Assembly: GCA_964036295.1 (NCBI GenBank)
Contig: OZ038468.1
Location: 1,510,001 to 1,574,000 of the forward strand
Length of the DNA stretch: 64,000 nucleotides
Source of the DNA: Plumapathes pennacea
Taxonomy: Eukaryota > Cnidaria > Anthozoa > Antipatharia > Myriopathidae
Reading direction: 5' to 3'
Shown here: positions 1-64,000 of the stretch, piece after piece
Layout: each line of letters opens with the position of its first letter
How positions within the stretch are numbered: the first letter of the stretch is position 1
The notes under the pieces: generated by a model
The model's input: only the letters and a program-made list of their open reading frames with translations
Databases searched by the model: none
What the model was told of the DNA's origin: nothing
Translations under genes and position numbers: made by a program

Positions 1-16
1 TTTTGTTTGTTTTCAG

Positions 17-3000
17 TTGTGTTACCGCTGTACGCAGCTGATAAGCGTGCAGCGGCTCAAGCGAAGAGACGCTTCGTTCTGGATGCGTTTAGTGATCACC
101 TGACGTTTGTCAGGGTGTTCAACGTAAGTACAGATGTCCTAGGTTAATCCTTTCACTTTCAAGATCAAACTGCAAATTCTCTCAACCTTTCAAGAAGAAA
201 ATATATGAATGTTACAAACTTAAATTAAGATTTGAACGCGGTGGTTGCGAAAATCTGTGACATACACGTGACCATCCTTGGATACTACTACGTCTTCAGG
301 CTGGTCAAACTGACCAAGTCCTGTCCCGTGACTTCCTATCTTGGAGACAAACTCTCCCTCAGTTGTGAACACCTGCAGTCTGTGGTTTAATACATCAACA
401 ACAAGTAAGTCACCGAACTTGTCGATAGCAACACCACGTGGATTCTTAAGCTGCCCGTCCCCAGTCCCCTCGCCGCCAATATCATGAAGATATTTTCCGT
501 TCACGTCAAACACTTTGATGCAGTTTCCATTCCAATACGACACAAAGAACTTCTCTTTGTGATAAACTGCGTAGACTGGGGTTTTACTGCAGTCCGGGGC
601 GCTGAAGGACTGGATCAACTCTTCCCCGTCAGGGGAGAGGACCGTCACAAACTTGTCCCTCAGGTTACACACGATAACGCGGCCATCATTTGTGACAGAG
701 ACACCAAAGGCACACTTGATATGGACAGGACTGAACTGTCTGAGGAATGTTCCACTTTCTGTAAACATCAAAGTCTGCCGGTCTACAAGTCCATCCACCA
801 CAATGATATGATCAGTACTGGTGTATGCTACAGTTAGAGGCCCCTTCAGTCTTCCCTGACCAAACTCTCTCAGGAATTCTCCATCTGAGTTGAACACTTT
901 CACTCTGTTGTTGTTATAATCAGCCACAGCGATTTTCCCAGTGCTGCTCACAGATATTCCCCAGGGAACACCAAACTGTCCTTTCCCAGTTCCCTCTGAA
1001 CCAAATGACGAGAGGGCCTGGTACTGATGTGGAGTCACGTGAACATTCCATGGACTACCAGTCAGCGGTTGCCCATTCACGTTGATCATCACGTGATGTT
1101 GTCCGTGTCTCTGTGGCACGTAAGTCACGTGATATGTCCCATCTTTCTTATCTTCAATCTTCACCTCAACTTCTTCTTGTGCGGCTGTTTTAATGTGGAT
1201 TGTGACTTGGTCATGCTTGTCGTAACACTGTTGTTCTTCAGCATCGTTTGTGATGACTGTAAACTCAGCTCTCGCTCCACACTTTGCTTCTTGTAAACCT
1301 CTGCCTTCAGCCACTGAGCGTGACGGGTCAGTCAAGCTCACAACAACTACTCCCAGGGCCAACTGGCGCACGCTCTGACACAGTTCTTTATTCGTCACCA
1401 AGCTCACACTGACAGATTTGTGTGGTGTAAATTTCTGGTTTGTGAGCAGTTCATCACAACGTTGAGTGATACCTTCTTTCGTCTGAACAATTTCCGGTCC
1501 CATGTTTCGTCTCATAATAGTGTCGGCGTACTCAATGGCGCTATTCAGTTGAGCTAAACTCAGCTCAAAGTTCTTGAGTTCCGCCAAATGAACTTGTTGT
1601 TGTGTCTGGTGGACCTCGTCCAGTTCTCTCATTATGTTCGCCTCGTGTTCTTTTAAATCTCGGATCAGTTCTTCCACCGTTGCTTGTGTTTTGTGTCTTG
1701 CTTCTTCTATCTGTTGTTCGACGCCTTCAAAGTTGTTCTTGCTTTTCTCAATTTTCTCTTTACACTCTAAAACTCTGGACTTCATCTGCTCCACGTCTTT
1801 AATAATCTGCCTCTTGTGCTGTTTAGCAACGCCTGGAATGTCGAGCATCGAATGCTTGTTGTGCCCGACCAGTGCGCACTTGTGACAGATACAAACTTGG
1901 CAATCTTCACAGTAGTACTCCAGTGGTTCTCTCTCGTGGTACTCCTTGTCACACAGCACGGGTCTTTTTATGAGTGCTTCAATGTCGGCTGTTTTCAAAT
2001 TCTGCAGTGACGCCTGGCGATGAGCTCTTGTGACCTTTATGCCATTGTGTTTGTCGAGACAAGCTTCGCACAGGAATGTTTGGCACTCGAAGCAATAAGA
2101 ACTTGCAGCGACGTTTTCGTCACAATTGTCACAGTTTTTCCGCTGGTCTGTACCACTTTTGTCCAGCGCCAGAATATCAAGCAGTCGGTTTTTGTGGAAA
2201 GCTGTCTGAAAGGCATCGAACTTGTCGTCGTCGGGCAACTGGAACATGGCCAAACACTCGGGACAATCGAATGTTGTGTGTCCTTGTTTTCTCCTGGTAG
2301 CCGCGTATTTGTTGAGACAGTCGAGGCAAAAGCTGTGCAGACATGGCAAAGTCTTGGGTTTGTTGACTGGATGAATGCAAAAGGAACATTCGGCTTCCTT
2401 CCTTAAGATATCAAACAATTGCTTCACCTCCATGTTTCCAAGTCACGAGATTGCAATGTGATATGAAGATTGATTATTAACTGTCATTGGCTATGATCAT
2501 ATTCTTTAGACAATGTTTATTATACCGTAACATGATCGCGTGATTTTTGTTTAGTTAGCAATGAATCTGATGAACAATGAATCTGTGATTGTGAAGTGTC
2601 TGGGTTAACTTTTCTGAAGCAACATCTTCTCCGCATAATAATTTGCTTCGTCTCGATTTTTCAAAATCGCGAGATCGCAGGATTGTCTCTTAACCCTTTC
2701 ACTCCCAAGTTCAAAGTACAGATTCTCCCAACCATTTAAGAAGAAAACGTATGAGATGTAGAGAGAATTGATACTTCAATCAGGTGTCACCTGAGCAAGC
2801 TATCAAAGGCTAAGTTCTCTATACTGTATGGTGTATCTTTGGTGAGAATTGAAGGAGAAAATTGAAGTTGATCACTCTTGGAAGTGAAAGGGTTAAGTGG
2901 GACACGCGGTGCGACAATATTCTTTAGACAAAGTTTGTAAGAACTGATCATTCAATCAGCTTTCATCTAAGTAAGTTATCAAAAGCCAAGTTCTCTGTAC

Positions 3001-6000
3001 TGTGGTGATATATCTTTGGTGAAAAACTGAAGGAGAAAATTGAAGTTGATCACTCTTGGGAGTGAAAGGGTGAAGGCCGGGACACGCGGTGCGACATTAT
3101 TCTTTAGACAATGTTTGTGAGAACTGATCATTCAATCAGCTATCATCTAATCAAGTTATCAAAACCCAAGTTCTCCTCACTACAGTCGAAACTCTCTGGG
3201 TTTACCCTCTCGTAAGCGGACAGCTCTAATTTATACAATGACATTGCCGTTAGCGGAGAGTTCAAATACAGGCACTTACTCTGCTTCCCAAGGGGGGTGG
3301 GGGGGGGGGGGTTGGGGCGTCCGCTGACGAGAGCTTTTACTGTATATGATGTGTCTCTGGAGAAACTGAAGGAGAAAGTTAAAGTTGATCACTTTTTTTT
3401 TCAGGGATGGCAACGAGCAAGAGCGGAGGGATACGACAAGAATTTTTGCCGCAAGAACTTTCTTTCCCAGGCCACTCTCGAGATGATGGCTGGCATGAGG
3501 TAGGTTCCAGTCTCCACTCGTCAAACCCCGCTCCGCGGTGTAATTGGGCAAGAATGTATCTTAATACAGGGCGCAGAGGAGTTCGTTCCTTTCCATTATG
3601 TAAAACACTATATTCTGACCTACATGAAGGATACCGCAGGACGATTGCATCGCGGACGCATAAAGACATTAAGATATAATATTTAATATATTTAATACGC
3701 GTCCGTGATGAAATCGTCTTGCGGTATCCTTTATGAACTCGTCTGTGCCCTGTGAATATTGATTGTCTAACTGTTCGTTTTGTCCAGTTTCTTGGGCATA
3801 AACCTAACAATGTCTCTCGAACGTTTAAGGCATAACGCCTGCATAAAGTTGCATGATATATGAGCGGAAACTTACCTGTGTCCAGAAGCCTGGTGACCAC
3901 TCTTTTCCTCGCCCCAGGTCCCAGCTCCTAAACCAGCTCAAATCCACGGGTTTCATCCGAACGCGAGGGGCAGGTGACATCCGGGACATCAACAGCAACT
4001 CCAACAACTGGGCTGTTGTCAAGGTAACGTTGGCTAGCTGTTCACGTGACCTGGTCACGTCGTTGCTCTTATTACTTACCCAACATGAGTTGCATTTTAA
4101 ATATTAATCTGATGAAAGCTGATTGAACTGTGACTTCTCCTTACATCAGTCGTAAGTGTTCTTCCCAAATGGCAAGGAGAATCTGAGTTATGCACTGTTT
4201 AACCCTTTTGCTCCCGAGTGACCAAGTTCAAATTTCTCCTTCAATTGTGGCAGCACAAGTTCATCATAACAGTAAGGAGAACTTGGCTTTTGATACCTTG
4301 CTCAGATGATAGCTGATTAAACTATCAATCCTCACTACATCCTTCATACATTTTCCTCTTAAGGGGTTGGGAGAATCTGCATTTTGAACTTAGGAGTAAA
4401 AGGATAATAAGTGCTTGCAGCTGCGCGAGTGAATACAAAACATCGGTGTAGTAGTTTAGCTATTTCAAAAGTCCGACAGTTTTGAGTTTTGAGTTTCTTT
4501 TCTTTTCTTTCTTTCTTTTTTTTTTTTTTTTTTTTTTTTAATTACTTACTTTTCGTGAAGGTCGCTTCACCTTTCGTTTTTTCCTTCACCAGGCCGTGTT
4601 GTGTGCCGGAATTTTTCCCCAGATAGCTCGACTTGACAGAAGCGTCAACAAGCTCACAACACAGTATGTAGTTTTAACTTTTATTTAACACGAGTCTTCA
4701 GTCATCGTCGTGAGGGGAGAAAGGATCTATAAATCACTTTATAAATAAAAATAAATCACTTTATTTAAGTCTCAATGTGCTAATTGGGGAGCCTTGAAAA
4801 TGCAGAAACGAAATATTTAATCATAAACTGAACACAAATTTGTTAAGAATCCCAACTGGTAGTAGGCTAACCAGTTAGCTGTTTACATAGTGTGGCCGAG
4901 GATTTGAACTCAGGGCTACCGTGTTACAAATTCAGCTAGAGGTCAGAGCGGGACTTGAACCTGGGACCTCCGGATTTCAAATCCGGCGCCCTAACCACTC
5001 GGCCACACTGCCTCTATGATGAAAAAAAAAATTAACAAGAAAAGGCCATAACATTTAAAAGTTTCCATCAGGGAAGTTGAAAAAATTCGAAATCTATGCT
5101 GATTTCAGTGAATGTTCCGGAAATCGACCGAACTATCTTTTGAGCATTCTTGTTAATGCCCATAATGCCCATTTCCTGTTGAAAATGTTGTAAAAACCGA
5201 TTGAACTTCATTGTGTCCAAAATTTCTGAAAATAAATCCTATAATCCTTGACTTTACACTGACTTTGGAAGCAGTTTAGAGTTTCCCTGACTTAATCCAA
5301 CTCCACTGTCTGGGAATTCTGTTCCAGGGAATTTGAACGAAACTTCTACAATCAACTTTCTCTAAGTGTACACCTCTCTAAGGCGGACAGCACTCAGATT
5401 TGATCCTTGCCGATTTTTTCCTGTAACTGAACTCTCTCTAAGACGGACACCTCTGTAAGGCGGACACTAAATCTAGTCCCGAGGGTGTCCGCCTTGGAAA
5501 GAGTTCCCTGTATTCTTATTGTTTGCTTGCAATGCTTTAAAATCTAATTACGTTGACGAACTTCAAAAGGAACTGAGGCAAATGTGACAATGATTATGTT
5601 TCATTCAAGCACATACATGTACCGTGAAGTGAAACGTCGGGGTATTTTCCGAATAAACTTCGTGCTTTTCAATTTCAGGAAAGAGAAGAAGGTTCGGCTA
5701 CACAAATCTTCCATTTTCTACAAGGCACCAGAACGAGGCGAGTCTATTGCTAGCTCCCAGGCCACGTCTCTTTCAACCCTGCCATCTGATTGGCTGGTGT
5801 ATGAGGAGATGACAAGGTGCGTAGCCTTCAAAATACTTTTACCGAAACCGAAGTAAGTACAGAGCCAATAACAGAAGTTGTAAGAAGAGTCACTATAGTT
5901 ACTGAACCAATCACAGTAGTCGAGATAAGTTGACTGCGCCAATCACGGAGGCCGTAAGATCTTTAGTAAAATGCTGTCGAACTCATCTTCCGTTTCAGAA

Positions 6001-9000
6001 TGTACACCACGGTCACCGTAAAGTGCTGTACAGTGGTCTCTTCCCTTAGCGTAGCTCTCTTTACTGGACCCAGTCTCTCGTCAGAGACTCTTGACTCTGA
6101 CCCAAGTATGTCACGTGACGAGAGGCGTAGCGCGGAGGGACTAGGTCGAGACAGCAGCAGCGACAGCGAAAACGAGGATAAAACAAACCAGGAACCGGCG
6201 AAGGACCAGGCTATTTTGAAAATTGACGACTGGATTTCTCTGTCAGGAAGAAGCGAGGTGAGGGAATGCTTCGAGCTGTTGCGTAAGTCTCTTGTTGTTA
6301 CCACAAAGGAAAAGTATAAGTACCATAAATGCTCTAATAATCCCCTCCCGTTATTTGAGACTCAGGAGAGAGAGAGAGAGGGGGGGGGGTATTATTTTAA
6401 AAAAAGATGAGATGACAACAAGGTATTTTTTTTTAAATTACATCACCAAACATCTCATTACTGCGGCGTTATTTGTCTAGTTTCTTCACCACGTCTGATG
6501 CTGACAGTCAACAGGATGAATATAAGGGTTGGGTTTATAGAGAAGGGGGAAGGGGGTGATTATATGTATAAAGTGATTATATATTTAAAATATGTAGACC
6601 GTGTGAAAGGAGACTTATTGGAGAGGGGGGCTTTTTAGGGCATTTACGGTTGTTCAAAGAGTGGATAGCGCAATCCACAGGATAAATCCTTATCCGGGTG
6701 ACTGAGTTATGCTTAATGGTTAATACTATCCACTGGATAGCGATTTATCCGGCGAATAGCGCTATACACTTTTTGAACAACCTGGAACAGGAGTGTTATT
6801 GTAGTAGCCGCCATTTTGTTTGGTGTTTCTGTCTAACAAACCATTTTTTGCTGTTTGTTTGACAGTTCGTCAAGCTGGCGTCATTTTTGCGTCACAAGCT
6901 GCAAGCATTGTTTGTCAGGAGAATCCGCTCGCCATCACGACCGTGGTCTCAAGTAGACGAGGTACGTTTTGATTGGTGAAGAAACAACGGAAATTTTGAA
7001 AAAAAAAGTAAAACTCGCCATTGGCAGTGACAGTTAACCCGTTCACTCCCAAGTTCATAATGCAGATTCTCCGAACCTTTTAAGAGTAAAACGTATGATT
7101 AATGTAGTGAGAATTGATAGTTTAATCAGCTGTCATCTTAGCAAGGTATTAAAAGCCAAGTTCTTCCTACTGTATTATATGTTTTTGGTGAGAAACTGAA
7201 GGAGAAAATCGAAGTTGATCACTATTGCTTTGGTTTTACTTTGGTTAACTGTGTTGTCTTCTCAGGCTGTAGTGCGGGCTGTTGTGGCAGCTCTGACGTC
7301 AGAAGAACAGGCAATCAACCCCTCACTCTACCCCCCACAGAAGAGAAGAGCAGGTGAGAGGGTCTGGCACTAGTGTTCTTAGAGGAAGCTGCGGTTTCCA
7401 TTTAAAAATTTGTGTTTGTGATTTTTGAATCCATTTGAAGAGTACCTTCGTTGATGTATTCGTCTATAATTGTTTTTCAGGATTTGAGAGCGGGCAAGAC
7501 AAAAGTGGAAGGCTCGAAAGGTAAGGTACACTGGATGCGGAATTAACCCCTCCCCGCCCCCTCCTTTACGGGAACTGCGAGTGAGACCAACAGGAAGGAC
7601 AACTATTTTTTTAAACATCCGGGTTCTCTTCCTCCAGGGTTCGTGTTCCAGCTGAGCGATTCAGCCCCACCAAAGAGCGGCCCCGAGACCCGAATGGTGA
7701 GAGACTGAGCATTTTATTGTGGTGTATATTCACTGAACCTTTGCTGGTAGCAAGGCCAAACACTGTTGCAGCTATGCGTAGGAGACATTCTCTGTAACAT
7801 TTTGCGGACTTTTGTCAAGTTATAGTCCATCTAGTAGTGTTTGAGTAATAGTCCAACTTGTCAAATGTTTGTTGAATTGGCCTCAGGTTTGACCGTAGGT
7901 TTCTTGGGAGCCATCAGGGCTGCTAGGATTAGTTAAGAGTTTCTTGATCAAATTGTTTTTCTTCGTAAAGGTTCGGGCATGCGGATGCAGCCGGATGGCG
8001 TTCCCTTGCATCAGGTGAGTTGTGTACCTTTTGATTTAATTTATTGATTTTCATGCACAATTCCCATGGCGAGAGATCAGTAACAAGAGTGAATTAATTT
8101 TTCTCAGGATGGCTGCAGACGACCAATGGAGACCTCCTCCTCCAGACCTGTCCAGCCAGCTGATAGACTCGGTGATGGTAAGAGATCAAAAGCTTCAAAC
8201 TCGGACCAAATCTAGCTACTGTACGTTGAAGAGGTGTTAGTGTCGAAATCAGGGAGTGTTGAAGATACGTATCATAGAAATAAGAGTGGTAAAGTGATGA
8301 CGTCATAAAAATATTTTTTCGGAAATAATGGACTTTGCGCAATTCTTCGGAATGGTCTATCTAAAAAAAGTTCACACAGAAAAAATTGACTCTTTAGTGC
8401 ATTAAACAGCTGAGATAAAGGCTTTTGAAGTTCAAATTGCTTCATACTAAACCCTCTTATTTGGTGTTGGTTCCTTTGATTTGGAACCAACGCTAAATAA
8501 GAGAGTTTAGTTAAGACTATCTTGAACTTTAAACTTCTCTATCTTCGCTTTCAGTAGGGCTAGCGATTTGAAATTTTGCACACGTTCTTTCAGCGGCTGT
8601 GTATATCGCATGATGTGGTTTTGAGGTTTGAATGGAAAAGTTTGCAAAATGATGACGTCACACTTTACCACTCTATTCTAGTACATAGATGGATGGACTG
8701 AGAGAGACAGACAGACACTTAGGTACTGACCCAGACACAAAGACGGAGAGACACAAACAAAGACCCTCTCGGCCCTTTGTTTCTCACCTTGTGCCTGACT
8801 CGACTCTCTCCACAGCTCGGTACTTTATCATGAAGTGCAACAATCAGAGAAATCTGGACATCTCTATGGCCAAGGTGAGTCCTGGTCTGGTTTGGGATAA
8901 AACCGAATGTCAGTTCTTTTGTGAAAAAATTTCTTTTCCTGTGTCGGCGTGATGATAAAATGTGTAATGCATTAACGTAAGGTTAATGTGGATTTGCTGA

Positions 9001-11800
9001 ACGAAGAACACAATGTTCAGGTTTATGTTTCGAGCGTTAGCAAAACTCTAAGGAGCCGGAATGAAATGCCAGTCTCTGTGTGAACAAGTTTTGTTCTGTG
9101 TTGGCATGGCGATAGAACGCAGAATGTATCAATGAAAGATTTATTTGGATTTACCAAACCAACCCCACCTAAAATGTCACCTGTTGTCGCCAGTGAATAT
9201 ACAATTTCTTGTTTTGTTTGTGTATATACATTGCCTCCAACTTCCCCCCCCCCCCCCCCCCCCTCCCTCTCCCTCACTACTTGCGTTCCGTTTTTACTGA
9301 GAGGCTTTGTGTTGAGTTGATTTGTTTGTTTGACAGGGAATATGGGCGACCACACTGGCAAATGAAAAGAAGTTAAACCGGGCGTATAAGGTAAGTTTCC
9401 CCCGAGGGGGGGCTCCCATATAAGAAAGGAAGGGGATGCTCGTCGTACCTCTTAGGGGTCAAAATCACGGGTTTTGGTACCGCTTAGGGTGCTCAACATC
9501 AAACGCTGACATTTTATGTGACGTGGTACCGTTTAAGGGTCGGGTTTCAGTAGAATGAACTTTTATTGGTACCTTTTAGGGGTCAAAATAAGTTTGAGCC
9601 ACGCCCGTTTTAGTGCCTCTTAGGTGTCAAAACGAAATTCCCGACAAGCACCCCGTCTATTTTGTGGGAGTCACCCCCCCCCCCCCCTCCCCCCCGGGGT
9701 ATGTCAGTGCGGATAAAGCTACGTTGTTACTTGGAACGGAAGTGACGTCAAGAACATATTTCGCTGTGCCCTAATAACGATGTACTTGTTTCTGCAGGAA
9801 TGCAAACGTGTTCATCTGGTTTTCTCAGTACAAGGAAGTGGCCACTTCCAGGGTGAGTAGCTGAATACAGTGCCTTTGTTTTATCAACACTCGAAAGTTT
9901 GCTTTGTATCTCATAAAAAATATAGCTGCGTCAGTGTGTTTCGTTCAATTATAGAAGCGCGGGGGAATTTGAAAGAACACGAGAGAAGTGCTTGGGGACA
10001 CCGCGGAAATACGTCTTTCGGCCGTGCGGTCACTCTGCTTTTGAGTCAGCGGTTATTGCACAAAACCGTGGATTCAAATGCAGACTTTGTGGTTACGTGT
10101 AACGTTCGCAAGATTTAGCCAAGAAACTCAATACTAGGACTCGATACTCAACTATAAATTAGTTCAAGGCATTTTCTATAACATAAGTTATGCAAAAGAA
10201 AAACGAGCCTGCACACGATGTGAAATTTTTACCATGAATTATGAGAAGTTAGATTGCCATGGCGACGAACGCTGACCAACGGAAGTGACGTCAAGAACAG
10301 AAGTGACGTCAAGTGACGTCAAGAACGTGTTTCCGTGGTGTAGTGCTGAGATGCCCAACAGTATTTCTCGGCATTTCTCGAGTGTTTTTTGATATAAGTA
10401 ACTTCCACAATCTAACGCGTTCATGTATGTTTGAGCCGTTACAATGCTCCAGGCGTGACCATTCAGATCTCATTATCTTATTCCTTTTAAGGATACGCCG
10501 AGATGACGTCACCGATTGGGAAAGACAAATCGCCAGAGTTTGGTTCCAGTTCTCTGAGTGGAGTTTTTACCGTGAACTGGATAAAAAAGTAAGCAGACTG
10601 TGCACTACTTGTAGGCCCAAGGTTTGTGCACATGTCTATTAGACGCATAGCTTCTGTTGCGGGTGTTCAAATCTCCATCAAGCACAAGGAGTCTCATGTA
10701 CAATAGAGCACTCAGACCCCCCCCCCCCCCGTGTGTTCTTTCATGCGCTTGATGTAACAGGGGGGAGGGGGAGGCGGGGTGGAGTTTTTTTTTTTTTTTT
10801 TTCTAATTTTAACCGATTTGTACAGAGGGCTAATTTGGTCTAAAAACTTTAAAGCACATATATTAATTTAAAAATACTCACTACTTTTGATTACGTCGGC
10901 AACATGTATTTGCGTTGGCGGTGAAATACACTATCAACTCTGCACATATCCTCATGGAATCTGTTCTTTTCCGCTGTTCTGTGCAGAGCCAACATTCCTT
11001 TCCAGCAAGTCCACCAGTTGGTGAATCCCTGGAACGACAACAAGAAAGTTCAGATCAGTCGTGACGGACAGGTAGGTACACCATAACGAGGCTTGCAAAT
11101 CCCCCCCCCCCCCCCTCCCCCCTCCCCTCAAATCAAATCCATATCCCCACGGTTGCCCGCGGGGAGGGGGGTGAGTAGGGGTGTGATTGGTAAAAGCTGG
11201 AATGGATCGATGCATTAGTTTTAGTTTTGGGAAGCAAGGAATTTCCTTTTCCGTTTCTCTCTGACTTTTACAGTTTACGGTGCCTTGTACTAGTTTTGTG
11301 TTATTAACTGTTTTTTTTTTTTTTTTTTTTCTTTTTTTTTTTTTTAGGAGTTGGAACCAAACGTCGGAGCAGAATTGTGTAATGTGTGGGATTCCCTGGA
11401 CGCCAGTGGAAACAACGGCCGCTTTTCCCGCCCTCCGAACAACAACGCGAGACGAGGAAAACCCACCAATCACACAGAAGTATCCCCACCTCACTGGTCC
11501 GCGCCCACGCCATATGGCGGTCAGCAGGTTTACATTCCACACGCAGCCTCAATGCCTATTCCCGTACCAATCCCCTCACGGCACGCCATGCCGCAAACGT
11601 TTTCCCGCGTAGCAATGCCGGCCGCGCAACCGATGGCGATTCGTCCTCAGTCCCCCGTCCAATTTGGAGGCCAAGCCATGCATTTTCAGCCGCACATGCG
11701 GTCTCAGCCCCCAAGGTATGGTGGGACTGTCATGCAAGTGGGCCCTGCTTCTGGGGTTCTACATGTTATGAGGCCCAACTTCAATTCTCCAAGAAAATAG
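17..11800 (+). CDS. YTHDC2: YTHDC2-type m6A reader / RNA helicase, C-terminal part (5' end outside window)
   Basis: In animals YTHDC2 binds N6-methyladenosine in RNA and acts as a 3'-5' RNA helicase, notably in germ cells. I place 18 coding exons: 17-123, 3405-3499, 3918-4023, 4593-4663, 5679-5816, 5999-6257, 6866-6961, 7266-7353, 7481-7520, 7638-7696, 7971-8014, 8108-8177, 8816-8874, 9337-9390, 9798-9852, 10492-10588, 10987-11071, 11348-11800. All join in phase and give 657 residues. Early exons match the region after the helicase core (AFSDHL, NFLSQATLEMMAGMR, RGAGDIRDINSNSNNWAVV, LPSDWLVYEEMTR). Exons 13-18 are a YTH domain (ARYFIMKCNNQRNLDIS, GIWATT, VFSVQGSGHFQGYAEM, NPWNDNKKVQISRDGQELEP). 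Two cage tryptophans are present (GIW, NWIKK); the third cage position, Leu in human, is Ile. A tail of about 130 residues rich in Pro, Met, His and Gln follows the YTH domain, much longer than I recall for vertebrates. The helicase core and R3H region lie left of the window. AATAAA-like signals occur at about 11886-11908. Confidence 0.95.
220..2433 (-). CDS. TRIM-NHL protein (RING, two B-boxes, coiled coil, filamin repeat, NHL), intronless
   Basis: A complete 737-residue protein in one exon, with the TRIM2/3/45/71-like architecture that is expanded in cnidarians. A C3HC4 RING spans about residues 16-60 (CSFC, PCLHSFCLDC, CPEC). B-box 1 is at about 100-142 and B-box 2 at about 158-197 (CDKEYH, YYCEDCQVCIC, HNKH). 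A coiled coil rich in Glu, Lys and Gln follows to about 335. A filamin-type Ig repeat (YVPQRHGQHHVMINVNGQP, GSPW) lies at about 375-470, and NHL repeats run to the end (FGVPWGISVSSTGKIAVAD, NPRGVAIDKFGDLLVVD). Such proteins act as RING E3 ubiquitin ligases, and the NHL propeller can bind RNA or protein. The exact orthologue cannot be chosen, because TRIM-NHL genes form lineage-specific sets. The gene lies antisense in the intron between the first two visible YTHDC2 exons and has no intron, which suggests a retroposed or locally duplicated copy. All RING zinc ligands are intact, so it looks functional. Confidence 0.93.
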   Translation of the reverse strand: MEVKQLFDILRKEAECSFCIHPVNKPKTLPCLHSFCLDCLNKYAATRRKQGHTTFDCPECLAMFQLPDDDKFDAFQTAFHKNRLLDILALDKSGTDQRKNCDNCDENVAASSYCFECQTFLCEACLDKHNGIKVTRAHRQASLQNLKTADIEALIKRPVLCDKEYHEREPLEYYCEDCQVCICHKCALVGHNKHSMLDIPGVAKQHKRQIIKDVEQMKSRVLECKEKIEKSKNNFEGVEQQIEEARHKTQATVEELIRDLKEHEANIMRELDEVHQTQQQVHLAELKNFELSLAQLNSAIEYADTIMRRNMGPEIVQTKEGITQRCDELLTNQKFTPHKSVSVSLVTNKELCQSVRQLALGVVVVSLTDPSRSVAEGRGLQEAKCGARAEFTVITNDAEEQQCYDKHDQVTIHIKTAAQEEVEVKIEDKKDGTYHVTYVPQRHGQHHVMINVNGQPLTGSPWNVHVTPHQYQALSSFGSEGTGKGQFGVPWGISVSSTGKIAVADYNNNRVKVFNSDGEFLREFGQGRLKGPLTVAYTSTDHIIVVDGLVDRQTLMFTESGTFLRQFSPVHIKCAFGVSVTNDGRVIVCNLRDKFVTVLSPDGEELIQSFSAPDCSKTPVYAVYHKEKFFVSYWNGNCIKVFDVNGKYLHDIGGEGTGDGQLKNPRGVAIDKFGDLLVVDVLNHRLQVFTTEGEFVSKIGSHGTGLGQFDQPEDVVVSKDGHVYVTDFRNHRVQILI
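2690..2896. mobile_element. TTAA-bounded MITE (piggyBac-like), full copy
   Basis: Both ends carry a 20-bp inverted repeat beginning TTAACCCTTTCACTCCCAAG; the right end reads its complement with one mismatch. TTAA at both edges matches a piggyBac-type target duplication, and the terminal CCC/GGG suits that superfamily. The 207-bp interior has no coding capacity. At least eight related full or partial copies lie elsewhere in the window. Confidence 0.7.
2900..3185. repeat. Tandem partial copies of the TTAA MITE 3' half (period about 175 bp)
   Basis: The segment starting with GACACGCGGTGCGACA near 2903 recurs near 3078. Each unit continues through the MITE interior (TTCAATCAGC, then TTGAAGTTGATCACTCTTGG). 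This looks like local tandem duplication of MITE sequence beside the full copy at 2690-2896. Confidence 0.6.
3170..3345. repeat. AACTCTCT/GGCGGACA-type short repeat with G tract
   Basis: The sequence has AACTCTCTGGG and TAAGCGGACAG motifs on the left and GGCGTCCGCTGACGAGAG on the right, around a run of 12 Gs near 3302. It resembles the stretch at about 5345-5510, so the two are probably copies of one short interspersed family. Confidence 0.45.
4199..4407. mobile_element. TTAA-bounded MITE, diverged copy
   Basis: It begins TTAACCCTTTTGCTCCCGAG and ends with a degenerate complement (GGAGTAAAAGGATAA). The interior is in the reverse order to 2690-2896 (TTCAATTGTGG, ACTATCAATCCTCACTACATC, GGTTGGGAGAATCTGC). 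It lies in a YTHDC2 intron. Confidence 0.6.
4885..5012 (-). repeat. tRNA-like dimer, probably a tRNA-derived SINE fragment
   Basis: On the minus strand, 5012-4941 has a tRNA-like D arm (GTGGCCGAGTGGTTAGGGCG) and a perfect 5-bp anticodon stem around the loop TTTGAAA (anticodon TGA, a Ser codon). It is followed by a T-loop-like GGTTCAAGTCC. The acceptor ends pair poorly and the long variable arm expected of tRNA-Ser is missing. Directly downstream, 4940-4885 looks like a second, partial tRNA 3' half (GAGTTCAAATCC) with a further GGCCACAC. Tandem tRNA-like units with poor acceptor stems suggest a SINE or pseudogene rather than a working tRNA gene. Confidence 0.5.
5345..5510. repeat. AAGGCGGACA short inverted repeat element
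   Basis: The motifs CTCTCTAAGGCGGACA and CTCTCTAAGACGGACACC on the left face GGTGTCCGCCTTGGAAAGAG on the right, so the ends can fold back. It is non-coding, intronic to YTHDC2, and related to 3170-3345. Confidence 0.5.
6318..6650. mobile_element. ACCGTAAATGCTCTAATAAG-type MITE, one copy
   Basis: The left end reads TACCATAAATGCTCTAATAA and the right end CTTTTTAGGGCATTTACGG, an imperfect inverted pair. Poly-G/GA tracts lie inside. Related termini occur at 22915-23227 and from 41224. Confidence 0.5.
6647..6784. mobile_element. Palindromic MITE with GGTTGTTCAAA termini
   Basis: The left arm begins GGTTGTTCAAAGAGTGGATAG. The right arm ends with its complement (CTATACACTTTTTGAACAACC). The arms continue to pair through GGATAAAT / ATTTATCC and GATAG / CTATC, so nearly the whole 138 bp folds into one hairpin. 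Confidence 0.65.
7034..7246. mobile_element. TTAA-bounded MITE copy
   Basis: It begins TTAACCCGTTCACTCCCAAG and ends at GGTTAA, same orientation and interior as 2690-2896. The right terminus has decayed (TTTGGTTTTACTTTGGTTAA). It lies in a YTHDC2 intron. Confidence 0.6.
8281..8677. mobile_element. MITE with CRE-like octamer in its terminal inverted repeats, copy 1
   Basis: The terminal inverted repeat is AGAGTGGTAAAGTG followed by the palindrome TGACGTCA, mirrored at the right end (TGACGTCA, CACTTTACCACTCT). Inside is a hairpin around AACTCTCTTATTT-type sequence with GGTTCC/GGAACC arms at about 8450-8505. It is nearly identical to 30845-31243 and has no coding capacity. Confidence 0.75.
9230..9275. 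repeat. Poly-C tract in YTHDC2 intron
   Basis: A run of more than 15 cytosines followed by CT-rich sequence just upstream of the exon at 9337. It is a possible polypyrimidine or G-quadruplex element. Confidence 0.7.
9394..9705. mobile_element. C/G-rich MITE (CCCCGAGGGGGGG... CTCCC termini)
   Basis: The left end has CCCCCGAGGGGGGGCTCCCA; the right end has GTGGGAGTCACC followed by poly-C and CCCGGGGTA, giving inverted GC-rich termini. The interior repeats short blocks (TACCTCTTAGGGGTCAAAAT, TACCTTTTAGGGGTCAAAAT, TGCCTCTTAGGTGTCAAAA) four to five times. Confidence 0.55.
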
Positions 11801-12610
11801 TAATTTTGATTTAAGGTTTATTTTAAGCTCTCCTAACCACAATCCTGTGCGCGCCGGGAATCCTCAATCCGAAAACCGAAACGTAAAAAAAATAAAATAA
11901 AATAAAAGCAATTAGTAATCCATCCATTATCAGTAGTATGGGGTCCGGAAAATTGATTTCTAAAAATAGGATGTGCACGGGATCCCACGTGGGTTGTCTA
12001 AAAATAGGATTACCATCCAACAGAACAGAACTAGCTACATTTGGCCAAAATGTGCTTCTTACCTATTTTGTCTTTGATCTCTCGTGGGTTTTGTTTGTTG
12101 AAAGTTGGTTTTGTTATCAACACACACAAATTTCCAAATAGATTTTAAAAAATACTGAATTAGCTGAGAGGGTTCCCAACCCGTTTGCTACCTTACGGGC
12201 CTTGACACCAATAAGTTGAACTTTAAAAATAAAAATGTTGATTTATCTTGCTCCTTGTGTCATTTCTTTTAAAAAGGCGGTCGACTCTCTGTCGGCGAGG
12301 GTCGGACGATTTCCGGTACACGTCGACAGTCGCCAATACTCGGTCAATGTTCGGGTCACCTGGCAACTAAGTCAAATGCAAATGACAATATCTACATTAG
12401 TTTCTCAATGCTATTAATTGCAATGACAAACATATATAGTTTTCCTAAAGCATTATAAGTCCTTAATTGGTTTTATGTGTAAATAATTTAATACCCAATG
12501 TGATGAGTTATCATTGGACTATATGAGAATGAAACGCCACTTCGCCATTTTAGCTTGCCTTGAATTGCCGAGGCAGGTTTTTGTCGATGTTGGAGAGTTT
12601 TAAATTAAGG
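11801..12610. other. YTHDC2 3' flank, no gene seen
   Basis: After the YTHDC2 stop there are overlapping AATAAA-like signals (11886-11908), then AT-rich sequence without convincing coding potential. A possible donor (AAGGTAAGTG) at about 12608 follows GC-richer sequence and could mark an untranslated exon, but no partner exon was identified. Confidence 0.4.
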
Positions 12611-13383
12611 TAAGTGAGGCATAATACCCAAGGTATCAGTTTCATGCTATTGCATAAAGCTCAGGGAATTCACCGAAAGACGGTATTTAGGCTTAGCATC
12701 TGGGAAATATGTTAAAGTCGTTTGTTTGACGCGACAGGAAAGCAGCTTCAGTTCGCACTTTAAATTAACCGTCTAGCATTTAATCACCGTGGCTTAAACG
12801 TCTGACGCCGAAATACAGCCCAAAGTTGTCAGGATATTTTTATCATTTGAAAATTGAGGCCGAAGAGGCGGTCCATGCAAAAAAAAAATTTTTTTTTTTT
12901 AATGTAGCTGAAATGATTGCGATGTATAGCTTTCCGTTACCTTCTGAAATGTTAAAATTTTCGGATTTTTAAACATAATTTTCAGAGATTACCGCGTTTT
13001 TTTCCGGGGATTTGCTGTAGAATTTGCCCATTGTTCATGATTAAAAGTAGGATGTCATATATATATAACATATGTTGTCGCCCTTCATAACCTTGTTTTA
13101 TATTAAACCTACAAACTGCCAAAACGTCTTGCGTCTGGAACGTAAACTCGTCGAATATTTTAAACTCGTAGATTAAAAAATTTTAATAGTCCTCCCGTTT
13201 CATTTCGTTTTGACGCATCATATATTCGCCGCGTGTACGAAACAATTAGCGTCAATTTCCTCAGCATTTCCCCTGTCATATTTTTGTTCAAATAAACGCA
13301 ATAAGAAAATGAACTTGGCTTAAATTCAACATAAAACAAATTGGCATATACGCATCGAAACCTCTCATTTGAGAGTCACATTT

Positions 13384-13580
13384 TTTATTATTTGACAGTT
13401 CAGGAGTTGGAAGCGAACACTGCTGATAGAATGTACTCATTGAGAGCTTTCATTTGAGTGGTCACACCTTTAGGTTTCAATGAACAGTTTAGGAGTTGGA
13501 AGTGAACACTGCTGATAGAATGTACTCATTGAGAACGTTCGTTTGCGTGGTCATACTTTTAGACCTTTTGACAGTTTGAG
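13384..13580. repeat. Tandem repeat, about 110-bp unit (GAGCTTTCATTTGAGTGG family), cluster 1
   Basis: Two adjacent units share TTGACAGTTCAGGAGTTGGA, then GAACACTGCTGATAGAATG, then TACTCATTGAGA and TTGAGTGGTCACACC-like sequence. The same unit recurs at 15460-15770. Confidence 0.7.
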
Positions 13581-15135
13581 AATTAAAATTTTCTAAAGTC
13601 AGTTTTTCTTTTACTGTGAAATGGTTTTTTCTGAGATGATTAGTAGAAAACTAAACTGAAGTCCGTTCCCATAACTGTACTCACACCGATATTCTTCTCA
13701 ACGAGTTAGAATTACTTAATTGTCCGTCAATAAATTATATGCAGCGAAGAATCTCCATAATGCAAGAAAAACAAACCTTTTTGCTGTCATTAAAACAGTC
13801 AAAGAACCTGCTGAAATTTATTAACATTTTATCGTATATTCATTGTGGTTTGACTTAAATGGTTCAATAAGGCATATCGTTACAAATTACTTTTGGCAAC
13901 GTTCATCCTTCTTTTGGCTTGGGCATGGTGACCATCAGGCGATAAGATAAGGCGAGTTACTCAACACGTTATGGATGTTAGAAGTTAATTGCAGACGAAA
14001 AGTTCTCAGTTGGGTCAACCAGCCTTCTTTACACGTATACGCGCGTTCGTACTTGTAAAATTCGGCCTTTTTTTACCTTGACATCTCTTTCCACTACATT
14101 ATAAATAATTAATGACCTTTCGCTAAGAATGGCCCAAGTGACGGGGTTTTGCGCTGTCTTCAGTCAAACTCTCGATTTTTACTTGTGTGTTATTCGTGTG
14201 ATCTATGTCATTTTGACTCAAACACTAGCGCTCACAAAGAAAAAATATAGTCAATGACGGAAAAATGAAAGCAGAGTTACGCGTTTTACTATATGTTCAT
14301 TTATATGAAAATGTTCGAAGGTAAGCGCAAGAAATGGCATTTTTGAGCCCTGAATATAGAATTTGCCTGGGGATGCAGGCCTCCCAAATAGGACCCCCAT
14401 AGCGGCTCGCCCCGTTCTCTCTTGCACAAATTTCTATTCGTACATACGCCACAAAAGCATGCTCGCTGCAGTCCCTGTTTATTCAGATCAAAGTTAGGAA
14501 AACACGAGTGTTAAGTGATCCTGACGGCTCAAAAATACTGAAAATTGGGGCTGTTGGTTTTCATTTGCTGTGTCGGCCAGCCGCCAATTTACACATTAAA
14601 ACATTGTCGATTCCAATAAAATTTATTATGCGATATTATGCTAAGCTCTTGAAAAACGCATAATTTTCTAGTTTCATACATTTCTAATATAAAATATACC
14701 AAATTATCATATCCACCTTATCTCGCGTGCACAGAATATACAATGACTTTTGAAGCTGAGCCTCGTTTTTAGGGGAGGAGTTATGAGTTTTGGCAGAACT
14801 TAAGATGGGTATATTAGCGTATACTACTGCATTGTTTCGGTTTCTTAATGCAAAAAAAAACTAATCCATTGAAGCTCGACTACAGTGTGATTAAATGAAG
14901 GCCTATAGTGATAGAAAACAGATTATTTAGCTCATTAATATGCAGATTGAAGGGAAAAAACTTGGGAATGTTAGTCTGGCAGCTGTTCAGGTACGCCCCG
15001 CAGGCAAAATGTATAAAAACCAACTGTAAACAAAACCAATTTATTTCTCACGAAGACAAACTGACAAGTCTTCAACACTGGCAGGTCTAAAGGCACCCCA
15101 TTGCCACTAACAAACCCGTTGTTGATGTTAACAGT

Positions 15136-15281
15136 TTATTTGTCAGGTATGGACGACGTTTTTTCTGATTCTGTGATTTCAAGCAGCTGCAAGTTTGAAA
15201 GTCTGTCAAGGTCATTGGCGTTTAATTGCAGTTTCATTCTTAATGCTTCGTGCATCATTCCGGCTCTTATGACAAAAGGCA
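15136..15281 (-). other. Possible terminal coding exon, unrecognised
   Basis: On the minus strand, after a candidate acceptor (TTACACAG), an open frame of about 48 codons runs to TAA. Its composition is protein-like (GMMHEALRMKLQLNANDLDR, then SNLQLLEITESEKTSS). I do not recognise the family and found no upstream exon. The neighbouring sequence is tandemly repeated, so it may be a fragment of a decayed element. Confidence 0.2.
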
Positions 15282-15459
15282 CTGTGTAACTATTGCATCA
15301 CTCATCGTAACGAAAAATTATCACAATAAGCTTGCGTGTATAAATACTTTTCTAAGTGAGACTAACTTTTGATAAATCATTTCAGCTTTTACGACAAAAA
15401 TACTGTCTACATATTTCGTTGCTCATCGTAAAGGGAAAGTTATAATTTAAGCTTGATAA

Positions 15460-15772
15460 TTCAGGTGTTGGAAATGAGCACTGCTTCTTTGGGAGCTTTC
15501 ATTTGAGTGGTCACATATTTAGGTTAGTATTACGCTTGACAGTTCAGGAGTTAGAAGCTATTAGAATGTACTCATTGAGAGCTTTCATTTGAGTGGTCAC
15601 ACCTTTAGGTTTCATTTGACAGTTCAGGAGTTGAAAGTGAACACTGCTATTAGAATGTGCTAACTGAGGGCTTTCATTTGAGAGGCCACACCTTTAAGTT
15701 TTGTTTGACAGTTCAGGAGTTGAAAGTAATAATAATTGAGAACCTTCCTTTGAGTGGTCGCACGTTATTGGT
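15460..15772. repeat. Tandem repeat, about 100-bp unit, cluster 2
   Basis: Four diverged units, each with TTCAGGAGTTGGAAG-like sequence, GAACACTGCT (shortened in some), TTGAGAGCTTTCATTTGAGT and GGTCACACCTTTAGGTTT. Same family as 13384-13580. Confidence 0.7.
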
Positions 15773-15867
15773 CAATTTATTAGTAGCCATGGCAACATCG
15801 ATATCTTCACACGTGACATGTTCAGAAGGAATTTCAGGACACACGGTGCAACATAGATGGCTGTAAA

Positions 15868-16340
15868 GGCCCTGTTACACCGTGCAATTTTCTCAGCAAC
15901 TTGTCTCGCAACGCCGTTGCGAGACAAGTTGCTGAAGAATTGCACAGTGTAACAGGACTTGTGTCGACAATTTTTTTTGTTGCGCGCAACGTTGCACGAA
16001 GTAGAACTCAGTTCTACTTTTCGCAACGCGTTGCAGCAACTTGCAACGCCATTGCACAGTGTAACACCCCTCCAAAACTTGTCTCGCAATTTTTGCCTTG
16101 GCGCGATCAAGAGCGCATGTGCGCCTTCTTTATGATTATTCAAATTCCACCGTGTTGACGTCTGCAATTTGCAGCGTGCCAATCACAATTTTTTCCAAAC
16201 TTTCCTCGACATCAAACGTTGCAAGTTGCTGAGATCGCGTTGCACAGTGTAACACCCTACCTCCGCAACTACAACAATACTTTTTCAACCGTTGCGAAAC
16301 AAATTGCTGAGAAAATTGCACAGTGTAACAGCGCCTTAAG
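15868..16340. mobile_element. Compound palindromic element (CTGTTACACCGTGCAATTTT termini)
   Basis: The outer ends are GGCCCTGTTACACCGTGCAA and its complement (TTGCACAGTGTAACAGCGCC). Inside, 15870-15956 is itself a near-perfect hairpin (CAACTTGTCTCGCAAC / GTTGCGAGACAAGTTG). Further GTTGCACAGTGTAACACC ends occur at about 16050 and 16240, so shorter copies seem nested in a longer one. Related fragments are at about 32468 and 38395; 55690-55925 is similar in style. Confidence 0.7.
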
Positions 16341-17014
16341 TGAAGCCGTATATGAAGTGCGCAGTCGAACCAACGACAGAAGGAAACAAAACGTATACAA
16401 TGTCGAGACAAGATAATAACTTTATCTATTGAAACAACTGAATCTAACAAAACAGCATGTTGATTTCAATATTCTACTCGCAATAAAGAGAAGGGCTACG
16501 TCAAATCTGATTGGCTAGTTTGTTCGTGAGTAGAACTCGGTTCTACTCCTGCGCAATATTGCATAATTTCAAAGGTGGGCACGCTTCGGCCAACTCGGCT
16601 ATTACGTGCAATGTTGAACTGAGCATTATTGTGTCAGAACCAAGGAACACGTGAGAGAAAAAAACAGGAAGAGATATTGATGCCTAGAATTTATTGACCT
16701 TATCAAGACGGGAAAAGTCTTTACCTTCTTAGTCGTTGCACTCCGAGCTGGTTACTGGCACAGATGAGCATTTAAAACGTTATAAAATGCCCACTAACAC
16801 GTTCTTGCTAAAACGATGGCATCATTTTCGATGCGTTTTAATACGCCTTTTCGTGCGTACGCTAAAACGATTATTTGAAAACGGAGTTTTCTGAAAAGTT
16901 TCTAAAAGTGGAGGCTTTTTGAAACTGCGCTTTCAAATAAAAGCGAACTCGTGTTCACAGAACCTTAGCGAGTTGCGGTGACAAAAAGATACAGTCGAGG
17001 GGAAATTATATTTC

Positions 17015-17271
17015 GTGAAACTGAATGTGTTATTTTCGATATATATTTTTTGCGGTTGTCTCTTCCTTCGCGCAGACTGCCTGCTAGACCCATTGCTTGC
17101 TCGTTTAAAGGAGGATGTGTTTTACAACTCAAATGTTACTGACCCAAATGTTATCAGTTTTGAAAAAAAATATTTCAATAGCACTGAGAACTTAGGTTTG
17201 AAAACGAAAGGATTTCATTGTCCTCGCGCGTGTTCTCGTCTGCGGTTGTGCGGTCGAACTCAAACCGGGTG
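17015..17271 (+). other. Possible secreted-protein exon, unrecognised
   Basis: An open frame encodes a hydrophobic leader-like stretch (VLFSIYIFCGCLFLRADC), then about 65 polar residues with Cys clusters (FHCPRACSRLRLCG), ending at a good donor (TGTGTAAGT). There is no in-frame ATG: the frame starts at a GTG and opens only a few codons upstream. No second exon was found. Likely a decayed or chance exon. Confidence 0.2.
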
Positions 17272-18987
17272 TGTAAGTTCGGTTATCTTTGTGTTTTTTG
17301 ATACGGGTGTGGTCTATTGTTTCTTTGTCTGCCTATATTTCTCTCTACGATACCATTGCACCTGACTTTGTCATTCTTTTAACTCTTTCTCTCTCAGTCT
17401 ACTCGACTGTCTTTCTCTGTCTCTCCGGCTCTCTCATGATGGTTTTGTCTTTGTCTTTGTCTTTCCTGTATCGCTCTTATCACACCTCGCGTTCTTTCAA
17501 TGCAGCACCTGTACATTAATACGAACCTGACCGGTGTGTTACTTGCTTAAATCTCAAATTTACCCAGTTGCCTAAATGAATTCACTTTCTGTCGTCCCAA
17601 AGTTGATTCATAATTAATACCAGAACTGGTGGCTTTAATGTATCCGGGACTTTTTACAAATATCTAAAGAGAATCATTACACGTGGTTTGAATTTTAATA
17701 TCATATAATTGTGACGTTTTGATTCCTGTTGCGTTATTCGGTTGCGGACAAAGACTAGAGACTAAATCAAAACACATCACATCTCAATGCAGTTGGAGGA
17801 GGTAAGCTAACACTTTTCTTGAGGTCTCATTTATTTGGAATCCGAATGGGTTTAAACCGCTACAAAGCCCGGGCTAGCCTTAGGGATTCACTGGCGCAGG
17901 GTTTTATGGCAAGCGCGCGCCGCTAAGTTAACACTCTAAAACATCCTATCTGGAGGATTGATTCTTGCCTAACTATATTTTCTCTTCGTGTAGACACAAC
18001 AGAGGATAGCGATACGCAATTTTCTAGGCTTTTGTAAACAAATCCACGTGTGTGTTATAAATTATCAGTCGTTCATGCTTTGTTCTGAATCTGGAAAGCT
18101 TAAGTACCAGAAGCATTTTATATATATATATATATATCTACGTATAGTCTAGTTCATCGTCCAGTTTCTGTACGGCAATTGCTTTTAAGCGGAGAAGTTT
18201 GTTGTGATATTATTAAGATATTTGTTAGATCAAAGTCTCTAGTTCGTATTATCTTATAGACCTTCGATATCATTTTATAATGAAACCGAGCGGCTTCACC
18301 GTTTTTAATATACGGAGAAGTCTTTCTGATAACATAGTTGAATAGTTTGGAAGCGACGAATATTCATTCTGTAGCCTTCATCCGGTTTTTTCAGGTGTTT
18401 ACAGTAACATACTACTTGCTCGCCGCGGAACAATTCGTATAAATTAATCCCTTTTTATGTGCGAGTCTCGCTGATTATCTTAAGAGTTGAGATGCGATAG
18501 TTAATGAGATCGCGCGGTTTTAGGAACTCGAGCAGTTGTATCTATCCATATATTATCAGACTTAATTTCGAACTACAGACTCGAGGCAGAAATCATTTGT
18601 GTATTCTTGTGACTTGTGTCCTTCACTGCAAGCAGATGAAGTTAATGAGATGTTTATGTAAATAAATTTATCATTTGGTTATTAAATTCGAACACGTCTC
18701 GCAGCCTTTTAGAAAAAAGCCCCAAGCTACGTTTGTACGGCCCTAACACCTTAGAGCCTCGCTGTGTTTTGACAACGTTTCGTTCTTATTGGCTAGATTA
18801 GCCGGGTTTAGCCCCTGAGAAAGACCTGAACAAATTGCCCAGTTGCAAGGGTGGCAGGTAGCCAGTCGAATTGATTAAAATTACTGTTTCTATTGTAAAT
18901 ATGTCGATGTGCCGCGGATCGAATTTAATTTCGGCCAAGTTGGCGCATGGCAAAACCTGGGAATCTAACGTATCGGTTTTATTTCAG

Positions 18988-21900
18988 TCGAAAAGGACTT
19001 GCAATGTACACGGTTGGCGACGCCCTTCACCGAAATTTCACATCCCCAGGACAGTTTGAACGACGCCAAATGTTGTCCCGCGTTTCAAATGGTCAAAGCT
19101 CTTCTATCGAGGTATGCTTTAGTCCTTTGACAAACACGCTTGAATTCTTACATGGGGCTAGCTACTGTATTCATTGTTGTGACTTTACGAACTATGTGTA
19201 TAGAACCCGTTTTATAATTCACAAAATGTCCACTGCGCGGTCGGCAGTTTTTCTAATAAGTCGGATTATTTCGCCGCACGAACGTTTACCGCGCGAAAGT
19301 ATACCTTTGTTTGAGTAAAGCGAGAGCTATTTAGCTTAGGATATTTCATCGTTCTCTTGTGTTTACTTAACAATCCTTCTATTAAAAATCTTCCGCAACA
19401 TGCCTTCGCCGCAGAGGCAACAGACAAACCTTAGCTGGATAAATTAATTCATTCGCATCTGACACTCTTAATAAATTATCATGTATCGTTTTGAATTTTT
19501 GTCTAAAGCAGAGCCGAAAATTCAGCGTTCAAGGTTTTTTCTGTGTTTTATAATTGAAACCGAGTAAGGTATATTTTATGGTGCTTGTATGTTTTCGCGC
19601 GTGAAATTATTGGGAGTCTAAATTCAATTTCCATTTGCCAATGTAGATTAAGCGGAATAGCCAAACGATTATCTTTAATTCGCCGAGTAAATTTTATATC
19701 ACAGCTTTTGTGGGTTTGATATCTTTTATTGAGTAGGATTTTTAATTATAATTTCCTTAGGAACATCCAGGTTGCAAATGTAATGTTTAACTTATAAATC
19801 ATGAAAACACTCCTTGCAGATATATTTAAAAAAGTCCCTTTTATTTCAACCACGGCTTTGTCGTATAATATGTATCAAGTCCCAAACTTTATTGACTTTT
19901 GCTTGTCGGCAAATAACAAAACAAGTTTGAACGTTCAAATTACATATCTCCACGTGCACAATTCGAATTTCAATTCAATGGTAGTTTTGAATTAAAAGGT
20001 TGGTCACAGCGATAGCAACGAACTGGAAGAGTTTGAATCATGTAAAGATTTATCCTTCTGAAACATCGCCATATCTTAACCATCTGTTTGCCATTAACCG
20101 CGTTTTGATCATTTGCGAATTCACTGATTGCAAATACGTATACGGTTATTGTGAAATTGAATTAATTGCATATTCTGCTGGGCGATTGAAATTTCGGAGC
20201 AATGCGACAGCGCAAAAAGGAAAATTGGTCAAAAGCTTCAATAGTCCGGTGCACAGATAAAGTCACCTATCAACTTGAATCGCGATAAAGAATGAAAATA
20301 TTCTGCTCGCTTTATAGATTGTTTTGGATAAACGAAAGCTAAATTACTCGTGTTTGTTTTGGACAAGGTTGATTGAAATATCGTTTATTGAGGCAGCATA
20401 TTTAAGCCTCAAATTAATTGCATGCCAAAATTACAAAAAAACATTTTATAATCGCCACTGATTAATTTTGACGGAAGAATTATCACGTGATCGGGTAAAT
20501 TACAGTACCACCACCGGCGTTACTGCGCATGTCTTAATCGTCGATTTCAATGGAATGTTGTCAGAACGACATTTTGACCTGCAATTGAGGAGAATGTGTA
20601 CGGACGATCGCAAAGTTTCCACAGGAAATACACTTTCCGTCCATTAAAGGGCAATATCTGTATGGATCGGGGCAGTGGAATTGTAAAATCGGAGCCAACG
20701 ACGGGCTGTGTAAGTCGAGGCTTAAAACATTTGCATTTGATAGTCACCAGCTAGCCAGCTAATGTATTTTGATTAATCACAGTGAACAGTGTTTATGATT
20801 TCAGTCCGTGTTTAGACCGACCATTGCTTTCGTGCTAGCTTATGCTTTCTCTTTCTTCTCTCATAGGACACAAAGCGAAGCAGCTCGAATTGCGAAACAA
20901 GACAAGAAGACTATAATGTCGAGGAGCAGCGCGCGTCCGCCGGCTACAAGAGAGCGCGAGAGAGTCGAATGGCCGAACTAGATGACATACAACGATCTAT
21001 GGAGCACGAAGAACCACAATTTCAACGTTATAAGCCGAGCGAAAATTACAGCAAAGAGCCAGAAAATGCATCTACGCTTCGGGATAGCTCCTTTAACCAT
21101 AGCGGACATACTCGAACCTCCAGTCCCCCGTTAGAAGCTTCGTTCATTGATTCGGCGGGTACCGGCGAAAGGATAGTGAGTCACGAATGGACGTTTGAGG
21201 AACAGTTTAAGCAGGTACGTGAAGCTTAAATGTGCACAGATTATTTTTTTTCTGAGTGTCCGGTTGTTTGGCAGATGGATTTGTTATTTAAACGTCAAAA
21301 CATTTGCCGTCCTTTCTACATCACTCATTAAACAGATTTGTAATTTTTCCAAAATACGGTCAGTCTTTCAGCGGATCTTTTGCACCTGATATTTAACTTG
21401 TGCTGCTCGCGAGATAATGTAATATTGCTTGCGATGTTTTAGGTTGTGTCTTGAATCTTGAAAGGCGTTTTTAATTTTGACTGTATAGTTAAGCGTTTCC
21501 AAATAGATCAACACCATATCATTTTCCTCATATATAATAAAATTATCCATACAAACACTGGACAAAAAAAAAATCCCTCTCTCGAAAGAAAGGCTTGTAC
21601 GGGATTGATAAAACGTCCTGCTATCTTTTTGATTGTATCTCTGTTCTTAAAATATTCGTATATTGCTTTTATTGAATTAGTTTAGGAACAGAATGTATAG
21701 ATTTAATTAACTTGTGCTGCAAATTTGCATATAAGGTTTGCTTTTAAGCAGATGCGTAAAGATATATTGTTTGTCAGACTTTAAGACGCTTTTTCATTAA
21801 AGTGATCCCAATTTTATACAAGTATATTATATTTAGGGTTGCAGCTTGCAACCTACCTTAAAATGCGACAGTTGTCAGTCAAGATTTGAAGGATTGGTCT

Positions 21901-24900
21901 TACACAACAATAATTTCTTCTCATTAATATTTGATATAGAAAAATGCAAAGCTGATATTAGATCTTCAGTTGTTCTACTTTAGATATTACCAGATGCAAT
22001 ACTTGTCAGTCAAATTGTTGTCATATTTTGCTAAGATAATACATTCAACAGAGCCAAATTAATTACACACCTCTGGGATAAATACGGCAACTGTAAATAT
22101 ATAATACAAAGGGTATTGGGAATCTAAAATGAGTGACTTTTATAGTTAATAGCTCAAATGACATGTGTATTTCTAAATTCTACGGAAGACAATAATATTG
22201 TTTTAGGTTCAATGACTAAGGTTGCTTAATATGTTTTGTCTAAAAGTAGCAATGGGTAATTGTTGCAACCATATAAATATAGTAAGCCCAGTGTGATTTT
22301 GGTTTTCAGTTAATGCAGTATGGTGTTTTAATATTACTATCTCAGCCATATTGATATGATTAGTCAGTACATATATATTACACAGAAGTATAAAATACTA
22401 GCTTGTAATACTATAGCTAGTCCATGTAAAGCATGTAAATTGCACTGGTTGATTGATTATCAATATTTTAACAATGCCTTATACAAAGCTTCATTATTTA
22501 TAGCATAATTTTCTGTATTTACTGAATTGCACAGTCATGTTAAAAGTTATGTTAGTGTTCCTAATATTTAGCGAGTATTTTTTAACAAGATTTGGGGACC
22601 TTTATACCAGTATTGTTTCATTTAGTGATTTTTCATTTAGAGGTTTTGGTAATCTGAACTGCAACTTCTAAGTAACAAAACAAATTTGAAAATTACAATG
22701 TTCCATATTTCAGAAACCGAGACGAGGAAACTATTAATGATGATATTGACACTTATGAGCAATAAAATGTTATTTCATGATATTACCTTCTGACCATCCT
22801 GATCAGCTCATGGCAGAAACTCTCTCAACAATTCAAGAAGAAATTATATGGATGATGTAATGAGAAGTGATGGTTTCATCAGGTCTACAGTAGAAAGTAA
22901 TACCAAACTCTCCAATGAAATAAGGAAATAAGGCCCCCCACCCCTCCCTCCTGCCATTTTCATCCTATTGACTTTAAGCACCATAATTAGTAGAGAAGAC
23001 AAATGACATGCATTAGATGCTTGGTGATATATTTTTGAACTTTACATTTCCCACATCTAACTTTACATACTATTTTGTTGACCAAGAATATGCAGTGTAC
23101 CTCTTGTTGCCATCTCATCTTTTTAAATAAGCCCCCCTCTCTAACAGCCACCCCCCTCCTCTACAAGGACAATTATTTTTAAATAAGCCCCCCCTCCCCC
23201 AGGGGTTTATTACAGCATTTACGATATGAGATCTTGACTAATATTGTGATAGCTTACCCAAGGGATGATCAAACTATCAATATACGGCACTAACTTCACA
23301 ACTCCAAATGTCTTAATACTTTTTCATGTTTTAGTCATGAGAAAAAAAAACTTTGTATTAATTTAATTTCTTTTTTTTTTTTTTGGTGCAGAGATGTGGG
23401 TGGGTGTAAGCCGCTTTGATCTCCATGCGCAATATAACAAATTGATGTCAAACATTTCAAACATTCAGACCAGCTATTCTAAATGAAGTCAATATCATTC
23501 GTATACAGAAAGGATAACTTTGTTTTACTTGCAAACAGTGCTTATAACAAAATAATAGCTCCTGATCAAATGATTTGTGTTAAGTTAGAGCTGTGCATTG
23601 TGAATTAATCTATTTTTAAACCAATAGCAGATACAAATCTTGATGAAGGACTGAAAACTTTTTGGTGCAATTAGGATAATATTGTTGCTCTATCATATCT
23701 GATCTTAAATTCTCAAATTCTCTCATACAATACAGGGTAATTTAATATTGGAAACTGCTGTAGTGTGGCTCTATCCCTATTTCTCAAACATTGAGTAACT
23801 ATTTTGACAGCTGAAATATTTGAACCCATTTAGATCAATATTTTAAAGTGTGTGTATGTTTGGTTAGGAAGCAATACTGTTACTTACTTTGAGTAAAGTA
23901 TGATAGGGCATTTCGGGAATGTTTAAAGTGGTGTTTTTGTTTTGAAATTTCTGCTTTCAGAATTGTTTACAGAGTATTACAAAGGCTCAATGATCATAAA
24001 GATAATATAACAAATTGTCAATGATACATATAGTAGATACATTGTAAAATAGGGATTATTAACTGTTGTTATTGGTGGGTGCTTCTATTATGCTGTAGTA
24101 ATGAACTTAGACTCGGACATAATATCGTATTTTGATCGAGCTAAATTTTAGCTCTTAGACGACTTGTGTATAAATAAAGGATTGATTGATTGATTGACTG
24201 ATTGAGACTGGAAGTCCTGATAAGAGCTTGATAACTTAATGGTAAGGAACTTGCTAGAAGCCAGTACCACAGTCTGAGCTAATATTAGCATTAGGGCATT
24301 CTACTGCACTCACTGGAACTGGAAGATGTTTAATTTTTTCTCCAATAAATCTGAAATAGGTCAAAAAGGGCCACTGATAAAGGTGCAGTACAATGACTCA
24401 GTGGCAGTTTATTTAAATTGGAGGAATTTTGAGGGCATACAGCATGTAGATGTTTTTTTGTTTTGTTTTGTTTTGTTTTTATATATATATATATCAAATC
24501 TATTGGGTTAAAAAGCATTTAATGGTAATTATTCGTTAATCCTTGTCGATTGTTTTGCAGCTGTATGAACTTGGTAACGAGTCAGGAAGAAAAGAATTCC
24601 TGGATGATTTGTTTACGTTCATGCAAAAAAGAGGTGCGTTGTTTGTGTTTGTATGTGGTGTATGTGGTAATAATATACTAAAATATGATTCTTGATACAG
24701 ATGGCTTATGCCACTTTATGTGATTTTTAATTTGTTTGATAGAAAAGTATAGTAATAAAAGAATACACATGAAATATAAATTATTAAAATGGCATTTTAT
24801 GTTATATGTTCTGTGTTCATTTTATTCATTTGCAAAGAAACTTTTCATCAGGTTGTCCAGCTATAGGCAACGTAGTTCAGTGTATATAAAATGCCAGGGT

Positions 24901-27900
24901 ATTTTTGCTTGGGTTCAAGCTGGATAAACTATGCAATCTTTGTAATGTGACTCATAAGATCTATACAATCATGGATTGATCATCAAATGCTGTACTGTAC
25001 ATTATATAGAGGATATTACACGGCGGCGCGAAGATATGAATTTTATTTTGGAGTGGCAAAAATAATATTTTACGAACGAGCGCTTCGCGAGTGAGTAAAA
25101 TATTGTTTTTACCACGAGAAAATAAAATCCATATCTTCAAGCCGCCGTGTAATTTTCTTTTTATTATATTAGATACGAGTGTTTTACGAGAAATTGCACA
25201 AACAACCATGCAAAAGCGGGAAATGATGCCAACGATATCCTCACTAGTGAGGATATGGAAAATACACCACTCGGGTCCCGATGTAGTTTCGTATGGATTT
25301 TACGCATGGTATATTTTCCAGTAAAACACTCGTGTCTATATAATAAATATGCTGTATACTTTCAGGGTGATGACACATTCTTGCTATGGTATGGAGAGAT
25401 CTGAATATTGAATGACATTTCACCAGAATTAATAATTCTTTGTTAGGTACCCCAGTGAATAGAGTTCCCATAATGGCTAAGCAGACCCTGGACTTGTTCA
25501 AGCTCTTCCAACTTGTTGTAGACAAAGGAGGACTAGTTGAGGTTGGTGCAATTAATATATATAGCTTTGAATTTTGACTGATTTCCTGCAGTATTGCTAA
25601 GAATAGCAAATTTATTAAGCATTGATCACTTAGGTAGCTTAGTGATCCTCCTTGTTTCACCCCCTCCCCTGCCAACTCCTCTTCGAGGCATTTAGAAATT
25701 TCATGCTCTCCCCTTGTCTTGGCATTTGACACCAAGGAATGTGTAGTGGGAAATTTGTTGCCAAGAGGAATTTGTCTAATACAGAAAATTACATCCAAAC
25801 AATATTACCCAAGACAAAGACAATAAAGATTAACAAGGGTACGTATACATTTGAGTCCTTTTTATTTGAACAAATACGTGCACCTTTCATCTACAAGATT
25901 AGTTACAGAGGAACCTCAATATAAGGAAGGCCAAGGGTCTGGGGAAATGTGTTCGTTATAACGTTTTTTTTTTATATATTATATTATATACTATGCAGCA
26001 TGCTAGTTTGAACTGATCTTGGTTTGAAAATGGCTCCACACATCACATGTGGGAATTTGAACAACTTTTTGGGAAATTCATCGTTTTGTTGCCATTTAAT
26101 AATTTCATTATTTCCTACGGTAAATGTCCTCGCGTTCTGATACTCGCTTTTGCGAAATGAAAATGAGATAAAAAACATAATTTTGAATCGATTCGGTGGG
26201 ACCAATCGAGAACGCAGGTTTCGCAGACATAACAGAGATATTTACTAATTTAAATTTAACAGCAAAGGTTTATCGGTCAAACTTTCAGTTTGAATAATCG
26301 GCTGCTCATATCGCGATGGTCAAAACGCGAGTCGTTTTGGTTCGTATGTGTCAGCCAAAAAATTAACAGGGACTCCAAACGTTTTCAGACGGCGTAATAC
26401 GTTGTGGCTAAAGTTTCTGTCCCATAAAAAAATGTTGCTTGGAGTTGCCTGTGTACGGACGTGTGAAATATACTGATATTCCCGCGAACAAATTTAGAAC
26501 ACAATGATTGTGAATGACTGCGATCTTTGTGAGTGGTGTTTTAAACATCTTGGTAGATAGAGAAGTAGGGTCTAGATACTGTAGATAGACAAAAATCAAA
26601 GACTGCAAGGATTTTAGGTGTGTAGATAGGAAAGGCAAGTGTGGAACGGCTTGCTTTTAGATTGGACCACTTAAAAACAACGTTTCTTTCTTTGAAGGTC
26701 ATAAACAAAAAAATCTGGAGGGAGATTATTAAAGGCTTGAATCTTCCTGCATCTGTCACAAGCGCTGCATTCACTTTAAGGACACAGTAAGTGGAGTTGT
26801 CCATAATGTGTGATACATGTCTGGTGAGGAAGAGAACGGAGAAATTGAAGTTAATTATTCCTGGGCTTAGCTTTTAAAGCATGATTGCCTGTGTACACGT
26901 ATACCCAAGAGATCGAGAGGTGAATTTTGCTTTATCCTGAATCCAAGCTGTTCAAAGTTCAATTAGATGAAACGTGGCTTTGTATTTTAATCAAAACTCT
27001 GTACTTTGCTGGCAACTAATTTGACAGCAAGAATTTGGTTTATCCTGGGTCAGGGTTTTAGGCCCAAACGTTAAAGAACAACTGCAAAGAAAAAGTGCGC
27101 TTGATTCACGGAGCTTTGAAGCTTTTATTTTTCAAAATTTTCTTCTGGAAGCAAGATGGCGTACTTTCGATTTGTGTCGGCGCGAGATCGGAAAGCAATC
27201 GGTGTGACGACACAATTATCCTGAGCGATTCTGTATCCCGAAATCAAACAAAGTAAAGACGTGTATTATCTGATTTTTCTTGTAGATACATGAAATACCT
27301 TTATCCGTATGAATGCGCGAAGAGGAAGCTTTCCACTCCCGCCGAACTTCAAGCAGCCATCGACGGAAACCGAAGGGACGGTCGGAGAACGTTCGGCGCG
27401 TTTTCGTCGCAAGGCTCGGTAGCAGATGGAGCTCACGGATTTGGCAGTCCCAGTCCCCCTCTGTCCTCCTCGTCCTTTACTGCAAACCATTCACCTACTA
27501 TGGTATCTGTACACAGGACGAGTCCTGGTCCCTTGGCCACGCCCACGGATGAGGTACAGCCTTTTTGTAGTATGGTATCTCGTGCGTTTGCCTTGGCTAT
27601 CTTTGCATGCTTCTATGCCGTCCCTTTCTATCTGTCTGTGGAGTGATTGTATCTGTGAGAACTAGGCTCGGCGTGAAGATAAAACAAAGTTAGTGCTTGC
27701 TCCGACGCTCGAAACAACAAAATATTATGTCTCTGTACTTGCAACGCAAAATGTTCGAGACACTTCCAAGAAAAGCTAACATTCATATTTGTGTTTCCTT
27801 TGCTTTCAGTACACTGTAGAATTGTGTTAAGTCTGAACAAATTTCCTTCTCTCTTTCAATTTTGACACTGTGTAAGAGCTTTTGTGGCTCAAACAACATC

Positions 27901-29562
27901 GAAATAGGGTCAAGGAGAGAAAACTAGCAGGCAGGTCCAAAATTGAGGAAAGTGCGTAAAAAAGAGTTTCAGCTACTTTTACACTGATTTGGGTCTATGT
28001 CAGAGTTTGTTCACTTCGTATTATTTATGGTCACGTTATAGCTTCATTTTGTTCCTCCTAGGTTCTGGTTCCACCGTCTGTCCATGGTAACAATGGTGTC
28101 GCTGTCTTGCATTCTCCGGGCGTGATACACCGTTTAAATCCCGAATACAGCCCGAAGCATTCTTCGCCCGTACCAGGCGTGGTTGCACAGTCACCAACAG
28201 CTCGTGACCAGTCTCCTAGCGGATCCCCGGTCAAGAAGTTTGCGTTAAGCAATGAACACGATGTTGGAACAGAACGGCAACATTCGTTCACCAAAATCAA
28301 AATAGAAACACCGAATAAGGGTATGTGTTCTGCGTGTGTTTGTAACGTGCAAGGCTGTGTTGCGTCATCTTGTATACTTTAGTTTGCTCTTTGTTGTGTT
28401 GTACTTTGCTGTGCTGTGCTGTACTGTACTCTCAGGGTTCGTACGGGTCATGGAAAACCTGGAAAAGTCATGGAATTTTCGAATTTCATTTTCGAGGCCT
28501 GGAAAGTCATGACATTTAAGTGTGGGTCATGGAAAGTCATGGAAAATGACGTTCATTGTACGAAATAAATTTCTTGTGAATGAAAAAAAGCGAAATTGAG
28601 TCGGGAAACGGACAGTTTTCGATAATTTTCAAAAAGAACTGGTCAACATCAGGTCATGGAAAACTTTAGAAGGTCATAGAAAAGGTTATGGAAAGTCATG
28701 GAATTTCAAAAGACCAAAAGAGTACGAACCCTGACTCTGCTGTGCTGTGTTGTGTTTTATTATATAAACACGAGTGTTTTACTGGAAAATTACCGTGCGT
28801 AAAATCCATACGAAACTACATCCGGGACCCGAGTGGCGTATTTTCCATATCCTCACTAGTGAGGATATCGTTGGCATCATTTTCCGCTTATGCACGGTTG
28901 TTTGTGCAATTTCTCGTAAAACACTCATGTCTAATATAATAATAAGAAAATTACACGGCGGCGCGAAGATATGGATTTTATTTTCTCGTGGTAAAAACAA
29001 TATTTTACTCACTCGCGAAGCGCTCGTTTGTAAAATATTGTTTTTACCACTCGAAAATAAAATTCATATCTTCGCGCCGCCGTGTAATATCCTCTATGTA
29101 TTGTACTTTGCTGTGATGTGGTGTGCTGTGGTGTGCTGTTGTGTTGTGTTGTGTTGTCAGTGTTTTTTTTTTGTACTGTGTTGTATACTGTACTGTGCTG
29201 CGTTGTGTTGTGTTATGCCGTGGCGTGGCGTGTTGTGCTGTGCTGTGCTGTGTGTTGTGTTGTTCTCTGGTCCTAACAGTAATTATGTTGCAGATAGACG
29301 AGTTTACTACTTAATGCCTTCAAATGATAAACGTCAATTTTTTTTTCTTGCAGCCTCGTTTACTTCTCTCAGCGTCAGCAGCACTAGCCAGTCACCAGAC
29401 CCCTCATCGACGCGCGGTCGAGACCAGCGCCAACTTCCCCTGACCCATGTAGATCACGTGAATGAAAACTCTCTGTTGGTATCTGTAGAGCTGAACGGCA
29501 CTGAATATCAGGGGGTCCTCTTCGCACGTCGCAGGGGCCGCTCAGGATCATCTCACGAGTAA
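18988..29562 (+). CDS. ARID3: ARID3 / dead-ringer transcription factor
   Basis: ARID3/dead-ringer proteins bind AT-rich DNA in the nucleus and control development. Coding exons: 19004-19111 (start assigned at ATG 19004 in an exon opening at 18988), 20867-21214, 24561-24633, 25447-25541, 26698-26786, 27286-27553, 28062-28320, 29354-29562. All phases agree and give 482 residues. The extended ARID domain begins at EWTFEEQFKQ and continues as LYELGNESGRKEFLDDLF, FMQKRGTPVNRVPIMAKQ, VINKKIWREIIKGLNLP, TSAAFTLRTQ and YMKYLYPYEC (about residues 143-268). The C-terminus carries a REKLES-like strand motif (SVELNGTEYQGVLFAR). A SUMO consensus (I-K-I-E, residues 406-409) lies between. The N-terminal 36 residues are the least certain part: the acceptor at 18987 is good and phase 0 joins exon 2, but I recognise no homology there. 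The introns hold several transposon insertions. Confidence 0.9.
21215..24560. other. ARID3 intron 2 (3.3 kb)
   Basis: Very AT-rich, with no open frames of interest. It contains a C-rich MITE copy (22915-23227) and a GATT run near 24180. I see no gene on either strand. Confidence 0.6.
22915..23227. mobile_element. C-rich MITE with ATAAGCCCCCC motif
   Basis: ATAAGGCCCCCCACCCC on the left, ATAAGCCCCCCT inside and on the right, ending AGCATTTACG, the complement of the CGTAAATGCT terminus seen near 41228. Confidence 0.45.
25005..25340 (-). mobile_element. Bipartite double-palindrome element, copy A (reverse orientation)
   Basis: Outer ends are TATAGAGGATATTACACGGC and its partner ending CACTCGTGTCTATA. 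One half is a hairpin built on TTACACGGCGGC ... AATATTTTAC, the other on CACGAGTGTTTTAC ... GTAAAACACTCGTG. Three further copies lie in the window. It is in an ARID3 intron. Confidence 0.75.
28434..28732. mobile_element. MITE with CAGGGTTCGTAC termini
   Basis: The ends are CAGGGTTCGTAC and GTACGAACCCTG, flanked by a direct ACTCT on both sides. The interior repeats variants of GTCATGGAAAGTCATGGAAA. It split a TGTGC-type microsatellite, which resumes at 28735. Confidence 0.7.
28763..29097 (+). mobile_element. Bipartite double-palindrome element, copy B
   Basis: Same structure as copy A in forward orientation: ACACGAGTGTTTTAC arm, the 16-bp palindrome TCCTCACTAGTGAGGA, the return arm, then the TTACACGGCGGCGCGAAG hairpin. 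Confidence 0.75.
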
Positions 29563-30414
29563 CTTAAACGTATTTTAAAATGTGCATTTATCATGTATTT
29601 TATCTCCCATTTTGGCGCCTCGTTTTCGTGTCAAGCGTGACGTCACTTGGTAACACTTGCTCATACAATCACATATTTTTAGTAAATACGCTGGGCTGGA
29701 GTAGAATTTGCCCGATTTTATCCAGGTATAGTTATGTGTAAGGTTCAATTTAAAAATTACAACAATTCGGTTATTCTTAGTCAGTTCCAGGCTCTTTGAC
29801 AGCGGAGAAAGGCAACGGAGACAGATGGAGAAAGTCTGGGGAGAGGAAGGGACCGATACTCCCCCCAGGCCATCTCTTCTCTTCTCGTTTTATTATGGGA
29901 GAACCTGGAACTGAACTCGTTAGCTGTGTTGTACGAAGTATTATGAGCTCACAGTGCAAATTCTCCCAACCATTTAAGTAAAAGATACTTGAGTGATCTA
30001 GTGAGAATAGAACGTTTGATGAACTTTGAGCCGAACAAGCTATAAATTCTCCATACTGTATGATTTATGTACAGGGAGAAACTCTAAGAGAAACTTGAAG
30101 TTGATCTGCTTTAACAGAGGCGGCAAGTAGAACAAACTTAATTCTACGAACATTTCTCAGCAGTAAACTAATCTTCCCACACGATTTTAGTTAATGTTTC
30201 ATCCTAGTCGTACTTTTATTCAACTTTCACTTTTGTATTCTCGTCCAAATCAAATAAGTGGTACTAGTCTTGCAGAGGATTGTGGGGGATCGGCAGCTAC
30301 AAAAATATTCAGCCCTTACAACGGCCCAAATATGTACTTCATTGCGTCGTAGGTTTTTTTTCACTAAAGTATAAACTCATGTTAGGACAATTAGTGTGAT
30401 AATAAGATTTATCA

Positions 30415-30751
30415 TATAGACACGAGTGTTTTACTGGAAAACATACCGTGCGTGAAATCCATACGAAACTACATCCGGGACCCGAGTGGCGTATTTTCCA
30501 TATTCTCACTAGTGAGGATATCGTTGGCATCATTTCCCGCTTTTGCACGGTTGTTTGTGCAATTTCTCATAAAACACTCGTGTCAGATATAATAAAAAGA
30601 AAATTACACGGCGGCTTGAAGATATGGATTTTATTTTCTCGTGGTAAAAACAATATTTTACTCACTCGCGAAGCGCTCGTTCGTAAAATATTGTTTTTAT
30701 CACGAGAAAATAAAATTCATATCTTCGCGCCGCCGTGTAATATCCTCTATA
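30415..30751 (+). mobile_element. Bipartite double-palindrome element, copy C (best preserved)
   Basis: Starts TATAGACACGAGTG and ends CCTCTATA. Palindrome 1: CACGAGTGTTTTAC (30421) with GTAAAACACTCGTG (about 30570; one mismatch). Palindrome 2: TTACACGGCGGC (about 30604) with GCCGCCGTGTAA (about 30729), with long AAAACAATATTTTAC arms around a GCGAAGCGCTCG loop. Confidence 0.8.
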
Positions 30752-30844
30752 TATAAAATTATATGATAGGGCGTTTTTTTCGGATGACTTTCGTAAAACA
30801 AATTACGTCAGTCACAAACGCCGTAAGAAACCAAACTTATTTGC

Positions 30845-31243
30845 AATAGAGTGGTAAAGTGATGACGCCATAAAAATATCTTTTCGGAAATAATGGACTT
30901 TGCGCAATTCTTCGGAATGGCCTATCTAAAAAAAGTTCACACAGAAAAAATTGGCTCTTTAGTGCATTAAACAGCTGAGATATAGGCTTTTGAAGTTCAA
31001 ATTGCTTCATACTAAACCTTCTTATTTGGTGTTGGTTCCTTTGATTTGGAACCAACGCTAAATAAGAGAGTTTAGTTAAGACTTATCTCGAACTTTAAAC
31101 TTCTCTATCTTCGCTTTCAGTAGGGCTAGAGATTTGAAATTTTGCACACGTTCTTTCAGCAGCTGTGTATATCGCATGGTGTGGTTTTGAGTTTTGAATG
31201 GAAAAGTTTGATAAATGATGACGTCACACTTTACCACTCTATT
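30845..31243. mobile_element. MITE with CRE-like octamer termini, copy 2
   Basis: ATAGAGTGGTAAAGTGATG at the left, mirrored by TGACGTCACACTTTACCACT at the right. Nearly identical along its whole length to 8281-8677. The left CRE has one change (TGACGCCA), the right one is intact. Confidence 0.75.
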
Positions 31244-34237
31244 GAGATTATTTGCACTTCAGTTGACCAATGAGAAAACGCCTTCACCACTTGATTGCGG
31301 TTTTGCTTTTGTTCCTGATTGGCCAAGAATGCTGTTAAACTTGTTTGAACCAATCCAAAAGCGTAGCAAATGCAAAACCAAAACCAATCACACGATTTAT
31401 TTCGACAGTCATTTGGAAAACGGCTCAAATACGCTCACAATTATATGGTCACGGTTTCGAGATTTGAAACTTTGAATTTTAGCCAAACTTCACTGATGTA
31501 GAACACTTTGGTCATATCACGTGGTTTTCCATACTCAAGTTACCTAGCAACTGTCGGTGAGCTTTATAGTTACCTAGCAGCTGTTGGTGAGCTTTATGTA
31601 CGGTATGGAAGAGTAGCTGAAATCACAGACCTAATCTTTAGTCAACCGTACACAAAAAGATAAAAACTTCGCGTAGGCAAGATACACATCTCTATAAGAG
31701 ATTCATAAGGTAAAAAAGACCATCACCTCTCGTGTTCTTTACACTTTTGTCGCAAGTATCTGTATTTGTTCTCAAGCATATAACGTTATAGAATTTTTAT
31801 GTACATAAACACTTCGGTGTTATAATTACTGGCCATGTGCCTGCTGTATAATATTAATTCTTCCGATAAACACAGGAATATTTTTATCTCTCCGCTCCTT
31901 CCATGAAGAGAGTCTTTTAAGAGACAGCCACTTATTTATATTATGAAATATCGAATTCTCCCATATGAACTTTACTGACGATTCAGTTGAATGCTTTGTG
32001 AGACGATCTCCAGGGTTTTAATTCAACCAGGTCTGGTTTTATTAAAGTATACAAATGTATCTATTTATGGTTTGCTCTCTCTTTTGCAATCTTCGATTCC
32101 CGAGCGTGGATCGAGTCGTTTCCCGATCCAGTCCGACCACGAGCCGACGCTTGGCGAACAGTTGGTCTTTGCCTCGATTTCATAACGAGGCCCAGTTGAA
32201 AACCTTTTATGTAAAAAGTGAGTGTCATTTTCAGGAAAATAAACACTAAACGTGCTTCTTTCATAATCGTGCGCAGTTTGCGAGGCTGAGAAGTTTTGGC
32301 GGGCCACATGATAAAATTTGGCGGGCAAATGTGTAGGGAACTGCTTCTTCATAACGCAATTGTGTGGAGCAGAGAGATCATAAAGTACTATTTGTTAGTG
32401 CACATGAGCGTGAAAGTGGCTCTTTACCAGGTTTTTCGACTCCTAGACCGTTGCGGGCGAGAGTGAAGGCGCTGTTACACTGCAATTTTCACAGCAATTT
32501 GTCTCGCAACTAGTTGAAAATGTATTGTTGCAGCTGCCGAGATGTTACACCGTGCAACACGATCTTAACAACTTGCAACGATTTATGTCGAGCAAAGTTG
32601 GGGATAACTCATGATTGGCGCACCAAGAAAAAGATAGTTGTGTGTGGGCACGTGACACGATTCGACCAATCGTGTAAGACAATGACTGGTCTTAGCCTAG
32701 AGAACCAATCAGCGGCAAGATACAGTTTTATTCGTGTGCCACGCTCGCTCACTCAAACATTATCACCGAACGCTTTGGGACGAAAAACACTCTGGTAAAC
32801 CAGAGGAATCAAAAAGGGATTTTGACGATAGTTGTGTGTGGGCCATGTTGTTGTTATTTTTGGTTCAGTTATGTGATGAGTGAGTGTTTAAACTTCGTTT
32901 ACGCATTTCCTTGGCAGACCACGGTGACACGAAAATTGGCCTAAGCAAAATTTTATGCGAGATCCTTTTTGATGCAGATAGTGAGACTACAATTCATCAC
33001 GTAGTTATATTAGGAACTTTAAAAAAATTATTTGAATGGTAGATATATTTTGCTGACCTATCTCGAAAACTCCCGTGATTGCAAACCAAGTATTGTTTTT
33101 GTACTTTTAATGCTATTAAAGTTTTAAAAAGATTTTCGATTTAGTCAGACTGTGACGCCGACACTGAGCCACAACAGTGTGAGACTAATCTTGTTTGTAC
33201 AATTACATTCAAGTCTGGAACCTCCTTGTAAAAAAAACACCCAATTCTTTTCAGTTTCGCTGAGTTATCACCAAAACCGTGATTTGAGCGCGAGGTTTTT
33301 GCTGGTTTTAGATTGTATTTCTTTGTTAGCTTTACTTCCGATGCGTGTGACTAGAAAGCCCCGCAGCGATGTCTATAACCAGTTTTAACTTCATTAAACT
33401 GGAATTTTGTACGACCGCCAGATTCTGAATTATGGTATCATTGAAGACGGTTCTAGAAAAATAAAAAAACACCTCGCATGAAATGTGATAATTTGTGATA
33501 AAAAATGGCCTACACCAAACTGGCGTAAAAGATTCAGCGTTGTATTCTATGAAAACATTCAAACGGCACCGAACGAAAATATTTCTTAAAATACGTTTCC
33601 TTGTGCACAACAATGGATAGCTTCTCAAATAATATAGTTCTTTTCGGCTTTTTTTTTCTGTTACTGGCAAACACATAGAAGTTCCACATTCCGAAGAAGG
33701 CAATTTCCCAGCCGAGCAGTCTCGGAAAATTCTTCCAACAACTGATCAAATTCCCCCTCCCCTCCCTCCTTTCTTTTTTCAGCCAAAAATAATAAATTAC
33801 TGTTTGCAGGCTTTAGAATACATATTTTTTGGCGGCACAAAGCGACAGGCGGAAAAGTGAGAAGTCTCAATTTTCTCAGCGGCCGGAAATGAGTGCTTTT
33901 TTTTCTCAGCCAGCAGTTTAAGGAAAAACAAAATGCCTGCCAGCACAGGATGCTGTGTGGAACGCATACTTTGTGGAACAGCCCCGATGGGTGCTCCTAA
34001 AACATTTGACGCGTTTTGAGTAAAAATATTGTTTTGGCCGAGGCGTGCGCGCGATAGGTTGGGAAGGGGAAGGTTCGTTTCCGCTTCCGGTTACACTTGA
34101 TTGACTTGACGACCGCGAAGCGATCAGATATCAGCGAGGCTTGAGAACACTCGCACGGAAATATCCCATTACTCAGAATCTCATGTTGTGCGTGGAGCAA
34201 GGACGTCTTTGGCTCTGTGAACGTAAACGTCGAGATC

Positions 34238-37200
34238 ATGGTGAAGCCAGACTACAAAGTAACTGAGAAAGTGCAAACAGTCGTGATGGAGAAGACTTCG
34301 GAGAAGGATAAAATGGATGACGATGCATGCGACGAAGAAATCGTCATTTTCGACGAAGCTCGGCGTCGAAAACGTCCTCATACTTGCACTTTCATTGTGC
34401 TGTTGCTTCTTGTTCTTCTGGTAGGGTTCTTGGTGGTGTATCTTGTCGACAAGTGGAAATTGAACAAGTAAGTCTTGGGCATGTTAGGGAATTTTGTAGC
34501 TTTCACAACCGTCAGTGATTGAACGAAATTCGGTCTTTCCTGTTGTCTAAACTCTTATTTCGCTCTAAGTTCATTGTGCTTTATAAATGTGCTGTATTTG
34601 TTCCCGAAAGTATATGCTGAGAGTTGCTAATGCAATATACAAATATCTTGGAAACCTTAATTCTTCTTCGATGTGTGCATGAATGCATGAACGGCAGCAC
34701 ATTTTCGGCAAAGGATTTGATCAATTTATGTTCAGTGATGAAAATGATAAACGTGACAAGAGGTAATTGAATTCGGCTCAAAAGCTGTCCTTGTTGACGG
34801 TATTCCTAATAGCTTTTAGACTATTAAATCATAATCAACGTATTTATGGAGTGACAGGACTTTGAATAATGCTTTCTGGAGAGGCGCGATTTTTAACGAG
34901 AAGAACAGAAGGGATCGTTTGGAGAAATATCTCTCAGTAGCATTTTTTCAATGCTTTAGCATCAGAAAAATAAGATATGAGATTTCATATCTGATTTTTG
35001 TGATTGCGTACTCTTTCATGGTTATCGCGGCGCGAACGCTATTATTTAAGGAATGCGTTTTATGATTGCGGTGTTTGTTTCAATTAAATCGTCGTGGAAG
35101 GATTCTCATGACAGGAAATACTTTTTGTCCCCGCCCAGGGCAAGCTTATTTTTTTTTTATTTGCGCCAAGTAATGTGCTGTGTGTTTACCCCAATAATTT
35201 GAGCCTCCTTGCTTGAACAGAAATTTTACCTTTTTCTCATTTGTTTCTTCATCGCTCAACGATGTGAAATGATAGCAATTATGTAGTTTTAAGTTGCCTA
35301 AATGTTTTCCAGATAAAAAACATAGAAGATTAAATTATCAATTCCAGCTGTTATCATCCTTTGGCTAGCTTTTCCCAGGGCACACACCTTGGACTTTCCA
35401 ATAAAATGGCTACTGATTCCCCAGCCCCGGCCAATGAAATCTGGCAATTTTTCCACACTTTTCCAATCACCAGTTGCCATACTGCACAGGTCTGACAATA
35501 TACTGTGAAGGGGGAAGGGGAGGGTAGGGGGATGGGGGGGGGGGGGGGGGGGGACAGAAACAGATGTAATTGTTGCATGCATAGTGCTTACTTGAGGGAG
35601 ACCTTTCCCCGATTCATACCAAAGTCTTATGTGCGTGACGGTGTGTATTGATAGCAACCTATATTTTTAGATTAATTGTTTCTTTATTTATCAGCTCATC
35701 TTTATAACCACAGGCCCAACCCATATCATTTAGTGTCAGGAATTCTAAAGAGTGTATTTCACTGCATTATCATATCTATGGTATAGGATAATAAGCTCTT
35801 ATCTCACTTTCCCTCCACACATATGGATCAGTTTCAATTTTTTGTGAACTTTAACAAACATTGTGGAGAAACATACAAAGATGATTTAACTTCCTGCATG
35901 ATTTCTCTTAACGGGTAAGTATTTTGAGTACCCCATTTCAGCACTACATGTATTACAGTGATAATTATAAATTCATGTTCATTGCTGACAGAAACTAATG
36001 AATGTCATGCAGCAGATACGTAAACTGCCTGAGAAAGCATGATATGATATAACAGATAACATGTCTCACCTAATTGAAAACAACTTTGCATTAAATGGTT
36101 ACATTTTATGACCATATGGTAACCAAAATGCTACAATTTGTAAAGCCCATCTTGATCTTGACACTATGATATTTGCAGTTAATTAGATTAACTCTGAATA
36201 TTTTGCTCAAATGCATGTACTCTGATACAAGATAATGTATCAAACACTGGTATGGTCCCAACAGTTGAATGGGTGAGGAGAAGAAAACCTTCTATGACCT
36301 TCTGGAAGGGCTAGTGACCAGAATAACAAAAATAGGTGGATATATGTCTCAGTTCTCAAAACTATGCAAGCAAAACCTACATAAGGTCTTCTTCTGTTAT
36401 TCTGTTACTTTTCCCATTCAATTGGATCATACAGTAAAATTCAACTTATAATCCCTTGTACTAAAATGTAACTTTGCATTAAGTGGCCCATAATTGGGGT
36501 ATAACCAGGGGAAGATATTCACAGAAAAGTACTTGAACATTAATCTTGAACCATTTGTTCAGTTGGTTTCTGACATGAACGGTGCCACTTGGAGGTTCAG
36601 GGATTTTCTGATAGCTAGACTGACAGGCCTGTGGCAAAACAGTAAGGAGTCGGGAGGGGGGGGGGGGGGGAGGGGGGGGGGGGGAAATGGGTGAGATTGA
36701 GTGGCTGGTAAACAGGATTTTACAGTATCTCAATCCTTTTACTCCTGAGCTCATGACAAAAATTCTTCCAGCCACTCAAGCAGAAAGGGTATGATTGATC
36801 ATTTCTACTTAAATTGTTCCCCTCAAGGATTGATCATAAAGATTCTGTGGACCAACTACCAACACCAGTTCCTACACTTTGGCAATTCAATGTATCATGG
36901 GAAACCCAGGAGGAATTATTCCATTTGTCTGATGTAGTTGACCAAAACAATTTGATGGGGTTGCGTCCAGTTTTTCGCAAAGACCTACCACGTCGGTACA
37001 TTGCCTACTGGGAAGTGAAAGTTAGTGTGGACAACAAAGAGAAGTACTTGATTGTCTCAGCAGGTAAGGTTTTAGAAATCGCAAAACGGCTCTGTCCTGG
37101 GTGATACCGGCTTATAAGAGAACTAGATTAACTGCGTCAGCGTGGTGATAAAAACGCTGGTGTATCAACAAAAAGTTGATATAGGTACTGGAACGGCTGT

Positions 37201-40200
37201 AAGAGTAACAGTAGCTGACGTTTTGAGCATTAGCCCTTTGTCAGAGCGAATGAGAGGATTATGGGTAAAGGGGGTATAAATATGGAAGAAGCTGACCTCA
37301 GAGGAAAAGCATGAATTTTTTGATTGGCTCCTGTAGAGAGGGCAACCAATCAGAACTTGGCTAGAAGGTTACAGAGCTACGAGAAAGAGGCGCTCATTGA
37401 TTCTGATCGACTCTGTCCTGGGCCTGCCTAGCTATCAATCAATCCATGCACTATAGAGTCTAGACACAGAACATAAAGATCTCCACTGGTTATCTAACCT
37501 ATACGGTTTGTTCTTCCCTCCCAAGCAAAACAGACCGGAGATCACAGACTTGCGGAGGAAGGCACTCTCCCCAGTCCATCAGATTTCCTGACTGAGCAAG
37601 CGAGGAGGAATGGGCACCAGTGTCACAAGGTGTACCGACTGACGCCTGACGGTCTCACGGTTTGTGAAGATACACAGCTCCGTCGCATTGTTGCATCAAC
37701 GCGGAATATTGACAGCAATTCTGAGGTACAGTCTTTTATCTCATCTAGACCTTGTTGGGTGTGGAGAAATTGGCAGGTTATCTCTTGCTTGGGTTCAAGT
37801 TGATCAGACTATCAATTCTCCTAACAGTACTCATACATTTTGTTCAGGGCAGGTTGGGAGAATTAGGTGATCTCTTTCTTGGGTTCAAGTTGATCAGACT
37901 TTCAATTCTCCTAACACTGCTCATACATTTTGTTCAGGTCAGGTTGGGAGAATTAGGTGCTCTCTTGCTTGGGTTCAAGTTGATCAGACTTTCAATTCTC
38001 CTAACACTGCTCATACATTTTGTTCAGGTCAGGTTGGGAGAATTAGGTGCTCTCTTGCTTGGGTTCAAGTTGATCAGACTTTCAATTCTCCTAACACTAC
38101 TCATACATTTTGTTCAGGTCAGGTTGGGAGAATTAGGTGATCTCTTGCTTGGGTTTAAGCTGATCAGACTTTCAATTCTCCCAACACTACTCATACATTT
38201 TGTTCAGAGCAGGTTGGGAAAATTAGGTGATCTCTTGCTTGGGTTCAAGCTGGTCAGACTATCAATTCTCCTAACACTACTCATACATTTCGTTCAGGGC
38301 AGGTTGGGAGAGTTATAATTTAACTCCTTCATGAAAGCTGATTGATTTATCAATTCTCACAACATCATATGTATAGTTTCTAGACAGGTTGTTGAGGTCC
38401 CCTGTGACACAAGTTGTCGAGAAAATTGTACAGTGTAACAGCTATGGACTTAACTTTATGCGTTTACTTTTCAATAGCTTGTGGATTGGAGGAAACTTGA
38501 CCGGCAAGTGTCGCGGTCATTGCCGCAGTTTGCACGAGACTGGGAGGAGTTGGGGAGACGCGTCAAAAAAACACCACAGTGGAACAGATTCAAGTGGCTT
38601 TCAATGGACACAGGTAAGAAAAGAAAGGTTTTCATCATCGTCTTCATCATCATCATCATCGTTGCCTTCATCATAATCATCGTCATCATCATCGTTGCCG
38701 TCACCAACATCACCGTCATCATCGTCATCATCATTATGGTTGCCTTCATCATTATCATCATCTTTGTTTCAACGATAAGTAAATATATCTTACTTTCAGC
38801 ACTATTTTAGCGTGATTTTGCCGTAATCATTAGCCTTCGATCGATATTTTACACATTTTCAACATTTATTGTAACCGGACAAAAACGATTGTTTAATGTT
38901 AAAACTTTCTTCTTCAGATGAAGTTACGTCTGTCACCCCCACAATTACCGAAGAAGCAGGAAATAAAGAACACGATGAGGATGACGACCACGAGACAGAA
39001 ACCAAAGTTAAGAGCACTTCAGGTTTTGTCGATGCAGAGATTGGTCTCCGACCAGGTGACTCCGTTCGCATTCCCCTGGGAAACGACTTCACCGATGTAC
39101 GAATCAAATTTGTTGATTTCAGACATCGCCACTTAAACAAGAATCGCTGGCAAAAACGATTGTGCCGTGTACTGAGCAATATTTGTAATGGAGGGAGTTC
39201 GATTGTGAAAAGCACGTCAACGTTTTTTAAGCAGACCTCGATGGGAGATCGCTTCATCAGAATCAAAGTACATTCTGATGAACGCTTTGTTAAGAAGCAG
39301 CTCCAAGGTCACGAGATAAGATTTCAAGTTGAACTTTCTGGACGCAAGTCTAGCGCAGTTATCGTAATAAACTACGGGATCATCCTGAAGTCTCAACAGT
39401 TAAGACGAGGTCGCTCGGTCAACTCTGACCATTTCTTTGGCGTGCCTCACGAGGAGTTGTTTCCAGACTACCGGCAGCACCACAACGGACAGTGTTTGAC
39501 GGGATCTGGAGCTGTGGCCTGGGCCATGGTCCTTGGTTACTATGGCAACTTGGCACGTCGTGCGCCGGAATTGTAAGTACCTTCACTCTGTATGTGCTTT
39601 GCGTGTGCGCGAGTGTGCGTGTTCGTGTATGTGTGCGTGTATCCGCGCATGTGGGATCATTAGATAACTTGGCTTTTCTGCTTGGGTGTAGTGAGACGTA
39701 TCCGGCCTCCATAATAGTGCGGTTTTTGATTGAAAACCGAAACCAAAGCAATCAGCTTTCTGCTGCGCTACCGCACCTATCTTGGTGGCTTATGTTTGCA
39801 AAATAAAAATCTCAAAAATTTTCCGGCAATTTTTTTTCTCGTTTTTCGTTTCGCGTCTTTCTTTTTGGAGAAATTCGGTTTAGAAAATACTCAGAAGAGA
39901 CCAGGACGTCCACAAGCGGTGGTACATGTATTCTGAGTGTTACGTCTTGTATTATGACACCATCCCGTATCTCATTTTGCGATTATGAGCATCAGACCTT
40001 ACAATTCTGGGACGCCTTTCAAAAACTGAGATTTATCGTGATGGTATCTACAACTTCAACCTTAACTTCTTAACGTCATAATTTCTTTTCAACAACAAAG
40101 TCTGACCATTCAAATGAAAACTGATTTTGAGGACGTTCACATGGGCACAGTTTGTGTTGTAATGTCAATAATTATGCCATATCTTCACTCGAGGACACTC

Positions 40201-40799
40201 AAGGACAAGAATACGAGGACACTCAAGTTATTGTAGATAAACACAATAACACTGGAGTCAAATGGTTGACAAAAATTTGTTTTCGTCTTTCTAGAAAGTT
40301 GAAGTTTACCATGACTAGTAGAGCGGCCTCTCTGCCCATAAACACGACGAGAAAAGTGGAACGCTTTACGAACACGATTTCCAAAATCCTGGACACTCGC
40401 TGCACCAAGGAAGGCGCGGGAGTGACCACACCCGGAAACATGAAACGAATCAAGAAATGGGTTCGAGAAAACATGCAGCAGGACTTGCCGATTATAACGC
40501 GCAGGGAAAACGCCGAACGGAACTCATCTACCGCCACATTGTTAGTGAAGCTGCTGAAGGAAGGCGTTCCCGTGATTATTAGCAAGCAGAGAGATGACGC
40601 GAATCATCATTACGTGGTTGCTACGCGACTGCGGCAGCGGTCACGCGTGTACCGCGCGTGTGACGAGACGCGGGGCACGTGTTCAGGCTGGACATTCAGT
40701 ACTGTCTCAGAAGTGTTTGTCCACCAAGGACTCGGCAAGTATGGAAATTGGTGGGAAAACGCTGACACCCACTTCGTTGCGGCTTTAATTGCTCACTAG
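34238..40799 (+). CDS. Predicted type II membrane protein with papain/C39-like Cys-His domain
   Basis: Exons 34238-34467, 36828-37063, 37526-37725, 38478-38613, 38918-39572, 40295-40799 join in phase and give 653 residues. A charged cytoplasmic N-terminus (about residues 1-50, KMDDDACDEEIVIFDEARR) precedes one membrane helix (FIVLLLLVLLVGFLVVYLV, about 53-71); no cleavable signal is seen. The middle (about 80-440) is unrecognised and includes an acidic Thr/Ser stretch. The C-terminus has a cysteine-peptidase-like pattern: GQCLTGSGAVAWAMVLGYYG around Cys460, as in C39-like/papain folds, and NHHYVVATR (His590/591). An ENADTHF motif near the end could supply a further polar residue. I infer an extracellular peptidase or amidase-like ectodomain; no substrate can be named. 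The other reading is a non-catalytic papain-fold protein. The start is chosen because the frame opens there with a conventional leader and a good donor. Confidence 0.75.
35530..35556. repeat. Poly-G tract
   Basis: A run of about 21 guanines after GGGGATG in the first intron of the gene at 34238-40799. It is a candidate quadruplex and a likely sequencing-length artefact site. Confidence 0.8.
36652..36686. repeat. Poly-G tract, interrupted
   Basis: Two long G runs separated by one A, 140 bases upstream of the exon at 36828. Confidence 0.8.
37745..38325. repeat. 90-bp minisatellite, about six units, derived from the TTAA MITE
   Basis: The unit (TTGGGAGAATTAGGTGATCT, then CTTGCTTGGGTTCAAGTTGA, TCAGACTTTCAATTCTCC, CTCATACATTTTGTTCAG) repeats with a period of 90 bp and few changes. 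It is the reverse complement of the MITE interior (TTCTCCCAACC ... GAGTGATGTAG ... TCAATCAGC). Because 90 is divisible by 3, it stays open in one frame and mimics a hydrophobic repeat protein. Confidence 0.85.
38630..38768. repeat. (ATC)n microsatellite
   Basis: Impure CAT/ATC trinucleotide run in the intron after the exon at 38478-38613. Confidence 0.9.
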
Positions 40800-42164
40800 T
40801 GTTGTTAGGGTAGTTTGGAGAGAAATTGAGATCTGTCGTCCGTATGTCCGTCGGTTCCTCTTAATCTTGTGCTGCTAAAGGGGGCGGAGGAGAAATCACC
40901 CCACCCCTCCCCTGTTTGTCTAATTTTTAAAAGGCCTGGCAGCTCAGCGTTATGGTCATTAGCCATTGCTTAAATAATAACCCTTTTACTGGGAAGTTCT
41001 CCCAAAAGGAACTGTATTAGTGACGTAGTTAAAAGTAATAGTTTAATCAGATTTCACGAGGTATCAGTTTACGAATTCTCCTTACAGTATGATATATCTC
41101 TGGTGAGAGAATGAAGGAGAATATCGAAGTTGATCACTTGGGAGTTGCATGGTTCAACAGTTCAACATGGTTCAACATATCTAGTATCGATTGTACTGAA
41201 AGATGTAAGGCAGGCAACAAAATATACCGTAAATGCTCTAACCCCCCCCCCCCCCCCCCCCCGTCCTCTGCAAAGTCAACTTTTGAAATAAGCCCCCCTT
41301 ACCCCATTTTCTTTCTGTCGACTTTGAGCACCAAAACTAGTAAAGAAACAAGATCAATGATATAAGTTTTTTAACTTTTTGACCCCCCCCCCCCCCCCCC
41401 GTACTTTATATATAAAACAGAAAGTATAGGGGGTTCATCCGTGTATGGATTTTAACGCCTGGCTCAGCTTCTGTTGAACGCAACTGCAAGTTGAAGGAAC
41501 ATTTTATTTGACTGATTCAAAGGTCAAGCTACCTAAAGTTCGACAGTGTCACGATTAATAACCTCGCAGAGTGAAGTTCGATGACTTTTCGTTCCGCAAA
41601 GCATTCTGGTAACCGTTGCGAAGCAACGGTCACTTCACTCGAGGAATATTACCGTTTGAGCGAGGGAGTTTCTTAGAAGTTCGTATGTCGAGTAACATTT
41701 TCTGAATTTTCTAAAACTGAGTTGGACAAGTTGGTAGCACGACGTCTGAATTGGCACACGAACAAGTTTGTTTACTGCACTTTTTAGTTCTAACACTGTA
41801 TTGTTGGTGACTTTTCTTAGCAATATTTATGGTGGCCTTTGCTTATAACTTTTCTTTTGAACAAATACTGAGTGCATTTTGAGCCTGTACGAGGTTTGAA
41901 TATATTGAACGACTGATGTAATATTCATATTATAAGACACAGTCAACCAATGATGGCCGAGGAAAATATTTCTTACAACCATTTTTAATCTGGTTCGAAG
42001 TCTTCATAGTCCTTTCTCGCTCTTAGTCAGCGTTTTCATTCTATACGCACGCACGTTGTGAGAGGGGAAGAAAATTTGAGACCGTTACTAAATAACTTAA
42101 GTGTAGGCCGTTTATATCATTTCGCGTGCATATTGCATCCTCTGGTAGTAACATTGTATTGTTA

Positions 42165-42239
<75 letters not shown>
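42165..42239. repeat. (TTA)n microsatellite
   Basis: About 24 uninterrupted TTA/ATT units. Confidence 0.95.
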
Positions 42240-42241
<2 letters not shown>

Positions 42242-42810
42242 TGCTTTGTATAAATAAAAGACAGTAAAACGTATTTACATTGAGACAGTCTTGTTAAAGT
42301 ATCCATATGGAATTCTTGTATGTAAAGCCAGAACTTTTGTGCCGTGTAGGAAAATACTCAGTTTATCTCCAAGATTTTACCCAAAGGAGTCCAGCTTTGA
42401 ACGTATTCCTTATGAAGGTTTGTTCACATGTACGACGCAAGTACAAGCGCAAGCACGTGATAGATTATGTATAAACCAGAAAGATGCTAGCACAAACACA
42501 AACCATTTCTAAATACTTCGTACTTTCAACTCCTCGTCCGCCATATTGGAATCTATACTTGTTCCCAGACTGCACGCTGACAATGAGCTAAATATGTTCT
42601 TGTGCGCCTGCGTACGTGAGCAGGCCAAACGTTTTGTTTGCTGTCGTAAAGTATAAACATTTAGCGGGATATTTGGAATCGAGAAAGCCTAAACGAAAAG
42701 TCTAAGATTTACCGATGAACCAGCAAATCTAAATTTGAAACGAACTGGGCAAAGTAACGGCGCACTTTACAAGCCTGAATATTATAATTACGTCTAACTG
42801 AAATAGTGAC

Positions 42811-42868
42811 ATGGCTAAGTTATTCATTTACATTCTGGGCGTGATGTTCAAGTCGTATTTTTTCCCAG
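42811..42868 (+). other. Candidate alternative signal-peptide exon for the downstream Tae4-Hint gene
   Basis: ATG followed by a short hydrophobic leader (MAKLFIYILGVMF, KSYFFP) ends at a donor GTAACT in phase 1. That is the same phase as the leader exon at 43323-43380, so it could splice to the same acceptor at 44500. It could be an alternative first exon or a decayed duplicate. Confidence 0.3.
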
Positions 42869-43322
42869 GTAACTGAGGAAAACGAATTAAACAAGTTCTA
42901 ACATTAATACTTACAATAAGCCGACCGCTATTCAGTGTTCTGGATGCAAGAAGCAGTTGCCAACTAACGAGTTCTGGTCTTAGGAAATTATTGGGAGCGC
43001 CAAAGGAATTCCACGTTAATCGCAACGTATACGAATGTACTAACACTAATATTGTCTCTCGATTTACAGGCTTGGAGGATATTTTTTTTATGAAGCTGGA
43101 GCTTCTGTCGGTGAGCTGTGAAGTTTACAATACAAGCTTTGATCTAGGTACCTGTAGGCAGCAGTTCTGGCGTTCATTGTTAATTATTAACTAGTATTAA
43201 TTATTTACCGTTTACAAGCCTCACCTATGTTTGTGTCAAGAAATTGCAAAACACCATTTGAGTCCCGGCGTTACAGGTGAATGTTTCCTCGTCTTCTGCT
43301 GAGTGTGCAAGAAGGAGAAAAA

Positions 43323-46297
43323 ATGGGATTTTTTCTTGCCGTGCTTACGTTTGTGACATGTTTCCCTATCGTTCAAACAAGTAAGTATTTGACTGGCATT
43401 TTGTCGTAAGCGTAGCTTTAGGTTCGCTAGGTGCATTGCTAGCTTTTGGTATAAAGTTGAAATGATTAAAGGAGACCTTCGGCCAATTTTAGACTAAGAG
43501 GCGACTCTCGAAGCACATCCGAAAAACAATACGGCTGGATCAGATGCTCATTTTTTGGCGACTCGAGGATCATTTGTTTATCAAAACAATTCGGAAGGCT
43601 TCGAGCAGCAGCTTCAGAACTGCGCTCCCTTAGAGATCGAAAACAACCGCACCTATGCTGTTTTCAAATTTTATACGCGCAACGTTAAAACGACTAAAAT
43701 CGTGTCCATGCAGAGGTCGGAATTGCCCAAAATGAAGTCGCGTATATTCTGCGAGTCTCCAATGTTAATAAAATATTGAAACGTATTTTGCAGAAAAATC
43801 TTTCGTTGCTATCATCAAATAGTAAAAGAGCGGCTCTGAAAAAGTAACAAACGCCAAAACATAATTAAATCCCAGGTTAACATATTTTTGTTTTGTTTTC
43901 CGACGGTCCGGTGTCAACCTTCTCGGGCATATCTGCGAAACAGCTCGATTTGTATCGACGAGTTGTCGCGATACGATGCTGCGCTAAAAATCGCCGATTT
44001 TAACGGTTAAGTGTAGAATTGCGCATCTCGTATTAGTTGTGCCGCAACGTTGCACTAAGGTTCTGGTTGCATAACACCTGCATATTTTTTTTACTGCGCA
44101 TGCAAAATTGTCGCTAAAAATGGACAGGTGGCGATTCGTTTGATAGGGTAAGGCCAAGTTTTATTGACACGACTTATTTTGCTCAATAGTAGACATCGAG
44201 TATGGCATAAGCCCACAGCTACTAGAGGATAAACTCGTTTAAGACTTCGATGTTTCTAAATATCAGTCGCTTTAACATCGTACAGGTTTACTCGAAGGGT
44301 TACCACTAATCTAAAAAAAAATCTCAAAAAATATTTTCCCCAGAACAAGCAAAACTTTGGATTATTTTAGCTATTACTATTCCGGAATACGGTCAATCGA
44401 ACACACCCTTAGTCTCAGCCAATTCACCAATTCAATGTTATCATACAATTACGTTTCGATGTCAGGCGAAAGTGTTCAAATTTAGCTTTATTCCCACAGC
44501 AACCCTCCCATCTTTCCAGGACCTGAAATGGAATTACCCAGGCGACACACAATATGGCGGGGCGTACGATAAAGACAAACTTCTTGAACTATCTGGTCTG
44601 AGCGAAAGCTTCAGTGACATAAACGACACATGCCCATTACGTATGAGCTTAGCCTTAAACTACATTGGATGGCCACATCAAATAATAAAGTCACGAGTGA
44701 GGCTCCTTCCTGAAAGCTCCAACCCGCTCAATGGGACCGCTGGCTTGTTCTTCTTTAAAGAAACCGATGGAATAGTGAGGTAGGTTTTTCGACCACTGTA
44801 ATACCAGCTAAGTTTCTTTCATGCTAGGCAATGACACCGATATGAGATCGTTGCAGCCTTCATACTAAAAACAGTAAACGTTTTCTTAGATTGATCTTAG
44901 ATCCACTTTAGCATCTCGGTATGAACGCGCGCTAACAAACTTAAATATACAAGTCATGGCAGTAGAATCGGTAGTCGTATTTATAATACAGACGACTTAA
45001 GTTCATCTGGTATCAAAAAGACACGAACTTAATTTGTTTCTGCGTCTGTTAAGTACGACTGAAAGACACATTAGGAGACGTGTAATTCGTCCCAGACGAA
45101 TTTAGCTTGCATAAAAGCGAGTTGGTGAACTAAACGCCCTTCATAGAGCACTTCTCTCCGATTTTCAGCTGGCTGCGTCAGGCTTATGGAGAACCTGTCA
45201 TCTCAAATAACACGCGAGTGTTCAACAAGAAGCAAGGGATCATGTTTCTGAAAGTGGACAATGAAAACGCAAACTGTGCAGTTCTCTTGTGGGATGGAGC
45301 GGGGTTCCATCAAGAGCGAGGCTTCATGAAACACAAAAACTTGCGGGAAGTTGTATTCTGGGAGACGCCAACCAGTAAGTTGTCTCAAAATGCACATTCT
45401 CTTAACTTATAAATGATGTAGTGAGAATTGATAGTTGAATCTGCTTTCATTTGAGCAAGCTATCAAAAAGCTAAGTTCTTCTTACTATATCATAAGATAT
45501 CTCTGGTGAGGAACTGAATGAAAAAGTCACTCTTGCTACTTTGACGATCATTATAGTTTGTTTGATAACTTTTGCACTCGTTTATTTAGTATGTTAGTTA
45601 TTTCTATTATGTACCTATTATACATGTTTTATTATATAGACACGAGTGTTTTACTGGAAAATATACCGTGCGTAAAATCCATACGAAACTACATCCGGGA
45701 CCCGAGTGGCGTATTTTCCATATCCTCACGAGTGAGGATATCGTTGGCATCATTTCGCGCTTTTGCACGGTGGTTTGTGCAATTTCTCGTAAAACAATCG
45801 TGCCTAATATAATAAAAAGAAAATTACACGGCGGCTTGAAGATATGGATTTTATTTGCTCGTGGTAAAAACAATATTTTACTCACTCGCGAAGCGCTCGT
45901 TCGTAAAATATTGTTTTTACCACTCGAAAATAAAATTCATATCTTCGCGCCGCCGTGTAATATCCTCTTGTAGTTAACAAATTCGGTCCAAGACAGTTAA
46001 CTATACTGTAGAATAACACTTATAATGTTGTTGCTGTTGTTGTTGTTGTTGTTGTTGTTGTTTGTTGTTGTTCGTTTTCCTCGTTTCCTCAGGTGGTTGT
46101 GGCATTGATCTGAACTTGAAACAGTCCACGTGTTTCCCAGGTAAATCTTCAGTTGAATTGTTTTCTGGAGAGAAGATTGCCATGGAAAGTCTGAAAATTG
46201 GAGATCGCGTGAAAACATTCACCGCAGATGGGAAGATTGTTTACAGTCCAATCATTACTTTCTTGGATCAGATGCCAGATTATGGAGGTACTCGTTG

Positions 46298-46353
<56 letters not shown>

Positions 46354-47226
46354 ATGCACAGGAACACAACACAGACACAAACGCAAACACACATACATAT
46401 ACACACACATGTTGTCAGCAGAAAGGACATTCTAGGCAACAGGACACATGATCGAAAATTGTGGTAAATGGACAAAACAGTTCAAGTGTTTTACTCCCTG
46501 GAGTGATAAACTTAAGTTTTCTCCTTTAGTTTCTCATACATTTGGTTGGGAGAATTTATATTTTGAGCTTGAAAGTGAAGAGATTAAGCCACTAAAGTCC
46601 AAACCATGATTATACGTTAATTTTGGATTAGGTTCAAACTTTTTTTTTTTTCAACCTGATAATGGAAGGTTTCACTCAGCCCTCTAGCACTAGCCCTTTG
46701 TCTGAGCAAAAAAATACGGTTTGATATTCTGTATTTATCTTCTCCAGGTTATTACTACACAGTAATTGCAGAAAGCCAAACCAACGTCACCCTCAGCAAA
46801 GCTCATCTTATCTTCAGAAAGGAACCGTCCCGAGGGATAAAAGGCTCCCTTGGGTTTCACACCGCTCGCGCTCTCTACGCTTCTGACCTCCATCCTGATG
46901 ACGTCATCTTCGTTTACTGCCCCAAAACCGGCGCAATCGTGTCCCGGAGGGTCCTTGCGGTGTCACTGGCCGAGGAAAAAGGAGCCTATGCGCCGGTCAC
47001 AGAGGAGGGGACCTTATTAGTTAACGGGGTGTGGGTCTCTTGCTATGCGGACCTTGGTGATCACCACCTGGCACATTATTTGATGTCGCCTTTGAAGTCT
47101 TTTTACGGCTTGGCACCTCGGGTGCTAGGTGCAGGTGGAGGGTACATGCACGGGTATCTCAAGGGAGCTCTGCGCCCTATCGGAATGAAACTCTTTGGAG
47201 AGGACAAGTTTTATAGGGAGCCATGA
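43323..47226 (+). CDS. Predicted secreted Tae4-like amidase domain fused to Hedgehog-type Hint/Hog domain
   Basis: Exons 43323-43380, 44500-44779, 45169-45374, 46093-46287, 46748-47226 join in phase: 405 residues. Residues 1-19 are a signal peptide (MGFFLAVLTFVTCFPIVQT). Residues about 25-181 match the Tae4 family, bacterial type VI secretion effectors that cut peptidoglycan peptides: NDTCPLRMSLALNYIG (nucleophile Cys64), NKKQGIMFLKV, LLWDG and EVVFWE follow the family order. The usual GHxDLWDG is CAVLLWDG here, so the catalytic His position is Ala150. Residues 195-405 are a Hint domain of Hedgehog type: CFPG at its start, LKIGDRV, SKAH (His266), GAYAPVTEEGTLLVNG and VSCYAD. A tail with GGYMHGYLKGALRPIGMKLF resembles the sterol/adduct-recognition end of Hog domains. 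In Hedgehog this module cleaves before the Cys and esterifies the released N-terminal part; I infer the same may release the Tae4-like part here. Tae homologues (dae genes) are known in some eukaryotes; this fusion is new to me. Confidence 0.85.
43555..43779 (+). other. Open frame in first intron of the Tae4-Hint gene, unrecognised
   Basis: A 74-codon frame with protein-like composition (FEQQLQNCAPLEIENNRTYA, VFKFYTRNVKTTKIV) but no ATG start, no recognised domain and no evident splice partners. It may be a decayed exon. Confidence 0.2.
45635..45968 (+). mobile_element. Bipartite double-palindrome element, copy D
   Basis: Starts TATAGACACGAGTG, ends TGTAATATCCTCT. The central palindrome reads TCCTCACGAGTGAGGA, self-complementary except for one mismatched central pair. 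It lies in intron 3 of the Tae4-Hint gene. Confidence 0.75.
46025..46075. repeat. (GTT)n microsatellite
   Basis: About 15 GTT-like units ending 20 bases before the acceptor of the exon at 46093, effectively part of its upstream tract. Confidence 0.9.
46300..46420. repeat. (GA)n followed by (CA)n microsatellite
   Basis: About 23 GA units and then an ACACAAACGCAAACACAC stretch in the last intron of the Tae4-Hint gene. Confidence 0.9.
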
Positions 47227-47274
47227 ATAAGGAGCTGGCTAACGTAGTTGTGAATGACTAACTATACCTGGGCG

Positions 47275-47630
47275 TATGTGAGTGAGTGAGTTTGTGAGTT
47301 TATGAGTAAGTGAATGAGTTAGTAAGTGAGCGAATGAGTGAGTTTGTGAGTGAGTGACCATCACGCTTTTACAATCGGGTATTGCTAAAGCCAATCTGTA
47401 ATAGTAACAAGGTAAAAGGTATATATTCATAGCTGACAGTGAGTGAGTAAGTGAGTTAATAAGTGAGTGAGTTTGTGAGTGGGTGAAAGAGTTAGTATGA
47501 GAGTGGGAGTGAGGGAGTGAAATGAAGTGTGAGTTAATGAGGGAATGAAAGTGAATGAATAGGTGTGTGAGTAAAAGAGTGTGGGAGACGATGAGTGAAT
47601 AATTGAAGAAATAGCTGCATGAGTAAGTGA
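47275..47630. repeat. (GAGT)n degenerate tetranucleotide repeat
   Basis: Two blocks (47275-47360 and 47440-47630) of GTGAGTGAGT-type sequence directly 3' of the Tae4-Hint stop codon, separated by about 80 bp of unique DNA. Confidence 0.85.
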
Positions 47631-49954
47631 GTCGATTTTCCAACTGACAGACTATTTGATTGACAAGGTAGCTACCCATCAAGTGCATCTTTTTGGCCAA
47701 TCAGGAGCAAAGGTAAATTTAGCACTGACGATTACGATATTTTCACGCAAGCAAGCAAGTGGTGATGGCTTTTCTTCGCACAGTTGATTGGTTAAAACTG
47801 AACGCAAACTACTTTTGATTGGTTGAAAGTGTTTCTTAAAGCTTCTGTGATTGGCGGTGTACTTACTGGCTTTTATTTCTTTTTTTGACGGTCATTCCAA
47901 AGCCGCTCTTTGCCGTGACTGACTAAGTAATTGATTTGACTCTTAAAGTGTTGTCATGGTGGTGTTCTCCTAACTATTCAAGAATAACTGAATGAGTGAT
48001 GTAGTGTTCAATCAATAATGTATGTATAATAATGTGAAAAGAAGTTGTTTGATTATTTGAATATGCAATAGATTGGATGCCTAATGAATAAGAATAACTC
48101 GGGTAATTTTTGTCTAAAGTTGATAAACTGTTTCAGTATTCGATAAACGAGTCTTGAAGAAACGGTAGTTGAGTCATTTAGATTAAAGGGGCCCTTTGGC
48201 CAATTCACTGTTTTAATTTACAAATTAGCCAAGGCTGAATTTAGTTACAACACGAAAAAACGTAATATACATCATGCAAAGGATTGTGGTTGAACGTTCG
48301 TATAGTGCAGTGTTCATCTGGGTGACGTAGAAAGCTTTTGTTGGTGGCCAACGTTTCGACCACGACTATGGCCCACGTGATTTCAATCACGTGAGAGTCA
48401 AGTTAAGAGTCGTCATCAGATGACATTTGCTATCATGACGAGCCGCACGCCTTGACAACGGCCATTTGTCCCCACCGCCCGTGGAGTGCGGTCTGCTTGG
48501 TATGAATGACAGAGGTGTAAACTCCAAACCATTAGCACGGTCGGTGTGCCGATAATCACTTTGTCCTGAATTAGAAATTGTAATTTTAGCCGGCAATCGT
48601 GCTCTGGGGTGCCTTTCTCACTCTATAACAGAAGTCGCGCTTATGTATCTAACGAAAGAGCTTGACGTCCAGTAAAAAAATCTTACTAGTATTCCGCCAG
48701 TCACAAATAATGTCATTGATTTGACTTCACTGTGCAATATTTCCTCACAAAGATTCGTGTCGAAACACGCACTGCCTGAGAACATTACAATGATCAGGTA
48801 GTCGCCGAAACATTCAATGAATGGTTTCTATGTATCGCAATCAAAAAGCTATGTCCGTTCAATCAAAGCCTGTTAAAGTCAGCGAGCTCTTCCCTGTTAT
48901 TTCACGTTATCGCGTTTTGTGACTGAATCAGCTGCTATCAGACAATGTGCCGAATCGAAAATCAATTTTTCTAAATCCGAAGTTCAAATTAGATGTTGAA
49001 GCCGTTATCAAAATCTTACAAAAGACTGTTTCAAGGCTAGTCATCAGTGAAAAATGTCCTTCGGTATTATTCAAATAATAGTCGATTCAATCAGGCTCAT
49101 CACACCAGGTAACTCTCAGCTGTCATGAAATCAGCATGATAGCATCCAATTCCTGTTTTAGGAATAAAATTACATTCGCGGTGCATTACTATTTTACGCA
49201 GGAAGGATAAGAGGCAGGATTGAGAGGGCTAGCGAATCACTTGTGTAATGGTATAATCGGTTGAGGGTAAGCTATCGCTATTTCAGTTAATCCGCGAGAT
49301 TTATTCGGGCCGATTTCCCGTGTGTACGTTCTGGCCACATGTTTGGTTTTGTGGCCGGATCTTGCTCTGTAATTGTTTAGCTGCAAATTTCAGGATGGGT
49401 AGATATATTAGTTTAGACTTATGTTTCTTGAAGTATGGCTCATAGCTTTAAGAATTATATGTTGAAGTGATTGTGGCTCTTTTTGTGTGACGGCCAGATC
49501 CGTTCAATCGGTGGTTTTGAGCGAACCATATTACTGCGAGATCACCTCGCGAACGAAGCCCAGGGTACTTGTCAAAGGTCTAGCCCTCGGCCCGCGTATA
49601 GTACTATCTGATCACAACATGCGCGCAGGCCCAAAGGTTTTATATAGTCATAGCGAAAGATTAAGTTTAATTTTCAAAACTTATCGATGTTTAGACATTG
49701 CAGGCAGCTTTATGGAATGTATTTTACTCATTGCGGCAAATGGAATGGTTCAAAGCTAAATTAAGCTTTGTTAGGAGAACACAAGACAAAACTCCGGGCA
49801 GACTCACATAGGAAGTACAAGAGTATTAACTCGTACATGGTCGTTTGGGTCTTTGATCAATTAAAGGGCGAAGTATTTATAGTTTGATTGAAGTTTTTGT
49901 CGAGAACTCTACTGGTGTTTTCAGTGGTGTTTGGGAGCCGTTGAGTTGAACCGC

Positions 49955-50430
49955 AACCTTGTGCGAAAAAAAGAAAACACCTTGGCTTTCAACCGGCTAC
50001 TATTACTGCGAAATACTATGATATCGGATATATATTTTACGACTTCGGTTATTACCTGACCCGGCAGAATCTTAGTGCTGCAATGTTCTGAGGAAGTGTG
50101 TGTTTCGGCACGAATCTTTGTGAAGGAACATTGTATGGAAGTGAAGTCAAATTCAGGTAAAATAGCTTGTAGCCGTCCAGTTTCAGCAGTCTTCTTGTCG
50201 TTGCGATCGTAACTCAAAAATAAAACAAGTAAGATCTCGCCTGTGCGAAAACATCTTGGCTGTTTTTGGACCAAATTTCAGCCATTTGGAATCTTTCTAT
50301 TACTACCTGACCAGACAGAATCTTAGTTGCTGCAATGTTCCCAGGAAGTGGAGGTTTCGACACGAATCTTTGGCAGGGAATATTGCGCGGAAGTGAAGTC
50401 GAAATCAGGTAAAACCGTTTTTGTAGTGAT
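49955..50430. repeat. Diverged tandem duplication, two units of about 200-270 bp
   Basis: Unit 1 has TATTACCTGACCCGGCAGAA, CTGCAATGTTCTGAGGAAGT and GGAAGTGAAGTCAAATTCAG. Unit 2 has ATTACTACCTGACCAGACAG, CTGCAATGTTCCCAGGAAGT and GGAAGTGAAGTCGAAATCAG. Both are preceded by TGTGCGAAAA and CTTGGCT. Confidence 0.7.
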
Positions 50431-51089
50431 TGGCTTTTTTCCAAGACTGATACGCGCTTCAATCTTGCATATCAGCTTATTTTGGTACGATAAAAAGTTG
50501 TCAATTTTAATACTCGGCGACGGACGGTTACTTTAAATTTGCGCAATAGTTTAGCGTATCAGCCCACTTATCGAAGAAAAAAAAATTACAAACTTTGAAG
50601 AGACTCAAAAAATACAGCAAAACGGCCCCAAAGCTCAGTGAATTCTTGATATCCGTCCTTCACAAAGCAGCTCAGCAGGCTGGCGTTTGCCCCACGGGAA
50701 ACATTCTCACCCCAAGGATCGAGGCGCTTGCGTGCTGTTTTGCTTACACCTTTGTTCGCCGCAGTTAATTGGATTAAAACAGCTTGGTTAGCAACGGGTA
50801 CTTACGGCTCAACCCGGCTGCGACCCCTCATGTTGCGGTTGCCATGGACATTTCTGATTGGACTAATTGCCTTGCAATTTATGCAGAATCTTAATGATTT
50901 ATTGCTACTTTATAGCTATTAACTGCTTAAAAATGGACTAAATAGGTAAATGAAGGCATCGGCGCAAATATAACGTTCTTTGTCATAAATAGCAGAGATG
51001 ATTTAAAATAAAAGCAACGTCAACTGTGACCACGACCTCGTGCTGTAATTAATTTCGAACGATTCGTTTTAGTTCCTAAACGATGTCCC

Positions 51090-51246
51090 CTCCTCTTCTT
51101 CCGCCATAATTATTATGCAAGCCGCAAGGTTTTGTGGGTATCTTGGACCCAGGGCCTGCAGATCAAACCGGGCCGACGGGGCCGGGGCCCAAGATCCCAC
51201 AAAGCGGTGCGCATAATAAACATGGCGGAAGCGAAGAAGGTATCGT
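51090..51246. repeat. Large imperfect palindrome (about 60-bp arms)
   Basis: CTTCTTCCGCCATAATTATTATGC at the left (shown here over 51096-51119) is mirrored by GCATAATAAACATGGCGGAA at the right. The arms continue to pair through TTTTGTGGG / CCCACAAAG and ATCTTGGACCC / GGGCCCAAGAT around a GC-rich loop. Confidence 0.75.
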
Positions 51247-52227
51247 AGCTGCAGACTCGTCGTTTTATAGGACAACAAAGAGGCAACTAAAGTGATCCCC
51301 TGGCATTGTATAAGGTTTTTAACTAATTATTTTACTTTAACCTGAAAATTTGCTGCCAACCTGCAACCACACACTGGCGCGGGATGATGTTGCGTAAGAA
51401 TATGAACGTTATAAAGAAATGTATGGAAGACTGTAGTCGATTGTAGAATTGCGTTCTTTGGAATTAGAATTGTATACCAAGTGAGTCACTAAATACGTTC
51501 AGTCGAGTGATCTTTGACCTCGGTTTGAACAACAGCTCGCTGCACTCGCCGGCGAACGACCTGGAAATAAGTAGGTCAACTAGGTCACGCATTCCAGGGT
51601 AGGCATTACATGTTATTTCTATTTCGTCCAGGCTTGTTTTATATACGTTTCTAGAGGTAGCGACGATAAATTAAGTTTTGAACGTGTGGAAAACGGTAAA
51701 AGCTGTGTGAAGTTTCACTGTCGTTCAGAGACGTACACAATTGTTTGCATAGACCAGATCCGGCGGGTGTATTTTGCAGAAATGCAGAATGCAGAACGCG
51801 GCTACAGTAAATAAAGACAAACCGACTCTTCCCGTAAAATGCGGGAAAATTTCTATCGTTTTAGTTGCCAAAGGAAAATTATCCAGGTTGATGACTATCA
51901 GTTTTGTGGTTACTGAAACGCAAACCATAACCGTACGCGGTGACTGAAAACACAAAAACATAATTATGTATATTAGCATGTTTGTTGACACCTTTGTCAA
52001 GCATGGACGCGGCATTTCTGTGTCAAGGCTTCTTCGCGTTTCTATATCAATCGCTGTTACCATCAAATTCACTTGTCATTGACAGCGGCAACGAGTTAAA
52101 GTATTGCCCGTGTGCCCTTGACTCGTTTATCAAAGGTTATGTGCTTTATCCAGGTGTACAACTAATTCTACCCAAGGGAATATTAGTAAAGTCATTTGAA
52201 CCCCTTGATTATAGAACAGAATAGATA

Positions 52228-52602
52228 AAGAGGTTATTACACGGGAAGGAGTGCAATACGGCGGAGTATTTTTTACAATCGAGTCGGTTTTATTTTATCG
52301 AGCCTGCTTCAGGCGAGAAAAAATAAAACTGACGAGTAAAAATACAGCCGTAATGCACGATTTTTTGTGTAATAAATTGTTTATTATACGACAAGCGAAG
52401 CAGGGCAAACGTTCTCTCCACGCGCAAAATGGAACAAAAAATGACGCGTTCGTAAGCTTTGCTTGCGAAAATTTATCACGTAAGCTAATAAACCAGTTGA
52501 TCTGGTTCCTGACGAACAAGTGCAATACGCTCCCATCTTTGCACTCGTTTTGGCCCGTATTTGCACTCGAAAATGTGAAGTCGTGTAATAAAGTAGCTTT
52601 TT
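52228..52602. mobile_element. Fold-back element with TTATTACACG termini
   Basis: TTATTACACGGGAAGGAGTG at the left; CCCGTATTTGCACTC and CGTGTAATAAAG at the right. Internally, TCGAGCCTGCTTCAGGCGAG makes a smaller hairpin. No coding capacity. It ends about 200 bases before the first HYKK coding exon. Confidence 0.5.
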
Positions 52603-52801
52603 TGTCGCAACTGAAACTCACATGTACTTTTTAATAGATTTTATCGTTACTAGCTTTTGTGTCAGATTGGTATGTGCATTTGATCATGCTTACGGAATTT
52701 GCGCAATATAAATCAATAAATTTTTATTATTAAATTAATATTAAAGCGCTTGCATCTTTTATACCTATTTTAGGGACATACCGCTGATTGCAACAGACGA
52801 C

Positions 52802-55800
52802 ATGAATTCCTTCGAGCCTGCACAACTTTTCAAAAGACCTTTCGTAAACATGAAACAAGCGCTAGTTTTGGGGCGTCGCTTGTTTCGTTTCCAAGTTGCT
52901 GCCGACTCAACTGTAAAAGAACTTGACAGCTACGAGGACCGTAATTTCTACATGAAGGGAACCTTGGAAGAAAGCAACAACGCGTCTGAGTTTGTACTGA
53001 AAATTACAAACCATAAATTTTCAGGAGAAGGTTTAATTGCAGCGCAGTCTTCGTTGATGCAGTTTTTAGTTAAGCGTGGCTTGTGCTGCCCACAGCCTAT
53101 CAACTCTCGTTTTGGTGGAACGGAAGTAATGTGTAAAATACCAAGAGAGGATCTTAGTCCTACAAATGAAGAAACGACAGAAAGCGAGAATCACAGCCCC
53201 CTGGAAACAAGTGAAAAAGGACACTTGATCGATGGAATTGAACTTTTCAACGGCGAGGAGTACGATTCACAGAAATTCTTTATCTGTGCTATTAGACTGT
53301 TGACGTTTATCCCGGGAAAGGTTCTTTGTGAGGTGCCATGGACTGGGGATGTGTTGTATCATGTGGGACGGAGGATTGGAGAAACAAGCCTTGCGCTTCA
53401 GGTGAGATGATTCAGATGTTATCAGAAGTTAATCAATGTAGTTTTTTGTTGAGGTTTCACAGCATCCGTTTTATTGCCAAAAAAAAAAAAAAAAAAAAAA
53501 AAAAAGAAAGAAAGAAAGTAAAGTAAAGCAGAGTATGCTGTGGTCGAGATTTCGCGCATTTTGATTGGCTCCTCAATCTCGGAATAACAAGTACGCACGC
53601 ATCAAGAGTTCCGGCTTTTAGTTAGATCACACTGCACTCTGGGTAGGTTTGTCTCAAAAAAGTGAGCACCAACTCTACAATATCCTCCATTTTGCACTTC
53701 ACGCTTGGAACTCAGTCAACTTCTATCCGTTCTGAAACGTACACATCAAGCTCCTAGCTTTAAATGCAGATTGGCGGATATTGTAAAGCTGGTGCTCAGT
53801 TTTTTTGAGCCAAACCTACTCAGAATACAATGCGATCCAACCAAAAGTTGGCGGCGGCTTCCGGTGAAAGAGAGCTTACGAATTGACCACTTTGGCATGA
53901 CGGCGCCGTTGGATTGCGTCATGTCCTCGCGTCGCCGTCAAGTAGAAATGTGAATTTACGATTCGTAGTAAAGACGACGACGTTGTGTGCGCGCGGTACA
54001 TTTTCCCGCCGTTTTTAGATTTTGTTTTTCCTTTTTACAAGACGGTTGTTGAAAGCAAAATGCCAAACTTTAGAGAAGCCAGAGCTTGCATTTCGTACGT
54101 AACAGGATTTATCAACGAACAAGAATTTGTGCTTTTATACGATGCAAGCAAGTCAGAAAATCTAGGTTTTCCGTATTGGAATTACGAAAGGTTTGATTTA
54201 GACGAGAGAACAAACGACGAATGTAAGGCCGAGTTTCGCTTCCTCAAGGAGGATATTTACGAACTCGCTGAACAACTGCAACTACCCGATGAAATTACCA
54301 CATATAATGGTTTAGTAGTTGCTTCAATACCGGGATTGTGTATGTTCCTCAAGCTTCGCCTATTCTGGCCGCTATGGAGATTTGGTTTTCCATTTTGCCA
54401 GGCCGGTTCCTGAAATTTCAATCATAGCAAACCACATGATGGACTTTGTTTACAATCAGTGGCACCATCTGATAACAAGATACAATCAAGATTTGTTCTC
54501 CCCTGCCAAGCTTCTCCAACATACCGAGGCAGTCCATCAGGCAGGGACCGCCCTGGATAAATTGCTGGGGATTTATCGACGGAACATTCCGCCCAGACAC
54601 CAACCAGCGAGTCATCTACAACGGCCATAAACGCGCGCACTCCATCAAGTTTCAAGCTGTTGCTTTGCCCAACGGATTAATGGGGAATCTATTTGGCCCA
54701 ATTGAGGGAAGACGCCATGACAGTTCCACGCTAGCTGCCTCGGGACTTTTACAAGAACTTCAGAGGTTTTCCAATTGCCCCAAAACTGGCCTCCCACCTT
54801 GTGTGTACGGTGACCACGCCTATCCTATACCAGCACACCTACAAAGGCCCCACAAGGGTGTGCAGTAGGCAAAATGTATATGTAACATGTGTTCTAATCC
54901 AGAATGCGCGAAGCATTTTATATGGTTCTGTTACCTCAGAGTACTTTGGTCTTAATCCACCATCTCTAGAGGAATACTTTATTTGATGTAAGCTCAACTA
55001 ATTCACTTTTAGACACTATAGTGTCATACAAACACATTGGTCACTTTAAATGTTTGAAATGTACAATAATTTGACGTTACACTTAAGACAAAAACTAACT
55101 TATTTGTTCTAGCAAAAGCTGGCTTAGGGGCCAATTTGCTGACTCAAGTTAGCCAACTTTTCATGTAATCACTTAAACTAATTTGTTTTAGCGGCCGACT
55201 GGTGACGTCGCTACACAACCGTGGTTTGTTAAAAAGATTTTAAAATAATTTCCATGCGGAAGATAAACAAGAACCCCGCATTCCGAATACCCAATACAGA
55301 GCGAGGGGATATCTGCGATTACCGTATTTCTAGTTGTAAAAAGTGAAATTTGCCACGGTGATTGTTCGATTTCCACCGACTGTATTTTGCTATTCCTTTC
55401 TGAAGAAGTGTCTGCGTTTTAACACAATACTGGCGTCTGGGATTGTGTTCAGGTCGGCCAGACGATGCCTTAAAAAATTCGTTTCACGGCTAGCAAGCTT
55501 GCCTCCGATACACTAGCAAAATATCCGGGCAGTTTACAGCCGTCCGTCGAACTGCTTGGCCTTGTATCACCATCTGCATCTTGTTGTACAGAATCATTTA
55601 CGTTCGTACTCTATCGCAAGTCACCAAAAAATTGGTGGTTTACAGTTCTGGCCTAAGAGCCTGGGAACGAGGTCGAGATTGCGAAGCAAATTGCGGCCCG
55701 TTGTTGCGCGTATTACTACCTACGGACGCAATTTGTTCTGCAACACAATTTTGTGTTGCGAGTTGCAGCAACATGTTGCAAAAAGTAGAAGCCGAGTCTA

Positions 55801-58800
55801 CTTTTAGCAACATGCTGCCGCAACACGCAACACGAAATTTTGTTGCGTGCGTAGGTAGTAATACGTGAAACACAGGCCGCAACTTGCTATGCAACTTTGT
55901 TGCACAAGTTGCAAGAAAATGTTGCCCATATTACTTCACCTTAAATTTCGAGATGGTGACCCGCTTGGAATCTCCGAATTAGGCGATACTACTGCATTGG
56001 CGTCGTGATTATTACCCTCGCTTCGCTCGGGGAAAATACCTTACGGGGCGAAAATTCAGTATTGCATTTATTATAATTAGAAGATTTTACATAGATACGT
56101 ATTCGATAAGTTATACCTCTAACTACGAAAAATCCAACCTTCCTTGGGTACATTGTCGTATCATCTCTGTAACATTTACACTCTCAGAATGAGTAGTCAA
56201 AACGAATATTACTGTATTAATCTCGAAATGTATGTTTCCCTAAGGGTAAAAAACTACAAATTGGTGAAGAACATTTCATCTAAATTACAACGTGTTGTCG
56301 AAAGCGAAATTCATTAGTGTTTACGATAATAAGCCCTGAATAAAGGCAATATAAACAAGAATAATAAACAGCTATATCAAAATCCTTGAATCCTACGGGC
56401 ATATAGTCTGTAAGTTATCTTATGGAAATGTAATAATTTAGCTAATAAATGCATAGCAAGGGCCGGTTAAACGATCATGACCTAAACAAATAACAAAACA
56501 ACCCGAATACAAATTCTAACCAAGTGTATAAACTCTAACTTGCCTACAAAATACCATACATCAAAACCAATATATTGGCGGTTTTTGTTTCATGGTTTCC
56601 TCCACAGGAAGTCCTAACGGCTACTTTTAGGCAGCACTCTGTTCCGGGATGCTTTGGGCAACCGACTGCCATTGCCTTTCGTTGGCTGATACTTTGGGCA
56701 ATATTTGATGGTGTGTGATTCATCGCCGCTCGCTTTGCAGATAGGGCAGATATACGCTCTCAAAACAGGACATGTAATCTTATAATCTGGACCTTTTAAC
56801 ACGTGGGAAGCGTAGAACTTCTTGCTCTCACCGTTGTTCTTGCAGAACACACACACTTGGCCATTCGCGCTCGGTGCAGTTGCTCTAATCATCGGCTTCC
56901 CGCGTCGACTTGGAGGCAGCATTGCCGCATCTTCTTTTCTCTTCCCCGGAGCTGAACCTTGAAGAACGGACGACGTACTGAACGGCTGAAAAGATCCATC
57001 TCCGGAGGTCAGACCGTGATCAGTGAACGAATCACAGCTTCCAGAAGATGACTTTTCCGAGTCGATGCTGTCATAGCTGTCCCGTCTTGACGGCATTTTG
57101 CCAAAGCCGTTGGTCGCCAGATGATCCAAGTCATTGGCCATCGTCACTTTCTGCACGAGGTTTCTGAGTCCGAAGTAATCGTTGAGCGTGTTGAATTCGT
57201 TCTTCTGCAGCTCATCGTTTTCTGGAGGGCAAGTTAATGACCTTATCTCCTCGTCGTCGGAGTCCAGGAAATTGCTCGGAATCAGAGTCTCCGGCATCAC
57301 TTCACTGAGAGACATCTCGCGGATGGTTGGTCTGCAATGATCCGACGCTGAAAGATTGAATTTCACTCCACTCCAGACGTGCTTCTCCGTAAAACTTATT
57401 TATCGCTAGAGGGCAGATTTGAGTTTGTTTGTCCAGCAAACCGAACTCGCGTGGGAATCAGCGGTAGAGGCCGTGAAACCGTGCACAGTGACGTAATAAT
57501 AGCCTGCATTTTTCTACTTTCACCGGAGGTTACAGTCGAAATTTATTCTGCCTTTGCATTTTACCACTAGAAATACGATAATCGCAGATATCCCCTCGCT
57601 CTGTAGTGGGTTTTCGGAAAGCGGGGTTCTTGTTTATTTTCCGCTTGGAGATTATTTTACTAGAAATACGATGATCGAAGATATCCCCTCGCTCTCTAGT
57701 GGGTTTCGGAAAGCGGGATTTCCATTCGGAGTATTTAAATTTTTTTTGCAAACCACGGCTGTGTAGCGACGTCACCAGTCGGCCGCTAAAAAAAATCTTT
57801 GTCGCACGGCAGTCTCGGTTTAGTTCAGACAACGTGCACAGTCTGTAATTTTCGTAGACACTAGCTGAACGGCTCCAAGATTCGCCGAAACAACATTTAC
57901 ACGCAACTACAGAATACTCCCTAGGCTTGAAGCCAAGCAAAGTCGATCTTGGACACCGAAATGTTTATGGATTTCAAGAAAAGCCGCGATTTCTCCAGCC
58001 AACGCTTTATCCTAACCACATACTTGTATGTTTTTGTTTTTGTTTTTTTGTTTTTTGTTTTTTTTTTATTAATTTTATACGCTTCTTCGAGTGTAACAAA
58101 TTTAGAACCGTCAAAGCGAGTCGCTTGTTTACACGCTTTCGAAGTCTCGGAACCGTGTGAATTTTGGCAAGGATTCAATTTCTAACACAACAACTTTTCA
58201 AACCGCGTTTGACGATTTTAAAATCTTTGACAGAAAAAAGAAATCAAGTCACTAAATAATACCAGGTCCGATTGTATTGAGCGAGCAAACCCGGTCACTA
58301 AATATGTGTTGAGCGAGTAAATTTGGCCACCCACAGACAATAATATACAATAGCCTTCAGAAAACAAAAGCACTTCAACTCGGTTACATTTCATCCTTAA
58401 TACAGTGTGTCAACAAACACGGCGAGAAAACGTCACAGCATGTGTCAGATTGTTAGCGAAATTTATATGCAATGTCAGGATTCGGATGACACGATCTTGC
58501 ACGAAGGCACTCTGAAATAGCTTTTAAAACTAGCGAAAATATCACAATATAAGCCTACTTGGCCTTCATCACAGTTCCCGGGGCATCCGGGGAGGCTCCG
58601 CCCGGACGTTCAACTTACCCTTTCATATACCTCCAGTAAAAACACACCCCTTTTATACGCCAGTCGCATTTTGAATTTTGGGAAGGATTCAATTTTGAAC
58701 ACACCGACTTTTCAAACCGCGTTTGACGAATTTAAATCTTTGACAGAAAAAAAATCAAGTCACTAAATAATACAAGGTCCGATTGTACTGAGCGAGCCAA

Positions 58801-59892
58801 CCCGGTCATTAAAGAGTACGAGGTCCGATTGTGTTGAGCGAGCAAATTTGGTCACCCATAGACAGTAATATACAAATAGACTGTAATTATTTAATTTGGA
58901 AAGCAGTGGCCCCTGGCCGGGTATTTTCTACTTTAATACCGTAAAGTTCCGAAAATAAGCCCCGGGGCTTATAGTTTTCAAAGGTATTTTTTGGGGGGCT
59001 TATAATGGGAGGGGCTCATTTTCGGAGGGGCTTATCATAGGAGGGATTTTTGTGTTTCGAATTTGAGGGGCTTTTATTCGGAGCAGCTTATATTTGGAGG
59101 GGCTTATTTTCGGAATTTTACGGTAGCCTTCAATAAGCAAGAGCTCGGGGACTATTATTTGTCTCAGTGTCGGGGCGGCTCGGTAAATATCCACTGCTAT
59201 TCACCTCCACTTCGGCGAACACTGAATTGCTAACTACACTACGTTCATTTCAGAAATTTGATCATCCAGCTCTCGATGATCGAAAACTCGAGTGGGACTT
59301 GCTGAACACCCCAGCCCTCGATAATTACGTCGATGCAGTGGCGAACAAAAGCCACAAGGAGCTGGTCCTCATAGTGTGCAAGAGATTCACCGAAGAAGTG
59401 CTGCCAAAGCTGTCCAATCTGACGCGTCACGTAATTCATGGAGACTTCAACGCACACAACATTATCGTCTGTGATTCCAACTTCAACGGACATGGCAGGT
59501 ATGAGTTTGGTATCATCGACTTTGGAGATTTGAATAAGTCGTACCGCGTATTTGACATCGCTATTGCGCTGATGTATATCATGAGCGTGGATATGGAAAT
59601 CCCGTTTCCTCGTCTGGAAGCAGCTGGTTATGTTCTCGCCGGTTATCACAGCACTTACCCGCTCACTGAGCTGGAAGTCGATTTGTTGTATGTCTCGGTT
59701 GCTGCCAGGTTTTGTCAGTCGTTGGTCCTTGGCGCGTACACCAGTAAACATTTAGATCCCGGCAATGAATATCTGCTCTATACAGCGAAAAAAGGGTGGC
59801 AAGCTTTCCAAGAATTCCTGGGGACTTCTAAGGAGGACGTTCTAGGAATTTGGAGTTCTATTGCAACTTCTAGGAATGCAAGAGTTCTGTGA
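52802..59892 (+). CDS. HYKK: Hydroxylysine kinase (APH-fold)
   Basis: HYKK (AGPHD1) phosphorylates 5-hydroxy-L-lysine with GTP, a step in breakdown of collagen-derived hydroxylysine. Two coding exons, 52802-53401 and 59254-59892, join in phase 0 to give 412 residues, against about 373 in human as I recall. The extra length is largely an acidic, Ser/Thr-rich insert at about residues 122-157 ([20 protein letters not shown]). N-terminal lobe motifs (FVLKITN, ATP/GTP-site Lys in [16 protein letters not shown]) lie in exon 1. The catalytic loop HGDFNAHN (residues 262-269; Asp264, Asn269) and metal-binding IIDFGDL (Asp289) lie in exon 2, so both key motifs are intact. The start is the first ATG after a plausible acceptor at about 52773. 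The 5.9-kb intron contains a dead PIF/Harbinger transposase and antisense nanos. Confidence 0.93.
53479..53520. repeat. Poly-A / (GAAA)n tract
   Basis: About 28 As followed by GAAAGAAAGAAAG, at the start of the HYKK intron. It could be a retroposon tail, though no retroposed body is recognisable upstream. Confidence 0.85.
53628..53834. repeat. Inverted repeat (about 60-bp arms) upstream of the Harbinger remnant
   Basis: GGGTAGGTTTGTCTCAAAAA and GTGAGCACCAACTCTACAAT at the left are mirrored at the right by ATTGTAAAGCTGGTGCTCAG and TTTTTTTGAGCCAAACCTAC. Confidence 0.7.
54060..54986 (+). pseudogene. PIF/Harbinger-type (HARBI1-like) DDE transposase, frameshifted remnant
   Basis: The remnant reads through at least three frames. 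Frame 1 from ATG 54060 holds an N-terminal region to about TTYNGLVVA. Frame 2 continues with [20 protein letters not shown] and [20 protein letters not shown]. Frame 3 has the catalytic part [12 protein letters not shown] (first Asp), [32 protein letters not shown] and YGDHAYP (second Asp), ending at a stop after HKGVQ. A further frame carries the usual C-terminal end ([20 protein letters not shown]). The segment between these last two, which normally holds the third acidic residue, is missing. It cannot encode an active enzyme. It lies in the HYKK intron. Confidence 0.85.
55188..55366 (+). repeat. Left arm of long inverted repeat flanking nanos
   Basis: Begins TTAGCGGCCGACTGGTGACG, then TCGCTACACAACCGTGG, and later GAGCGAGGGGATATCTGCGA and CGTATTTCTAG. 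The reverse complement of all these blocks, in matching order, lies at 57540-57790 on the other side of nanos. Confidence 0.75.
55690..55925. mobile_element. Palindromic element with TATTACTACCTACG termini
   Basis: CGTATTACTACCTACGGACGC at the left (55710 onward) is mirrored by GCGTGCGTAGGTAGTAATACG at the right. Inner hairpin arms are GTTGCAGCAACATGTTGC-like and AGTAGAAGCC / GAGTCTACTTTT. Similar in style to 15868-16340. Confidence 0.65.
55926..56613. other. nanos 3' flank, no gene seen
   Basis: AT-rich unique sequence between the palindromic element and the nanos stop codon. It would contain the nanos 3' UTR if transcription continues here. I made no firm call of translational control elements. 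Confidence 0.35.
56614..57366 (-). CDS. nanos: Nanos, intronless
   Basis: Nanos is a translational repressor of germline and stem cells that binds RNA with Pumilio and recruits CCR4-NOT. The 250-residue protein ends in a perfect double CCHC zinc finger: C172-x2-C175-x12-H188-x10-C199 and C207-x2-C210-x7-H218-x4-C223. An N-terminal motif, [14 protein letters not shown] (58-71), resembles the NOT1-interacting motif of vertebrate Nanos (F..W.DY.GL..LV), with Leu in place of Trp. Between them lies a low-complexity Ser-rich region. The gene has one exon, and the ATG at 57366 opens the only long frame. It is antisense within the HYKK intron and between the two arms of an inverted repeat (55188-55366, 57540-57790). 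Which cnidarian nanos paralogue this is cannot be decided from the sequence alone. Confidence 0.95.
57540..57790 (-). repeat. Right arm of long inverted repeat flanking nanos, internally duplicated
   Basis: Contains two tandem units (about 105 bp) with ACTAGAAATACGAT, GATATCCCCTCGCTCT and GGAAAGCGGG. It then has AACCACGGCTGTGTAGCGAC and GTCACCAGTCGGCCGCTAAA, the reverse complement of the left arm terminus. Confidence 0.75.
58158..58876. repeat. Pair of direct repeats, about 195 bp each
   Basis: Copy 1 (58158-58352) and copy 2 (58677-58872) share AAGGATTCAATTT, ACTTTTCAAACCGCGTTTGA, AATCAAGTCACTAAATAATA and GGTCCGATTGTA. They end at a shared block with CAGACA/G-TAATATACAA. About 325 bp separates them. 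They could be solo LTR-like ends or a tandem duplication. Confidence 0.7.
58936..59127. mobile_element. Short MITE with ACCGTAAAGTTCCG termini
   Basis: TACCGTAAAGTTCCGAAAAT at the left is mirrored by ATTTTCGGAATTTTACGGTA at the right, with GGGGCTTAT blocks inside. It ends 126 bases before HYKK exon 2. Confidence 0.8.
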
Positions 59893-60356
59893 ACAGGGCT
59901 AGACTTTGTTTTTGCTATTTATGTTTGACGGTACAGCAATACATACTCGGCGATCAAGTCAGCCATGTACTGAATTTGATCTAAAACTCTCACTTGGCTC
60001 AAACATCCGTTGACTTAATGTAAATACTGGATGTTTTTTTGAGTTCTTAGAATGCTCTGATATATTCTCTGATATTTTTTGATGCGTTATTTATGGATGC
60101 CAGTTTCATCGCCATTTTGGTACCCACACGAAGTTCGTTCAGAAAACCCTATTGAGCCAACTTAAGTAGTTGTAGAGATAGCCTTGAATCACTAGAAGGG
60201 TCACATTTTTTGCAAGTGTTTATTTCAAGTGCATAGATAATTTCACGAAGCATTCTGTACTTGCGGATCTTTATCAAATAGAGCCAATCACTCAAGTAAT
60301 TTAAGACCTCTTAACACTTTTAAACTATTCTTGGCGTTGCTATGTAACAGTGCTTT
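59893..60356. other. Gap between convergent HYKK and phospholipase B-like genes
   Basis: No coding signal is seen. The two genes are convergent, so their 3' UTRs share this 464-bp interval. Confidence 0.6.
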
Positions 60357-61621
60357 TCAGAAGTCGTTCAGTTTAATTGTCTGTACTTCAAAGTCCCATT
60401 TGTCTGGGTGGCCCTGGGGCCGAGCCCAGCCGGAAGTGCTCCACTGATAAACAGGCTGCTGATCATACGTAGGACCGCTGACCGCCACGCACGACAGCGA
60501 ATCGTTGAACATGAGATAATTGGTAGCCTACGAGAGAAATAAACAGTCGCTTGAGAGCTGTTACCTTTTTGAGATCAGCTTCAATGTTCTCTTTACGTTT
60601 CTTACAAGATAAATCATACAGTTAGAGAACTTGGTTTTGATAGCTTTCTTCCAAAAATCTGATTAAACTATCAATTCTCACTACATCACTCGTACATTTT
60701 CTTCTTGAATGGTTGAGAGAATCTGCATTATGAACTTGGGAGCACAGGGTGTTCAAATTCAATTTTCTCTTCGAGTCTTTCACCAGAGAAATACCCGCAT
60801 ACAGTGTAGAGAACTTGGCGTTTGACTAAGCTGAAAAAAAGATTTAACTATCACTTCTCATTACATCACTCATGTGTTCTGTACTCGAGTGATTAGGAGA
60901 ATTTGTATGCTTCACCTTTGCGTCCGTGCCCCCGTGTTTCCTGTGTCCCAGCATGCTCAGTGGATATTTTCCGTCCGCGGGATTCAGGTCCGACCTCTCT
61001 GAGATGGCATTTTCAGCGCTGTACGGCGGAGTACATGAACATTTCGACAATGGGTCATTCTTATAGTCGTTGTATCTGTGAAATAACAACAAAACCCTGT
61101 AAATATACCGAAGAAAGGTATTCGAAGTACCTTATTCGTGAAAATCGCGAAATTAAAGACCCGCGAAAAATAAATTAGTTTCCTTTTTTCGAAATTTAGT
61201 TCCTTTTAACAATTTTTTTTGCCAAATCGCGAAATTTTAAAGTCCCGCGGAATATGCTTGTTCCACTTTTGCGAAATTATGTTCCCGCGAAAATTAGTAC
61301 GAATTTGGTAGACCAATCGGAGTAAATGCATGCCTAGCACTTGAAATAAGTCAAATACTGTAGACCTGAATATTATTCAAGACTATCTTTTAAAGGCTTT
61401 TTGTAGGTCTCTACCTCATGAGTTTCATCAGGGTTGACAGGGATTCCACTTTTTCCTGGTCTCGTTTGAATATCTGCGCTCTTGGGTTTTTGTGATAATC
61501 GAACCAGGGATCATCAGGTTGCTCACTTGTGTTGTAGATCGTCGGGAAAAACCTGTTGCAAGAGAAGATTTTGGATTGGTATTAGATTGCCTCACTGGGG
61601 AGAGGAAATGCTAAACATAGG

Positions 61622-61672
<51 letters not shown>

Positions 61673-64000
61673 GGAAGATGATGATGAAGATGATGGTGAT
61701 GATGATGAAGAGGTGATGATGGTGGTGTTGATGATAATGATGATGATCATGATAATGATGGTAATGATGATAATGATGACATTGAAGAAGATGATGGTGA
61801 TTACGATGGTTATGGTTATGGTGATGGTGATGGTGATGATGATGATGATGATAATGATAATGATGATGATGACGATGATGATGATGATGATTTGAAAGGT
61901 AGTAGTGAAGATGATAACAATGTTTAAATGTTCATACTGGTAATGGTAATAGTACTGGTTTTGACAAAGAAGAAAAAGATTACGATAAATTGAAACTGAC
62001 GGTAGGTTATAACTGGCCCAGTATCCGTATTCCTTCAGATGATCAGTTACATCTGCGCTCTTGATTTTTCCTGGAAGTTGTTCAAGAACGACTAGAGTTC
62101 CTGGCTTCAGGTCTTCACCGGGCGAGAACAGATTATAGTTGAGAATCATCCACTAGCAAATAAACAAGATAAACAGGATAAACAACATAAAATAAGTGAT
62201 AAACAGGTGATAATAACCGTGTGAGCAGATTGCAGTTGATAAACATATAAACAAGACGAACAAACAAGATAGCAATCTAAGACATATCTTAAAACATAAG
62301 AACATAAGGTACATAAGATTTACAAAAGATATATAAAGACAATATATATATAAGAGAAACGATATTCCAGAAAAAGCTACAAAAGAGTATATAAGACAAA
62401 CAAGTTGATAAACAAAACTGAACTATGTCGCTTAGTCTCTGTCTTCAAACAAGCGTCTCAAGGACGTTGGTTACAGAGTTTGTGCAGTTATCGTGTAAGA
62501 ATTATTTAGCACATCAGAAGGATAATTTAGCAATGTCTGAGATTGTAAAGGGGAAGTTAGATATTTAAATGATTTATCTACATAACTATTGATTTATGTA
62601 ATTGCTAAAAACGATTTTGACGTACCTGATTGTTGTAGCTGTTGTCATAAAAAGCAACACAAAAAAGACAAATATCAGTTTATGGAGCAACTGAGCCTTA
62701 CATTTTAATGGAATCCGAAACTCAAAGAAACAATTCCATACATTAATCCAGTACTAAAGGTTATTGCGTTTCTGCAGTTAAGACTTGTATCCATAACTTT
62801 TTACAGTTTTTCGTCGGATTGAAACACCTGTAAATATACATGTGTAAAATGTTTGTTAAACTACCCCATAACAAAAAAATGCCAGTATAACACGTTAATA
62901 AAAACCTGTCGCACTTTGCTTCTGTAAGTATTATTTATATATACTTTGCTTCTATAAGTATTATTGATGTGGTATTTGCTGATGTCATAAACACCGTGCT
63001 TACGTTCCGCTGTTGTACTCGGAGAAAATCGATGCCCACTCGGTGGCTGTCGTGGCCAGTCGGTTTGCCACAATGTTTCGTATCCACTCCAGCACGATTC
63101 CTACAGGCTGTACGTACTTCCACAGATCCTTGTTGTAATTTTCAATTGTGGTCTCCTGTGAAACCTGGACGAAAAGTACTATTTCACTACTAGTAGTAAC
63201 ACAAGGACAAGGACAAGAGCAGGGACTATAGGAAGGACAAGAATAAGAACGTTACAACAAAAATGGAAGAAAATGGACAAGAACGAGAACGAGGACAATA
63301 AAACGCGAGAAAAGGGCAAAGAAGAAACTCATGGATAAGGGCCAGGACAAGAACTAGAACTAGCACAGGGACAATAGCAATGACAAGGACGTGACAAGAA
63401 AAATGTCAAGAACACGGACAAGAACAAGAACGAGGGCAATAACATTCAAGTTTTTTTAAAGGGCAAAGAAGAAAGGCATGGACAAGGACAAGAATAAGAA
63501 CGTGACATGAAAAATGTCAAGAACACGGACAAGAACAATAACGAGGACAATAACGCTCAAGAAAAGGGCAAAGAAGAAAGGCATGGACACGGGACCAGGA
63601 CCAGGACAAGGACGAGAACAAACAAGAGCAAGAGCTAGAAGTAAGGCAAGGACGAGTTATGAAGTCCATCACTTTTCTTGTCGTTGCATTTTGGGTTCCA
63701 TCAGTTTTACTAAGAGTTTTGGATTAAGCACATTCAGATTCATATGTGACTGCAACAGGAAAAACACACGAGGAAACCCTTTCATTCCCAAGCTCAAAAT
63801 ATAGATTCTCCCAGCCTTATAAGAAGAAAATGTACGAGTGATGTAGTGAGAATTGATTGGCGAATCAGCATTCATCTGAGAAAATTATCAAGTGACAAAT
63901 TCTCCATAGTGAGAGACCAAAAGAGAAAATAGAAGTTGATCAAGTTGTTTCTGATTTTATGATAGATTGGTAATCCTCGTTACCAGGCCGCTGCTGAGCA
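60357..64000 (-). CDS. PLBD: Phospholipase B-like protein (PLBD family), C-terminal exons, 5' end outside window
   Basis: PLBD proteins are lysosomal Ntn-hydrolase-fold proteins, historically called phospholipase B-like. Minus-strand exons in transcript order: 64000-63984 (partial, LSSGL), 63155-63004, 62638-62626, 62152-62001, 61552-61415, 61075-60916, 60527-60357 (stop). All phases agree and give 266 residues. Family motifs: [133 protein letters not shown] and [16 protein letters not shown]. The C-terminal tail ([18 protein letters not shown]) is normal. The autocatalytic Cys and signal peptide would lie to the right of the window. PLBD1 versus PLBD2 cannot be settled; the motifs look closer to PLBD2. 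A 13-nt microexon (62626-62638) encodes the end of the GTYNNQ motif. Confidence 0.93.
60545..60905. repeat. Two tandem TTAA-MITE-related copies
   Basis: Both units read, in the same order, TTTGAtagctt-like sequence, TTAAACTATCAATTCTCACT (second copy TTTAACTATCACTTCTCATT), ACATCACTC and AGAGAATCTG-type sequence. They lie in the last PLBD intron. Confidence 0.55.
61620..61895. repeat. (GAT)n microsatellite
   Basis: About 16 perfect GAT units, then 200 bp of degenerate GATGATAATGATG. It lies in a PLBD intron. Confidence 0.95.
63195..63655. repeat. GACAAGAACAAGAACG-type minisatellite
   Basis: Degenerate 6-18-bp units (ACAAGGACAAGA, GAACGAGGACAATAA) and a higher-order repeat: CACGGACAAGAACAA and AAAGGGCAAAGAAGAAAGGC occur near 63412-63478 and again near 63522-63584. 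It lies in a PLBD intron. Confidence 0.8.
63775..63950. mobile_element. TTAA-MITE family copy, decayed ends
   Basis: AAACCCTTTCATTCCCAAGC start, then GATTCTCCCAGCC, GAGTGATGTAGTGAGAATTG, AATCAGCATTCATCTGAG and GAAGTTGATCAAG. The right terminus has diverged. Confidence 0.55.

Follow-up and report, generated by a model that had tools for sequence, protein, structure and literature searches.

A Tae4-like domain joined to a Hedgehog-type Hint domain in at least two genes of the antipatharian Plumapathes pennacea

Here we describe a gene in which a Tae4-like domain is fused to a Hint domain of the Hedgehog type. It lies in a 64,000-nucleotide stretch of the Plumapathes pennacea genome, the whole of which we call the window. 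At the level of the genome sequence the fusion is confirmed, and this animal genome has at least one further "Tae4-Hog" gene. Judged by its sequence, the precursor begins with what resembles a signal peptide and continues with a Tae4-like domain of the kind found in proteobacteria, a Hint domain preceded by a phase-1 intron, and a C-terminal tail.

Results

Structure of the window gene

The window gene has five exons, which join in frame to encode 405 residues in 405 codons (Table 1). All four introns have a GT donor and an AG acceptor, and their phases are 1, 2, 1 and 1. An earlier note on this DNA had described a five-exon structure with conventional introns; that model proved exact, with every splice site canonical, and the motifs it quoted are present in the spliced product. 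The signal peptide was called by eye (residues 2-17 have a mean hydropathy of 2.3). Another ATG lies in frame upstream of exon 1, at 43281. Within intron 3 lie a TGT microsatellite and an inverted repeat whose 76-nt arms, at 45815-45890 and 45894-45969, are 83% complementary. For the neighbouring gene (38875-40799) a Pfam profile search returned no match, and its second ORF had no PDB match.

Table 1. Parts of the Tae4-Hint gene, in positions of the window
Feature	Position	Strand	Content
Exon 1	43323..43380	+	Start codon, then a likely signal peptide (MGFFLAVLTFVTCFPIVQT); donor GTAAGT, phase 1
Exon 2	44500..44779	+	Tae4-like domain, first part; nucleophile position Cys64 kept (NDTCPLRMS)
Exon 3	45169..45374	+	Tae4-like domain, second part; catalytic His position is Ala150 (NCAVLLWDG)
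Intron 3	45375..46092	+	Phase 1, at the Tae4/Hint boundary
Exon 4	46093..46287	+	Linker and start of Hint; predicted self-cleavage before Cys195 (T/CFPG); general base Asp240
Exon 5	46748..47226	+	Remainder of Hint: SKAH with His266, SCYAD with Cys345; C-terminal tail common to C2 copy B; stop codon

The fusion and its second copy

In the profile searches that the earlier note had suggested, both domains scored over the Pfam cut-offs: Tae4 (PF14113) at residues 61-177 with 31.0 bits (E 3e-7, cut-off 27 bits) and Hint (PF01079) at residues 190-368 with 144.9 bits (E 3.5e-42, cut-off 29.7 bits). HH_signal (Hedge) was not listed for the product at E up to 1 in the Pfam search. The Tae4 match is backed in a second way, since in a whole-genome search residues 11-169 match the C2 paralogue (E 5e-16), which in turn matches the solved Salmonella Tae4 (E 1.1e-13). 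A second Tae4-Hint gene, C2 copy B (397 aa; Tae4 59.1 bits, Hint 172.3 bits), shows the same domain order and the same phase-1 junction on another chromosome-scale contig. Together with the profile scores, it upholds the claim that a Tae4-like domain is fused to a Hedgehog-type Hint domain in an animal gene. This second fusion was unknown to the earlier note and keeps the catalytic Cys65 and His151, which makes the case stronger and wider.

Contamination was rejected, as the note had also argued: the window belongs to a 19.8-Mb contig with a nanos gene nearby, and copy B to a 37.9-Mb contig. Two separate genes, as the main reading, were likewise rejected because of the second fusion. It is extremely improbable that a Tae4 gene and a neighbouring Hint gene were wrongly joined into one model. 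In favour of such an error, exon 3 read unspliced meets a stop after about a dozen codons and a short hydrophobic stretch is encoded in exon 4 by the open frame that leads into Hint, but this frame has no Met before Hint and the second place shows the same order, strand and phase. Adjacency by chance, twice, is also very unlikely: with four complete Tae4 genes and six Hint genes found in the 290 Mb genome, the expected number of same-strand Tae4/Hint pairs lying within 1 kb of each other is about 4e-5, and two are seen.

The genome also carries C2 copy C, a Tae4-only sister gene without the Hint segment; C2 copy A, which is truncated and for which no Hint of its own was found; a Tae4-only gene on C4, in which Ser replaces the catalytic Cys; and two true Hedgehogs, on C3 and C4 (HH_signal 114.8 and 118.4 bits). 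A phase-1 intron stands just before Hint in all five modelled Hog genes, namely the two true Hedgehogs, one WSC-like gene and the two Tae4 genes (the donor of the C4 Hedgehog was picked by eye), which provides a setting for exon shuffling.

The Tae4 active site

The phmmer and MAFFT alignments agree that the window copy keeps the catalytic Cys and has Ala in place of the catalytic His. Among the bacterial Tae4 rows (38 in the alignment, 35 with a letter at the site, L075 and L077 being one ORF counted twice), the Cys is found in 35 of 35 and the His in 33, the two exceptions carrying Arg and Asn (L062, L068). With Ala150 at the position that is His in 33 of the 35 rows, the window copy is probably a pseudo-amidase, and we would class the gene as a Tae4 homologue outside the active amidases. 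For this copy, the antibacterial action that the earlier note had considered, beside recognition, is not supported as amidase action, given the loss of this His. The third residue of the triad is Asp137 in StTae4 (PMC3759425, in excerpt) and occupies two different places among Tae4 enzymes (PMC6277958, likewise in excerpt). It falls in a variable loop, and by count the window copy has Gln161 at the StTae4 spacing and Leu152 at that of SmTae4. Copy B, by count on the alignment, has Ala and Gln at these places, so that without Asp at either its amidase activity is not certain. It is very unlikely that the window copy retains amidase activity by way of another base, for instance His160, which lies ten residues past the lost His position. 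His160 does adjoin the place of StTae4 Asp137 (place by count on the alignment; residues from the part of PMC3759425 cited above), and the two places of the third triad residue in the excerpt of PMC6277958 suggest some freedom at the site, but 33 of the 35 bacterial rows have their His in the usual place.

Hint domain and tail

In Drosophila numbering, the window Hint has C258, D303, S326, H329 and C400. The TxxH motif reads SxxH, a conservative departure (Thr326 to Ser), and the other active-site positions are kept. Given this retention, self-cleavage is likely. The cleavage Cys is preceded by Thr in the window gene and by Val in copy B; the corresponding residue is Gly in Shh and Drosophila Hh, and Tyr in the true Hedgehog of C4. 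In copy B the Asp303 position is occupied by His.

The tails of the window gene and copy B match each other (z 5.7, 0 of 500 shuffles), and among the five Hog genes compared the window tail matches only that of copy B. Neither tail matches the Hedgehog and WSC-Hog tails of this genome (z -0.5 to 1.4); the window tail scored z 1.4 and 1.3 when compared with the two Hedgehog tails, which scored z 5.1 with each other. Compared with these two, no Hedgehog-type sterol-recognition tail was found in the window product. Of the domain order earlier proposed, the Tae4 and Hint parts stand, with profiles over cut-off; the tail described as Hog-like does not match the Hedgehog tails of this genome. As the tail that selects cholesterol in Hedgehog is a different sequence here, lipid anchoring of the N-fragment is uncertain.

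History of the Tae4-Hint genes

In the Tae4 tree, the window gene, copy B and copy C form a supported clade (96/89), which sits, under midpoint rooting only, within a group holding the Tae4 of Serratia's class. The window gene is thus a Tae homologue with introns in a eukaryote, nested among bacterial Tae in this midpoint-rooted tree; with the Pfam match, this bears out the bacterial kind of its Tae4 domain. The domain is very divergent, with an end branch of 1.77. In the Tae4 part, dN/dS between copies B and C is 0.40 (bootstrap 0.22-0.69); truncated copy A gives similar values (0.30 against B, 0.36 against C), so the B/C ratio partly records shared history.

The shared Tae4 clade and the tail private to the fused genes point to one old fusion followed by duplication. 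One fusion rests on these two observations, since the Hint core tree resolved nothing (the pairing of window and copy B is neither favoured nor disfavoured, p-AU 0.503) and the Hint introns of the two genes are at different places. Two independent fusions would be the alternative; the shared tail favours one. A single bacterial transfer of all four complete animal Tae4 genes was neither demonstrated nor rejected by the trees: the C4 gene was placed apart (p-AU 0.27), and a smaller Tae4 tree grouped all four together (41/4). Pattern searches found one relative among 102 pattern matches in the bacterial collection, and none among 116 and 1 pattern matches in the viral collection.

Discussion

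We propose that a bacterial Tae4 gene was likely acquired, that an exon for a signal peptide was likely added to it and phase-1 introns came to flank it, that it likely joined a Hog exon once, and that duplication of the fused gene then likely produced the window copy as well as C2 copy B; C2 copy C would be a later copy that lost its Hint. In the secretory path, an N-to-S shift of Hint at Cys195 would likely free an N-fragment of about 175 residues. Less certainly, the C-terminus of this fragment may carry a sterol or another adduct on exit, which would keep the fragment on cells or mucus. Copy B, with its Cys and His, could be a peptidoglycan-cutting enzyme, and the window copy may be a peptidoglycan binder, a decoy or a signal, and not an amidase. 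Taken as a whole, this reading of a captured Tae4 fused once to Hog, duplicated and processed by Hint, with copy B an enzyme and the window copy a non-amidase, seems to us somewhat more probable than improbable. By analogy, the Tae4-Hog genes may have an immune function.

The N-fragment of the window copy might instead be a signalling ligand with no part in defence, a wall peptidase fold devoid of catalysis and processed by Hog, as Hedge may have become. This we consider unlikely. Loss of the catalytic His while every active-site position of Hint is retained (with Ser for Thr at one) would suit it, as would the Cys to Ser change in the C4 paralogue, which likewise lost an active-site residue, and the weak Peptidase_M15_3 similarity of the Hedge exons of both genome Hedgehogs (17.4 and 18.2 bits, below the cut-off of 23.2). 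Copy B, in contrast, keeps Cys and His, and the long end branch of the window Tae4 domain also fits relaxed constraint. The same branch, the lost His and Thr326 to Ser in Hint are what a decaying paralogue without a present role might show, a reading that is less likely still: all five exons are open with canonical splice sites, the Hint positions are all kept or conservatively changed, and real decay here looks like copy A. Rather more tentatively than our preferred reading, we can imagine, though we doubt it, that a Hedgehog-like ligand was invented a second time: Hog would have captured a bacterial wall peptidase once, through phase-1 introns, after which one copy remained an enzyme and another lost catalysis and came to be secreted as a signal or recognition protein that processes itself and bears an adduct.

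Eukaryotes reportedly harbour domesticated tae genes, the Dae genes of Chou et al. in 2015. To our knowledge, no Dae is fused to a self-processing domain. In the excerpts we cite, tick Dae2 (PMC11347951) and the Tae4 of Giardia muris (PMC7641422) are amidase effectors of bacterial origin taken up by eukaryotes, as the window gene probably is too. With the Tae4 type VI secretion amidase effectors of family 4 (partial texts of PMC3759425, PMC3852654 and PMC6277958) the window gene shares a homologous domain and the nucleophile Cys; it differs as an animal gene with introns, a signal-peptide-like start, a Hint fusion and a lost catalytic His, and copy B resembles known Tae4 more closely. With Hedgehog and Hog proteins, as presented in part of PMC2362128, it shares a likely signal peptide, a variable N-terminal domain and a Hint with Cys258/Asp303/His329/Cys400, and with the two true Hedgehogs of this genome the phase-1 intron before Hint. 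In contrast to Hedgehog, its N-terminal domain is Tae4-like and not Hedge, and its tail does not match the two Hedgehog tails of this genome. The same part of PMC2362128 (2008) gives three Hog genes with novel N-termini in Nematostella, and for cnidarian Hog N-termini favours divergence over domain acquisition. None of the papers covered by our literature search contains both "Tae4" and "hedgehog".

The origin of Hedgehog has long been an open question. According to one proposal, in the portion of PMC6027127 cited here, a bacterial Hh/DD-peptidase was transferred to a cnidarian ancestor and joined to Hog; like Tae4-Hog, this pairs a bacterial peptidoglycan peptidase with Hog. In contrast to that case, bacterial kinship is easier to see in Tae4-Hog. 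The two peptidase folds are unrelated, NlpC/P60 on the Tae4 side and LAS/M15 on the Hedgehog side, and Tae4-Hog is another bacterial wall-peptidase fold joined to Hog. One genome holds a fused copy with Cys and His, a fused copy without His and a copy without Hint. This natural series lends itself to asking what a captured enzyme gains from Hint, and also whether an antibacterial effector can become an anchored or signalling protein.

RESULTS

The window gene encodes a Tae4 domain followed by a Hint domain with conserved catalytic residues, and its Tae4 has lost the catalytic His. The earlier note had proposed this fusion in five exons; these join exactly, with canonical sites in all four introns, into 405 codons, and in the profile search that it suggested for the 405-residue product both domains exceed the Pfam cut-offs, Tae4 with 31.0 bits over residues 61-177 (cut-off 27) and Hint with 144.9 bits over residues 190-368 (cut-off 29.7). 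The Hedgehog N-terminal (Hedge) domain is absent from the Pfam matches with E up to 1. Against the PDB, the Hint half matched Shh (E 5.9e-22) and Drosophila Hedgehog (E 3.8e-19), and the first half weakly matched Salmonella Tae4 (E about 0.008), to which the Tae4 domain searched alone gave E 0.002. At Drosophila positions 258, 303, 326, 329 and 400 the Hint carries C, D, S, H and C. Three N-glycosylation sequons lie in the predicted N-fragment, at residues 61, 97 and 126, the first adjoining the old nucleophile of Tae4.

Several other features were seen nearby (see table). About 2.5 kb upstream lies a gene whose second ORF (HHYVVATRL ... CDETRGTCSGWTF) resembles, to the eye, a cysteine peptidase of papain-like or C39-like type; Pfam gave no match for either ORF, and the PDB none for the second. 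A nanos gene is found about 9 kb downstream. Read by eye, the three copies of a repeat give similar peptides, either DTSVLLENIPCVKSIRNYI or portions of that sequence.

Coordinates of the features discussed (window positions unless a contig is named)
Feature	Location	Strand	Details
Upstream gene	38875-40799	+	
nanos	56614-57396	minus	zf-nanos 86.5 bits
Repeat	45620-45975		in intron 3 of the window gene, with a 76-nt inverted repeat
Repeat	25244-25804		
Repeat	28768-29562		
Copy B, Tae4-Hint gene	C2:34041436-34043829	+	four exons, 397 residues
Copy B, locus L019	C2:34042787-34043829		Hint with His at position 303
C4 Tae4-only gene (L024, C4:6984001-6994000)	about 6989580-6992950	minus	three exons, 55.1 bits
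WSC-like Hog gene (L021)	C10:2238001-2248000		WSC-like N-terminal domain at 24.7 bits, slightly below the cut-off of 27.8
Sixth, divergent Hint gene (L054)	C10:1891558-1891953	+	Hint 56.1 bits over one exon

A search of the 290-Mb assembly (24 contigs, the window being C7:1510001-1574000) with the window product as query found close-set Tae4 and Hint pieces on contig C2. Copy B is a Tae4-Hint gene (Tae4 59.1 bits, Hint 172.3 bits) whose Tae4 domain matches the solved Salmonella Tae4 at E 1.1e-13. Copy C, 12 kb further on, is Tae4-only: it has the same signal-peptide exon, its Tae4 part is 85% identical to that of copy B, a stop occupies the position of copy B's splice donor, and about 1.4 kb of copy B, including all the Hint exons, is missing as a single clean indel ending 11 bases past the Hint stop. 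The third copy, A, is truncated. Another Tae4-only gene lies on contig C4, and the window Hint found no match across the surrounding 30 kb. The dN/dS between copies B and C (0.40, bootstrap 0.22-0.69, 176 codons) suggests purifying selection on their Tae4 sequences, part of this value being shared history because truncated copy A gives 0.30 against B and 0.36 against C.

Among 38 bacterial Tae4 rows (one ORF, L075 and L077, being counted twice), 35 have C at the catalytic Cys column and 3 are gapped there; at the His column 33 have H, one has R, one has N and 3 are gapped. Both residues are intact in two of the four complete animal domains, copies B and C, and a different one is lost in each of the others: the window copy keeps Cys and has Ala for His, on which the phmmer and MAFFT alignments agree, and the C4 gene has Ser for Cys, keeps His and carries two cysteines shortly after it. 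The triad of StTae4 is Cys44-His126-Asp137 (PMC3759425); a different placement of the Asp is also known (PMC6277958). By manual count, these two places hold Ala and Gln in copy B, and Leu and Gln in the window copy; since neither holds Asp, amidase activity of copy B is, from its residues, likely but not certain.

The whole-genome Hint search, which scores the best candidates only and so gives lower bounds, returned at least eight exon matches, which we read as at least six genes. Two are true Hedgehogs (C3 and C4) and two are the Tae4-Hog genes; C10 carries a WSC-like Hog gene and a more divergent Hint gene. The WSC-like gene perhaps belongs with Nv 120428 / Acm DY579185, a type that has conserved cysteines. 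In Nematostella, too, a pair of true Hedgehogs occurs together with Hog genes whose N-termini are of other kinds (PMC2362128), a resemblance that makes a cnidarian source likely for this genome. Copy B and the WSC-like gene have His at Hint position 303, that of the general-base Asp303; an engineered D303H Drosophila Hint is still active and accepts a broader range of sterols (PMC9163320), and by analogy the two genes look like natural instances of this swap.

A phase-1 intron lies directly 5' of Hint in all five genes modelled at this junction, the C4 Hedgehog donor being chosen by eye, and in the window gene and copy B phase-1 introns flank the Tae4 region on both sides. In metazoan exon-shuffling terms, we take this Tae4 to be a class 1-1 module.

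The Tae4 domains of the window gene and copies B and C form a clade in a 36-row tree (support 96/89) and in a smaller 19-row tree (93/91). Bacterial rows came from 13 of 398 and 13 of 369 genomes with a match, and the larger tree holds 31 of the 38 plus the Salmonella piece; L059, L071, L072, L075, L077, L078 and L080 were dropped as truncated or duplicate, L027, L028 and L040 had been omitted earlier by choice, and L067 fell below the threshold of that alignment search. The clade is placed among Tae4 of Serratia's class, the closest bacterial row by path being L061, in a tree rooted at the midpoint where the position of the C4 gene is unsure. Two single genomes of that class have many Tae4 matches, some of them fragments (eight in G519, five in G693). 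The Hint core tree (seven rows) gave no resolved topology; it and the tail test preceded the finding of the sixth Hint gene and do not include it. Among ten pairs of five C-terminal tails, those of the window gene and copy B match (z 5.7, 0 of 500 shuffles), as do those of the C3 and C4 Hedgehogs (z 5.1); C10 against C3 gives z 3.5, and neither the window nor the B tail matches the other three (z -0.5 to 1.4). The simplest reading of these sequences is that one fusion, with its own tail, was followed by duplication and then by loss of Hint in copy C, although the different placement of introns within Hint in the window gene and copy B counts against a single fusion.

DISCUSSION

We propose that the window precursor would be secreted and that its Hint would cleave itself before Cys195, freeing an N-fragment of about 175 residues that would bear the three sequons. 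The fragment may bear an adduct; the Hog tails of C. elegans differ from the sterol-recognition region and for that reason have been termed adduct-recognition regions (PMC2362128). By analogy with tick Dae2 (PMC11347951), defence is our favoured guess for the role of the gene, the main rival being that its product acts in signalling.

The gain of new N-termini by Hog genes is already known (PMC2362128), as is the entry of Tae4 into a eukaryote, Giardia muris (PMC7641422). Bacterial toxin systems are considered the source of Hint and SuFu (PMC3482391), and one proposal for the origin of Hedgehog is that a bacterial peptidase became joined to Hog in a cnidarian ancestor (PMC6027127). No paper in the open-access collection searched, a scope that leaves aside most subscription papers and all preprints, has 'Tae4' together with 'hedgehog', and no Tae4-Hint fusion is among the matches listed in wider open-access searches of titles and abstract starts. 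The Tae4 family was reportedly named later than the 2008 survey of Hog genes. In that survey, three Hog genes of Nematostella carry novel N-termini, and two of the three are nearest each other (PMC2362128); because of this order of events, the mutually closest pair may be the same Tae4-Hog genes, unrecognised. If so, the gene would be less novel, and the novelty of the reading would be unaffected.
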